From contig MCGO01000007.1 in the NCBI GenBank assembly GCA_002104985.1, forward strand, positions 620,001-684,000: 64,000 nucleotides of DNA, read 5' to 3'. Of the stretch, positions 1-64,000 are shown piece by piece. A model generated the notes under the pieces. The model had not been told where the DNA came from and did no database searches. It saw only the letters and a program-made list of their open reading frames with translations. Positions within the stretch are counted from its first letter, which is position 1; the number at the start of each line of letters is the position of its first letter. A program made the position numbers and the translations under genes. This DNA comes from Rhizoclosmatium globosum (Eukaryota; Chytridiomycota; Chytridiomycetes; Chytridiales; Chytriomycetaceae).

Positions 1-2322
1 TGTTGGGAAACACTTGTTTGAACGATGCATCTTGGGATCTTTGAACGACCGTACCCGCGTTCTTGTGACTCATCAACTGCACTTCTTACCGCAATGTGAC
101 TACATTGTTTTCGTGAAGGATGGGACAATCTTGGAACAAGGAAGCTTCAAAGAGCTAATGGCAAGCGGAGGTTCCTTTTCTGAGATGATGACAACATATG
201 GTGGTCATGATGAAAACGTGAAAGAGGGTACACCTGAAATCCAAGACGCGAGCGATTTTGAGAAAGTCATCGCTGAGCTCGATGAGTTGACATCTCCTAA
301 AGAAAACGCTGTGAATATTATGAGCAAAGAAGACCAAGCTTCTGGTGGAGTTGCATCTGATGTGTGGTGGAACTATCTTCGTGCTTGTGGAGGTATCTGG
401 TTCTGTATTTGCACCCTCGGCATGGTTTTGTTGAACGAAGGAACAAACGTTCTCACAAATTTGTGGCTCGCGTGGTGGACTGAAAACTCGTTCCCTTCCT
501 TGAGCAATGCAGGATACTCTTTGATCTATCTCGCTATTGCAGTCATTTCGTCTATTATCACTTTCATTTACGCGTACTATTTCGCTTTCACTGGTACGCG
601 AGCATCTCGCATCATGCACGAGAAGGCCTTATCACGCGTGATGCGCTGCCCAACAGTGTTTTTCGATACAACGCCAGTTGGTCGAATTATTAATCGGTTC
701 ACTACAGACGTTGACGCTTTGTAAGTTCTATTTCCTCTCATTAATCTAACAAATTTTCAGGGACAACACGGTCGCTTTTTACGTGCGTTCTCTGGTGGGA
801 ACCGTTTCAACAACCCTGTCGACATTCATTGTCATGATCGTGACGCTTCCAATTCTAACTGCAGTTCTGGTCCCATGTATGGCCATCTATTGGTTTGTGC
901 AGAATATATATCGCAAAACTGCGAGAGAAATTAAGCGAATTTCGTCTACTGCGAGATCTCCTTGGTTCAATAATTTCGGAGAAAGTTTGGTGGGACAGCA
1001 ACCATTCGTGCGTACAAGGAACAGACCCGTTTTGTGTCCCGCAACGACACCGCGTTAGATATTTCAAACTCTCCAAACTATTATTTGACGACGGCGGGGA
1101 ACTGGTTGTCGGTGCGCCTTCAACTTATCGGCTCTCTTTTGGTATTGGGTGCTGCATTGTTGGGAATCACTACTTCAGTATTGTCGGCTCCACTGTTCGG
1201 TCTTTGTTTGACGTATGTAACTTATCTTCAGTTAAAATAGCTAATTTACCCTAGATATTCACTGACGATCACCCAAACGCTTGCGAATGTGGTTGAAAAT
1301 TTCACTCAATGCGAGATTGCAATGAATTCAGCTGAAAGAGTCGAGCATTATGCGCATAAAGTGCAAGTAGAAGACGATAATGGCCAGCACAAGCTTCCAA
1401 CGAATTGGCCAACAGAAGGATCTATTGAGTTCAAGGGTGTCACCATGCGTTATGCACCACACCTCCCTGTCGTTTTAGACGACGTTTCGTTTAAAATTCG
1501 TCAAAAGGAAAAAATTGGAATTGTTGGAAGGTTAGCTTAAGTTCGCTTAATGTTAATACTAAACAACAAATTAGAACCGGATCTGGAAAATCGTCTCTTA
1601 TGCAAGCTTTATTCCGTATGATCCAATGCGAGGGTCTCATCACTATTGACGGAATTGACATCACATCAATTGGCCTTCACAAATTGCGAAGTTCACTTGC
1701 CGTAATTCCTCAGGATCCGTTTGTATTTTCTGGAACCTTCCGCTTCAATTTAGACCCTTTTGGAGAGCATTCAGATGCTGAACTCTGGGAGTCGCTGGAA
1801 CGAGCTGGATTGAAAGCCAAAGTTGCAGCACAAGATGGCGCATTGGACGCACTAGTTCAAGCAGGTGGAGAAAACTTGTCAGTTGGCGAGCGCCAGCTCC
1901 TATGTCTTGCGCGGGCCATGCTCAAGAAACCTGTCGTTCTCATCATGGACGAAGCGTAAGTTGTTTACCGAAATATAGTTTCCAGAATATCAAACTAATT
2001 GAGTCATAGAACGGCAAATGTTGACTTTGAAACTGATGCGAAAATCCAAAAGAGTTTGAGGGAGGATTTCAAAGAGGCCACTGTGCTCACCATTGCCCAT
2101 CGTTTGGTAACTATCAGGAATTTCTCATTTCACAGTTACTGATGATACATGTTCCAGAATACAATCATGGATTCCGATCGGGTTTTGATTCTGGATGGAG
2201 GAAAGGTTGCTGAGTTTGATAGCCCACGTGCACTGTTGTTGAATCAAGATACAATCTTCTACTCCTTAGTTTTGCAAACTGGAGAGAGTAATGCAGCAGC
2301 TTTGAAGAGCTTAGTTTTATAG
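1..2322 (+). CDS. ABC transporter, MRP/ABCC type, C-terminal part
   Basis: ATP-driven exporter of the ABCC (multidrug-resistance/YCF1-like) family, cut by the window start. It opens in the end of nucleotide-binding domain 1 (H-loop VTHQLHFL), then a linker, the second membrane domain, and NBD2 with Walker [10 protein letters not shown], signature LSVGERQ, Walker B VVLIMDEA and H-loop IAHRL. Exons read 1-720, 761-1212, 1255-1530, 1575-1955, 2010-2105 and 2157-2322; introns are 40-54 nt with GT..AG ends. Near 991-1000 the frame slips by one missing base just before the conserved T-I-R-A-Y segment; flanking protein is well conserved, so I treat this as an assembly error rather than a dead gene. 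An AATAAA-like signal lies about 20 bp after the stop. ABCC assignment is firm; substrate cannot be told. Confidence 0.93.
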
Positions 2323-2593
2323 AATGCGATTTTACCATAACAAAATAAAATAAATACTTATCCTTTTCATGAGGATATAGTCGTGTTGAGGTTAAGTGAA
2401 ATTTGGGCCAGACAATCCTATTTTATGTCCTCTAGGAAGTTTTTTCAGAATTGTTATAAAAGTAGACAAAGTAATTAGACTAATATGATTGTGGAGATTA
2501 AGGTCCTTTTCGGCTTCTCTTCATCCATTGTCCAAAAGCAAAAGCCAAACGCTTCATTGACACCTTGTCAGCACTCTCCAGCCCTCCCCCGCA

Positions 2594-3949
2594 ATGCCAC
2601 CCTATCTGCGATTGATCATCGGAGTCAGCCTGGCATTTGTCTTGGCAGCAACAACAATTCTCTTTCTTGGGAAGCCAATAGGGCAACCCAGGCACAACTC
2701 GAACAGGAAACGGCCGCCACAACCGCCACAACCAATCACATCATCGTTTCCTGTCGTAGAATGCAATCCATACACAGCACTGTCACATGGCCTTTCCAAA
2801 TCATACGTGTGGAGTCCCATCCTGAACAACACAAGGGCCACTTTACCTTGCCCTGCGGAATGAAAACACCCTCAGACAACTTGGCAATCCTCAAATCCAA
2901 TCAAACGCAGCTGCCAAGACACCTCCGAAACAAGCTTGTTCTACTGATTGGAGACTCATACGAGCGAAACCTTGTCAGGGATATCTGCGAACTCACAGGA
3001 AGGAAAGCTCGGGCTGCAACTCTGAATGGAACTTTATTCAGTAAGTTCTCCTTGTTCTGGTCGCAATGCTTCGTTATTAACATTCGAGCAAGCCAACAAC
3101 CAGGGCTACAGTGGATCAACGTACATTTGCACAATAACAAAAGATTCAGCTTCTTTTGTCCTCGTCAGTGTATTTCATCTGGGAGTTCTCGACCCAATGC
3201 CAAATGCCAAGAAACACTCAAACCACTGGCAACCTGATAGCCCAACAGATCTGCCAGACCGCATTTCTTGGATTCCCCATATGCTCAAATTCTTGCGAAA
3301 GAGTTATATCCTGCTCTATGTCCTCGATTAAAAGATGGAATCAGATCGATGCATGGCTTGTCCTCACTCAAATCAATTGATAAGACGCCACATTGACAGG
3401 ATCAATAACGCAGCCTCCGCTTTGGAAAACGAGACTTCATTTTGGTATCCCATCCCGACATGATCGTCGCTCAATCATCCGCCTGGGATCTGAAGACCAT
3501 GAACATTCGAATGAAGCCTTGTCGAATTGGGCAAATGCTGTCTCTCAGTTTCTGATATCTCCCGTTCTTGACCAGTTTGGATCTGTCGTCAAAGACAGTT
3601 TTGAATTCAATCATGATGTCGTTCAGTGGCGTCCCCGGTTTTTCTTCGAACTTCACCAATGGTCCGGCCCTTTATCAAAGACAAGACATTTGACAGCCAG
3701 CGACTGCATAAAATGAACAATCTTGTGCGAAGTGGGGCCTTTTTTGAATTGGGGCGACCTTGAAGCATTCAGCCAAAGCAGCAGAGGAGGTTTGGTGTGC
3801 TGGATTGGGACTCGTTGATTACTGGATTGAATGATTGGTATAAGGATGGGTTTCATCCTGGCCCAGAGTCGAACAAGGCTTATTTACAGATGTTGTTGGC
3901 CAGACTTGAGGGCTTGGAACATGACAGCGGAAAATTAAATCCCTTGTGA
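2594..3949 (+). CDS. SGNH/PC-esterase-like type II membrane protein, copy 1
   Basis: Starts MPPYLRL followed by a hydrophobic signal anchor and a Pro/Arg-rich stem. The core holds LLIGDSYERNLVRDICE, matching the GDS catalytic motif of SGNH/PC-esterase hydrolases, and near the C-terminus DGFHPGPE, matching the Asp-x-x-His motif. A 52-nt intron sits at 3041-3092. Compared with copy 2 this copy has at least four single-base gaps (near 2825-2840, 3290, 3345 and 3510) and lacks the first ATG of copy 2, so it may be decaying, although similar gaps occur in intact genes nearby. The fold assignment rests on the two motifs and their order; the substrate is unknown. It could act on surface or secreted polysaccharide, which is inference. 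Confidence 0.6.
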
Positions 3950-4572
3950 TTATTGTACTCTTAAAGTTCGAAATTCCTGACAGGACAATTCTCACCCAAG
4001 TCCCTCTTACATACAAGCAACTTGGGCCATTAAAGACTCAGATTATTCTCCAGCAACGCACTATCGTTGCAGATTAATGTCCCGCTCCAATTCAGGCTGC
4101 AAATGTTTCTCCCCCATCATCTGCAGTACAAATCCAACTCATAACGGGTATCCTTTTGCTATGTTGAAAAGAACAGCTGTTCCATGTTTCATCCAGCATC
4201 TCTCCCACAAGAGCTCCAGTCTCCAACAACAACCAACACCTCAACCCATATCGTGATGCACCAGACTCGAATGCAAGAAGTTACTTTCATGAGGATGGAG
4301 TGGGATTACTGCCATCCGCAAAATCCTCGCTCTCACAGAAAAAGCGGGTCTACGGGTATGAAGAAGGTCACAGTGTGGTCTGGCCTTTTTACCACAATTT
4401 TGTTGTTCACTATCGCTTAAATAAAGATCAAGTAGGACCTCATATAATAAACAAAAAAAGTAGACTTCATCAAGAAGTGGTGATGGAAATCTGTGTCAAA
4501 AAACTAAAATGGCGTGTGCAGAACTACATCCAGTAAAACAATATCACACTTAAACTCTCTCATATGGCTGCT
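3950..4572 (+). other. intergenic 3' flank of copy 1
   Basis: No convincing coding region. The right part (4400 onward) is the duplicated flank that reappears after copy 2, including an AATAAA-type signal near 4422. Confidence 0.6.
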
Positions 4573-4628
4573 ATGCATGTTCATTCGCAGACTGTTACTC
4601 CTGAAATGTTCCTGAGGATTTTTGCAGC
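4573..4628 (+). pseudogene. truncated start of small GIxARR-family gene
   Basis: Reads MHVHSQTVTPEMFLRIF and then runs into the ABC exon fragment. It is the same start as the family member at 7066 (MHVHS..VT..FL) and keeps the family's P-x-x-F-L motif that the 7066 copy has lost by an in-frame 9-base gap. The rest of the gene is absent, as expected if the duplication junction lies inside it. Confidence 0.7.
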
Positions 4629-4635
4629 ACCGACT

Positions 4636-4700
4636 ATACATGTTCCAATACAATCATGGATTCCGATCGGGTTTTGATTCTGGATGGAGTAAAGGTTGCC
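4636..4700 (+). pseudogene. fragment of ABC transporter last exon
   Basis: About 60 bases nearly identical to 2147-2206, the last intron end and start of the final exon of the ABC gene; it still encodes [13 protein letters not shown]. It is not part of any open gene here and marks the left edge of duplication copy B. Confidence 0.85.
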
Positions 4701-5452
4701 GGTCACCGCCTTTCCGCTAAAGTTCAGATCTCCTCGATTTTTCCAGTTGTGTAATCATACTATATCAACTATTGCGCTGAACCTGAAGCTTGTGGCAATT
4801 GTAGCGACGATTTTGCGACGCCTTTTCTGTAGGAGACAATCAAGAGCCAAAGTGATAAACAGGTCGTTTAACGAATCAATCTACCCTTCAATCAAGCATT
4901 TTTAAGCACTAAAGACGATTGATAAAGTAATATAAATGTATTAGACGATGATTTGCGAGTTTTGATAGGATTCAGTGACAATTTCAAGGAGGGGTGACAA
5001 TCCTAATAAATGGTGCGTACAGTGGTCCGGTCTGCCTGGCAACATCGTTTTGGTACGTGCACCTGATTTTCTTATCCGCCCCTCAGGTGTGCCTGAAAAC
5101 ATCGCAAGTACGTGATGATTGGTTCTCTTCCTACTACTCACTTCAAAGGCACTGGACACGCATATTATTGTTAATTTCTTTACTCTTCCTCTACCTACCG
5201 CCAAGTTTACTACTCAGACTCGAACTCACCAATCCTGACTTAACACTCTTTCTCCGCACTCTCTGCTTCAAGAATCCGTTTATTATCATCATTGATATGT
5301 TGAAACGATGGAACCGCGATGTATGACCTTTCTCGCCGCTGTTTTTGTATTTATGGAATCGGACATGGAAAGCGAGCCAAGAAATCTCCCTTCTTTTCTT
5401 AATTAATTTCATCCATTGTTCAAAAGCAAAAGCCAATCATTAACACCTCGCC

Positions 5453-6835
5453 ATGGCTTCCACCCCTTCTCCCGCAATGCCACCATATCTGCGATTGATT
5501 GTCGGAGCCAGTCTTGTATTTGTCGTGGCAGTGACGACAATTCTCTTTCTGGAAAAGCCAATGGGGCAACCCAGGCACAACTCGAACAGGAAACAGCCGC
5601 CACACCCGAATCAGCCAGTCGCTTCATCGCTCCCAGTTATAGAATGTAATGTATATTCAGCACTGTCGCATGGGCTTTCCAAGTCGTATGTGTGGAGCCC
5701 TATCATCAACAGCTTCAACTTGCCCTGCGGAATGAAAACACCCTCAGACAACTTGGAAATCCTCAAATCCAATGAAACGAAACTGCCAATACACCTCCAA
5801 AACAAGCTTATACTTCTGATTGGAGACTCATACGAGCGAAACCTTGTCAGGGATATCTGCGAACTCACAGGAAGGGAAGCCCGGGCTGCAACTCTGAATG
5901 GAACTTTATTCAGTAAGCTCTCCTTGTTCTGGTTGTAATGCTTCGTTATTAACATTCGAGCAAGCCAACAACCAGGGCTACAGTGGATCAACGTACGTTT
6001 GCACAATAACAAAAGACTCAGCTTCTTTTGTCCTTGTCAGCGTATTCCACGTGGGAGTTCTCGACCCAATGATAAATGCCAAGAAATATCCAGACCACTG
6101 GCAACCTGATAGCCCAACAGATCTGCCAGACCGCATTTCTTGGATTCCCCATATGCTCAAATCTCTTGCGAAAGAGTTATATCCTGCTCTATGTCCTCGA
6201 TTAAATGACGGAATTACGATCGATGCATCGGCTTGTCCTAACTCAACATCAATTGACAAGAGCGCGATATTAGCGGCATCAATAATACAGCCTCCGCTTT
6301 GGAAGAACGAAACTTCATTTTGGTATCCCATCCCCGATATGATCGTTGCTCAATCATCCGCCTGGGATCTGAAGACCATGAAACATTCGAATGAAGCCTT
6401 GTCGAATTGGGCAAACGCTGTCTCTCGGTTTCTAATATCTCCTGTTCTTGAACAGTTTGGATCTGTCGTCAAGGACAGTTTTGAATTCAATCATGATGTC
6501 GTTCAGTGGCATCCCCGTTTATTTCTTCGAACTTTACCAATGGTTCAGCCTTTTATGCAAGACAAGACATTTGAAAGCAAGCGCCTGCATAAATTGAACA
6601 ATCTTGTGCGAAGTGGAGTCTTTTTTGACTTGGAACGAAAGTAAAGCTTGCAGAAACAAAGCAGAGGAGGTTCGGAGTTCTAGATTGGGACTCTTTGACA
6701 ACTGGATTGAATGACTGGTACATAGATGGGTTTCATCCTGGCCCAGAGCCGAACAAGGCTTATTTACAGATGTTGTTGGCCAGACTTGAGGGCTTACATC
6801 ACCGGAAAATTAAACCTGTTGTGTTTATTTGTTAA
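5453..6835 (+). CDS. SGNH/PC-esterase-like type II membrane protein, copy 2
   Basis: Better preserved paralogue of the gene at 2594. Start MASTPSPAMPPYLRL, one N-terminal hydrophobic segment (about residues 15-35), Pro-rich stem, catalytic-type GDSYERN motif near residue 125, and C-terminal DWYIDGFHPGPE carrying the Asp-x-x-His motif. One intron, 5913-5964, is at the same place and phase as in copy 1. The frame is lost once near 6640, where one base appears to be missing; it is regained before the DGFHP motif and ends at a stop at 6833-6835. About 440 residues. Topology suggests a Golgi or surface enzyme, possibly an O-acyl esterase or transferase; this is inference from motifs only. Confidence 0.65.
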
Positions 6836-7065
6836 GAGTTTAAAATCAAGAGCTTTTTCACTACAATTTTGTTGTTCACTATCGCTTAAATAAAGATCAA
6901 GTAGGAACTCATACAATTAACTCGAAAAGCAGAATTCATCAAGAAGTGGTGATGGAAATGGATGAAATAGGTGGTTTGAGACCTGTCTTAGACAAAGCAT
7001 TCAAAAACTAAAACAACTACATCCAGTAAAACTAAAAGACAGTTAAACTCTCTCATACGGTTTCC

Positions 7066-7308
7066 ATGCATGTTCATTCGTATGCTGTGACTTTCCTGAA
7101 GGATGTACAATCAAGTTTTCCCCATCGGGATTGTCCTCCTTGTCACCATCAACTCGATGTTGCATTTCATAACTTCAAGTCAAGTCTTCGCCATTACCTA
7201 CGATTGAAAGGACTCAAAGGGATTGCGGTCCGGAAGCGATTGTTGATGATTTCACGTTGTTTCAGAATCAGGGAACTCGTGATGCAGTTCTTAATAACTC
7301 CTTGTTGA
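7066..7308 (+). CDS. small GIxARR-family protein, member 1
   Basis: 80 residues, MHVHSYAVTFLKDV to FLITPC. The core LDVAFHNFKSSLRHYLRLKG followed by LKGIAVRKRL matches four other small genes in this window (14714, 15444, 21080, 21858): aromatic-N/S-F-K-x-S-L/M-x-x-Y/H-L, then a G-I-x-A-R-R-like turn and a basic helix ending R-x-F. This copy is the most divergent (AVRKR in place of DARRR). No signal peptide, no Cys pattern. Function unknown; the length and two predicted helices recall a small helical adaptor, but I do not recognise the family. Confidence 0.6.
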   Translation: MHVHSYAVTFLKDVQSSFPHRDCPPCHHQLDVAFHNFKSSLRHYLRLKGLKGIAVRKRLLMISRCFRIRELVMQFLITPC

Positions 7309-7799
7309 TTATACTCAAAATTTGAATAAAGTTGCTTGATATATACTTCACAAACGACTTGAGTTTGGGGGAGAATGTTTGAGGTAGGGTTGAAAAGAAA
7401 AAAGTGGCGAATGGTGCGAAAAGAAGGATAAGAAATGCACGTGGAATGGCGTTTGCGGTGCATGTGGAAGTCGGATGGTGATGGGCGGTTGTGTGGTCAA
7501 TTTAATCAACGCCATCTCAGACGAATCTGGCGTAGAACCCAATCATTAGATAGGAATTCTACACCTGCGATCTTTTAAACTCAGTCTATTTCGTTTCAGC
7601 ACAGCAAAGGGCGATTGTAAGCCTGGAAAGACCACAAATCTGACAAAGCAACTATTAAACTTTTTGGCCACACAACCGACTCAAACATCCCGGACGAACC
7701 CGTGCGAAATGGTGTCATTGCGCCATCTCCAATTTTCTCCAATCCTTTAAAAGGAGTCGTTTTATGCTCCTGGCTGCAACAAAAAACTCAGCTCACAAT
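7309..7799 (+). other. intergenic region before OPT gene
   Basis: No gene seen. Presumably holds the 3' end of the small gene and the promoter of the OPT transporter. Confidence 0.5.
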
Positions 7800-10255
7800 A
7801 TGAAAGTCGAGGCACCACCCAACGCTGAGGTCCTGGACCAAGAAAAGAAACTCGATGAATTCATTCAAGAGAATCACTTGGAAGAGGACGTTGAAGTATC
7901 TGACATTGCTGACATTCTGGAGAGAATGTAAGATCAAGCCATCATCTTGCCAGGATTTTTCTAAACGTTTGATCTACAGTGAATTTATCGTGCCACAAAC
8001 AGACGACCCTTCACCCCCGCCTTTACTTGGAGAGCTGTTGTCTTGGGAGTCTTCTGGGGGTGCTTCTCTCGATCGCAAACACAGCCCTCTCATTCCGAAC
8101 CAACGCCATTTCCATTCCAACTTCTTGCGCTCTCATTTTGACATACCCAATGGGTGTATTCTTTGCCAAAGTCCTTCCTTCCGGTGGTTGGATCAACCCA
8201 GGCCATTCTCGATGAAGGAGCACGTTCTCTCATACGTTATTTCATCATCAGGTGGAGGCTATCCATACGGAATCGACAACGTTATGCACAAGTCTACCCA
8301 CCACTCATGAACAACCAAGTATTACCATCTGGCACGCCTTGTTCTTCATTGCCGTCACCCAATTATTGGATTCGGATTCTCTGGTGTAACTCGTCGATTC
8401 TTGGTCAAGCCCACTGCAATGTGGTGGCCACAGAACCTTTCCACCATTGCCTTTTTCATCTTCCATGACTTCACTGGTCTCGAGTCCGAGGCTGCTTCCA
8501 AGTTCAAAATGTCTCGCTTTAGCTTCTTCTGGATCGTTTGGCGGCTATCTTCTTGTATGAATGGCTTCCAAACATGTTGTTGCCAGGACTTCAGGCCGTT
8601 TCCCTCCTCTGTCTTATTACAGGTCGCGGAAATGGTGCTACTGGAGTTATGACCACGACCAATGCAATTGCTTCTTCGGCGTACAATGGTGCTGGTGTTT
8701 TCGCGTTGACTTTCGACTGGCAGTACATCATGTCGTCTTATATGACCTCTCCTTTCTGGGCTTCTGCAATCCGACTCGTTGGTTCCATCACATTTGGATG
8801 GATTATCACTCCAATCATGTGGTCCAAGGATGGTGAGTCTTTTTCAAAATATCAAACAGGATTCTAAATTTTCTAATCACTCTTCGTTCAGTTTTCGGTC
8901 TCAACGCTCTTATCGGAGCCGGTACTAATGGTGCCCCAAGCAATCCATTGCTCAACTCACCTGGATTATTCAATGGAAACATTTCCTCTCCAACAGTTGG
9001 CCAACGTGTTTCATCAACCTACTTCTACAACAAGTCAGCCGGATACAACCTTGATGTCGACAAGTACAACAACGTCGCTCCAGTCCACTTGACTCTTTAC
9101 TACGCCTTGGCCTACGCCTGCACATTCATGACCCTCCCAGCCGCAATTGTCCACGTCGCTCTTTGGTACGGCCAAGATATTTACCGTCAAGCCAAAAACG
9201 CGTTCAAGCAGGTCAAAGACGAAATCGACGCTCTAGACAAACACGCCAAAATGAACGAAGCATACGCGGAAGTCCAGATTGGTATTACTTGGTTCTCCTC
9301 GGGTGACAACTATTCTTGGTCTTGTTGTCTCCATCACAACTCCATTCTCAATGCCTTGGTGGGCTATTTTCTTCAACTTACTCCTGGTTATCATCTTCAT
9401 CATCCCGTTCGGCGCAATTCTGGCTATCTCTGGACAAGCTATCGGTTTAAACGTGCTTTCACAGTTGATTATCAGTTTGATGATTCCAGGAGAGACTGTC
9501 GCAGTGATGATCTTCAAGTCATGGGGAACCAACAACATCAACCAGTCTTTGCTGCTTTCCTCTGATCTTAAGCTTGGTCACTATTTGCATATTCCTCCAG
9601 TTTCATGGTTGCCGCTCAATGCATTGGAACTTTGGTCAACGCGATTGTTTCTACTCTTTCGTTGGTTCATGATGTTCAACACCGGTGACTTGCTCGGACA
9701 TGGAGACTGGATGTATACTGGACACAAGGTTTTCTACAATGCCGGTGGTATTTGGGGAGCTATTGGAGCCAAGCGATTCTTTGGAGTCGGTCTGTTTATG
9801 AAGGTTTACTCTGGACGTTCTTGGTTGGAGCTATACTTCCAGTTCTTCCATGGCTGGCAAACCGTTACGTCTACAAGTCAAAGTACTGGCATTACATTAG
9901 TTTCCCTCTCTTTTTCCAAATGGGAGGACCTTCCATGGGAGTTCAAAACTACGTCGTAGTTCCTTTCATTGTCGCGTTCATTTCTCAAGTCCTTGTGTTC
10001 CACAGATACCGTGGATTCTATGAGAAATATTCCTATGTTTTGGGATCTGCGTTAGATACTGGTACCGGTTTTGTTGTCTTCTTGACGTCAATCTTTGGCG
10101 TCTTCAACATCGCCTTTACTTCATGGAACCCATTGAACCCGAGCCCTAATGTTCCATCTGACTATTATTGTTACCCAGGTACCACATATGTTGATTACGC
10201 CTGTGACTTTTATACTGCACAGGAAATTGATGTTTCTCCAACTTGTGGCCAATAA
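7800..10255 (+). CDS. OPT-family oligopeptide transporter
   Basis: Proton-coupled oligopeptide transporter (OPT superfamily, fungal Opt1/Opt2 type) of the plasma membrane. Start ATG at 7800 with a hydrophilic N-terminus, intron 7928-7979, a second intron 8833-8891, stop 10253-10255. Family landmarks: LSIANTALSFRTN, NPG before KEHV, SSSGGGYPYGIDN, MWWPQNLSTIAFF, ISGQAIGLNVLSQLI, LKLGHYLHIPP and IWGAIG..RFFGVG; about 12 or more hydrophobic helices. The frame slips by one missing base about a dozen times, for example near 8009, 8058, 8203, 8284, 8545, 9274, 9303 and 9790, yet every segment stays conserved in its own frame. Most of these fall in short homopolymers, so I favour an assembly artefact; a recently dead gene is the alternative. 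AATAAA near 10270. Confidence 0.9.
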
Positions 10256-10399
10256 TGCGCCTATTGCAAAATAAATCCATTATAATTTTTCGAATTCTAT
10301 GTTTTGGATTCCCCCAAGAAGAAGAGATTGTAGATAACTTCGAAAAGTATTCCAAAGAAATCACCACCCATTTTATTTAATAAATCTATTCGGCACGTT

Positions 10400-11574
10400 T
10401 TAAAAATTATGAATATGCAGGAGGCGGTGGGGCAATTGTACTATTTTGGCGTTGTGGCTGAACTTGAAGAGGAATATTCCCTCACCTTCATCATAAGCAG
10501 GAGGTTCATCCTCCTGAATAGCTTCAGAGCGTTGTTGCTGGTTCTGTGTCTGGCGTTGAATAAACTTGTGCCTGTTGCGATATGCAATGATAACAAGAAC
10601 TGCAAAAATGAAAACTCCAATGCCCACATACAAATATAAATTCTGTGACGGCAGTGGCTCGAAATACATGGCGAACATTTCGTTTGAATGACCGGCGGGG
10701 CAAATTACTCGAGAAGGGATTACCGCATACGATGAAATCCCAAGGGAATTAAGGCAATTCGGATCCGAATACTCAAAAACTGTGACTATAGATCCAGTCA
10801 TTTTTGCATACAAATAGCCATCTTCGAGTTTTCGAGAACATTGGTTCAAGTACAAAGAAACAGTTTTGTCACACGTAGCGTTCCACAACGAAACATAAGG
10901 TCCGTTTTTAAACACATAAGAGAGAGTGGTTGAATCGGGATCTTTCGCATAGCACCATCGCCCAGAACCAGCAGCTCCATAGCACGAAGAAACACACGGT
11001 TCACTGTTTTTTGATGTTCAATGACAGGTGCGCTATTTCCCGAACCACAGTACTGTGTTGAGTCTTGAGACCATCCATAGTCAACATTGCGAATAACTTG
11101 GTAATTATAGCAAGTTGCTGTCCCCATGGGGTCAAGAACAAACGAGCTGGCTGATTGACTGCACATCGGATCAGTGTACAAGCTCACAACAACAGAGGCA
11201 TTTGTTGCCGGACTCCAATACGCCGACTGAAAGTACTGTGGCCAAACTGTGATATTGGACGCTAAGAGCGGAACGCACTTTCCCATCAGTATTTGGAAGC
11301 TCCCGTCAGGTGCCCCAGCTTGCCGACAATTGGGGCAGACAAGTATTGCAGCTGCATTCCATCCCCAAGTGCAAGAAATGCATCGGCAGTGCTATTGAAG
11401 CTGGGGAGGCAGGTTGTCTTGGTATACCAGCCTCGGTAGTTTGGGTTTGGGAGGCAGCCTATGGCTTGGTCTGAGCAAGTAACGTTGGAGTAGTAATTGA
11501 TGCGGACGGCTTCGTCAGAGCATGTGGGTTGGGATAATGGGCAATCGCAGCAATGGAAGTCATGGATTCAATTT
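10400..11574 (-). CDS. Cys-rich type I membrane protein with PPAY tail
   Basis: Extracellular part made of at least two Cys-rich units of roughly 100 residues (patterns such as CDCP..CSDEAV, and CVP..YFQSAYWSP..VSLYTDPMC), then one membrane helix LYVGIGVFIFAVLVIIAY, a basic stop-transfer and a short cytoplasmic tail with DEPPAYDEG, a PPxY motif that could bind WW-domain ubiquitin ligases. Two frame slips by one missing base are needed (about 11300, and in an A run near 11015). The 5' end is uncertain: no clean signal peptide is visible before about 11574, so a first exon may lie further right. I do not recognise the family; similar Cys-rich single-pass proteins often sit on cell surfaces. Confidence 0.6.
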
Positions 11575-11656
11575 AATGGCGGCTGTAATCAAAACTTGGG
11601 CCATATGCAGCCTCCAAAAACAATAAGCCTCCAACTTAAAAAAACTACATTGTCTT

Positions 11657-12928
11657 TCATTTATTTGTAAATACGCAACTAGAAAAAGTCCTCGTATAAT
11701 AGATCATTTGTTTCTTCTCCATACGGATCTTTCTGAAGCCCTGTTTCCTGTTCCACAGCGAAGGATGCCTTAAGCTTTGGCAGAGATTCGCGCAGCCATC
11801 TGCAATATCATACAAATTACACTCTCTGAACAGGTGTTTGGCCCGATTAACCAAATGAATTGGTGTTGTTCCAAGTGCGTTTTGAAGTGATGAGTACTGT
11901 CGAATACATGCGTGCAGCTGCTCAATAGTTTCGTCTTCCATCGCCGAATTCAATGGCATACATCGATCGACAATTGAGGTCTCTGAATGTAACTGAGCCA
12001 AGTAATGAACTTGGGTGTCACTATGACCACTCCGTTCTGGATCTTCATAATGCGCCATGTCCGTAAATATTTGAATTTCACCTTCCCTTTGGCGAAAAGA
12101 GGCATTGAGCGGACTGTATTCTGGAGTGTCCTCACTTGTAACCCAATCAGCAATGTCGTCTTCGAATTCACTGTCACTGTTGGAATCATATACTTCTGAT
12201 TCAATACACTCATCATCATCAGTACAATCCATATCCTCGCCCCCAAGAAGAGACTCTTGCTCTAGTTCTGGATCGTAATCCTCTATTTAACGTCGTTAGG
12301 ATGTCTTCGATTGTCACAGATGTTACCATCATTATCATCATCCATCGCCTCATCTACAGGATCCCATAACCTCGAAAGTCCTCCAACTTCTGTCATCATC
12401 TTCTGCCATGAGACTCCAGCTTCCTTGGAGTCATCTAACGAAAGACGAATCGCACGCTCAACCACAAACTCTGTATGTTCTTGCAGAATCGCAAGGGCAT
12501 CTAAATCAAAGGTAGTCCTCATACTCGCATCACCAAGAATCTCGCGACACAGACCAACGAATCTAGAGCACAATTAGCGAGCGTCTCCTATTCAACTTGA
12601 AGGCCTCAATCACTCACTCGCGATGCGGAATCGAAAAGGGAACGCCGCGAAAGACGGCCGCCATCGCGCGATCCGTTCCAAAGCACAGAATCGCCGCTTC
12701 TTTCCACGTCGAAAGGCCGAGCGCAGAAAGATGCGATCGCGGGTGTTTCCCAAACAAAAGCTGGTTCGGCTCAAGCGACAGCCACGAAACAACACAACTT
12801 CGAATCGTCGAATCAGACAAAGAAAGCCGGTGCCAGGCCTTGTTCACGCGGTGGATGCGGAGGGAGCTTGTTGTTGGCGGACTGAGCGGAAGAACGAGCG
12901 GAAGCAGCCACTCCCAAATTGTCTCCAT
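11657..12928 (-). CDS. F-box-like plus histone-fold-like protein
   Basis: About 400 residues. The N-terminus (METIWEWLLPLVLPLSP..RVNKAWHRLSLSD..IRSCVVSW) has the look of an F-box, the SKP1-binding domain of SCF ubiquitin ligases. After an intron (12558-12617 region, GTGAGT..TAG) comes FVGLCREIL..MRTTFDLDALAILQEHTE, which resembles the alpha-1 to alpha-2 part of a histone H3/CENP-A-type fold. The remainder is acidic (DDDNDGN, CTDDDECIESE) and then helical with a basic C-terminus. One missing base near 12283 joins the two long frames. Both domain calls are by eye and need a profile search; the gene itself is well supported by the continuous spliced frame. Confidence 0.6.
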
Positions 12929-13278
12929 TTTTGAAAAGAAGTGAAGGAAGAGAAGGTGGGAGTATACTCACTGCTTAACTGCCGATTAAGATCGTTGATT
13001 TCTCTAAGCTCAAAGATGAATCATATCATTCATTCGAACAGGTGAGTTCAGAAATATAATCATATAGTAACAATTTCAGAGCATGGGATTAATCGTATGC
13101 CTTTCGATGACTCGGACACAAACACTACTGTTCGGTGAATTTATTAGTCATAGACGCTTATTCAGCACATGGTTTTTTTTGCTTTGTCATATCAGCACGG
13201 GTCAGTTGCGCGATCATGAAACAACTCAATTCGGTGATATAGCTTGAAAGAAACCAAATCTATCCAACAAAAGTCCTC
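12929..13278 (+). other. divergent intergenic region
   Basis: Lies between the start codons of the leftward F-box-like gene and the rightward sulphur transporter, so it must hold both promoters. No other gene seen. Confidence 0.55.
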
Positions 13279-14566
13279 ATGCCAGAGCCAGACAAAGTCG
13301 TGCAGATCGAGGCAGGCAATTCAACGGCTGACTTGGCTCCTCGTCCAAATCCTCTCTTGCCATTTTGGAACCTTATCAACCACTTGTTGGCTGGCATCGC
13401 CTTCGGCTTTGCCCTCGAAAAGGCAAAAGTATACCTTCCAACAGTTATCGTTCGTCAAATGCGTTGGTCCGAACTCACAATGTTAATCGCATTCTTGACT
13501 GCAACAATTACTGGAATGTAAGTCACTCACCCAACTTTGATTTCGAATGCTGAACGATAACCAAAGGTTTGCCATCGCCATCCTCGAATACTTTGGTCAA
13601 TACAAGCGAAAGCCAAAGCCGCCATTGGCCCTCTTTGAATCGTCAATTATTGGAAAGTTTGGTAACAACTTAATTGGAGGATCCTTAGTTGGTATTGGGA
13701 TGGCGCTTTCCGGTGCATGTCCAGGAACAGTTCTGGTGCAAATCGGGGCAGGTGTACCAGCCTCATTATACGTTGTAATTGGAACTCTCATTGGCGCCGT
13801 CACTTACTGCTACCTCGATAACATAATTGTCAAGAAGCTTATTCCAAGTTTCGGCTCTCCTCAACCCGTTATTGTGATTGACAACAAACGAGTCCCGTTC
13901 CTGGCTATTTCTATCGCCGTTTCTGCAGTCGGGTTTCCACTCCTTTGGTACGGCACGACACTGATTCCATGGCGCGACAACTTTTTCATTGACATCCAGA
14001 AGGATTTTCATATCCTACTTTCGGCGAACGCTTCAAACCCGTTTTTGACGATCGGAACCGTGGATCCAAGCTTCGCGAATCCTGCATGGTCCCCATTCAC
14101 AGCTGGACTCGGTCTAGGTCTCGCGCAACTTGTCTCAGTTCTGTTTACGCAAAGTGTTGTTGGTGCAAGTTCTGTGTATCCATACCTTGGTTCCGTTGTT
14201 GTTTGTAACTTGGACAAGAACTGGGAAGTCAATGCCCCATTTTACAGTCAATTCAAAGGGAAGTCCGAGACACTTCGGTTTTCTGTGGGGGTTATTTTGG
14301 GAGGCCTGATTTCGTTTGTCACTTCTGGTTTAAATTATGGAGGAGGCATTTCATCTGTTAGAGGGGATTTGGGTGTGTCGGTGGGTGTTGCTGTACGGCT
14401 TATCCTCGGAGGTGTGGTGTTAGTGTATGGTTCGCGTGTTGCCGGCGGGTGTCCAAGTGGGCATGGAATATCTGGAATGGCGCAGTTGAGTCTTGCAAGT
14501 TTGATATCTGTGGCGGCAATGTTTGCGGGCGGAACCGTATTTGCCTTTATTGTTGGAGAACTTTGA
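13279..14566 (+). CDS. YeeE/YedE-type sulphur (thiosulfate) transporter
   Basis: 412 residues in two exons (13279-13517 and 13567-14566). It is a Sulf_transp (YeeE/YedE) protein, a family that takes up thiosulfate or related sulphur compounds. The two diagnostic Cys motifs are present: SGACPGTVLVQIGAG in the first half and AGGCPSGHGISGMAQLSLAS near the C-terminus, each inside a Gly-rich re-entrant segment. About nine hydrophobic helices. Both exons are open with no frame slips. The family is mainly bacterial but is known in fungi. It probably sits in the plasma membrane and supplies sulphur for cysteine synthesis; the exact substrate is inference. Confidence 0.92.
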
Positions 14567-14713
14567 AACGTAATGTGTTGATAGACATGAATGTACATTT
14601 AATCTATAGTTGTTTTAGTAGTTTAACATTTTTGGCTCCAACATTTTAAAACGAGATGGAAGTATGATATTTATTGGTTCAATTGGTACATGGCGGTTAT
14701 GTTCACTAATCTA

Positions 14714-14995
14714 TCAGTTGTTCTTACACAAAGAGCATCCGTTGCAGACTGATACACGTATTCGAAACGCTTCCTTGTTAAACTTTCTGGCAGCCCTCAT
14801 AATCAATCGCCTTGAATCAATCCCTCCAATCCCGTTTCGCCATAGGTATATTCGCAAACTGTCTTTGAAGTTCTGATATGCTTGAGTGAGTTCAGGCATT
14901 TCTTGAATTGACAATTCATGGTCCTGAAATATTGATTGCATCTCGGTGAGGAACTCTTGAGGCGTTGATACGATTAGGGAGTAGCTCCCGTCCAT
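14714..14995 (-). CDS. small GIxARR-family protein, member 2
   Basis: About 93 residues starting MDGSYSLIVSTPQEFLTEM, then LTQAYQNFKDSLRIYLWRNG and IGGIDSRRLIMRAARKF, with a Cys-containing tail (VCNGCSLCKNN). I chose the internal Met because it aligns with the starts of other members just before the T/S-P-x-x-F-L motif; the open frame extends upstream to 15094 without family similarity. Unknown function. Confidence 0.6.
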   Translation of the reverse strand: MDGSYSLIVSTPQEFLTEMQSIFQDHELSIQEMPELTQAYQNFKDSLRIYLWRNGIGGIDSRRLIMRAARKFNKEAFRIRVSVCNGCSLCKNN

Positions 14996-15443
14996 GCTTG
15001 CCAGGAAGCGAACAGAAAAAAATTGTGATGATGAGTCTCGTATAACGTTCGGAATATTTTCTTGGAGGCACGCACCCTGACTCGTGGCCTCCAAGACGCA
15101 TCAAAAAGCACTCCTTACTTATTTCTTGAACATATGAAAATTTAACTTTGTTGCAATAGGAATATAAACGTTGTGAGTGTTGAGGAATCATACAAGTTGG
15201 ATATTCTTACTACCACATATCATCTAACACAAATAGTAATTTATTGCATTAAATAGTTCAAATATCTTACATACTTATATGATACATCAGCTTAAGCGTT
15301 TCAATTTTCGAACCTTGTATAAGCGGATACCTGATTGCTCAAAGAATGGAGGTTTTCAGAAAGAGGTGATGGAAATATGTTTGTACACATCATTTATTTA
15401 AATAGGGCTTCGCTTGGCAAAAGTTCTGACTATTATGCACCAA

Positions 15444-15812
15444 TCAATATCTCGCCAGAGACTGATTTTGAGTTTTGCAGAGAAAGGTTTGGTGACCTAT
15501 CTGAGGCTGGAAGTGCATGATGCCGGCTGCAGATTTTTGACATTCAAAACTGTGTGCTGCCTTTCTACCGTTTTGAAACTTTCGCGTTTCTCGGATCAGT
15601 ATCCGTCTAGCGTGAATGCCGCTAATCCGTTGGCTACGTAGGTATGACTTCAAACTTGCTTTGAAGTTCTTGAATGCATGCTGAAGTTCAAAGTCAGACG
15701 ACTCTCTCAGCGGCCTGGATACATGGGCATGCGATCCATATTGTGGGAAAAGCTCTGGGATGGCAAGGAGAAAGTCCTGAGGCGACAATGGATTGCGGGC
15801 TTTGGTTGTCAT
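15444..15812 (-). CDS. small GIxARR-family protein, member 3
   Basis: 122 residues, MTTKARNPLSPQDFLLAIPE, then LQHAFKNFKASLKSYLRSQR and ISGIHARRILIRETRKF. It has a longer C-terminal tail than the others. The start was set at the Met before L-S-P-x-x-F-L, as in member 5. Same strand as member 2, about 450 bp upstream of it, so the two may be a local duplicate pair. Unknown function. Confidence 0.6.
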   Translation of the reverse strand: MTTKARNPLSPQDFLLAIPELFPQYGSHAHVSRPLRESSDFELQHAFKNFKASLKSYLRSQRISGIHARRILIRETRKFQNGRKAAHSFECQKSAAGIMHFQPQIGHQTFLCKTQNQSLARY

Positions 15813-16230
15813 TTTGAAGAACCTTCTTGGTATTTGGGTCCGGCCTCGATTCTTTGTTATGGCTAAGGGGGGCACCAAAACTGAATTTCGAATGAGGCTG
15901 ATGACTTTGGTTGTGAACAACAGTCATCGAGATACCACCCGTCACTGCTTACCTAAAACTATCCCACACAGATACGTGGAAACGGAAGGTCATTCTACTA
16001 GCTGCTGCTTCCTAAGACACTCATTTTAATTATGTTTAGAACCTTAAATACCTAACTTCAAAGTTTTCCGACAAGCTTTGCGAAATAAAGCTACTTTACA
16101 ATAGCACACTCTGTGTTAAGCAATAAATATATTCGGTTCGGTTACATAACGTTATACACGATATCAAAATTAAATGCAAAATCCTTATTTAACTGACTCA
16201 GCAAAGATTAAGTCCAACTTGATTGGAACC
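15813..16230. other. intergenic region
   Basis: AT-rich, no gene seen; contains the 5' flank of small-family member 3 and the 3' flank of the gene to the right. Confidence 0.5.
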
Positions 16231-17708
16231 TTAAACAACCACACGACGATCATTACGACGACGACGTGAAGCACGAGGAACAACGTCCCTGACTGCATTT
16301 GTGGACACGGCCAAAGCTCGGAGAGAAGCAACGGGAGAAACTGAACCTGTAGAGGCTGCAGTAGGAACAGCCGGAACAGCCGGAACAACAGGCACACCAG
16401 TCTTGGCCAGAACTCCAACTTCAGCCGTTGCACCACCATTCGCCATCAAGAGCGCCACAAGCGCGGGAGTATTTAACGTCAGGCTCTGCGTAACCCCCGC
16501 TGCATCCCGATTCGCCGTAATCGGACTCACAACAAGATTCCCATTCACATCCAAAACTGGCACAAGCGCGGAGCAACCCAAACCGGCCCAACTTCCTGCA
16601 AACCGCTGCCCGAGGAATGTGAGAAGGTCTTTTCCGTTGGCTGCGTCTGGAGATGGTTTACCAACGAGGAACTTGAGGTCTGTGATGAAACCTGGGGCCG
16701 TGATTGCAAGCATATTTTTGCAGTAAGCTCTGGTTCCGGCTGCAGCTGTTCCGATTGCTGGGGGTTGATTCACGGCGGCGCGGTAAGTGTTTTGCTTCAA
16801 ACGGTTGGGGATTACTCCTAAGTAAAAATGGTGCATTAGAACCACTCAATACGCGAATAATGGGTGTTACCTTGGAGAACAAAGGGGTCAGCAGGAGGCA
16901 CAAGGGCTTGTGGTGGACCTTGGAGTCTGGCAGCCTGCAATTCGTTCAATGCCAACGCCCCAACAGGTGCACCAAGAACAGGGTCGGCAAGATTCTTAGC
17001 CGTGAATGCAGTGCAGCCAAGAGCAGGACGATACGCAGCATCCAGCAACAAATTGTCGCTTCCATTCGTGACCTCCATAGCACCAGGCAACGCGGCCTTG
17101 TTCGCGACGGTATTCTGGGCAAGCTTCTTGGTAACTGGGTCCATGAGGAAAGATGTAACCACGTTATCGCTTGGATCCATGTCGATAATCTGGAATGAGC
17201 GGGTGGTGTAGCAGGGCTTGTTGTTGAGACCAACTCCGAGCGGTGGAATCACGATCTTGTTTCTTGGTTTGTTCGCAGCGCGGAAGAACTGAGCCGCGTT
17301 GCAAGCCGCGAACTGGCCAAAGAGGGTCTTGTTGAGGATTCCGATACAGTTTGCGGCGGCGACGTCTTTTCCGTTGTTCAAGTCGGTGAGCGCGGTCGTG
17401 GCGCCGTTTGTGCCGAACCAACAACCGACAACTGCGTTTTGAGGAAGAATCGGACGTGTTGGCGCGATAAAGTTTGTCGATCCAAAGTTGATGAGAAGCG
17501 GCGAATACACGGCGAGGGTTCCGTTTGGGGAAAGGATGGAACACTCGGCAAACCTTGTTTTGAAAGCACTTGTTAGTTGCTGATTGGGTACTGTTTGAAT
17601 GGTGGCTTACGTTGGAGTGACAGTCTGGTCGCAGCCAGTCACGGTCCATGGCGTGGAGAGACCTGTGGCGCTCAGGGCGTTTGGAGGGAGCGTAACGACG
17701 CAGTTCAT
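16231..17708 (-). CDS. uncharacterised Ala/Asn-rich protein
   Basis: 455 residues from three exons (17708-17611, 17553-16871, 16817-16231) that join in phase with no frame slips. It starts MNCVVTLPPNALSATG with no signal peptide. Scattered Cys in a repeated context (GCDQTVTPT.., GCWFGTN, NCIGILN, GCTAFTAKN, GCSALVPVL) suggest two similar halves of about 200 residues rich in Ala, Asn, Thr and Pro. The end is a Val-Pro-Ala run, then Arg-rich (RASRRRRNDRR). I do not recognise the family. The clean spliced frame makes it a real gene. Confidence 0.7.
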
Positions 17709-17935
17709 TTTGTGTGCTGGTTTTTTTAGTGAGGGGATCAACGGTTCTGGGATCCCTTCTTTTAAACGCTTGATGCCCCTGGTGTTTGGAGGGGTGAAAA
17801 CTGGGGTAATGACTTTTCAGAAATCGAAATGAATCGCGCTCGCGGAGTTTCAAAAATAAGTGAAAAAATCGACGAATTTATTCGAACAATTGTTCGTGAA
17901 GTGGTATTATAGCTTCCTCCGGCAAACGGAGACAA

Positions 17936-20506
17936 TCATTTCCCACACTCTGCTTTGTGTTCCTCCTTCCAATGCCTCTTTTGACATTCTCCGGAGCAAT
18001 ACCAAGCTTGTTTACAGCCAGCACACGTCTTGAGTTGAACACCGTTTCCTTCAATCCCTTGACATCCGTTTCCACCCATACACATTCTCACGCGCGTTGC
18101 AAGACTCATGCAGAGACTATCTTCGTCAATAATTTGCTTATAACGCTCGATTTCAGCTGGAGATGACTGGGCAAGCACAGGGTTGTAAAGAATTTGGAAT
18201 CCTCTCACTGTTCCATAACCAGGTGTCAAAGTCTTTCTCTGCCAGATAAACCGCGCATCGTGCCCATCGTACAAAATAGGAACGTATACCATTTGTTTGA
18301 GCTCGTTCAACGTACAATGCTCCTTCTTCTCATCTTCAGGGATGAACTTGCCCCACTTCCCAAGAAACTCCTGCATGTCCATGAATTCGAACGTTTCAAG
18401 GTATTTTGATGGTGGTGGAAAGCTTGTAAGGTAGCCTGGTCCGTGCACAAAGATCCAAATACCCTTCTTTCCATCATTCGCCTTCAAGTCACGCATCCAT
18501 CGCTCGCTCATTTCCAGACGCAAACTAGGCGTTGTGGAGATTTTGTATTCCATCGCTCTTGTAAGCATGTACGTGTCTGTCGTGTGCATCAAGGCATATC
18601 CCTTACTTCCAAACATTTCCTGCTTCTTCATATTCGCCTCCTCCGTATTCTTTTCCATCAATCCTTCAGTTGCCAAGTGACACACAAATACTTTGTCCGT
18701 AGAACGCGTCGGCATTCCTGTGCCGAGTCCTTCAGGCAACAACATTGTTTCCCCGTCAAAGATAGAATAACCGAAAAAGATGTACATGGCTCCATCGACA
18801 ATCGTGCAGTTTGAGAGCGCGAGTGGAGGTGGGTTATTGATTGAGCTAGCAAAGTCTGGAACAATTGCCTTGAAACAATTACGACCCTTTTTGACGCCAG
18901 GCTTAGTTTCATGAAATAAGAAATTGTTGTAGTAAGTTCCTTGGAGCCTCTTAATTTGACCTCCGCTACAAGGCCAAGATTGATACATCATCGAACACCA
19001 ACCGCCGAAAAACGCGCGACGAATTGACACACCGCCTTGTTCCGCCACTTCTTCTGTTGCAGCGCCGGTAGCCATTTCGGTTCGAAGGAACGGCACCAGA
19101 CCGTACTTTGGAGTTGGCTCAACTGGTAGAACTTCCTTCACCCAAATTGCAGTCTCAAAATTGAAAACATAAACTTCTGGAACTTTAAGAGTTCGAACTT
19201 CTTCACCCTCGCCGCCAGTGAGAAACCACTTTCCATCTTGCAGCCATGTTGTTGGGTTCGTTCGACTTGATGGTATATTGCCTTTGGCCAGCATACGCTC
19301 GCATTTGGCAGGAGTCATGTTTGGATCCAACTTGATTCGAATAAATTCATCTTCGTTGCTGCAACGTCCGCCATCATACTGCTCACCATTAACCACGTAC
19401 AACCAGCCGTCAAACACTGCAGAACCAAACGCGTGGCGTGCACTGTCTTTGAACAAAAAACTCTTTCCAGGTTTACATAGCTTTTTCCACGTAACAACCC
19501 ATTTCCCATTACGCTCCACAGGAAGTGGTGTGACCCAAAAGTCTCCAAAAGATTCAAGTGACTTGTTCCGAGACGCATATCCTCCAAAGAGATACAAGTA
19601 TCCTTCATAATGCACCATGACTCCGTTTCCACGACCAGGTGGGAATGAGGATCCTGGCGATGGCACAATCTGATTCCAAGATTTTGAGGTTGTGTCGAAG
19701 CACCACATGTCTTCATACGCAGATATAGCCAGGTCTGGGTGTTCACCTCGCGTTAAGTCGCCGAAATCAAGGCCAGAGAAAAAGTAAACATTCTTCTTGA
19801 CAGTGACTGATTGCTGTTGACAAAGAAACAGTGTCAAAAAACCACACAGTAAATAACCATCTAGTCTCACCGAACCAAACCGCTTTCCCGGCCAAACTTT
19901 CTTCTTACTCAATCGACTCCAGTATCCAACACGGGAGAAAGTTTCGTACATTTCGTGAAGCGTCATTTTATCTCTCACGACAGGTATATTTCCCATATGA
20001 TTTGCGGTATCCTTCGCCATTCTAACTTTCGGGTGCAAGAAGTACGCTGCGTAGTCTTGGACGGCGATATCAAATGTGGATCGAAGAGTTTGAATTGCAG
20101 CGAGAGTTCCCAGAACAAGCTCGCAATCCTAGAATTAGAGGTTTTCAGAATGTAACAAAAAAGTATTGAGAAAGTTACCTTGTCAAAGACCAATGCCTGT
20201 TTCATCAAGTGAATTGCAACCAACCTTCCCTCTGTGATTGTGTTTCCGTCGATGATATCGGATAGGGCGATTTGAAGAGCAATCTTTGGAGCATTGGCAA
20301 GAAAGTCTTGTTTCTTTGATTCATAGACTGGGCTGGAGGTTGAAGCATTGGTGAGGAGGAATGATCATGTTAGAGGCAACTCACTTTGGTTGACCACTCT
20401 CCTTCTCAAGCTGTCGCAGCTTCACTAACTCTTGTGCTTGTGTCAAGAGAATTGCAGCAGCATCGACGGCTTCTTGCTGGGTAGTAATCCCGCCTGTCTC
20501 ATTCAT
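17936..20506 (-). CDS. kelch-repeat protein with C-terminal MYND zinc finger
   Basis: 803 residues in four exons (20506-20385, 20332-20179, 20128-19871, 19813-17936), all in phase. The N-terminus is helical; residues about 170-500 carry kelch-type blades (KNVYFFSGLDFGD, GYLYLFGGYASRN, GWLYVVNGEQYDGG, YIFFGYSIFDG). The C-terminus is a MYND zinc finger: CAGCKQAWYCSGECQKRHW..HKAEC. MYND fingers bind proline-rich peptides, so this is probably a scaffold or regulatory protein. The third intron is 57 nt with no stop and could be mistaken for coding; GSQSVTVKKNVYFF across it restores a kelch blade. Specific role unknown. Confidence 0.85.
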
Positions 20507-21010
20507 CGTTAAGTGCAAACGAAAAGTGTAAATGTTGCATGATTATTAATATTTACAAACATAACATAATAGTTATGAATTAGCTATCTACGCAAAGAAT
20601 CAATGATTTTGCATGGAATTGGAAACCTAAAGTCACCCTTCATCATTCTATAACTTAGATAAATCGGAGTAATCTGCATTAGGGTCAATTGCGACTTCGA
20701 AAGTCGCGAAAATGGAAACAAAATTTGTGCTGCCTTGATCCTTCGAACAATGCCGTGATTTCTTCATATACATGCAACGCTCCATTTCAACAGCTGCAGC
20801 CGCTGATGTTGGAAGAATTTACGTATTTAAGCGTATTAATAATCATGATTTCTTTGGCCGTTCAAGTGCTGATCCTAATGCATAATAATTCTGCGGCCAT
20901 TCATTTCTGTTTATGATATGTATCTTTTTGACTGATTCATATAGCGTGTCTTCGGGTAAACTCCAAGAGTCTAAAGTGATGAGTAATGACTGGAAACATA
21001 CAAATTTTTT
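20507..21010. other. intergenic region
   Basis: Divergent spacer between the kelch-MYND gene and a small-family gene; AT-rich, no other gene seen. Confidence 0.5.
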
Positions 21011-21079
21011 GTGGTGTTGACAGTCCAATCCGTCTCCGACACTTATAACGGGACTTCCGTGCATGATTCGAGATGCAGC

Positions 21080-21379
21080 GTCAATAACGCCGGAACGATT
21101 CTTGATGGAGACACAGGCCCTTTCCGAACAGACAATCCAGTTTCACATTTCGAAATACATCCATCCAGCCAAGATTTGCAGCCGGATCTTGTTCAAGCTT
21201 TCAATGCTTTTAAGGAGAGCATGCAGGTGTATTTGGTGAGATCTGGAACGACTGGGATTGACGCGAGGAGACAGTTACTTAAAGCCGCACGGAAGTTCAC
21301 GAACCTGGATCAAGGGCAACAGCAAAAGGCATATACGGTTGTTCTTTCTCCTAAACAGAGTCATATTGTCCATGTATGA
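21080..21379 (+). CDS. small GIxARR-family protein, member 4
   Basis: About 100 residues ending HIVHV. Core LVQAFNAFKESMQVYLVRSG and TTGIDARRQLLKAARKF match the family. The 5' end is unresolved: the open frame reaches 21011 but begins without ATG and lacks the family's P-x-x-F-L start motif, so a first exon or a frame slip is likely upstream. Unknown function. Confidence 0.5.
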   Translation, partial: VNNAGTILDGDTGPFRTDNPVSHFEIHPSSQDLQPDLVQAFNAFKESMQVYLVRSGTTGIDARRQLLKAARKFTNLDQGQQQKAYTVVLSPKQSHIVHV

Positions 21380-21857
21380 TTGTACATATTATGGCTCCGC
21401 AGTTTGGGCGAAGTCACAAGCACTGATATAACATAAGAACATTAAGTTTATCCACCGTATCTGAGCTGTTAAAGAATAAAACGCCTCATACTTAGTGCAT
21501 ATAGTTGGTTGAGGATTGACTAATTGAGGCTTGGTTTACACTTACTAGGGTATCATCTACGAGCTCTTCCGTTTGCTCCAGAGTCCCTAGAAAACAGGTT
21601 TAAGAGGTTTCCACCTCTCCATCATCGTATCATCTCCTTATGAGGGTTTGAGTTGTTGGGATCGTACAGCACAAAAAGCAGTGCCCTGAAATGTAATAAT
21701 ATGTCATAAGTATCACGAACATTGCATAATTCATCAAATATACTATAAATTACGAAGGCTGAAATGTTTATTAACTTCCACACAAGAAACGGATGATTTC
21801 GAATGGATTTAAGTGCCACCCAAGTCATCCTCCATTGTTACATATAACTTAGAAGAT
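21380..21857. other. intergenic region between convergent small genes
   Basis: Nothing recognised. AT-rich. Confidence 0.45.
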
Positions 21858-22142
21858 CTATTTAGAGAATATTAGATTAAACTGCCCCTTGTCGCGCTTT
21901 CGAAAGACACGTGACAATCGTAAAAGCCTTCGCCTTGCATCAATGCCCCTGATTCCTGCAACCTGCAAGTGCATCTTCAAGCTTTCTTTAAAGGATCGAA
22001 AGGATTCGTTGAGGTGGCGCTCCATGCCCTCGTTCGAACAGGTTTCAGATGGTGATGGTGGATGATGTTGGAAAAGCAGTGGAATTTCCTTCAAGAACGC
22101 GTCTGGAGACATGATCTCAGGCTGTGTATCAACGTGAATCAT
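21858..22142 (-). CDS. small GIxARR-family protein, member 5
   Basis: 94 residues, the cleanest member: start MIHVDTQPEIMSPDAFLKEI, core NESFRSFKESLKMHLQVAGI, then RGIDARRRLLRLSRVFRKRD. It shows the full order: P-x-x-F-L-x-x-I-P-x-L-F, a spacer of about 25 variable residues, the F-K-x-S-L helix and the G-I-D-A-R-R turn. Convergent with member 4. Unknown function; basic C-terminus. Confidence 0.65.
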   Translation of the reverse strand: MIHVDTQPEIMSPDAFLKEIPLLFQHHPPSPSETCSNEGMERHLNESFRSFKESLKMHLQVAGIRGIDARRRLLRLSRVFRKRDKGQFNLIFSK

Positions 22143-22320
22143 TTGTATTTTTTATGATTTGCAATAACAGATGTCGCCTTGGAACACTGACGAATCGATG
22201 AATAATCGTCATATATTACACTTCCCTTTAATTATATTCAAATTAAAATAAATTTAACACCGTAAATGTTCGTGTTAACTTTGTACTGGAAATGTAGGCT
22301 GTTAGGAAGTAATCAACACG

Positions 22321-22378
22321 GCGGTCTTATGGTTTAGTAGTGATTCTCGTTTGGGTGCGAGAGGTTTGGGGTTCAATT
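22321..22378 (+). tRNA. tRNA-Pro(TGG)-like fragment
   Basis: Sequence resembles the 5' two thirds of eukaryotic tRNA-Pro: acceptor start GCGGTCTTATGG, D-arm GTTTAGTAGTGATT, anticodon arm CTCG-TTTGGGT-GCGAG with anticodon TGG, variable loop AGGT, and GGTTCAAT of the T-arm. The 5' anticodon stem lacks one C and the 3' halves of the T and acceptor stems are absent, replaced by unrelated sequence. So it looks like a truncated tRNA gene or tRNA-derived repeat head, not a working tRNA. Confidence 0.5.
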
Positions 22379-22415
22379 AACTCTTTGCTTTAATCAAGAT
22401 TCAAACTTTTATGAA

Positions 22416-24131
22416 TCAAACAATAACTGTAGATCCACCCTCTGCATTTGAATCTTCCCCACACAACTCTTCCAACGACTTTCCCGCTGTCTCCGGAATC
22501 AACCAAGTCGCAACAAACCCTGAAAACATGATCCCCGCAAAAGCCGCAAGCACTATCTGTGCGTTTCCTGAAAAATAAGGCCCTACAACCTGAATCCCAA
22601 TAATAGCCCCGACTTTGCCTGCCGCTGCAGACAATCCATGACCCGTAGACCGAAACCGTGTCGGAAACACCTCCCCAGGAACAACAAACGTGGTCGTGTT
22701 TGGTCCAAACTGAAAAAAGAACTGCGCAACAGTGAACACAATAAGAAAACTCGTTTGTTGCGTCGAAATACGGTCCCAATCCCCAGCAAGAGTTGCAAGA
22801 CATATAGTAATAACACCAAACCCAACGTACTGAATTGGTTTCCTTCCCAGTTTCTCAATCAACGCGACAGTGAACCAATACCCAGGCACAGTCCCCGCAA
22901 ATGCGATAATCACGTTTCCGACCGCGATTTGATAAAACAAATTCCAGACATCAAGGGGAGGCGTAATTTTCGCATCATTCACAGTTATTTTTCCAGGTCC
23001 GTTAAAGTTGATCAAGTTCAAGACCGTTGATTGGTTGAGTGCTAGGCCGTACCACGCCACATCCAACGAGAACCAGCAGTACATGCAACCAATGAGGGTT
23101 TTTGCGTTTCGCCACTGACCAAAGTAGTTTTTGAACTCAGAAAGGGAGTTTTTCTTGACTGCAATGGTGGTTCTCCTTGAAGTCACGGTGGTGTCACTTT
23201 CCCAGTTCGATGTCACGTTTTGAGAGTTTTCGTTCATAAGCAGTACTTTTGCGACGTCATGTTCTGCTTGTTCGGCGTCTCCGAGGACTGATAGAGGTGG
23301 TGAGTGACTGGTTAACGAAAGGCGAAACAAACCATTGACGGTGAAGCGAGGCGTTTCTGGAATTGTCAAACGAAAGTAAACGGCGCAGAGAGCAGGCACG
23401 ATTCCAAATCCAACAGCAATACGCCACACTGTATCCAAATAGGAGTAATCACTCTGAACTTGCACTCTCAAAGCCGCGAGAGCAACCACACACACAATAC
23501 CACCCGTCATAATTCCAACACCTTGCATTGCAAAGACGGCCGCAAGCATCATGCCTCTATATCTGACATTCGCAAACTCAGCTGTAATCACCGCGGACAT
23601 TGGATAATCCCCACCAATCCCAATCCCCAAAAAGAACCTCCACATTGAAAAGACTTCAAGAATACTTAATCCATTAACCATACTCGCGCTCAAAGTGCTT
23701 CCGAGTGTACAAACGATCATGATAATCAATTCAACGCCATACATCTTTTTACGCCCGAGTTTGTCACCCAACACGCCAAACGCAATTTGTCCAATCAGGT
23801 TCCCCCAATTCGTCGAGGCTTTCATCCACGCATCCACGTGGATTCCGTTTGGGAAATCAGAGTTGAAATCGACTTTTGTGTTCTGAGGAGTCTTTGGGAT
23901 CGGACTGGGGTTGTCGAAGCCAGGCATGAAGGGTGGATAGGTTCCTGAGATGAGAGATGGGCCGTAGTAGACTTGGTAGATCATGGGAAGAGCTTGAGAA
24001 ATGACAAAGATATCGTACGCGTCTGCAAAGAAGCCGACGCCGGAGACAATTACAGCACGTAAATGAAACCAACCGAGTTTTGCATCGTCGAGATGGATAA
24101 AGGCTGTCGCGGTTGGTGTTTGGTCAGTCAT
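22416..24131 (-). CDS. phosphate:H+ symporter, Pho84-like (MFS)
   Basis: About 556 residues after removal of a 45-nt in-frame intron at 23332-23288. Major facilitator of the PHS family, taking up inorganic phosphate with protons at the plasma membrane. Landmarks: VSGVGFFADAYDIFVIS in TM1, GDKLGRKKMYG after TM2, the family signature RFFLGIGIGGDYPMSAVI in TM4, PETPRFT at the end of the first half, and the YWFTVALIEKLGRKPIQ loop in the second half. Without the intron the PETPRFT..GDAEQAE junction matches the Pho84 family; read through, it carries 15 extra residues. C-terminus DSNAEGGSTVIV. Likely induced by phosphate starvation, by analogy only. Confidence 0.93.
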   Translation of the reverse strand: MTDQTPTATAFIHLDDAKLGWFHLRAVIVSGVGFFADAYDIFVISQALPMIYQVYYGPSLISGTYPPFMPGFDNPSPIPKTPQNTKVDFNSDFPNGIHVDAWMKASTNWGNLIGQIAFGVLGDKLGRKKMYGVELIIMIVCTLGSTLSASMVNGLSILEVFSMWRFFLGIGIGGDYPMSAVITAEFANVRYRGMMLAAVFAMQGVGIMTGGIVCVVALAALRVQVQSDYSYLDTVWRIAVGFGIVPALCAVYFRLTIPETPRFTVNGLFRLSLTSHSPPLSVLGDAEQAEHDVAKVLLMNENSQNVTSNWESDTTVTSRRTTIAVKKNSLSEFKNYFGQWRNAKTLIGCMYCWFSLDVAWYGLALNQSTVLNLINFNGPGKITVNDAKITPPLDVWNLFYQIAVGNVIIAFAGTVPGYWFTVALIEKLGRKPIQYVGFGVITICLATLAGDWDRISTQQTSFLIVFTVAQFFFQFGPNTTTFVVPGEVFPTRFRSTGHGLSAAAGKVGAIIGIQVVGPYFSGNAQIVLAAFAGIMFSGFVATWLIPETAGKSLEELCGEDSNAEGGSTVIV

Positions 24132-24556
24132 TTTTGTTTGATGAGAGCTTGGAGCAAAACCCCTTCCACACGTTTTTGTTCATATGCACGTGTTTTCTTC
24201 CGACAACATTAAGCTCTTTCGGCTAAATATTATATCGCTGAAAATGGCGTTTCTAGGTTTGAGGTTATCACGGTGGATTTCTCAACTACAGCGCGCTTCA
24301 TACAAATCATTGATATAACACATCAGATTGCTTTCGAAGCTATTATTACAAAGGTGGAATCGACTTGATTGGTACTATTAATTACTAATAGATAGATCTG
24401 TTTTTGAGGTTTAAAACTGCTGTCAAATACTCATCTGGTCCACCACATCACTTCATCCTCAATTCCCCAGCCTGCCCCCCGATCGACGCGTATCCCATTA
24501 TCTTCTAGCAGATCCACTTATTAGACACCATCAATTCTTGTGTCCAACCAATTAAG
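24132..24556. other. divergent intergenic region
   Basis: Spacer between the phosphate transporter and the Gln/Pro-rich gene; holds both promoters. No other gene seen. Confidence 0.5.
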
Positions 24557-25841
24557 ATGCAGCCTCCACCACCACCAACACCGTCCCACCCATCTCTTCC
24601 CAAATCCAGCACCAATCCCGCCACGACACCGACACCACTCAAACACACATCACCATCACGAAACACGTTCAAACCAGGAAAGCCGCGGCAACCAACTTCA
24701 AATTCCAGTTCAAATCCAAATCCTAATTTAGTCAAGCGAAAAGGCCGGCCTCCCTCAGCGCCAAAAGCCTCACCGGCGACGCTGAACCAGAACCAAAACC
24801 AGAACCAAAACAAACGCGACGAACTTGTTCCAGCAACGCCCTCGAGTTTGATGGCCCAGGCACCGCTTTCTTCCGCACTTCCACTTTCACTTCCACTTCA
24901 ACAACAAAGCCAACTTCAGAGTCAGTTATTGGCACAGAATCAGTTCCTTCTTCAAATGGGCCTTATCCCACACCAACCACCACCACTAAAACGCGTAAAG
25001 AGCCCTGTCCTCTTTCACGGTCCCATCCAACGCACAGACAGCCTCATATCCTCAGCATCAACAATCTCAGACTCTGGTCCAGACGAAGCACACGATCTTC
25101 TCTCAAACTTCTTGTTCAACTCTCCCTCTACTCCTTCTATCACCTCGACCAACACCCACGTCCTCCAAAAGTCTCCTCCACCTTCAGAAACTCTAAGGTT
25201 GACCGGAACAAATAAATCACGCGTGCCGTCAGAACACCTTGTGCCTCCAATCCTTCCAATTCAACTACCATCGAAAGTAGTCCCTCCAACAATATCCAGG
25301 AAACCATCTTCTTCTTCACTTTCATCTGCCACCTCAATTTCGCATCCTTCTCCACGCGTACATCAGCAACTACAACAACCTCATCCGTCTGTACCACTAC
25401 AACAATCGGCTTCTTCTATACTTAAACCGCAACTTCAAAGTCAACATCAACCTCCTCTTCCAAACTTGCAACAACTCTATCAACAGCAACAACAGTCACT
25501 CCTCAAACAAAAACAAGAACTCGCGACACATTTTGCTACAATAACAGGATACACGGATCCATTCACTGAAGATTATTGGTCCGTGTTTTTCGGGTTGGAT
25601 GTATGGAATTGTGTGTCGGTGAGTTGTTTTTTTTTTCATTTGTCTCGACTTTCAGGAGACTCATGACGATATTCTGTAGACGGGGAAACAGTTTCTGTAT
25701 TATAATGCCGATCGAAACGCACCTGCTGCTCAAGGGATTGGTGGACCTGATGCTGTTTCGTTACCATATCTTACAAAAATTCTGTTTCAGGGGGAGTCGG
25801 GGAGTACTGGAAATAATGTCGGGAGGAGTACGTCAACTTAA
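24557..25841 (+). CDS. Pro/Ser/Gln-rich protein, possible regulator
   Basis: About 405 residues. Residues 1-340 are low complexity (Pro, Ser, Gln, Asn), with NQNQNQNQNK, LPLQQQSQLQSQ and a basic patch VKRKGRPPSAPK resembling an AT-hook (R-G/K-R-P). A short ordered end follows: FTEDYWSVFFGLDVWNCVS, intron 25619-25679, TGKQFLYYNADRNAPAAQGI. An alternative acceptor at ..TTTCAG (about 25653) would add ETHDDIL and then hit an in-frame TAG, so the later acceptor is preferred. It has the composition of a nuclear regulator, but no DNA-binding domain is certain. Confidence 0.6.
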
Positions 25842-26026
25842 GGAATTAGAGTGTTGATGAGATAGATATTAGAAGTGGGAAAGAAGTTGTTTTTCTTCTG
25901 GTTTGATTCCATGCATGCACCTGTGCTTGTTTCTATAATCACTGTTCTATTTAGTTTACTTTATTTAGTTTTCTATCTCATCGTCTGAATAATCTATAAA
26001 CTGTGTCGAAAACAAAGATCAATCAA

Positions 26027-27072
26027 ATGGTATGGCATTGAAATCAGGAGGGACACCCACTGACACGCTCCACCAAAACAGTCTCAAACCGAGTACACGG
26101 AAGTTGTCTCGCAGGAGTTCACAGTTGGTGAGCCATTGATGCGTGTGAAGGCAGCCACTAACCTCATATGTTCGCAGGCAAAGTCGATGCCGGAATGGCC
26201 ATCCTTCTCTCGCCAGACCACCACTTGATTGAGTTTCCAGCTACAATTCTGCCCGTGAGTCGCCTTCTCAGCACCTTCCTCAATCCAATCTAATAATCCC
26301 CCTTCATCAATAAACCAACCAACCCTTCAAAGGACGGCGTCACAACTGGCTCAATCATCAATGTGACAATCGAACGAAACCACGACGAAGAACGCAGACG
26401 CAGACAGGATTTTATGCTCCTCCAAGACGACATTCTCGCCCAGTTCTCAAAACACCCTGAACCACCAGTCATCTCGCTGAAATCTGTCACTCAAACATCG
26501 GCTATTATTACATGGAAACCTCTTGTGCTTCACAGTGCTGGGCTGAAGGGGATCGACGTGTACAGGAACGGCCAAAAGATAAGTCTGCAAGTCCCTCTAA
26601 CTGGTAAAACCCCTGCCACTCCACGCCTTCTTCGCCTTACTAAAACTAGACATCCAAAATTAAAGCACTCTCCGCAAAACTATCCGGTCTCGAAGTAAAC
26701 CACCCCTACACCCTCCACATAGTCCTCCGCACAACCGCAGGCCCCTTCCCTTCAAACACCCTCTCCTTCCAAACCCACACTCTCGAAAACCTTACCGGCC
26801 TAAACATCTCCTTTGGTCCCCTGGCACACCCTTCAGAAGCACAACCTCTCATCGCCCTCTTAACTCGCATCGGCGCGAAATACACAGAGGAATTGAGCAC
26901 AGAGAACACGCATTTGGTCTGTGTGTATGGTAGAGGCCCGAAATTTGAGAAAGCGAGGGAGTGGAATGTTCCGTGTGTGAGTCCTGAGTTTTTAAGAGCT
27001 TGTGAAGGAAATGGACGCGTAATGAATTCAAGTGCGTATTATGTTGCGCCGGATGGGAGTGCTAGTTTGTGA
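26027..27072 (+). CDS. CHS5: Chs5-like exomer protein (FN3-BRCT)
   Basis: 267 residues, matching Chs5/Cfr1, the exomer scaffold that sorts chitin synthase and other cargo from the trans-Golgi to the cell surface. N-terminal dimerisation region [20 protein letters not shown] then [11 protein letters not shown]3-like domain with [24 protein letters not shown]-like domain ending TENTHLVCV and [13 protein letters not shown]. Five exons; introns 26030-26081, 26128-26177, 26255-26332, 26604-26665. The first exon appears to be only the ATG, since the upstream frame closes at a TGA inside the first intron. It lacks the long Lys/Glu-rich tail of yeast Chs5. Confidence 0.85.
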
Positions 27073-27403
27073 GGGAGGACAATTAGTGTGTCTGACAGTA
27101 TACACTAAAACGAAGAAGATAATCGTCGAATCAAATCGTTATTTCTTTGCGTTCTTTTCATATACCGTTAATCAAAAAGTATGGAGAACGCGCATTTGGT
27201 ATGTTTCTATTGTGGATGCGGGCCGAGATTTGCATTATTAAAAAAGCCGGACCAACCAAATACAGTCAATCACGGCAATCCGTCCTGGCCATTCTCGTGC
27301 TATCCTCCGACACAACTGACAATCTATTGCTAGAAAATCCCAGATTGTGCAAGAAAGCCAGTCAGCCTCTTTAAATCTCATCAAAAAGCACACTTTAACA
27401 TAT
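27073..27403. other. intergenic region
   Basis: Spacer between CHS5 and the first small Cys-rich gene; only short open frames without recognisable content. Confidence 0.45.
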
Positions 27404-27835
27404 ATGTCATACGGTAACTCAAACTCTGGCTGCGTATGTTCAACATCATGTGGCGTTGGATTCGAAAACTTGCTTCAAGCTTATTGTGGGGTTCCAACTT
27501 CTTGTTCCGCCAAATGGCCATCCACTTGGACAACTGGTAGCTATTTCGACTATTGTGACAAGCCGTTCTTGCAACAGATTGCGTCGGGAATTAATCAAGC
27601 CACGAACCAAGCTGCTGGTCAAGCTCAACAGGTCGCTGGTCAAGCTCAGCAAGCTATAGGACAAGCTCAACAAGCAGGGATTAACCAGGCACAGCAGGGT
27701 GTCAACCAGGCGCAGCAGGGAATCAATCAGGCGCAACAAAACATCAATAAGAACCTGCCAAAGAATCAAGGTGTGGATGTCAATGGCTCCTTAGGCTTGT
27801 TCGCGATTATACTTTGGATGATTGTTGGACCCTAA
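27404..27835 (+). CDS. small Cys-rich protein with Gln/Ala repeats
   Basis: 143 residues. The N-terminal domain has the pattern C-x-C-x3-S/C-C-G-V-G, then YCGVPTSC and YFDYCDKPF. The middle is a run of about 7-residue units rich in Q-A-Q-Q-x-x-x (from INQATNQAAGQAQQ to GINQAQQNINK). The C-terminus is hydrophobic (LGLFAIILWMIVGP), like a tail anchor or GPI signal. No cleavable N-terminal signal is seen. Paralogue of the next gene. Unknown function; may be a surface or wall protein. Confidence 0.65.
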   Translation: MSYGNSNSGCVCSTSCGVGFENLLQAYCGVPTSCSAKWPSTWTTGSYFDYCDKPFLQQIASGINQATNQAAGQAQQVAGQAQQAIGQAQQAGINQAQQGVNQAQQGINQAQQNINKNLPKNQGVDVNGSLGLFAIILWMIVGP

Positions 27836-28304
27836 TGCATTCTCTGTTGAGTAAATAAATAAGAATAGAATCAACTTTGAGGCATAATTAGAAGATGACC
27901 CCGTAAAAACAGGCTATTAGCATTAGATATGCAAAGGAGAAGAACTATGAAATATTGCAGATCTCGGACAATCACGAAAGAGGCCCGGCTCGAAATCAAC
28001 AGTTTTATGAAGTAAGCGAATCCAAAGACCGCTTCATAACTTGATTTCGAGCCGTCGCGTTTTAATTGCGTTTCTCTCTATAAATACAAGAGAACAGATT
28101 GCGAAAGTAATTTCTGTCAACGTTGATAACCTAAAAGCAGGCACGACAGATCAAATAGGAGCGCTGGAACTAGGAGCGGTATTTAGCATAAATGAAAGCC
28201 GTATGTTAGTAATATTACTTAAGCGCGAGTCAAGAACTGGACCCTTCTCGGCCCGAGAGCAAGAATTGTCATTTGGGAAATCACCAAAAACACCTCAAAG
28301 AAAG
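27836..28304. other. intergenic region
   Basis: Separates the two Cys-rich paralogues. An open frame reaches back to 28041 but upstream of 28305 shows no similarity to the paralogue. Confidence 0.45.
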
Positions 28305-28636
28305 ATGACAACAGTTCTTTACACCGCTTCTCAAACAGTATTAAACAATGGACCATTGAACAACGCAGCCTATTACTCTAATAACAGCTGCCTTTGTCAA
28401 GATTCCTGCGGCGTTGGCCCAATTTCGATGACTCAACGCTATTGCCACGTCACGCCTTCTTGTGCAGCTGCAAAATACTCCTTGGGGTATTACAACTTTT
28501 GTGATATGCCCTTCAGTTACCCACAGGGACCCAGCAACCTGTCAATCAAGGGGTGAACAGCCTGTTGCCAAAGAGTGAGGGATTCTCAACAATCGGATCA
28601 GTTAGCTGGCTTATAGTTCTTTATTTGATTTGTTGA
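28305..28636 (+). CDS. small Cys-rich protein, paralogue
   Basis: About 110 residues. Same domain as the gene at 27404: CLCQDSCGVGPISMTQRYCH, TPSCAAAK, YYNFCDMPF, but with no Gln/Ala repeat. After FSYPQGPSN one base appears to be missing; the next frame reads NQGVNSLLPKS and a hydrophobic end SVSWLIVLYLIC, matching the tail of the paralogue. Start MTTVLYTASQ chosen because it aligns with the paralogue's length. Unknown function. Confidence 0.6.
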
Positions 28637-28698
28637 ACTTATATACACCAGAGACAATAAATTGTTAGAACCATTAGAACATCTATATTCTATTCTTT

Positions 28699-29731
28699 TC
28701 AAGCTGAGGTTGGAATACCACACACAGTGTTTCCACACACAAAGTAGACTGCATCAACACATCCATATGGCCCACCAGTGACTGAAACCTTGTTGCTCCA
28801 TCCGACAGTGGTACAGTGTGGAACAACGGCGGCAATCTTTGAGAGACAGTCGAGGGGATCACACGTTGGATATCTGGAATCATTTGGAGTTAGCTTATAA
28901 GTAGATCCAACACCGGCTGTGCATGGACTGTGAAGACAGGTTCCGAAAGGAACGTTGACAAGAGTTGAAGTTGGGGCACTTGTGGTGGTTGTAGTGGTTG
29001 TAGTAGTAGTAGTGGTGACGACTGCCGTGGTTTTAGTCTTCACAACTGTTGTTGCAGTAGTTTTAACTTGAGCTGTAGTCGTTGGGACTGGACCTGCACC
29101 GTAACATTGGTCGGCAATGGCATTCATCCAAACAGCCATCTAAAGCAATCGTCAGTCAATAATAATATAACAAATTTAGCCACACACTCTGTATCCAGCT
29201 TTCGCAACTTGTTCCATCAAGAGGTCCTTGGTCTGTGGAAAACAACATGAGTATACAGTGAAGATTTGCAACAATGAATAATAATTACAGCAGTGTAGTA
29301 AGCACCGCCAAAGTCGGCACTTGGGTCTTTATCATAAAGGGTCCAGAATGCATTCTTGTTGCAGTCAAGCGAGTTTGCATGATTGGCCATGGCCTACTGT
29401 CCATTAGAGCTACGTGTGGCAGGAGTCAAAAGTACTTACAATGGCGGCGATCAAGTTATTTGCAGCATCAACCGTTTTAAGGTCAATGAACGTGGACGTA
29501 GTGTACGCACCCTTGTTATTTCCGTAAATGCCATCCAAGTAGTTCGCGACAGGCACGGCGTCTGAGCTGGAGAATCCCTTCTCAACAGCATAAGCTTGAG
29601 GAATCTCAGAGTCGTGAATGGAGTGGAAGTTTGTTTGGGCTCCGTTGAAAACAATCTTGTCGGAGTTTCCACCAACGTCACGGTTGCAGTTGTGCAAAGG
29701 TTGTGAAATGTCACCCAAGAAGTGAGCCAAA
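28699..29731 (-). pseudogene. S1/P1 nuclease, C-terminal part
   Basis: Exons carrying the second half of an S1/P1-type zinc nuclease: LAHFLGDISQPLHNCNRDVG, then NFHSIHDSEIP (metal-binding His and Asp), AMANHANSLDCNKNAFW and ADFGGAYYTA, split by short introns near 29400-29445, 29230-29290 and 29140-29195. A Thr-rich linker (TTTTTTTT) leads to a Cys-rich domain of about 75 residues. The N-terminal half is not adjacent; it lies at 36902-37242 on the same strand. The first base of this part fits the phase of that exon's donor exactly. Likely a secreted nuclease gene, now broken or dependent on an unusually long intron. Confidence 0.8.
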
Positions 29732-30124
29732 CTGAAAAAGAATATTGGAACTCAATGGCAAACATATTTTGCGTATACACCCCGGGATGGTTACAACACT
29801 CACTGACATTTTCCCCCAAAATTTCATCAAATATATTGACTTTTACATTGGAGAACAATAAACAGTGACCAATCAAATTGGAGATGGAAACGGCAATGTG
29901 GATGAATAGTTTCAAAAAAATTGTTGACCAACAATATTGCCAACTATATCCATTAACAAAATGTGTCTTAGCCCTAAAAATAAGATTTATTTTCTTGAGA
30001 AACATCATGAGACATAATTATGGTAGCACATCTTCTAGATCATCAATCTAAATGTAACTGTTGAAAATGTAAGGATGTGTTAGAGACTGACCAAGACAAA
30101 TGACTTAAACATCAACAATGAGAT

Positions 30125-30650
30125 GTTCATGAGTTGGGAGTGTTTGCAAAAGTGTTTATGTGGAGGGAGAAGTGAGCAAGACTATTTACAGAGTGACTGA
30201 AACTGTTTGCAGAGTGACTGAAACTGTTTGTGGAGTGAGAGTGTGTTTGCGGAGTGAGCGAAAGTGTTTGCGAAGTGAGCGTATGTGTTTGCAAAGTGAG
30301 CGTATGTGTTTGCAAAGTGAGCGTATGTGTTTGCGGAGTGAGCAAGTGTGTTTGCAGAGTTAGCGTATGTGTTTACAGAGTGGCCCAGACTGTTTGTGAA
30401 GTGAGAGTATGTGTTTGCTAAGTGAGCAAAACTGTTGACGGAGTTAGCGAATGTGTTTGCGGACTGTTTGCAGAATGAGCATATGTGTTTGCGAAGTGAG
30501 CATATGTGTTTGCAAAGTGTCCGAGACTGTTTGCGTAGTGAGTGAATGTGGTTGCGGAGTGAGCAAATCTGTTTGCGAAGTGAGCGTATGTGTTTGTGAA
30601 GTGAGCAAAAGTGTCTTCAAAGTGTCCGAGACTGTTTTCAAAGGCATGCG
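30125..30650 (+). repeat. 21-bp minisatellite, about 25 units
   Basis: Degenerate tandem units of 21 bases, such as GTGTTTGCAAAGTGAGCGTA plus one base. Because 21 is a multiple of three, long open frames appear on both strands as heptad-like peptides (CLQSERM on plus, HFANTYA on minus). No start, domain or splice signal supports a protein. Confidence 0.9.
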
Positions 30651-30921
30651 TTCTAAGCAAAAAGTGGAGACTTGCTGAACTTCCATCAGTGTAGGGGTGT
30701 TCTGGCTTCCCCAAACCCCCAGATCAATTCTATCAGACCTGATTTCTGGCAAGAATAATGCATGTTATCTGTTGAGGCCACAGAAGGGACAATTCTTTTG
30801 GTTATTCTGAGTTTATTGATAATTTTAACCTATGTTTTAATCCACAGAATCACTGTCATCTTCAATCTGGGAAGCAGTGCTTTGGATGCGTTTCTTTCAC
30901 CTCTTTCTTTTGTCTTTTGTT

Positions 30922-31170
30922 TCAACAGATGGAACCTGCTGTTTTCATCAGGACGTAAACCTTGTGTCTGATTCGAGATAGAATCACGTTGAAGTGCAAC
31001 AGCCAACCGATGTACACCTGTATCAAATACTTCAAAATACAAACATTTTGGATTGTGTACTCACCTGTTACCATGTGTCGTGGAATCGAAAAGTTATTCA
31101 TCTCTGAAATGTGTCCACCACAAATGCGGCAAGTCCATCCATTGTTTGTTGCTTTCCAGATTGAAGACAT
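30922..31170 (-). CDS. possible BED/C2H2-like zinc-finger exon
   Basis: Open frame beginning MSSIWKATNNGWTCRICGGH, continuing with ISEMNNFSIPRHMVTGEYT. The C-x-x-C ... H-x(n)-H spacing resembles a BED or C2H2 finger. A donor GTGAGT follows PRHMVTG, and basic coding-like sequence further left (KERGERNASKALL) may be the next exon. It sits head-to-head with the gene at 31300. Could be a transposon-encoded DNA-binding protein. Weak evidence. Confidence 0.3.
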   Translation of the reverse strand: MSSIWKATNNGWTCRICGGHISEMNNFSIPRHMVTGEYTIQNVCILKYLIQVYIGWLLHFNVILSRIRHKVYVLMKTAGSIC

Positions 31171-31526
31171 TTTTCTTATCTATTTATTTTGGATACAGAA
31201 AACTGATCTTAATGAGGGATAACCCATGTGTTTTTCCAGGTCAGTTATTCCGGCTCATGCATTTCCAATTGAGCCTCAAAATTTCAAATCAACCTAACAT
31301 GTCCTCAAACAATCCTCAACCCAACCTCCCCACTACAAATTCAACATCACGAATCTCAAAGCTTTTGAATACAAGGTTTGGCGATTCAAGACCTGCCGGT
31401 GATCCTGCCGGAGCCTCGAGAGAAGACGGACGTGCGCGAGGCAGTAGTTCATCATCAGCCACACCCATCATTTGCCAGCGCTCTGAATCACCTTTGCGAT
31501 GCCGCTCTTCTGCAGATCTTGCAAGA

Positions 31527-32985
31527 ATAGTAGGTAGGGATGCTAACCTGGTCTAAACCCGGTACCTGCGGGTATGAGTCATCAGGTATACCTGGGGGTG
31601 TTGAGGGTGAACCTGTACATGTCAGGTTGGGTGGTGGTCAGAAGGTCCGGAAAGGATGCCTGCCCAGCCGTGCCTATCAAACATGATTAGTGTCCTCTCT
31701 CTTTCTTTATACAACAAATAAATAAAGATTAAATAAAGAAAAGTGAGCTCTCGTTTGTACATTGATCCTCTTTTTTACCGAGTAGGCACTCGTCGCCTGA
31801 TATCGGGGAGTACGGACCCGTCCTTTAATGAGAAGGAACTCATACCAGTGACAAGATGGTAACTTGGCCGTTTTATGAGAGGCACTCGATAGCTTTCGTT
31901 TTATGTATAATAAAGTGCATCGCCCCGCCTTCTCACTTCTTTGCGCAATTAAATGGCAGCGCCGTGACCTTTGGAGTCACAGCACAGAAGCATTGAGAGA
32001 TTGGAACGCGCCCTACAGTCAAGTTAAGTTTATTGAAAGATGAAAGAAGATTAAAGAGAAGAAGAGAAAGAAAAAAGAACGGAAATAGCTTTAAGCCACA
32101 TGATTCTGTTGTTGAAGCTCACGTGTAACGTCGCCCTCCTCCATATTGATTCAAAGCAACAAGCGATGTTGCCTTGGTATTAAATGAAAGGACATCAGTT
32201 GTATACCAGTTGTGCATACAAATTAACGCTCCTGCAGTGTCAGGCGTCAATCGATTACGCTTCTCGGTGATGATGTTCCCTGCATCCGAAAACAGGTGCT
32301 CAGATGGAACAGAGGAGCCGGGAATGGCCAAAAAGTCCCGGCCATTTTCCATAGACTTGGGTATTTGTCCTTGTTGGCTTCCCACCACTTGAGGGCATTG
32401 ACTTCAGACAATCAATCGAGTTTCAGGTATCTAAATGGAGTAAAAACCGTGAGATGAGCTGAGAATGATACACCATACGCTTCAAGTTTGTCTGCATCCA
32501 CAGCCACTCTTGTGGCTCCCCGTTTTCGCTTTACACCTGCCAACTGGAGCTTGAACTGTTGGCGCTTGATGAGTTGTTAGTCCACTTTCTCCGTCTGCTT
32601 GTTCAAGTGCGGCAACTGGAAATGTAGAACAGTGCGAGGTGTCTCTTTTACCCTTAAACTAGGAGTTGAGGCAGCAGTAGACGGTGTTCTTGGACCTGCA
32701 GTAGTTTTGTTGTGCTTTGATGGTGTTTCAAGGACAGACTGGACGCTCTTCTTCATCGTCAAAGTCAGACATAGCAAGTTAATGATAAAAAATTGAAAAA
32801 AGAAATGGCTATATTGGACGTGTCATTTCCTGAAATTCTCCAAAAAATGAGCTACGTGACCCCCACCACCACCACCAGGTCACCCACCAGGTTCACCCAA
32901 AAACCAAACCTGGCCATGTCACGTGACCAGGTTTACCTGACCAGGTCCGGATATCAGGTATAAAATTCGCATCCCTAATAGTAGG
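31527..32985. mobile_element. internally deleted hAT transposon with target-site copies
   Basis: The element spans 31535-32977 (1,443 bp). Its ends are inverted repeats TAGGGATGC and GCATCCCTA, and it is flanked by perfect 8-bp direct copies ATAGTAGG (31527-31534 and 32978-32985), the hAT hallmark length. It holds both ends of a transposase gene on the minus strand but no middle, so it cannot move on its own. Subterminal regions carry repeated ACCTGG-type motifs (CAGGTTxACC) that may be transposase sites. Confidence 0.93.
32119..32772 (-). pseudogene. hAT transposase remnant
   Basis: Starts MSDFDDEEERPVC with an acidic end; after a gap and stops it resumes with the hAT dimerisation domain: LKWWEANKDKYPSLWKM, FLAIPGSSVPSEHLFSDAGN, IITEKRNRL, ALICMHNWY. 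The DNA-binding and catalytic middle is missing and the joined frame is broken. Clearly non-functional alone. Confidence 0.88.
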
Positions 32986-34035
32986 CTGGAACTCACACGC
33001 AAGTGAGCCAAGTTGGAGCTCATTGAAAATGTAAGCGCAACTCAAACAATTCTTGCTCATCAACTATTTTGTTTAAGGTACCTGATCATCTTGTTCCACA
33101 ACTGGTTTTTGCGCTTCTTGCTATTCTATTGGACCGTGGTAGTGTCAAAGACTTCATGGATCGCTATAAGGTATTCTTGATTTTAATACACCTGCCTTCT
33201 AAAAACTGACTTAGGCTCAAGCATCAAAAGCCATTCAGAAATTCTTCTTTACGACTCTTTCAAAATCCTCTTCACTTCCTATGTCATGCCATTCAAAGAT
33301 ACCAAGGGTGGGATTGAAGTATTTACAAAGCTCCGATATGAAAGAGTCCCAGTCAAGAACTGTGTTGAAGAATGCTTACTATTCATGAAGGTTGGGGTTT
33401 TATTTGGTATAGGTGGAGGGTGTGCTTGAACCGAAAACAAATTCCAAGATCAACGCTGCCAAGGATTACCTTTCAAAAGCCTTGGCTTCCTATCGCCACA
33501 AATTGAAAAAAACTGTGAGTGTAAAAACTGGTTGCCTTTTTGACTAATGCGTACAAATAGCTGTTAGCCATTGGCAAAGCCGATTCCTTTCAACTGAGGG
33601 CTTCAAAAGGTTATTACCCAAAGACTGGTTTGTTGTTGCAATGTTGCTATTTTGAACTTTCTAAACACTGACATAGTCTCACTTTGCTCGAATGTTTGCT
33701 TTGGGGGAGAGGGGAGTGACAATGACCACTAATTGTTCATGTTATCTTTGTTTGATATTCTTTCCAAAAGTGAAATAAATGAATGGATGTGTCAGTTAAA
33801 AATCTGATTAGTAAAGGCCAAAAGGAATAACTTTTTTCAATGTCTCTGGGCAGATTATGACAATATTGTTGGTATTGATTTCCACAGACTTCTTTTGCAA
33901 TGTAATTCTATCAGTATTTTCCAACAATCTGCATTTTTGTTCTGAGAGGTGGATGTTTTTGTTTGAAACTATTTTGGTTATTCTTGAGGAATACTTTGGG
34001 AAAATGTTGACCAACGTAAACCACCTACACCGTTC

Positions 34036-34100
34036 ACCACTAATAGTGTCTATGCATAATTAGTGTCAATTCACTAATAGTGTCGACGACACTATTTAAT
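34036..34100. repeat. left subterminal palindromic repeats of pogo element
   Basis: Two copies of ACTAATAGTGTC; the second continues into GACGACACTATT so that TAGTGTCG / CGACACTA form a near palindrome. The same motif is repeated at the right end. Probably transposase-binding sites. Confidence 0.75.
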
Positions 34101-34167
34101 GTTAAAACTTGAGAACCAGCCTTCAAGGAAAAAATCGACACTTTTTAGTGTAAAATATTTAATGTTA

Positions 34168-34624
34168 TTAAATTTGAGATTTCATATTATCCAACTTTTG
34201 ACTGGTTATAATATCCATTTTAACGTAAGGTTCATTTAACAACATCACTTCAGCACAACTGAACTTCGCCTTATTCAACCTACGTCCGTGTGCTGCTAAA
34301 CTGTCTTTCATGAGTTCTGACACAATGCCAATGCATCCAGAATAGCATTCTTCTCCATTCTGCTCCAAATCAAACAAATCTTAGAGCAAGCATTCCAAGA
34401 AGGCAACGTCGACGTCCATCACTCCCAACTCGGTAGCACTTGATACACGGAAGTCGCCCTCCCATGGGAGCAGCATAAGTTGAACGTGCCAAAATTACTG
34501 TATCCTTGAGCTGAAGCAATAAACCACAACCAGCGGGATGGTCAAGGCATGTACAACCTTCACTGGTCTTTGCAAGACCAACAATAACAACCGGGCGAGT
34601 TGAGTTTGACATGCAGCTTTTCAA
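34168..34624 (-). CDS. second ORF of the pogo element, unknown
   Basis: Two overlapping open segments on the strand opposite to the transposase. The first starts MKSCMSNSTRPVVIVGLAK and has EGCTCLDHPAGCG and LPCIKCYRVG, a Cys-rich pattern like a small zinc-binding domain; the second continues FDLEQNGEECYSGCIGIV to the end KLDNMKSQI. The junction near 34370 needs a frame change. It starts only about 170 bp from the transposase start, so the two would share a divergent promoter. Not recognised; could be an accessory protein or captured host sequence. Confidence 0.4.
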
Positions 34625-34796
34625 ATATGTTTTTTGTTATTATCAAAATCGGAATCGGAATCAGTCCTTTTTTGACAGTGCAAACACAAAATAAACAGAA
34701 ATGACAGCGGAAGCAACTTTTCAAGACAATTCAAGATAATGCTGATATAAGATGGTCTTTTTTTCGATTCATGGTCTTTTCTAATATTTCCAAAAT

Positions 34797-36614
34797 ATGC
34801 AAGCTGCCTTTGACATTCAGCGCCGCAGAGAGGAAGATAATGTGGCCCTGCTGAGACTCCTTGGGGGCATTCCTTACAATCCTAATTATGACCATGACTA
34901 CGTTCCAAGTGAGTCGGAGGAGGAAGAAGAAGCTGCTGCAAACTTTCTGGCACAGCCTTCATCGGATGAAGAGAACACTGAGAATGTCATTCATCAAAAG
35001 CGCAAAAGGCAAGGATACATCACATACAGATTATTTTATTGACAATTAAATGTACTTATATACAGAGCTTTACAACAAAACGTTCCACTAGCTTCAAGGA
35101 AAGTTATCATGCGCTGGATGTATAATGAGCAGGTGAAAGGATCTGCCACAATACCTGCACGGGCAATCAAACAGTTTCCAAATGCATTTCGCCAATCATA
35201 CGGGGCCAACCACAAGAAAGCATGTCGCTGGTTCAATGACTGTGAAGGAACGTTTGATCGTGGATCTCTTCATGTTTCGTCATACACTGACGGTGGACGA
35301 GTCCAAGTTCAACGCAAAGCACGTAGAGGCTGTGGTCGTAAAGTTTCGCCATGGGTTTCTGCCATCCATCTGGAGTTGAAAGACGAGTTTGAGCGTCTTC
35401 GGAAAGCAGGAGTGAAGTTTGATCCGAATTTGTTGAGGACGTTGGCTGTGTCGTTGGTTTCAAGGGGCCTGGAATATGGTCCAGACTACGAGATGCTGTT
35501 AGGCAAGGATTCAGTTGACATAGATGGAAAAAAACATATTGACAAGCTTACCTATCGATGGAACTTCATGGAGCGCAACAATATTGTCACTCGTCGCCAA
35601 ACTGGAAAGTTATCAGTGTCTCCTGAAAAACAAGAAGCTATTGAGCGATCTGTTGCTTACCACATGGGTCAACTGAAACGGGATTTTGAAAATGGCACAT
35701 TGGATGAGGATCTGGTTCGCAATGCAGACGAAGCCCACTTCATTGTCAATATGGATAACCACAAGACCCTTGGATTTATCGGGGATGAAGAAGTTAAGTA
35801 CAGTGATGTGACATCGGGAGGGGAAGGAATGACTATGGTGGTTTGGATGGGAGGAGGAAAGGAGGCGCTATTGGGGGATCCAATGATGATCTTCCAGAAT
35901 GCACAGTCTTCGTTCCCAATCCGTGGAGTTCCAAATGACGTTGAGGGAGTGTCTTACCGGACTGGTCCAAAAGGCTGGATTGATCGCAGTGTTTTCCCTC
36001 TTTTCATTTCTGACCCCAAAAGTTTCGTTCGTCACCGAAATGGAAAGTTGGCTGATCCTCAAGGTCGAAAGGTGAATAGCTTCTTCTCTTTCTTCTTTAT
36101 CTAAATTAAACAATAGGTAACTCTTTTTGTCGATAATTGTGGAGGCCACAATGACTCACCTCTCTTACGTCGTGCACTTGACAACGCCAATGTGAAGCTT
36201 CGATATTTCCCCCCAAATTCAACTCATTTGTGCCAGCCAGCAGATCAATGGCCGATTCAAAAGGTTAAAGAATGTTGGACGAAGATCTGGAACAAGGAAA
36301 AACTGCGCATGCTTGAGAATGAAGATGTGTCTGAAGCTTCTGGAAAGTTGAAGAATCCTGGAAAGCACTTCTTTCTGCGCACAGCCTCTCAATCCGTGAA
36401 AGACGCCAACTCCCAAAAGGACAGTGATGGCCTCTCCTACACCAGAAAAGCTATGATTCGTTGCGGACTAAGTCTTGAAAATGGAGAATGGAAGGAATCC
36501 ATGCTTTCTAAACAGCTGCAAGATATTATTAACAAGTATCGCGACAACTTCGATGGGACACCAGTGGATGAAGTTGTCGAAAGTGAACAAGAGTGTAGTT
36601 CTGGTTCTGAATAG
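34797..36614 (+). CDS. pogo/Tigger-like DDE transposase
   Basis: First exon MQAAFDIQRRREEDNVALLR with an acidic stretch (SESEEEEEA), then from about 35075 the main part. It has DNA-binding helices (ARAIKQFPNAFRQSYG), then the catalytic acids: NADEAHFIVNMD, VTLFVDNCGGHND (second Asp) and PPNSTHLCQPADQWPIQKVK (third Asp in the Q-P-x-D context of the DDE_1/Tigger group). An intron at 36072-36117 splits before VTLFVDN. The join between the N-terminal exon and the main part (around 35010-35075) is not clear. C-terminus is acidic, VDEVVESEQE. May be active or recently active. Confidence 0.85.
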
Positions 36615-36689
36615 GAAGATTAATATTAATGTCTTTTATTTCTTATATTTTATTGTGTTTTGATTAAACTTTTTGATTTCATTGTGGTG

Positions 36690-36802
36690 TCTTGAATTAG
36701 TGTCGATTCACTAATAGTGTCATCGACACTATTTACTGTAAATTCTAGCCGATTGGACATTTTAGAAGTTACATAAATTAGTGTCGTCGACACTATTAGT
36801 GG
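36690..36802. repeat. right subterminal palindromic repeats of pogo element
   Basis: Contains CACTAATAGTGTCATCGACA and, further right, TTAGTGTCGTCGACACTA, inverted relative to the left-end copies. Confidence 0.7.
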
Positions 36803-36901
36803 TTGACGGTGTAGATTAGGAAGTCATAACAGTCACAAAATATTCACCTTGTCTCAATGATTTTATTCTAAAATGTTGGTCACCCTCTGGGGTGTACTCA
36901 C

Positions 36902-37242
36902 AATTGGATGGCTTGAGTGGACGCTGTCGATGGAGCACATTTGTTGGCCAAGAGAATGTTGGTTTGATCGGTGATGGCAGCAATAATGCAGGTGCGTCCA
37001 ACAGAATCGGTGGAAACGTATCCACAAGAAGCTGGAGGAGCCTTCATCATGCCAACATAATGCCAAGCAGCAGTATCTCTGTGAGATGTTCGCCACGTAT
37101 CCGCCCAGTTTGCGGCTGACAAGTCACTGTTATTCAACAACTTGCCAATACAAGAACACTTACTCTGTCCAGCAAGAGATTGGGAGAAAGTCGAGTCGAC
37201 AAGAGAAGCCACAAGCTTCTGTCCATTAGCACTCAAGTACAC
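36902..37242 (-). pseudogene. S1/P1 nuclease, N-terminal part
   Basis: Encodes LSANGQKLVASLVDSTFSQS, then (after an optional 48-nt intron) ANWADTWRTSHRD, AAWHYVGMMKAPPASC and CIIAAITDQTNILLA, the usual order of the first half of S1/P1 nucleases. The invariant mature start W-x-x-x-G-H, two zinc ligands, is replaced by L-S-A-N-G-Q. No signal peptide precedes it; a palindromic repeat element begins directly upstream at 37228. The 3' donor (GTGAGT, phase 2) fits the acceptor at 29731 to restore QFLAHFLGD. Probably inactive. Confidence 0.75.
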
Positions 37243-37438
37243 CCCTAGACCATATTTGCGACGGAATTCCCACAGAGCACGTGTTCTGTTGGAACACTGT
37301 CGGAAATTATCACATAGTTCCCACGGACCATCTGTTAGGTGGGAATTGTCGTGGGAATTTGTGACATTGTTTTCGACAGAACGTTCCGTGGGATATTCTG
37401 TGAGAAGTTCCGACAGAGTATCGACAGATTAGGGTTAA
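37228..37438. repeat. MITE-like palindromic element, copy 1
   Basis: About 210 bp with inverted ends (ACCCCTAGAC... and ...GATTAGGGTT) and many internal copies of TTCCGACAGA/TCTGTCGGAA and GGAATTCC. Shares these motifs with the element at 38891. It abuts the nuclease 5' exon and seems to have replaced its signal-peptide exon. Confidence 0.6.
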
Positions 37439-38890
37439 ATCCATCCCACTTTAAAACAATTCGAGACGGGAGTTTGAACACAGAGCTTCTTGCACAGTGC
37501 CCCAAGTGTTACCAAAGGAAGTATCCCTCACCACACAGGACATGTTTAAGTTAGGATCCACAACAGTAAGGAAAGAAACATTAGAACTCCAGCCACGCGC
37601 TCTGTTCAATATTACAATTTATACTGATATTCAATTACGATATATATTAAAACTCATCCAAACCAAAGACACCATTTACAACTGGTGACCTTGTGTAATC
37701 GATTGTATGCAAGCTGTCCCTGCTGGCGACCTAACTTCCGACTTCGCGACCTTCCTCCGCAACTGTTCATTGCCAAATAAGTATAGAATAGTACAATAAA
37801 AGCGCAGGATAATGATAGACCTCCTTTGAAATAACTTCGAAATCAAGACAACAACAAGCTCAAGTTCTTTCCCTCGTCTCTCACACCCACACACACACAC
37901 ACACACACTCTCTCTCTCTCTCTCATCGATTTGCGTTTTGATTAAGCATATCTCTCCCAATCCATACCAACAGAGTCAAGGATTGATGAGTAATGCTGGC
38001 ACATTCAATTGCAAGTCGACAACAGAAGCCTATTTCCTGTGTCCAATAATGCGCTAACCCCTCAAACAAGCTGCTATTGACACACTCTAGGACTTCCCTT
38101 TGGGTTTCAAGTGTTACGGGGTGACTTAAGTCCACACTGTAAACTCAACTCACCTCGTTTTCCCTCCAGAATTCACGTCCGCTCCTTGCGTATTGTCTCG
38201 AAAGCCGCTTGTTCCAAACAATGGTCGCTCTGCGACGGGTGAGTACTTCAGTCCATACCACGCTGTTGATTGGATTCAATGCTAAAACTAAGTTAGGACC
38301 AGTTACAACTGAAAAGTATGAAATGTCTCAAAGCGACGCTGCAATTACGTTCTACGCTGCAATTACGTTCTATTACAAGTCAGGTACTTCCTCCCTTTCA
38401 CTTTCTCATTGCTCAACATCTTAGTCCACACTTTCGCAGTTGACAAGTAGAAAGTCGCGCTCGATTCTTGGATCGGTACTTGTTTATTAAGTAAGCTAGT
38501 AAAAGTTGTGCAGTTATGTGTCTTATCGAGCTTTTAGATATAACATGGACGTTCTATCTTTACCGTTCCGTTCACTTTCTTTGAGGTTGTGAAGTGGGGG
38601 AAGGGCCTTTGTCAGTGTCCATCGAGCAGAAGTTGACGCCTGCCGGACATTCTCGCTGACAGCCAAACAGATAACTTTGAAGACCGTCGCCCTAAAACTG
38701 GAGACTTGGTGCCAGGGTTTGTTTTCCGAGTGGCCAAATTCCAGTTGACTTTGGTGTGGTAAGTTAACTCTGAAACTGCTCTAATCTTTGATTTCATTCG
38801 GTTCTTGAAATAAATAATATAACCAATACAAATCATTTCCATCTTTTTGTCATGTGGCTGCCTCCCAAAATAAGAGACGGGGAACTGAAA
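37439..38890. other. non-coding, repeat-rich DNA
   Basis: No reliable gene. A short spliced frame from ATG 38221 (MVALRR, then TEKYEMSQSDAAITFYAAI) contains a direct duplication of GCTGCAATTACGTTCTA and might be a small gene, but the splice phases do not fit cleanly. Confidence 0.4.
37882..37923 (+). repeat. (CA)n(CT)n microsatellite
   Basis: Run of CA dinucleotides passing into CT dinucleotides, about 40 bp. Confidence 0.95.
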
Positions 38891-39098
38891 CGAACCCTGC
38901 TCTGTAGGGATTCTGTGGAAGAGTCTGGCGGAAATCCAACAGAGTTTTCTACGGAATTCCGACAGAGCAGCTCTGTTGAAATTCCGGCAGATAACCTTCT
39001 GTGGGAACTCTGTGGTGTAACCCTTTCGGAATTCCAGCCGGATTTTTCGACAGAATTCCGACAGAGTTCCACCAGAACTCCTGCAGAACAGGGTTAGC
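38891..39098. repeat. MITE-like palindromic element, copy 2
   Basis: About 208 bp bounded by AACCCTGCTCTG and CAGAACAGGGTT, inverted ends with one mismatch, and filled with GGAATTCCGACAGAG-type units in both orientations. No coding capacity; the high self-complementarity is typical of a miniature inverted-repeat element. Confidence 0.7.
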
Positions 39099-40072
39099 GG
39101 TGTACTGCAAAGCATCAGCAAGCGGCTTTCAACAAAATTCCGTTATTAATACCTTTTGAGCAAGAGTTCATGTGACAGGGTGGGCCAAGGAGTCTCCCCA
39201 AGCATGCACAGTGGCAGCAAACGAAACCAAAGAAATCACAGTTTGAACAAGCATTTTTGTGCAGATGGAAAGATTGTTAATGGGACATTTTTAACGCCTC
39301 CTCGCGCGTGCCCTTTGTCACGAGATCTCATCTCCAACAAATCTGGGCACGCAACATACAAGCAAAATCGTTTCGTTTCTAAAGCAGTGATATCACATTG
39401 AAACATTGTTGAGAGTGCCACAGAGCTGTTAATCGTACGAGCTTCAATTCATGATGTAAACCTTTGCTGCTCATGCATTTCAGGCACTCATTTTTGCCAA
39501 GAGGATATATCAGCAAGTTGCCCTGGAGCGATTTAATGAGATTTAAAAAGCATATATTTCGGATGTTCTAAGTATGGAAAACTATGGGGGCTGTTTCATA
39601 GTCCAGCATGTATGGAATCTATTTACAGTCTAACATTTCAAGAATGGGAAAGTGCAGAAGCATAATCTATACTTGAAGGTCTGCCACTTGTTTAATGTTT
39701 ACAAGTCTGAATAAGTGTCCGATAGTAAAAAAACATGAACAGAGTTGCATACCATATCAACAAATATTTCTTGTTGATAAAAAAGTGTGTTGAGGCTGGA
39801 TGAGGGATTTTTGCCATCCATTCGAAACGAAAAATGATCCTTGCCTACTCCATTGCCGCGATCCTCGCTGTTTTCACACATTTGTCGTTACCGTCACCAC
39901 AACCCAAGGCACTTCAACAAGACTTCTTCCACTTCGACAGTAAAATTACGTTGGCTCCCAACTCCTCTTCATCATTTCATCAGTTGCCCTCCTCATTGCC
40001 CGCCTTTTTTAAATTGTAGTGACATTAAGAAAGAAAGAAAATAGTTTATTACTATCATGCAGTATCAATAAC
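39099..40072. other. intergenic region
   Basis: No supported gene. A 61-residue frame from ATG 39834 (MILAYSIAAILAVFTHLSLP) begins like a signal peptide but has no further support. Confidence 0.4.
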
Positions 40073-41785
40073 TCACAGCAGGAGACAAATCTCTTGAGCT
40101 AAGTCCCGAATCAGTTTTTCCCTTTCTACTCCTGCCTTTCTGAATTCAGCTGCTTTCGCGTTTAAAATGTCAGCTGTTCCCAGCACGCTGGCAAGAGACA
40201 CGACTTCCTCTGGTGCTCTGTACAGCAAGTGACCCAGAGCTGACATGAGCCTCAACGCTGGAGAACATGACGATTAGTGAAGTGAGTTTGATTTCAACAA
40301 AAACTCACCAATCTCATCACCTTTCTCGGCTTCCAGCGCTTTTACAACAGCAGCAACCATTTCGAGACACCATTCTTCGTAAACAGAGTCCTCAGATTTG
40401 GGTCGTCCAAGAACAGCTTCCACAGCCATATTGAACGCAAGAGACGACGAGCATTGGCGTACAGATTCTTCTGGACTAAGCAGAGCATCAATCAACGTCG
40501 CAGTCGTGACAGTTCGATGTGGCGTTGATGGAGGAATCGTGAGATGCAATGCAAGAATGTGAGCCATTGTGTCGGAATGCGCGAAGAGGTTGCAGGTGAG
40601 ACGCAAAAGCATCATGTGCAATGCTTTCGGGAGCTGTGCAGTTTCATTGTATTGCGAGTGGGATGCCTTTTGGAACCGAGCAAGAAGAAGAATGAGTGGC
40701 GATGGAGACTGGGAAATCAGGGACTTTGCGACGGTTTCGTCAAGGACAAGGAGACGAAGAATGTCAATTAAAGGAAAGAGTTGATCAGGTTTCAAAGTCG
40801 CGATACATTTCTCTTTAGAGTGTGTAAGTGTTGCATCGAACCAGTTTGTATTCTTACCAAAGGCAGTCCACCAATTAGCTGGGAGAGGACCAAGCTTGAT
40901 TGTTCCTTCGTCGTATTTTGCTTTCAGAACAGCTTTAACTGCGTCCAAAACAGGCTCTGTTTCCGCACTAATTCCTGCTTCATTAAGCCATCCATTGAGT
41001 TTCCTGAAAATAAGCTCCAAGTCACTAGAATGCATGAACAGGATGAAATCTTTAGATAGAGCTCGAAGATTTGGTGTGTTCAGTTTGTCGTGTTCGTGTT
41101 GAGGTCCAGCAAACGTGGTTGTGGCGAGTGTTGACAAGAGCTCATTTTGAGGACGGTGTTCAGCAGCGACTCGAGACGGACCAAACATTTGCTCGATCAT
41201 TGGTGCAATTTGCTGGCCAAATGGTCTGTACGTGTGATTGAGAAATCGATGGAACACGAGGGAACATGATTACAAACTCACGTTGAGAGAAACTCCTTTG
41301 GCAGACCAGTAATATGCTTGGGAATCTCTCTTCCCACTAGAAACTGACATACTTCATTTGAGAAGGAGTTGCAGTTGTTGTCAAAGAGATGGTACTTGTC
41401 AGCCGTCCAGAACTCCCGCAAAGAGTCAATGTACTCCCAATAAACTTCTTCCGGGATTTGTGTTTCGCCCATATCGATTCGTTCGACGAGATGTCCGTGT
41501 GGCGTTGATTCGGGAACTTCGATTGAAATGCCCTGGCCAAAGTACGTTTCCTTTCCAAAGGCAACGACGGATGTGTGCCAAATACCCGCAATGTGCTGGC
41601 CAGTCAGGGCGACACTCATCATGGCCGCCATGCCCTGCGAGGTGGTTGCTGTGTTAGCTTACACATACTCAAGCCTTTTTCAGGTACCTGCGACAGATCA
41701 TACACATAAAGCTGTTGGAATAGGTGTCAGTATTGGGGCATACATGTGGTGGTCTCAGTGGTTGTCTTACCTGGACACGCGGCAT
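40073..41785 (-). CDS. PPPDE (DeSI-like) peptidase with PUL domain
   Basis: Five exons (41785-41771, 41711-41688, 41634-41282, 41225-40309, 40257-40073) joining in phase. The N-terminal PPPDE domain, a papain-like fold that removes SUMO or ubiquitin, has VQLYVYDLSQGMA, IWHTSVVAFGKETYFGQGI (catalytic His) and YHLFDNNCNSFSNEVCQFL (catalytic Cys). A linker with NTPNLRALSKDF leads to an alpha-helical PUL domain, which in Ufd3/PLAA binds the AAA ATPase Cdc48/p97; here it carries PLIDILRLLVLDE and PPSTPHRTV. The PPPDE-PUL order is known in fungi. Likely a cytosolic or nuclear deubiquitinase or deSUMOylase working with Cdc48; the last step is inference. Confidence 0.9.
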
Positions 41786-41950
41786 AAATCGTTTCTTTGT
41801 TGGCACTTCTTCTTTACCCTCCACGTGGCGTTTCATGCAAAATTATGGATACATTGTTATTTGTGCAAGAAGTAGATATCAGAATGTAAGGTAATATATT
41901 GAGGAGGTTGAAAGACCAATGCTTGAAAAGAATACACCAAAAAGACTCCG

Positions 41951-42571
41951 ATGCTTGGCTCAATCCAACCAACTACCACTGACGAGTTTCCAAAGGCTCC
42001 AAACAGTATCAAGAAAACTGCTTCATACAGTACTAAGCCTTGGAATGCTCCAACTGCTTCTGTTGCCGCTGTTCAGTTGCCAGTGGTACGAGGACAAGCA
42101 AAGGAGGCACCTGAAGCACCTATTTCGCCCAGTACTCAGAATCAATTGTTGAGATTGAATTTGAAACACGCGATTCTGCTCGGAAGACGTCTCATGGCCC
42201 AGTCTCCGCATAATGCTGTCCTTGCGCAGCAAAGTATTGAATCATTTCACACCGATGTCTACTATCTTGCCACAGCAGATGCTCACGTTACGGTTGCTGC
42301 GTCTGTGCTTAACGACGCTTCTAAATCATCAGCTTTTGACTTGGAGCGTATTGTCACTGAATTTCGTGATGCCATAACCATCGTTATGGAATCAGTTGAA
42401 AAAAGAACTGCCAGTTGGATTCAATTTGAAAGAGAAGTCGCTGCTGTTCTTGGGCCTGTTGAGGTTGGGCTCGCTAATGGAATGACAGTTTGGCCGATCG
42501 TTTGGCTCAAGAGCGATGGATTCAAGAGAATCGTGAACTATTTGGAATCAGCCTTGAAGAAGGCGGAGTGA
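41951..42571 (+). CDS. unknown protein A, C-terminal GMTxWPxVWLKS domain
   Basis: 206 residues, single exon. Low-complexity start (Pro/Ala/Lys), then an all-helical region QNQLLRLNLKHAILLGRRLM and a C-terminus GMTVWPIVWLKSDGFKRIVN. The last 130 residues are clearly related to the second exon of the gene at 42768. No signal peptide or metal-binding pattern. Function unknown. Divergent from the PPPDE-PUL gene with about 165 bp between start codons, so the two may share a promoter. Confidence 0.65.
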   Translation: MLGSIQPTTTDEFPKAPNSIKKTASYSTKPWNAPTASVAAVQLPVVRGQAKEAPEAPISPSTQNQLLRLNLKHAILLGRRLMAQSPHNAVLAQQSIESFHTDVYYLATADAHVTVAASVLNDASKSSAFDLERIVTEFRDAITIVMESVEKRTASWIQFEREVAAVLGPVEVGLANGMTVWPIVWLKSDGFKRIVNYLESALKKAE

Positions 42572-42767
42572 TTTAGCAGTGGTTTATCGGTTGTAGTGGT
42601 GATTTACGGAATGCCTATCTTCTTGAGCTTGTATCTATTCTAATGGGGCTTCCTCGTTTCTCAAAGTAAATACACTCGTATTCTTCCATCAAACTTCTTG
42701 GGATAAATCAGGGTATTTTCTCAAGATTTTCCGTTGTCAGGCTTGCCCATTTGCGAAAACCCTTAAA

Positions 42768-43632
42768 ATGCTGAAGCTGCGCGCAAAGCTAGGAGAGTGG
42801 CAGCGACGACTCTCAACTAGTTTCAGGACGCCCTCTCCACGGATCGCTCCCCGTCCATTACCGATCATCGAAGCCTCTGCTCTCGAAGATGATGGATTCG
42901 TGTTAATCAAGCAAGAACCCACTCAAGTTGTCACGCCAACAACAGCTCCTTCAGCAGAGCCGATCGCGAAACCTGATCCACTTGTTGAGCGTAAATCCCC
43001 TGTTCCAAGAGATACACTCTACTCCCAAGGATCCAATGCCTTCACCGCCCAAGTTCGTGCAGCCTATGCATTTAAAGGAGTCGAACTAGAGTTTGTCAGC
43101 TGGGACCGCATCGACCTGCAACCATCCTACTTCCCAGCCGGAACACTTCCAGGTAACCCCTTATCAATGATCCCTTGTATCTCTTATATTCCAAAAACAC
43201 ACAGTCATCGAACATCCATCAGGTCGTTTCTCGCATGACCCAGACCACATCATCTCAACCCTGATCACCACCCACCAAGAACGCCTAGAATTCTATTTGA
43301 CGCGATCAGTCCAACTCGGACGAATGCTTCTTCACGATATGAACGAAACGTTCAGTAAAGGTGCCGTGCACGTGTTGGAGACGGCTGCTATGCCTTGGCA
43401 GCATCAGCCCCAGCCTACACTTGATCAACAGGTGATTGAATTCCAGCGGAATGTGCGACACATTCTTGAGCTGGTTGATAGTCAATTTGAGCAGGACTTT
43501 GAAAAGGTTATGGGTGGCATTATTGCTGGGTTTGAGAGTGGGATGACGCTCTGGCCGCGTGTTTGGTTGAAGTCGGAAGAATTCAAAAGACTTGTGGAGT
43601 TGCTTGAAGTGGCGTTCAAGAGTATTGAGTGA
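42768..43632 (+). CDS. chimeric protein B: GST-like N-domain plus domain of protein A
   Basis: Two exons (42768-43152, 43205-43632), about 270 residues. The N-terminus MLKLRAKLGEWQRRLSTSF and the thioredoxin-like segment TLYSQGSNAFTAQVRAAYAF match protein C (43817). After the intron it starts VIEHPSGRFSHD like C, then switches to the helical domain of protein A, ending GMTLWPRVWLKSEEFKRLVE. Intron position and phase equal those of C. Position between A and C and mixed content suggest exon shuffling or fusion of neighbours. GST activity is doubtful because the GST C-terminal domain is absent. Confidence 0.65.
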
Positions 43633-43816
43633 TTTTAATTGTTTCTGTGTTGTTCATCGTTGTAATGTTGCGATCCTATGTGTGTATAGTTATCATTCTC
43701 TAATAGACTTATTCATGTTTTATTTAGTTTCTTTTTGAAGGGCGGCATGGGACTATGTAGATAGTGTGCTGTTTAAAGATAAGGGCTTTCCCAATCCACT
43801 TCTCCCAAAAAACCAC

Positions 43817-44740
43817 ATGCTCAAGCTTCGATCCAAGCTCGGCGAGTGGCAACGTCGTCTCTCTGGCATCAGCCAAAAAGCAACGTCTCCACCACTTTCT
43901 CCGCCTGTAGAACCTATTTTTGAAGCTGTTGAAGAAACGAAAGTCGAAACAGTTATTGAGGAACAAGTTGAACAAGTAGTTGATCAGCAAGTGCTGGAAC
44001 CAGAAGTGATTCCAACAGTGACTGAAGTCGATAAGAAAGCGGAAGTTGTTGAGGAACCTGTGGATGATCGAGTATACGTGACAAAAGATACCCTCATCTC
44101 GCGTGGCCTCAACCCCTTCGCTGAAAAAGTACGCATTGCCTATGCTTTCAAATGTGTCGACCTGGAAGTTATTATTCTGGATTCAAACGATCAAGATCCA
44201 TCTTGGTTTCATACTGCTTCACCTAAAGGCCAATATCCAGGTTGAGTGACCAACTGATTCCAAATGCATCATCAAACTGACTCATTCACAGTAATGGAAT
44301 ATCCAGATGGATCCTATTCTAGTGACCTAGAGAAAATGATATCTCGTCTCCAAAAGGACCATCCAGTTCCAACGCTCTACCCAGGAAACTTTGCAGATTG
44401 CCACAGATGCTTAATCTACCTCAACCGTGAATTCTTCCCTGCATTCGACAAGGCACTTTACGAAAACTCTCAAGAACATCGAGAACAGTTGGAAGCAGCT
44501 GTGACTGAAATCGTTCATACACTCGAGAACCATTCGTCGGGGCCCTATTTGCTTGGAGACGACTTTTCAATTGTGGATGTGGTTTTAGCTCCGTTTTTGC
44601 GTCGATTGGGCCTTATTCCAGGTCTTAAGATTGATGAGGGTGTTCTTGGGAAGTATCTGCAGAAGTTGGAGGAAACCCCTTGTGTGGCTGGAGTTGTTAG
44701 TCCGATTGAGAAAGTGAAGCGGTACCATGCAACTGATTAG
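43817..44740 (+). CDS. glutathione S-transferase-like protein C
   Basis: Two exons (43817-44240, 44292-44740), about 290 residues. The N-terminal extension MLKLRSKLGEWQRRLSG is followed by a Glu/Val-rich linker, then a GST thioredoxin-like domain (TLISRGLNPFAEKVRIAYAF, then VMEYPDGSYSSDLEKMISRL with the usual S-D/E after a loop) and a GST C-terminal helical domain (LEAAVTEIVHTLENHSSGPY, LLGDDFSIVDVVLAPFLRRL, with the N-capping S/T-x-x-D motif). The usual active-site Cys or Ser of omega/CLIC-like GSTs is not clear in S-R-G-L-N-P-F. Alternative start at 43766 rejected because 43817 aligns with protein B. Catalysis uncertain. Confidence 0.75.
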
Positions 44741-44834
44741 AATTTTATATCTTACATAACATAATTCGTTTATGCTTTGTTATTGATTTCAAATCGGTTG
44801 TAAATTACTTCCAAACAACCACGAACATACAAAG

Positions 44835-45427
44835 ATGGCAGCTCCACTTGCATACTCACGAGCCATGTCCGCCATGCACTGGGGAATCGGAGGTCTCATG
44901 CTCGGATGTATTGGAACCGTCAAAGCGTCACAAAACACACAGGACAAAGCATTGAAGGTAAAGACCCACTCACCACCCACTTCATCCGCATCGAATCCCC
45001 TAACCTTCCCACCCACCCACAGGCAAAGTACATGAACTGGCACAAGAGTTTAGCTGTCATTGTCGCCTTCGCAGTTCCAGCACGCATTGGACTCCGCTTT
45101 GCCTCAAAGATCCCAGCGCACATTCCAGGACCAAAAGTGATCCAGTGGGCCGGTGATGCAGGCCACATTGCGTTGTACGGATTCATGATTGGAATGCCAG
45201 CTTCTGGACTCGCGATGGGATACTACAGTGGATACGGTGTTCCGTTCTTTTCAGGCACGTTCTTGAAGGGTGCTGAAACACCAAACAAGGCACTTGGTGG
45301 ACAGCTTTACTTTGCTCATAATATTATGGGACAGGCTTTGGAGTTTGTGGTCTTGGCACATGTTGGGGCTGCAGCTTATCATACTGTTCTTGGACACAAG
45401 ATCTTTTCGCGTATTTCAATCTTTTAA
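44835..45427 (+). CDS. bacterial-type cytochrome b561
   Basis: 175 residues, exons 44835-44957 and 45023-45427. Four membrane helices with His residues placed as in the Ni-hydrogenase/YodB cytochrome b family: MHWGIGGLMLG in helix 1, NWHKSLAVIVA in helix 2, and YFAHNIMGQALEF plus HVGAAAYHTVLGH in helix 4, four ligands for two haems b. Also typical are IALYGFMIGMPASG and the conserved Arg in PARIGLRF. It would shuttle electrons from quinol or superoxide across a membrane. In eukaryotes such proteins are uncommon; a mitochondrial inner-membrane location is a guess. No frame problems. Confidence 0.85.
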
Positions 45428-45439
45428 GAGTTGTATGCA

Positions 45440-46221
45440 TTAAATGGCGAAATAAAATTGAGAATTTATTATAATTATAACAGAAATTACCCGTTTCTCA
45501 TGAATTTTGATGAATGCCAACTTCTGTTCCACCAAAGTTACTCCAACAAGCATAACAACCAAATCATGCACAACACACATCCAAATATAAGCCAAACTAT
45601 TTCCTTCTTGCCCTTGAACAACTAGAGACGCAAAATAAATACACGACTCAATAAATACGAGACCTGACCCAATCAGCCCAAACTTTGTAGTAACCAAAAA
45701 TAACTCTACTACTTAACTAAGTTTAACACAATATGAATCACTTCGACAGCATTATTTTCTTTGTGTCTTAAGGCGTAAAACACTGGCACCGCGATGCAAT
45801 CGAGTGAGAACATGATTAAAATACCCTTAAAGATTCGGATTACGATGGGCGAGTAGACCAATGTTAGAACTTCTGAACATCGTAGCCATTGATACCATAG
45901 ATACGCTGTTGCAGTGAAAACAAGGAAGATTGCTGATAGAGAGTCGTTGTAATCTGAGAGCTCATTTGAAATGGAATACGCGTTTGATGCAAGGTATGCG
46001 ACTTGGAAGAGAAGGCCTGCGAGTAATAAACAGACTGCTTTTGAAAGTGGAGCCTTGGTGATGTAAAGAGTGTAGAGGAGGCGTAGTATTGTTGTGACTG
46101 CTACGATTTCAATGATGATGATCAATGGAACCGCAATATCGTCTGAGTCGGGAATCGCGGTCTTCTCAAGTGTAGATATGAGGTCAGGGTCTACTGCGGC
46201 CAGACTTCCATTTTGGGCCAT
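45440..46221 (-). CDS. seven-helix membrane protein, array member 1
   Basis: About 260 residues with seven hydrophobic segments. Start MAQNGSLAAVDPDLISTL gives a short outside N-terminus with an N-x-S site. After helix 3 it has YLWYQWLRCSEVLTLVYSP, the family motif Y-x-x-Y/W-x-W/F-x-R-S/C-x-x-V/I. One A is missing near 45712 (IHIVLNLVK, then VVELFLVTTKFG); the remaining helices and LVEQKLAFIKIHEK follow in the next frame. No known receptor family recognised. Confidence 0.65.
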
Positions 46222-46565
46222 TGTTGTTGGGTCATTGTTTTCTTTATATGGCCGACTCCGACGCTTGAAAATTTAAAAATCTACTACAGATCTTTGAGAA
46301 AAAGTTTGTGTATACATATTTTCATATTCCTTTTCCAATCCTTTCCAGCTCGGCTTACCCAAATTTCAATTCTGGGCGAAAAAACCAAACCAAACATCTG
46401 CATGCACTTAAAAGCACGTGCACCGCAAGGTTCTTTATAATGAAGTTCAGTATCATCACTTTCTCCACCCTTCTTCCTCAGTTATTACCAACGCCGCTTT
46501 GAACACAGCTCTCAACTACTGAACTCAAGATCAAACTCGTTCATTCACCGCATATTTATTTCATA

Positions 46566-47505
46566 CTATTTCCGCATCCTCTTTGCCTCCAACCCCTTCC
46601 TCCTCAACTTCACCAAAGCCGCTTTTTGCAATGCAACAACCCCGGACACAAACACCATCCCCGTCTTTTGCACACAACTCAAAACCACATACGCCACAGA
46701 TTCTTCCCCTTCACCGCCACAACCCCTGTCGCGACAAACAACACTGCCGACACAAAAACCCCCGTCGACGCTAGGAACCCATACCACGCCGTCACTTGAA
46801 ACAGCGGAATCGTGTCCTGTTTACACTTCTCAATCCCCTTCACTTCAATCGTCGAAACCGTCGCACGCAGAATATATCGTATAAAGTTCACGAGGAAGAA
46901 CATGTCTAAAGAAACAACACAGATATACACGAGTGCACGCGCCGTCACGTTTGTTACGAGGAAGTTGTCTTGAGGGATTGGGATGGCGAGGAGGAGCAGG
47001 GGTATGTATGCAAGAGTGTGAATGCGATAAGGATGGATTTGAAGAGTGTGAGGAAGAAGGGTGTGGATGTTAGGTGGAATACTTGGTGTGATCGAGTCCA
47101 CTGTTGCCAGGCGTATAGGACGAGGGTAGTTGCGAAGAAGAGGATGTTGATTGCTTTACCGGGTTTGCTGAATGGGTTATCGAAGAAGTAGGCGGATGAG
47201 GCAGTGTAGGCTGTTTGGGAGAGGAGGCCGAGGAATATGAGGAGGGTTGGAGGGGAGAGGAAGGGGGTGTTTGTTTTGTGAAGGAAGCGGGCGAGGGTTA
47301 CTGTGATTGCTATTGTTGTGCAGGTTAGGAGGGAGAGGTAGAGAGTTGTGCCAGATTGAACGCGTGGAGATGCATGCAGGAGGATCTGCATTTTTGTGTA
47401 TTCTGAACCGGGGCTTGCAGGAAAGAATCCGGGGCTTGACTGTATTGAGCTGTTGAAGGGTGATGTCGGCGGAGCGGGCTGGAACATGTCATCTGTGATG
47501 TTCAT
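46566..47505 (-). CDS. seven-helix membrane protein, array member 2
   Basis: About 310 residues. A long outside N-terminus starting MNITDDMFQPAPPTSPFNSS with N-glycosylation sites, then seven hydrophobic segments. The family motif appears as VLYAWQQWTRSHQVFHLTS; the helix 5-6 loop has TVSTIEVKGIEKCKQDTIPL. Two missing bases (near 47065 and 46690) break the frame. Same strand as member 1. Basic C-tail LRRKGLEAKRMRK. Confidence 0.65.
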
Positions 47506-47690
47506 TGTGTTTTTCAGTACAATGGGAACAATGGATATCTCAAATTGATACGAAATCTGGTTCGTACGGAACAAAACCTGATAAGTAGAGCAAATGCCGA
47601 GATTTTAAGCCGGTCTCCTTTCTTTAAGAGTTAATTCTCTCCTTTCCAGATTGAATAAGTTTGATTAAATTTCCTCCTGAAATCCAACCA

Positions 47691-48885
47691 ATGTCCCTTG
47701 AGAGTATGGCCACTGAACTTACCGCCGCCCTTGACGTCAAGGCCGCCCCATCCGTTGAAGTAGACGAAGAGACGTATGGCAGCCAGGGTGGAAGCAGCAC
47801 AACACTCGCAGCGATGATCGAGGCATCGCTGTCATCGGTTGTGCAGCGCCTTCTTTCGCCGCAGCTTGAGACAATTCTCAACAAACTGGACACGTTGGAC
47901 GGCCGACTTGGCGCCGTTGAAGCCCGGGTCTTCTCGCATGCCACTTCGCAAGTTCAACCACCACCAACAACCAACTACCAATCGGGAATGCAGCAAGCAG
48001 CCGCCCAGATGATGCAGGAACAACTACTTGGTCTGTCTGCCTCGGTTGAGACTCTTGTTGCAGTTGGAAGAAAGTGCGAGAATGTTCTGGCTGATGGTGC
48101 GTGTTCTGTCCCTTAAACCTGCCTGTCTCATGGCCTAATTTAACCTACACTTCCCCCTCCTTCTGAACCAACCTTCTAACTCGCCTAATTAAGCTGTCGA
48201 CAACATGACCTGGGCCCTGGACTCCTTCCAGCAGCAGCAAGAGCACTTTGCCCAACAGCAACAGCAACAGCAACAGCCCTCTGCCGCTCCCGTTTCTCCA
48301 ACTCCCTCCACCACCGACGACGCCTCAATCGACAGAATCTCTGAAGCAATCCGCGCAATGAACCAGCGCATGGAATCCGTCGAACGCATCTCCTCCACCC
48401 TCATCCCCGACATTGTCTCAAAGGGCCTTGAACAGATCGCCCTCAAACAGGCCGAACTTGACAAGGAACTCAGAGCATCGCTTGCCCATGTCTCGGCATC
48501 TACCCAGGACGCTGACCTCCTCTCAAAGCTCTCTGATCTCGAATCCAAGTTTGAGACACTCCCACAAATGTATATTGACACTGTCACTGTGTCTCTGCAG
48601 AACCAGACAAAGTCGCTCATGACTGTTATTGATGATATCAAGGAACAGCAGACAGAGGCTATCCAGAGTGTGGCGGCAAACAGTAACAACAGGAAAAGTG
48701 GTTCGACAGTTTCAAGTGCTGTTGCTTCAATTCCTGTCATTCCTGACATGGGTATCAAGTCTCGTCTCAACAAACTTGCTACCATTGCTAAAAATCGATT
48801 GTCTTCGAGTGAAATTGAGCCCATCAAAGTTGCCTCTCCCAGTGCTTCTACTCTTGCCTCCAATGAGCAGCCTTCTTACCAATGA
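47691..48885 (+). CDS. coiled-coil protein with Gln-rich linker
   Basis: About 365 residues in two exons (47691-48096, 48194-48885). The N-terminal half has heptad-like helices (LETILNKLDTLDGRLGAVEA), then a Gln-rich linker (QQQEHFAQQQQQQQQPS) and a long coiled coil (ISEAIRAMNQRMESVERIS, LEQIALKQAELDKELRA, LLSKLSDLESKF). The C-terminal segment is basic (GIKSRLNKLATIAKNRL). No enzymatic domain. Probably a structural or tethering protein; specific role unknown. It interrupts the seven-helix array. Confidence 0.7.
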
Positions 48886-49046
48886 GCAGTCCCTTGATAC
48901 ACTAGACCAGTTTAGATCCTTTTCTACACTTACGCCATTTTCTCTCTTTCTTTCTTTTACACAATAAACTTTATTCTTTTGTTTGATTCTGACGTGTTCT
49001 CTTTTCGAAGGACTGAATTGTCACGACCCTACCTCACAACACATCA

Positions 49047-51446
49047 ATGGATTCCCAACCACAGCCAGACAGTAGCACTGATCAAGCAACCAACGGTACC
49101 CAAGATGCTCCATCTCAACCTCCATCAAACACGATCAGCAACGCCGCCCCATTCTCCGCCGGCTCACTAGCAAACCTAAACTACCGCACCCAATCCAGAA
49201 TGAAATCAAAAACCGCGCGAAACGGACCATCAACCGGTACAGCATACTTCCCCTCCCGCCAAGCCTCCGCCTACACCGGCGATCAAATCCAACAAACAAT
49301 CCGAAACCTAAGCGTCCGCGACGTTCCCGTCCATCTCTTCATGAACATGGACCCAGTATCAGGTTTTTAATTTCGTTTTTCGTTTTTTCAAATATGATTC
49401 AAATATGATTCAATAGCGAGACCCAGTGCGACAAGCGCCCGATCACGTAGTTCCATGGGAATCGCTGGGTCCTCTGCCGCGAATTTCAACGATATCGTGT
49501 CGAAAGTTAATTCTAGCTATGATATCCAGAAACTCGCGCCGGAAAAGAACGGGTCTCTTGTGGAGAAGCTTGAGAATGCTGGTTCTGATAACGAGGAAGA
49601 AGAGTGCGAGGAGGAGGAGGAGAGGGGAGAAGAAGGGACGCCGGTTGTTGCTGGTGATGGTGGTGGACGGAGACAGACTTTGATGGGTGCTTTGTTTGGG
49701 GGTGGGTCGGATGGGAGGGCGAGTTTGGCGAGAGGAAGTGTTGTTGGTGGTGTGAGTGCGAAACAGCTCAATAGAAATCAAGTTGCTCCCGCTGTGGATT
49801 TAGAGGCGCAGAAAGAAGAAAGTGGGGATCATGATGCGAGCAATAGTGGGTCACTGGAATACGTTCCTCCACCTGTATATGTAACAACTGAAAAGAAATC
49901 GGGAAGCTTTATGAGACGTGTTTCGAACGCGATTGAGGCTTTGATTCCTATTCCATTGTTTTCTGGTGGTGGGACAAAGGAGTCTGACGCTTCTGCAGTT
50001 GCAAATAAGTCTCGAAATGACATGTCAGTGAGGAGTCTGAAGCGAACGCAGACTTTGCATCAAGTCTTTGAAGAAGAGGAAGAGGAAAATGATACGTTTG
50101 ATATAAGGGAGGAGGAGAATTTGGAAGAGTTTAAAGAGCTTGTGAATCGTCGCCGATCTAGCAATATGAACCTTCCCCCACCGGATTCGGCGAATGCGGC
50201 AAATATTCATATTCATGTGGCAAACTCGGAGATTGTGGATCAAGATGAGGATCTCCCTGTTGCGCCAACTATCATTGAGACAAAGCGCGGGAGTTTGACT
50301 GTGCCTGGAAAGAAACCTCTGTTACCCCAGCTACATACTGCTCACAGCCAACCGTCTTTTACCTTCTCGGCCAAACCACTGCAAAACAAATCAAAGCCAA
50401 TTTTCATTGGAGGAATGATTGGAATGCCCATCAAGTCGAGTCAATCCTTGAGAAGTTCAGTTTCAAGAGCCCCAACAATTAACGAGGCCAAACCTACATT
50501 GGAAGCTCCCGCTGAAGCTCTTTCACCCCCAACCATCCCCTCTCCGCGTGCATCCACAGCCCATCGTCGCACAAACACTATGTTGGACCTCCCTTCCACA
50601 TCCCTAACCCGAGGCCTTTCCATCCGTTCAGCCACATCAAGCATGGGCAGATCTTCTGTCGGAACACGTTCCCGCTCTCGCTCCGTCTCGCACATTGTAA
50701 TCCCCACAGCCCCATCTCCAGTCGCCTTAGCCCTCGCCTCCGCGCGCCCCACAGGATCAAGCATAACAAACCTTTCCCCAAACCCGGGTTCACCCCCACC
50801 TCAAACCCGAAAATCCGACTCCTTCATCATACCCGAACAAACAGACGGGAAATCAGAATCCGCGCTCCGCTACATCCAGGCCTTCTCCATCCTCCGCGGA
50901 GACGCAATCAAATCAGATTTGCGAGAAAAACGGAAACTCGAACGAGACCTTGTTTCGGGTGACGCTGCTTTAGCAGCCTCTGTTGCAGCACATGCTGGCG
51001 CGGTTACTAGTCTTGATACCTTTGGAAAAGTCGTTAAAATGGCGGCGGATATGAAACAAGTCGGTATGGACCCGTCACTCGCCGCGGAACTTGATAAGGA
51101 CACGTTGACGATGGTTCTAAAGCTCAAAAAGTGGGCTCGGTCGCGACAGAAGCCGCAGAGTAAATTCGAGGGTTACTTGAGAGGTGTGAACGCGCAGGTT
51201 GAGACGGAGTTGCCTGTTGGGTTGGAGGTTGATTTGATTGAGGATGTGTTGCCTGTTGTTTCGTTGTATCGGAAGATGTATGAGGCGCAGCTTGGGGTTG
51301 GACATAACTTCGCAGTCAATGCGGCGAAGTATCAGAGTAAATTGGAGGAGAGGGTTAGGAAGGAGAAATGTTGGAATTATGATGGGAGTCAGGGCCAGGG
51401 TGAAGGGGACGGTATGGCGGTTTCGTCTGTACTTAATATGTTTTGA
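49047..51446 (+). CDS. large disordered Ser/Pro-rich protein with conserved C-terminus
   Basis: About 780 residues, exons 49047-49362 and 49417-51446, no frame slips. Most is low complexity: acidic DNEEEECEEEEERGEEG, Gly-rich, Ser/Arg-rich (GTRSRSRSVSHIVIP) and many S/T-P sites suited to phosphorylation. The last 180 residues look folded and helical (ALRYIQAFSILRGDAIKSDL, LTMVLKLKKWARSRQ, LIEDVLPVVSLYRKMYEAQL). A membrane-like or nuclear motif is not seen. Family not recognised; may be a scaffold for signalling or polarity. Confidence 0.7.
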
Positions 51447-51457
51447 GAGACAGTCGA

Positions 51458-52228
51458 TTATGGTTTCTTTATTGAAATAATTCGAAGTTTTGTTATCGCT
51501 ACTGTGCTTGTGAGGAGTGTTTCGCTTATATTTTCGAGTATTTCGCAGATTAATACTCTGTTGTCATTTACTCCCCCATTTCTTTCCATAACCATCTGTA
51601 TAACATGGAGGGAAAGATAGAGCAATATGCACGCGGATGTGGCCAGTGTCATTTGCGCGACAGCGGGAAGTGGGTCGCCGCGTTCATTGGGAACCAAATC
51701 CGCGGGGTTTTTGTAAATAAATTGATGTGAAGTATAAGCCGAGAAAATCTCGAGACATATCACGCCTACACCGCATATTGCCCAAAGTATGTCACCACAC
51801 CAAGTCAAATTCTTCCATGCAGAAACTACGGTCGACATTACAGCAAGTATACACGCGATGTGGGTCATAGTGCTGAAAACTTCACAAGATATCTTGGATG
51901 ATGCGAGCTCAATTAATGGCATGGCTCTCATTCGTCGATAGTGAAGGTACGAGACAAGTCCGAAAGTGAAAGCAATATCCTTCCCTAAACTCAGGTCCAT
52001 GATTAAAAATGTATCGATAGAACAGATCGCAATATGTATGGCTGTTAATAGTATGAAAATAAACATCAGCAAGTTGGGTAAAATCCAAACGGCCACGGCT
52101 TCGTTGTACATCCAGGCTATAAGACTGAACAGAATACAAAAATTAGTTCCACTCAGCGCAAACTGGAAGTAGCTCGCGCCATCGTTAAATGAAGTCAGGG
52201 ATATCGTTATGTTCGCCAAATCCCCCAT
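51458..52228 (-). CDS. seven-helix membrane protein, array member 3
   Basis: 256 residues, single exon, intact. MGDLANITISLTSFNDGASY with an N-x-T site, then seven hydrophobic helices; family motif position reads VSYLHYRRMRAMPLIELAS. Divergent from the other members but the same size and topology, ending with the basic tail TKLRIISIKKP shared in type with T4-T8. Divergently oriented to member 4 with about 165 bp between starts. Confidence 0.65.
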   Translation of the reverse strand: MGDLANITISLTSFNDGASYFQFALSGTNFCILFSLIAWMYNEAVAVWILPNLLMFIFILLTAIHIAICSIDTFLIMDLSLGKDIAFTFGLVSYLHYRRMRAMPLIELASSKISCEVFSTMTHIACILAVMSTVVSAWKNLTWCGDILWAICGVGVICLEIFSAYTSHQFIYKNPADLVPNERGDPLPAVAQMTLATSACILLYLSLHVIQMVMERNGGVNDNRVLICEILENISETLLTSTVAITKLRIISIKKP

Positions 52229-52393
52229 TGTTTAAAAGGAGGAAACTCTGCCAACACCCTGAAAAACACCATGTGAAAACACCATTGTCGCAATATGAAT
52301 TTCCGACTCTGAATGAAGTGGGGGGGGATCGTGAATCGCATTAAATCCCCCCATTGTTTCAAGACAATTCCCTAACATCACCATTGTTGCAAA

Positions 52394-53239
52394 ATGGATG
52401 CCCGACTCCGACAAGATCTTCACTTTCAACCTCTGGTGTGGTCAGGGTTCACCGCCATGTGTTTTCTTGCCGCACTGGAGCTCATATTCTTTTCCGCTTT
52501 TCTGTATCTGACACGGAAAACTGAAGAAGACACAATCTGGACGCGCAAGAACACACTACTCGTTGTATTTCTTACAACACAGACTGTATACTTTGGAGTT
52601 CATGCCTTTAGTTTTTCATACAGGACAATACCCCCGAAAGTTATCAATTGCTTACCGACGGTAGCGTTTTCTTTGCTCGAGATTCTTTACCTTTTGTGTG
52701 CGTGGGAGCGATGTAAAGAAGTGTTTCGGATTACTTCTGGATCTAAAGTCGTCAAGATATTTCAGGTGATACTGGTCGTGACTTGTTGCTCGTGTTTGCT
52801 AGCTAGCATCGTGATTTTACTGCCTCTTGATCGGAAAATAATGATACCTGCCTATTTTGGGGTCGCTGGACTTTCCGCTGTGGGCATCTTGGCCTTGGAT
52901 GGGTACTTCGCGTACCAATATATTCGATACTTGTTTGACCGCGTTATTGAGACAAATGAAACAGTTACTGATATGAAGGCTGTGGATATGTTTGTAACAG
53001 TTGCTAGATGGGGATTGGGGTCTTGCTTCTTTGCTACACTGATTTGGATAACCTTCATTGCCCAACAAGTTATAGCAGCGATGAACCATGAAAACGGCGT
53101 CAGTGCTTATGCAGGACTTTATATTGTTTTTGATGTATGTTCATTCTTGGCTGGACTGTGTTTGGTTGCATTGAAAGTATTGCTTGTGAGTAGATTTCGG
53201 AAACTAAAGATTCCAGCAACGAGGAAAGCGTTACGATAA
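52394..53239 (+). CDS. seven-helix membrane protein, array member 4
   Basis: 281 residues, intact, the only array member on the plus strand. Outside N-terminus MDARLRQDLHFQPLVWSG, seven helices, LYLLCAWERCKEVFRITSG as the family motif after helix 3, MKAVDMFVTVARWGLG before helix 6 and the cytoplasmic tail LVSRFRKLKIPATRKALR rich in basic residues. The upstream 5' leader repeats short sequences (CCCCCATTGTTTCAAGACA) seen upstream of member 3, as though a promoter was copied and inverted. Confidence 0.7.
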   Translation: MDARLRQDLHFQPLVWSGFTAMCFLAALELIFFSAFLYLTRKTEEDTIWTRKNTLLVVFLTTQTVYFGVHAFSFSYRTIPPKVINCLPTVAFSLLEILYLLCAWERCKEVFRITSGSKVVKIFQVILVVTCCSCLLASIVILLPLDRKIMIPAYFGVAGLSAVGILALDGYFAYQYIRYLFDRVIETNETVTDMKAVDMFVTVARWGLGSCFFATLIWITFIAQQVIAAMNHENGVSAYAGLYIVFDVCSFLAGLCLVALKVLLVSRFRKLKIPATRKALR

Positions 53240-53255
53240 AATTTGAATAAATGGT

Positions 53256-54041
53256 TTATGTATCTTCTTCGTTTTTTAAAAGAACTAACCGTATTTTCTG
53301 CGATCCCAATAATATTCCCATCAATGTCATCAAGACATCAAATGCAATCAACAAGAGCATATAATCATTACTGTCGGTTGTACGGTTTATGGTTGCCATT
53401 GTCTGGGCAATCATAACACCCAAGGCTGCGATGTTTAAAAGTACCACCATCACTCCATAACGTGCAATAATTACAAATAACTTCAAAACTCGCGCATCAA
53501 CGCCTTTCATTTGTAAAGTATCCGCAGTCCTCACGAAACAGTAGTATAAGAAAGACCAAGTGAAAAACAAGTCGACGATAATCATCACGACACCATTCAA
53601 TGAGCGCGACACAAAGTATAACTGTGTCCTTGCTGAACCATCCATAGGAACAGCTAAGGGAACTAGTGGCAAGGCGCTTAGCAGCGCTTTCGCGATAATG
53701 ATCACTTTTAAGACGTGCTGAACATTGGATGACATTGTTTCTCGAAATACGGGAAGGCTTCTTTGCCAGTGATACAGAACATAAAAGATTTGACTACAGG
53801 AAAAGAATAGCGTTGTTGAGGCAAGAAGATCGTGGCTGATTGAGTGTGATATAACATAGGCTGATAATGAGACCAAATAAGCGAAAAGCAAGACAGTTTT
53901 GATTGTGAATGGTTGCCGTTGCTGAAGCAGAAAGAAAATGAACCCAATGTCAAATATCACGGATATTGTGGCCAGTCCAACGAGAATAATACTGACAGGG
54001 CTCAATTCATCTGTATGCTCTTGTATTGTCCCTTGCTCCAT
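53256..54041 (-). CDS. seven-helix membrane protein, array member 5
   Basis: 261 residues, single exon, intact. MEQGTIQEHTDELSPVSI, seven helices, family motif FYVLYHWQRSLPVFRETMS, second landmark LQMKGVDARVLKLFVIIARY before helix 6, and the tail SQKIRLVLLKNEEDT. Tail-to-tail with member 4 with only 16 bp between the stops, so their 3' ends overlap or share terminators. Confidence 0.7.
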   Translation of the reverse strand: MEQGTIQEHTDELSPVSIILVGLATISVIFDIGFIFFLLQQRQPFTIKTVLLFAYLVSLSAYVISHSISHDLLASTTLFFSCSQIFYVLYHWQRSLPVFRETMSSNVQHVLKVIIIAKALLSALPLVPLAVPMDGSARTQLYFVSRSLNGVVMIIVDLFFTWSFLYYCFVRTADTLQMKGVDARVLKLFVIIARYGVMVVLLNIAALGVMIAQTMATINRTTDSNDYMLLLIAFDVLMTLMGILLGSQKIRLVLLKNEEDT

Positions 54042-54126
54042 TATGATTTAGTGGAGACTTTCCATTGTTCAAGAAATCAGCAACATATAATATTAAGTTT
54101 CCATAATTTGTTATGAATTGAATCAA

Positions 54127-55183
54127 TCAAACAATATTCTTCTTATCCTCAACTTTTTCTGGTATCTTTTTTCGTTTTGCTGCATTCACAAGCCGGACTT
54201 TAAGAATGACAAGAGTGCTTGCAATAAACAGCTGAGCCAGACTGAACATAATTTGTAGAAGATAAAACGTGTATACATCCACATCGTATTTTTTGTTCGA
54301 TGCGACAACGCTTCCTCCAATGTAGAATCCAAGCATTAAGATACCTCCGACAGAAGAGACAAAGAGATGTCGTGCAACAATAGGAAAATACTGCACCACC
54401 TGTCAAAACGATTAAAGCATGAGTAAAGTCTTTTTGTATTATCATACCTTAGCATCTGGACCTTTGATTTCAATTACTTCTTCAGTTCTCTTCAGAATGT
54501 ACTTCAAAGAAACGACAGCAAAGAAAATATCCTGTTAAGTATCTCATTAGATGCATGGTTTTGATTTCAACTCACCATAACCAATAGACAAAAGCCGCTC
54601 ACAGTTGTCGCCAAGTTTGTAATGTATCGGGCTGCATCAAAGCTAGATGGTATCAAAATAGTGAAAATGGGCAAGATGCAGAGGAATATAATGGCACGAA
54701 ATAGCCACAGAACTCGGGTGTAGTGAGAAACTCCATTCTGGATACGAAATATATCTGATGTTCTCATCCAAGAGTAACTCAGGTAGAAGACTTCCATCAG
54801 TGCTAATGTAATCATTCTAGCACTTGCAGTAGAACGACTTGAATCACTCGTATAAGCCGCGCAAGCTATGAAGTTGGCGGCAACTACAATCAGTAGACTT
54901 ATAAGTACCAGATTTTTGGGAGTGAAGAGAATAGATGGTTTCCCAGAACTAAAGAGCAGGAAAGTGACCAAGCCTGTAAGCATAATAAAAGAGATGCCGC
55001 TAGTACAGTACATATAAATGACATTTTTCAAAGTACATAATCCGTTTCTTACCTTAAAACGGCTTGTAATTGAGATACAAGTGCCACTATGCCGACATCA
55101 GATGTTGGCCCATCATGAACAGAAGTATCATTGTACTTTCTCCTGGATACTGTAAGGGAGTCATTTCTGGAAGTTGTTTGCAT
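54127..55183 (-). CDS. seven-helix membrane protein, array member 6
   Basis: About 300 residues in four exons. N-terminal exon MQTTSRNDSLTVSRRKYNDT..DGPTSDVGIVALVSQLQ, glycosylation sites outside. The intron before SGISFIMLTGL splits the first helix. Motif FYLSYSWMRTSDIFRIQNG; EVIEIKGPDAK/VVQYFPIVARH spans a second intron boundary. Tail LKVRLVNAAKRKKIPEKVEDK. Exon layout is the same as in members 7 and 8, so these three form a subfamily. Confidence 0.7.
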
Positions 55184-55269
55184 TGTTGTCGATTGTTTAA
55201 AGAAGTATTATTTACGACAATGACAAACGAACAATAGAGGTTGACAAAAATGTAATAAACGAGCATCAA

Positions 55270-56243
55270 TTATTTTTTGTTCCGAATTGCAACCAATCGA
55301 ATTTTCATGATTACCAAAGTTGAAGCCACAAGTATACCGCACAAGTCGGTCAAAACTTGAAGGAGATAGAATAAATATAAGTCAGAAGTACCCGAGAGAC
55401 GGTTTGAAACAATCATTCCGCCAACATAACATGCAAGGCCGCCGACACTCCCAAATGCACCCACAATTGTATGTCTGGCAACAATGGGGTAAAACTCAGT
55501 TGATTTAGCATCTGGGCCTTTTACTTCGCTAGGTATGAAATTGTCAGCATAATGCGAATGAAGAAAAGATAAAAATAAAAGTATATCCTACATAATCTCC
55601 AAAGTCCGGTTCATCAGGTACTGACAGCAACTATGTACCAAATACGCATCAAATAAAAGAGCTCCAGCACATGCAGTCACAGCAACGACACGGCCCCAAA
55701 ATACAATATCTTCATTCTTGGATGGAATAGCAATTATAAGAATTGGAGAAAGTAAAACGGCAACAGTTATGCGCCAAACCCAAATAAAGGTACGGTACAC
55801 CCAATGCGGCGATTGAATTCTCAAAATATCCGCTGACCGTTCAAAAGAATACCACAAGTAACTGATATTATTCAGTGCTGCGAATATCGAGAGCGCTATA
55901 CTTGCGGATTTTGTTTGAGAAACCGTGCGTACGGATAATGCCATAAACGTTGCAGAGATTGAAAGCAGATAGCATAAGAGGATTGAGTTCTTTTTCGTAA
56001 AGACAGCTTGCAGTGAGCGCGATGAGTAGGCCATGTAGCAAATGAAGCCGAAACTCAAACAAATACAAAGTCCAGCGAGGATCCCTTCCTGTTGTATTTC
56101 GTAAGGCAAACGTGTGGTTTGAGAGTAACCCTGCATACCAAATTTGCCACCAGCGTTACAATTCCAGGGTCGGATTGTAACAAGGATGTTGGTCCATCGG
56201 CTGTGAAGTTTGATGGAGTTGGAAGAATGAAGGTGGTTGCCAT
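55270..56243 (-). CDS. seven-helix membrane protein, array member 7
   Basis: About 285 residues in three exons. Start MATTFILPTPSNFTADGPTS, which aligns with member 6 (DGPTS..DxGIVxLV); the frame starting at 56271 was rejected because it lacks this match. Splicing joins VTLVANL to EGILAGLCICLSF. Motif SYLWYSFERSADILRIQSP; IEVKGPDAKSTEFYPIVARH across the last intron (donor GTAGGA). Tail KIRLVAIRNKK. Confidence 0.7.
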
Positions 56244-56335
56244 TCAAGTTTTGGGACACAATGGATTCCATTGAAACAAAGGTACCAAAGACAATGATTT
56301 ATTGATGTTAACGAAAATAAAAGATCGGAAAGGAT

Positions 56336-57256
56336 TTACTTTCCCACATTTAGAAGACGGATTTTCATACTCAAGAGAGTCGAAATGCTGAAAAGAATGC
56401 AGAGCGAAAGGAATATCTGCATTAAATAGTACGTGTACATGTCGTTGAGATTATGCATATGGTTTAGAATTTCGAAGCCAGTGACATAGAATCCAAGCAT
56501 AACAAGATTACCAACGCACGCGATTATCGTGTGACGTGCCACAATAGGAAAGAACTTTGCTCCTCTTGCTTCTTCGCCTTTCAACTCCACGATTTCTTTT
56601 GTTCGCTTGAGTAAATGCTGGCAACATTTTGTCACGAGAAAAGCATCCAAAGCTAACGCACCAATCCCTGAAATAACGTTGGCAATTCGGTTCATATACA
56701 ATGCCCTCTCATAGTCGATTGGTAGTGATAAAAAGACAATGGGACAAAGTAAGATAATAATGGTGAACAGGAGTAGCACACGAAAAACGTTGTAAACGTA
56801 GCCTGAAGAGTTTTGCCGAAGAACTTCAGAAGAACGTTCAAATGAATAAAAGAGATAGAGGGTCACGCTTATGGCCGCTGCTGCGCCACGTGCCATCGAT
56901 GTCGATCTGTTTGGTGATGTAGTATGAGCAGCCATGGAAGCAAACAAACAAGATGAAGACAGAAACACCGAGGACAAGAGAAGGTTTTTACGTGAAAACA
57001 CGTATTTGTGTTTTCCTTTGTAGACTAAGTAGAAGAGTAATCCGAAGCACAGAAGAACTGAAATTGCAGCTAGAATCACTATTAACAACTAAATTAGCAT
57101 TATTGAGGGTTATGATGAGGATTTGTCACCTTGAAAGTTTGAGACGAGGGAGACGACTCCTGCATCAGAACGAAGCAAAACATACACGTCAGTGTCGTTT
57201 AAAACCAACACATTATTTTGGGGTAATTGATTTGTATTGATATCTGTAGATGGCAT
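56336..57256 (-). CDS. seven-helix membrane protein, array member 8
   Basis: About 285 residues in two exons. First exon MPSTDINTNQLPQNNVLVLN..DAGVVSLVSNFQ, joining to VILAAISVLLCFG through an acceptor TTAATAG. Seven helices; family motif LYLFYSFERSSEVLRQNS and EIVELKGEEARGAKFFPIVA, with tail MKIRLLNVGK. It heads the minus-strand run of members 5-8 and is divergent from the SMG6-like gene with about 150 bp between starts. Confidence 0.7.
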
Positions 57257-57409
57257 GGCTTCGATCGTTTAATGGTTTGGGGTTGATAAATACCGATGCA
57301 ACAATGAAAACAGTGGGATCCTTTTTCGTCACCAAACAATGCACCTTTTTGCTGAGAAGTCGTTATTGGAATGTTATCCCAATAATTGCACAATAATCGA
57401 CTTAAAAGT

Positions 57410-60361
57410 ATGTCAGAAAGCGATGAAGAAATCGACTTTGCCTCCCTAGTAGGACCTGCAGCTTCACCACCATCGCAATCACAGCCGAATCCCAGCTTGA
57501 ATCAGTACCAGTTGTATTCGCATGCTCCAGCAGCCACCAGTCGCAGTTCTGAGCAGTCTGAAGACCCGCCACGATCCACTCCAACTCAGCGAACCCTCTT
57601 TGACCCTTCAAATCCATCGTCAAAGCCAAAGAAACAAACGCAAAAACATGTTGAACCAAAGATAAAACCAGCTCAGATTCAGCCATCTAAAATAATGACA
57701 AGGAACCCGCAACAACCTTCATCCACTCACTCAACTCAGTCGCCTCAGTCCCATCCACATTCTGTTGCAAAGCCGTCTAAGCCTCTGAATGCATTCTATC
57801 AACCACAACTGGAACCAGAAGCCCCAACGAGGAAACAGCACCCAGTAACCACTCTGTCTTCGAAAGTTCCAAGACCCTCAGAAGATCAAATCGCTTCCTC
57901 ACTTTCAAAACTTGCAGCATTTATTAATGCACCGGCAACTGAACAAACTAAACCGACGCTCCTCAAGTACACGAAACAGTGTTATACCCACATTGAGAAA
58001 CTTGAGGAATGGTTCGATGCAACAGAAAGTGTAGATGAAAGTGGGAGTATCACCGATATCGATGAGCGAAGGAGGTAACGTCTCAGTCTTAGTGGAGGAT
58101 TGCAGTCTAAACATTCAACAGTTATTCTAAACTCTGTGCCACAATCATAATTACAAATCCATCCATCGCAGCGAAATACAATCTCGACACTCGGTTGTGG
58201 AAACAAGGAATATACCCTTGCATTGAGCAAGTCCGATCACGTCTCCCACAACTTGCCCAGCCCTCGCCATTCGCGAAAGCGAGTTGGACAGCTCTTCTGA
58301 CTATTGCTGTTCAAACGTTTACTCAAATCATTGAACATACGCACACGAAACGTATTAGCTCCAGCGACACGAAGCAAACGCCTAGTATGCCTGGATACGT
58401 GAAATATGTCAGCTACTGTGGCGACTTGGCGCGATATCGCGTCATACTCAACCTCGATATTCCAACCTTTACTGTATCATTAGACGCACTGAAGGGATGG
58501 TACCGTGCCAAAAGTACATATGCACTCGCTGGATTCCTATTGCCCAGCAATGGACAGGTCTGGAACCATTTAGCTGTGTTTGAAGTCAGCGCTGGAAATG
58601 TTATGACGGCTGTTGTTTATTACGTCTTGGCTTTGAGTGTCAAAGTTCCGTTTCCAAGTGCACATGACGCGTTATTGGGACTTTGTGCGGGGCATCGCGG
58701 ACGTGTGAAGGAGAAAGAACCTGGTAGACAGCAGCGTGCTGGTGGGAAAGGAAAGAAACCTGTTGTCCTAGAAGAGACTGTGGATTCGCTTGTTGTAAGG
58801 GCGTTTGAGATCTGCTTTACTCGAATCAATGTGGATAGTTTATCGTCGATTTTGGATTCACTTGCACGAAGTTTGTTGATTCCGGATGATGGAAAGGATT
58901 TGATTCCGCCAACATTTTTCCAACATTCGATCCTGCTTGTCATTTTCTTGCTCTCCCAGCCTGAAGCACTCACAAACAACGTTTCAGTATCAAAAGCTAC
59001 AGCGTTGCAGTTCTTGAGTGTACTGTGGAAGGGTATGGTGTCAAGACTGTCGTTGGATGAGGGGAGTGATCCAGGAGGAAGTGTTGACGCGTTGATTGCA
59101 TTCCGCCTCATAGTTGGCTGGCTCGGCTCTAGCGAAGCCGCGCGGATATGTTTCGGAGATTCCGACAGCATCATCACGTTAGAAGTTGAGTTTGGTCAGT
59201 TGGCTGCTTTAGCGAGGAATTATAGCATAACGAAAGGAACCGACGCACAGAGGCTTTTGCTCGAGGAAGATTGGTGAGTTCGGTGCTGCCTTTATTTCAA
59301 CTCAATATTCTCAGGATGTATCGTGGGTTTTCGCCATTCAAAGAAATGCTTCCACGAAAGCAGTTTGACGCATATATTAAAACTTCGGAGATTTCAATGC
59401 TGGACTTGTATCCGCGATTATCGCAACTAGGAAATTTGGAAGATCGGATTATGGTAGTCAAGAATGAATTATGGGATGCACTAGAAGTATGTTAAATTTA
59501 ACGACCTGCATCAATACTCACAACAATACTTTAGAAACTGCCTTTCTTCAGATATGATGAAACAAAGCAAGTCTTTGTATTCGAAAAGCCACGACCAGAC
59601 GGTGGCCAAACAGATGGACTAATACGTAGAATCAACTCTGTCACTGATTCAGTAACCGATCTAGAAGAGCAAATCTTAGAAAATGAATCTGCCGCCATCG
59701 CAGCCCTGAATTTGAATGACGACAACGATAGTATTCATTCTACAGACCACCTCACAACACTAAAACACCGCAAAACTCAACTCTCAAGCACACTCACGTC
59801 CCAAACGCCACCCATCTCCACAGACCTTTCCACACCCACACATCTCCCCTCCAAACTCTTGAAATCATCGACAACCCTCCTCTTCGACACAAACTGCTAC
59901 ATCCGCTCTATCTCAACAATCCTCGAAACAATCAACCGGGGATGGAACGTGCTTTTGCCCCTTGTTGTAATCACAGAGCTTGATGGCCTTAAATTTGGAG
60001 GAAAGTCGGATGCAGCCGCTGCTTTGGATGCGATTGAACCGTTGATTGCAACGCGTGAAATCAAACCAAGAATTTGTTGTTGGTTACGTATAAAGGGACC
60101 AAGTTGCCGTATTTGATGATTCGAACGGAGGATTGGGGCATGAAGGTGGGGATGGGGATGACGGGTACATGGTATTGATGATGTCTTGTTGAAGTGCGCA
60201 AAGGAGTGGGGTAAGTCGAGTGGGAAAGAGGGTGAAGTTGTTGTGCTTGTTACTGGTGATGTGAATTTGCGGTTGAAAGGACGTGGAGCTGGTGTTCATG
60301 TTGGGGAATGGAGGAGTTGAAGGGATGGATTGGCATATCTGTACCAAAAGGGAAGAATTGA
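57410..60361 (+). CDS. SMG6/EST1-like protein with PIN nuclease domain
   Basis: Homologue of SMG6/EST1A, the endonuclease of nonsense-mediated mRNA decay. N-terminal 220 residues are disordered (Pro/Ser/Gln). Then the EST1/14-3-3-like TPR domain: KYVSYCGDLARYRVILN, GWYRAKSTYALAGFLLPSNG, VWNHLAVFEVSAGNVMTAVV, YYVLALSVKVPFPSAHD. A linker follows, with GMYRGFSPFKEM and LEKLPFFRYDE. The C-terminal PIN domain has catalytic acids in LLFDTNCYIRS, VITELDGLKFGG and LVTGDVNLRLKG. Introns near 58075-58170, 59274-59315 and 59489-59534. Missing bases near 60075, 60168 and 60307 break the PIN part but its order is intact. With all three PIN Asp/Glu positions visible it is probably an active endonuclease. 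Confidence 0.88.
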
Positions 60362-60398
60362 TGAATTGGGTTCCAATAAATTTGATTTATTATGATCT

Positions 60399-61001
60399 TC
60401 AAAGTGTTACTGGCTCATCCTCAACGTTCTTCAGGACTATTTGAGCTTTAAGTTTTTTGGATAATCGTTCCCAAACATAATTTGAAGCAACGGCAACAAA
60501 CTTAAATTGATACATCCCGCGTTTTGATATTGCAAATACAGCGCACGCTTTCAGCTCATAGCACCAAAATGTATCATCAGTTTGATAGATGATTCGCGTG
60601 GGGTTGAAACTCAATGAGGAATATGCTGATGAAGCGCCAGATGGCATACAGGATGAACCGTTAATTCTCTTCATTAAACGATATAAATGATCGAAGGGAT
60701 TCAGAAATGAAACACAGACATCAGTATAGAGAAATACATACACCGACAAAGATTTTCAGTTGTGGAAAGGACACAGGCGGAAAAATCTGAATCCGTGGAA
60801 ACGGCAAGGAATCTGAGGCTACTTTTGGTGGTGGAATAGTTGTAACATCGAGCGAAAGACCGCCAACTTGAAATAGGCTGCTGGAATGTCATCCAAATCT
60901 GTGATTCGAGTGGTTCCAGCTGAAAGTTGAATAAGGGCGTATCCGGTATTGAGGCACAACGAAGCCTTCACAGCGCGCTGTAGTTCGCTCAAGTCTTCCA
61001 T
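60399..61001 (-). CDS. small unknown protein, frame broken
   Basis: Starts MEDLSELQRAVKASLCLNTG; continues after a missing base as VGGLSLDVTTIPPPKV and PRIQIFPPVSFPQLKIFV, then (after a likely intron) RINGSSCMPSGASSAYSSL and YVWERLSKKLKAQIVLKNVE. About 180 residues. Family not recognised. Tail-to-tail with the SMG6-like gene. Confidence 0.45.
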
Positions 61002-61152
61002 TTCAGTGACTTTGATTGGGTGATCACTCTATGCAGTTGACGTTCACGAAACTCCTCGGCATTGGTTTCGTTGAAATCAGTTTGAAAAAAACCCAATTAT
61101 TAAGTTATTGAAAAAGCTTTATATTCTTTATTCTTGGATACAAAAAGCCGGT

Positions 61153-62993
61153 TTACTTTGCCAACAAGCTCTTTCCATCCATCTCCTTTGGAATACTCAA
61201 TCCCATCACCTCCAACAAGGTTGGCGCAACATCGGCCAAACATCCAACAACACCCTTCTGGAACTTGAACTTTTCACTTCCAGGACCCGTCATGACGAAT
61301 GGAACTGGGTTGCAGGTGTGAGCCGTGTGTGGGGTTCCGTCGGCGGCAATCATCTTTTCAGCGTTACCGTGGTCGGCCGTGACAAAGAGGATGTATCCGT
61401 TGGCGCGACATGCTTCGGCAATATTCCGATGGCTTTGTCGGTTGCTTCAACTCCCTTGATGGCGGCTGGGTAGATTCCAGTGTGGCCGACCATGTCGGGT
61501 GGTGCAAAGTTGCACATGACGAATGGGAATTTGTTGGTTGAATTCGTTCGGCAACCTGAATCAATATGTACTTTTGTGGAGTTAGGAACTAAGTTCGAAG
61601 TTACCTTCTCTCCAACTTCGATGGCGCTCATCTCTGGCTTCAGGTCGTAGGTAGCAACCTTTGGAGAAGCGACGAGTTCGCGCTCTTCCAAGTAATATTG
61701 AGCTTCACTTCCTCCGTTGAAGAAGAAAGTGACGTGAGCGTACTTTTCGGTTTCAGCAATGTGACATTGTGGAACAGAGAGCTTTCCGAGGTGTTCGGCA
61801 AGAACATTGTCCATCTTTTGTGGTGGGAAGATGTTGGCGAATGGGAAGTCGGATTTGTATTGAGTCATGGTGGTGATTGAGAGGTCCTTTGGCATCTTTT
61901 GAAAATGCGTCAGTACTTTCGTTTAGATGCATTGGTTGAAAGTATACCTTCTCACACTCGAAAGGCTGAGGAGCGATACCAAGAGCAGAAGAGAGCTCAC
62001 GCATACGGTCGGAACGGTAGTTGAAGAAAACGACAGTGTCTCCGTCCTGAATAGTTCCCTTCGCCTCCTCAAAACAATTGGCTTCAAGAACTCGTCAGTC
62101 TCATCACGGGTGTAACAGTCTTGACAGCATCAATGAAGGATTGGAATGTTGTGCACTTGGTTTCTCCGGCTCCAAGAACAAGGGCGTCGTATGCAAGCTT
62201 AACTCTCTCCCAACGCTTGTCACGATCCATGGCGTAGTAACGACCGACAATGGTGGCAAGAGTTCCATAGCTGACACAGTTATCGGTGAGATCTACGTCG
62301 CGTGATCTAAATCAACACTCACTTGAGCTCATCAACCTTCTCCTTCAAGCGCTCCAAGTAAGTAACTGATGAACGAGGGGAAGTGTCACGCCCATCACCA
62401 AAGAAGTGGATGTAAGTCTGCGGGACACCAGCGTCCTTCGCAGCCTCCAACATGGCATGAAGGTGGTTCTGGTGGGAGTGGACACCTCCATCCGAGACTA
62501 ATCCAGCCAAGTGAAGACGGCCAGTTCCCGTTGAAGAAGCTGCACGCGAAAGGGCGGCAGCAAGGGCAGGCTGCGACGAAAGGGTCTTGTTCTTGAGCGA
62601 GAGATCAATTCGAACAATGTCCTGGTACACAACTCGGCCTGCGCCAATGTTCAAGTGGCCGACCTGGTTGGCGATGGTGATGGTGATGGTGAAGAAGATA
62701 AGCTGATCGAAATCTGAAGGTGCGTGAACACGGTACCTCCGAGTTGCCCATGAGTCCTTCAGGGAGGCCAACAGAAAGCCCGTGTGCTTCCAAGGTCGTG
62801 TAGCCAGTCTCCGATTGCGCAAATGCATCCATCACTGGCGTCGCGGCATTCAACACGGCATCACCATGCGCTTCGGCCGCTGGTGCAACGCCCCATCCAT
62901 CAATCACAATCAACGCTACTTTTTGCTGGTTGAAGAATGTGTTAGTTGCGAAGGTGAAGCATGAAAGGGGCTTACAGAGGCTGTCTCAGTCAT
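61153..62993 (-). CDS. gpmI: cofactor-independent phosphoglycerate mutase
   Basis: Glycolytic enzyme interconverting 3- and 2-phosphoglycerate in the cytosol with two Mn ions. Exon 1 is MTETAS; exon 2 has [13 protein letters not shown] with the metal-binding Asp; the catalytic Ser is in [14 protein letters not shown] across an intron; SDGGVHSH and FGDGRDTSP line the active site; [14 protein letters not shown], then [15 protein letters not shown] and [12 protein letters not shown] hold the second metal site. Five or so introns (about 50 nt). Single missing bases near 62108, 62065, 61535 and 61423 break the frame. As this enzyme is essential for glycolysis unless a second gene exists, these are strong evidence for assembly deletions. 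Confidence 0.92.
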
Positions 62994-63324
62994 TTTTTGC
63001 AAGTCTTGACAGTGTCAACGAAAAACACGTGTGAGTCAATCAGCTCTAGATAGCGATAAGGTTGAAACCATACCAGCTTTCTTCAGGTTCCACATCTTCT
63101 TCATTTTGGGTTACAGCCCGTTGGTTTAAATTTGACAGTTATGGCAGTTAAATTTGACAGGTCAACAAACTTCACCAAACATCTACAATGTATGACCATG
63201 ATTTGCAACAGGATTTTAATTATCAGCAATGAGTAGCTGTGTTAGCGATTCTACTTTTATTTGAGTTCGGCGTCTATTTTTTTTTTAAAAAAAAAACGCC
63301 CCCTTAAAAGTTGAATGCAACGGA
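62994..63324. other. divergent intergenic region
   Basis: Spacer between the phosphoglycerate mutase start and the LRR gene; an A/T homopolymer block (about 63277-63296) and nothing coding. Confidence 0.5.
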
Positions 63325-63389
63325 AAAACCCAATTTAAAATCCTGTCCATGAAAGGAAAACCCCAATTTAAAATCCTGCCCATGAAAAC
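63325..63389 (+). repeat. direct duplication of about 32 bp
   Basis: AACCCAATTTAAAATCCTGT plus CCATGAAA recurs immediately as CCCAATTTAAAATCCTGC plus CCATGAAA, just before and including the start codon of the LRR gene, giving two candidate ATGs (63349 and 63382). Confidence 0.85.
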
Positions 63390-64000
63390 AACGATCGTCT
63401 CTGTTGTAGCCTTGTCTTGGCTCCAATTCGCAGTAGCTGCCCCTGCTAAAAGTGGAGGATACGATTGTACTGACCTCCATAACAAATGGCCTGCTGTTTT
63501 TAGAGACCCATCTAACTGTTGCGACTACTCTGATATCGATTGCAACGGAGCTACGCATTCTACACCTGCGCTGAGTACTGATGATTGTTATATTACCTGC
63601 GGCTCACCGATGCCTTACATCACCCAAATGTGAGTGTGGCTACTTTAAATGTGGTTGTGAATTAACCATTCAATATGTAGTCGCTTGCTGAATTCTAAGC
63701 TACCGACTAACGAAATTCCTGATTTGAGTGTATTCAATGCATTGACGTATGTGTAAGTAAAATCTTCTCTAGGTAGGAAAATGGCGGACTTAAAATATCG
63801 CAATCAGATACATCTATAACAATTCATTCAATGGCTCTCTTCCAACTTCCCTGCCGTTCAACATTCAAGTTTTGTAAGTGTTATATTCTTTGTTATTTCT
63901 CTAAATCTTTCTTAAAGTAACGTGTACAACAACACATTGGTTGGAAATATTCCAGACTGGTCTCGCTACACCAAACTAACGTTATAATCGAAGTTTGCAA
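63382..64000 (+). CDS. secreted leucine-rich-repeat protein, 5' part
   Basis: Signal peptide MKTTIVSVVALSWLQFAVAA, then a Cys-rich cap (YDCTDLHNKWPAVF..CCDYSDIDCNG..DDCYITCG) as in plant-type LRR proteins, then repeats LLNSKLPTNEIPDLSVFNAL, YIYNNSFNGSLPTSLPF and NVYNNTLVGNIPDWSRYTKL. Each repeat is one exon, with introns of about 50 nt between (after 63629, 63755 and 63877). An apparent TAA follows KLTL close to the window end; a missing base or the next donor may explain it. The gene probably continues beyond 64000. Secreted or surface protein; ligand unknown. The second ATG was preferred because it begins the signal peptide directly. Confidence 0.75.

What the first reader, a model, noticed from the sequence alone, without database searches (positions are those of the whole stretch)
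28699..37242. S1/P1 nuclease gene split by 7.2 kb of inserted DNA with splice sites and phase intact
The C-terminal half (29731 leftwards) and N-terminal half (36902-37242) are on the same strand in the right order. The donor GTGAGT (phase 2) and acceptor TTTTTCAG fit to restore ..IQFLAHFLGD. So an ordinary intron has become about 100 times longer than its neighbours by nested insertions of a pogo element, a hAT element, a minisatellite and at least one opposite-strand gene. The W and H metal ligands at the mature N-terminus are changed and the signal exon is gone, which suggests the gene is dead.
Basis: partly seen in the sequence, partly recalled or inferred. Interest (0 to 1): 0.75.

Follow-up and report, generated by a model that had tools for sequence, protein, structure and literature searches.

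The report
Chytrid nuclease gene broken by transposons
In one of the two chromosome copies of a chytrid fungus, a secreted nuclease gene has been split into three pieces by two jumping-gene insertions, one of which swells a 59-base intron to over 7,000 bases; this is a clear but ordinary case of transposons breaking a gene.

Summary
The split gene is real. The window lies on contig C388 of an assembly that a protein hit names as Rhizoclosmatium globosum. The other haplotype (C375) and both alleles of a close paralogue carry the gene without either insert, intron 3 being 59 nt long. In the window it is 7,170 nt: a 7,117-bp element with TA target duplication and CACCCC ends (29778-36894) sits in it and holds nested pogo (34028-36811) and hAT (31535-32977) elements and a minisatellite.

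It is probably dead all the same: exon 1 holds an in-frame TGA, insert 2 interrupts exon 2, and intron 3 lost a branch-point-like motif. Exon 3 shows a purifying-selection pattern (dN/dS about 0.1), so the damage is probably recent. The event is ordinary transposon damage, polymorphic between haplotypes.

The parts
39153..39254 (-). Exon 1 of the nuclease gene: signal peptide plus mature N-terminus WGDSLAHP (W and H ligands); in-frame TGA at 39168-39170
   Evidence: W/H aligned to nuclease S1 through P0001
39105..39152 (-). Intron 1 (48 nt)
   Evidence: splice agrees with the public paralogue model P0001
37240..39102 (.). Insert 2: TA-flanked repeat element, 1,863 bp, ends CACC[C/G]CTA; target duplication TA at 37238-37239 and 39103-39104, the first two bases of exon 2
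   Evidence: 13 of 13 other fetched copies end at TA
37164..37239 (-). Exon 2
37116..37163 (-).
   Evidence: P0001
36902..37115 (-). Exon 3; diverged (dS 0.68-0.69, dN 0.07-0.08) from the other three copies
29732..36901 (-). Intron 3, 7,170 nt here, 59 nt in the three other copies; 8-nt deletion near its acceptor removes the CTGAT motif
29778..36894 (.). Insert 1, outer element: ends CACCCC..GGGGTG, target duplication TA at 29776-29777 and 36895-36896; one end also found at C359:267635
34028..36811 (+). Nested pogo-like element, terminal inverted repeats (26 nt, 92%), TA duplication at 34026-34027 and 36812-36813; DDE_1 match in 36117-36611; empty site in the C35 relative of the outer element
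31535..32977 (.). Nested hAT element, ends TAGGGATGC..GCATCCCTA, 8-bp duplication ATAGTAGG at 31527-31534 and 32978-32985; hAT dimerisation fragment in 32119-32403 (minus)
30171..30614 (.). Minisatellite, about 21-bp unit, inside the outer element
31293..33500 (+). Opposite-strand coding-like remnant inside the outer element, itself split by the hAT; no family found; only itself found in the assembly
29440..29731 (-). Exon 4 (ligand motifs LAHFLGD, PLHNC, NFHSIHD)
29289..29393 (-). Exon 5
29188..29232 (-). Exon 6
28699..29139 (-). Exon 7 with Thr-rich linker, Cys-rich tail and stop codon

Best explanation
This is one allele of a secreted S1/P1-type nuclease gene (locus B) in the chytrid Rhizoclosmatium globosum, broken by two separate insertions of TA-targeting DNA transposons. 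Element 1 entered intron 3 at GTGAG^TA, five bases into the intron. It was itself invaded by a pogo element (at a TA) and a hAT element (8-bp duplication). Element 2 entered exon 2 at its first two bases, just after the intron 1 acceptor. The other haplotype (C375) has both sites empty. A paralogue (locus A, about 80 kb away on C375 and 85 kb on C388) probably keeps the function, so the damage was tolerated, and the allele also acquired a nonsense codon. Shown: structure, target duplications, empty sites, collinearity of the two contigs. Inferred: that the two contigs are haplotypes, loss of product, tolerance through the paralogue, and the order of events apart from the nesting.
For:: window 18.5-49.4 kb is collinear with C375 in pieces of 95.6-97.7% identity, except 36896-37240 (88.4%) and 39649-40243 (85.4%); C375:245108 and 245111 nearly abut where the window has insert 1, and C375:245451-245454 (GTAC) match both sides of insert 2; sequences and duplications at the junctions; insert-2 family ends at TA in 13 of 13 other copies. 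C359 has the same outer-element end against a different flank. C35 is an empty site for the pogo. PF02265, DDE_1 and hAT dimer matches. TGA in exon 1, and loss of the branch-like motif, which lies 10-14 nt before the acceptor in 5 of 6 introns of the C388 locus A allele; organism name on a contig whose length (807206) equals C388.
Against: No transcript data, so loss of product is not shown. The outer element carries no recognised transposase, its good inverted repeat is only TA plus CACCCC, no second end was found in the 9.5 kb fetched around its C359 relative, and most of its own content has no other copy in the assembly. The C375 allele of locus B is damaged too: CAG to TAG in exon 2, a 9-nt deletion that takes the intron 6 acceptor, and many 1-nt deletions; so locus B may be failing on both haplotypes for reasons unrelated to the inserts. 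The 1-nt deletions (2.9-22 per kb there, 0-0.8 per kb in the other pieces) look like unpolished consensus, but that is not shown. The locus A allele on C388 has a 1-nt deletion in exon 4.
Confidence: 0.9

Rival explanations
1. The 7.17-kb intron is still spliced, and the allele makes a nuclease or an N-terminally shortened protein.
For: Donor GTGAGT, acceptor TTTTTCAG and phase are kept; exons 2-7 have no internal stop codon; exon 3 shows dN/dS of 0.10-0.11.
Against: TGA in exon 1; insert 2 inside exon 2; branch-like motif deleted; the other introns of the window gene are 46-56 nt. Low dN/dS reports past selection.
Confidence: 0.06
2. Misassembly has joined pieces of two nuclease loci and unrelated repeats.
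For: Four similar gene copies exist, and exons 2-3 of the window are only 87-88% identical to the other three, as a chimera might show.
Against: Each insert boundary is a transposon end with a target duplication; both flanks are collinear with C375 over tens of kb; no other place in the assembly holds the diverged exons 2-3 (4 matches: the window and three at 87-88%).
Confidence: 0.04
3. The insertions are Introner-like elements that create introns.
For: Both lie within a few bases of splice sites; some Introner families show target duplications (3-9 bp) and inverted ends (passage in PMC9860276).
Against: Introns 1 and 3 are present in the three uninterrupted copies. The duplication here is 2 bp. 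AG stands before the left TA in only 4 of 13 distinct sites of the insert-2 family, window included (my count).
Confidence: 0.02

Closest known systems
S1/P1 nuclease (PF02265; nuclease S1 5fb9, P1 nuclease 1ak0)
   Same: Sequence match over the catalytic domain; W and H at the mature N-terminus and the later His/Asp motifs are kept in the window pieces
   Different: Window copy has a nonsense codon and two insertions; the chytrid gene also has a Thr-rich linker and a Cys-rich tail
pogo / Tc1-mariner type DNA transposons
   Same: TA duplication, inverted ends and DDE_1 domain in the nested element
   Different: The outer element and insert 2 share only the TA target and CACC ends; no transposase was recognised in the outer-element pieces tested
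hAT transposons
   Same: 8-bp duplication, short inverted ends, hAT dimerisation region
   Different: 1.4 kb; only a C-terminal transposase fragment was recognised
Introners
   Same: DNA-transposon-like insertion near splice sites
   Different: The introns exist without the insertions in the other copies

Membership tests
S1/P1 nuclease | PF02265 match | tested here: met
   2.8e-16 and 3.5e-07 for the two halves; 4.7e-49 for the paralogue P0001
S1/P1 nuclease | Trp and His ligands at the mature N-terminus | tested here: met
   window exon 1 WGDSLAHP; alignment of P0001 to nuclease S1; which residues bind metal is recalled
S1/P1 nuclease | uninterrupted secreted reading frame | tested here: not met
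   TGA at 39168-39170 and insert 2 in exon 2
pogo-like element (34028-36811) | TA target duplication and terminal inverted repeats | tested here: met
pogo-like element (34028-36811) | DDE_1 transposase | tested here: met
   PF03184, 9.9e-07, on the 36117-36611 ORF; the other two pogo ORF pieces submitted matched no family
hAT (31535-32977) | 8-bp duplication and hAT dimerisation region | tested here: met
Tc1/mariner superfamily (outer element) | TA duplication and inverted ends | tested here: met
   repeat is short
Tc1/mariner superfamily (outer element) | own DDE transposase | tested here: not met
   the outer-element ORF pieces submitted matched no family; not every ORF was submitted; therefore not filed as a member
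Introner | insertion creates a new intron | tested here: not met
   introns 1 and 3 present in the three uninterrupted copies

The most novel reading that the evidence does not exclude
TA-targeting elements in this chytrid land by preference on TA at splice junctions (GTGAG^TA, CAG^TA) and can so lengthen introns a hundredfold while keeping donor, acceptor and phase, with the giant intron still removed.
Probability: 0.04. Interest if true: 0.5.

Novelty: new member of a known kind. Interest (0 to 1): 0.2.

Why it matters
It is a clear example, with the empty allele in the same assembly, of how nested DNA transposons break a gene in a heterozygous early-diverging fungus. It corrects a reading error: a first exon that seemed missing was displaced, not lost. 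For annotators of this genome it shows that haplotype contigs can settle such cases without new data.

Tried and rejected
Rejected: C375:165k as the allele of the window gene. It was my first thought, but flank collinearity shows that C375:243-245.5k is the allele, and that C375:165k with C388:564k is a paralogue pair.

Rejected: a frameshift in exon 2 of the paralogues. It is intron 2, 48-50 nt in the four copies.

Led nowhere: the ORF region inside the outer element (31293-33500). No Pfam family for the pieces submitted, only itself in the assembly for the two pieces searched, no homologue for the 129-aa piece. Paper searches were seen as listings, of which 10 to 15 papers each were shown; nothing on this locus appeared in them, and I make no claim that it is not in print. 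PMC12115818 and PMC9860276 were seen as passages only.

A splice-site preference of the insert-2 family (AG before the left TA in 4 of 13 distinct sites) was not judged convincing; only this family was looked at.

Dropped rows: the C388:564k copy was left out of the exon 4 dN/dS comparison because its exon is one base shorter. Branch-like motifs were counted in two of the four copies only, window and C388:564k.

Full report
What is there. The window lies at C388:620001-684000 of a 56.9-Mb, 420-contig assembly. A protein search with the uninterrupted paralogue returned P0001, 'phospholipase C/P1 nuclease [Rhizoclosmatium globosum]', on a contig of 807,206 bases, the length of C388. The organism name rests on that match; the strain name JEL800 is from passages of PMC12115818, which speak of its reference genome. 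That this assembly is that genome is inferred.

Gene copies. PF02265 gave 16 exon-by-exon matches in the assembly. Four places share DNA with the window gene: the window itself, C375:243-245.5k, C375:165k and C388:564k. Collinearity settles their relations. Window 18.5-29.8 kb and 36.9-49.4 kb align with C375:233977-256900 in one orientation, in pieces of 95.6-97.7% apart from 36896-37240 (88.4%) and 39649-40243 (85.4%). So C375:243-245.5k is taken as the other haplotype's allele (locus B). C375:165k and C388:564k, which share with the window only the gene, 1 to 1.3 kb beyond its end and scattered repeats, are taken as the two alleles of a paralogue (locus A).

The two inserts. In C375 neither insert is present: C375:245108 pairs with window 29774, 245111 with 36896, 245454 with 37240, and 245451 with 39102. 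Insert 1 is bounded by TA and CACCCC at both ends (element 29778-36894). Taking away 7,117 bases and one TA leaves 51 nt of intron, the 59 nt of the other copies minus an 8-nt deletion. The same end stands at C359:267635 against different flanking DNA (93% over 59 columns); no second end was seen in the 9.5 kb fetched there. Insert 2 (37240-39102) has TA at both ends. Its long part matched 14 places including the window (a lower bound), and in 13 of 13 others the element ends at TA. Two of these (C2, C126) share both flanks, and the two on C62 share their left flank, so not all sites are independent. The window copy is shorter (1,863) than the others (2,052-2,124, one of 2,930).

Nesting. Inside insert 1 a pogo-like element (34028-36811) has 26-nt inverted repeats, 92% complementary, TA duplications and a DDE_1 match (9.9e-07). 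A relative of the outer element at C35 reads across the pogo site (75% over 106 columns, E 1.6e-15; my joined flanks were two bases short at the junction, which accounts for part of the 4-column gap there). A hAT element (31535-32977) has the duplication ATAGTAGG on both sides and a hAT dimerisation region (7.7e-13). It splits an opposite-strand coding-like region for which I found no relatives.

Exons. The gene has seven exons. The splices agree with the public model P0001 of the C388 locus A allele, except that P0001 leaves exon 4 earlier, next to that copy's 1-nt deletion. Its W and H are the positions that align, in P0001, with W1 and H6 of nuclease S1. The later motifs (NWADTW, AWHYV, LAHFLGD, PLHNC, NFHSIHD) are kept. 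Which residues bind metal is recalled.

Is it dead? Probably. TGA stands in exon 1 where 3 of 3 other copies have GGA. Insert 2 separates the first two bases of exon 2 from the rest. In the C388 locus A allele 5 of 6 introns have CTNAY 10-14 nt before the acceptor; window intron 3 has lost it. Intron 2 lacks it in both copies examined, so the motif is not indispensable. Against a long-dead gene: exons 2-7 have no internal stop, and exon 3 differs from the other copies by 22 synonymous and 10-12 non-synonymous changes (dN/dS 0.10-0.11). The inserts and the stop are therefore probably later than most of that divergence.

A side result. Exon 3 of the window differs from the other three copies at 32-34 of 210 sites, while these differ from each other at 2-9. 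In exon 4 the contrast is gone (dS 0.28 between window and two copies, 0.35 between those two). A stretch of its peptide is closer to Rhizoclosmatium sp. JEL0117 (2 of 49 differences) than to the others (5 of 49). Gene conversion among the other copies is the likely cause (inference).

Caution. The C375 allele has 2.9-22 single-base deletions per kb over the nuclease region and the piece next to it, and 0-0.8 per kb in the other pieces; the window side has none in the gene pieces, 4.6 per kb in 39649-40243 and 0.5-1.0 elsewhere. I take the excess for unpolished consensus. That allele also has a CAG to TAG change and a 9-nt deletion over the intron 6 acceptor, so locus B may be failing on both haplotypes.

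Verdict. It is ordinary transposon damage, well documented by the empty allele.

Noticed in passing
window 36902-37115: Exon 3, between the two inserts, is much more diverged from the other three copies (dS 0.68-0.69) than exon 4 is (dS 0.28, two copies compared), and its peptide is nearer to Rhizoclosmatium sp. JEL0117; suggests gene conversion among the other copies.
   Followed up: partly
window 31293-33500: Coding-like region in the outer element, opposite strand, cut by a hAT; the pieces searched were found only here in the assembly, and no relatives were found.
   Followed up: partly
C390:185583-186409 (L044): A copy of the insert-2 element whose head is repeated in tandem, about 275 bp per unit.
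   Followed up: no
C375:241162-242588, 245983-246347, 250534-251088: Extra DNA on the other haplotype relative to the window; the two haplotypes differ by several insertions around this gene.
   Followed up: no
C375:242.6-247 kb: Cluster of single-base deletions against the window, probably unpolished consensus in a duplicated region; also a TAG and a lost intron 6 acceptor in that allele.
   Followed up: partly
window 28308-28553 (+): Small Cys-rich protein ORF convergent to the nuclease gene and duplicated together with it at locus A; no Pfam family.
   Followed up: no
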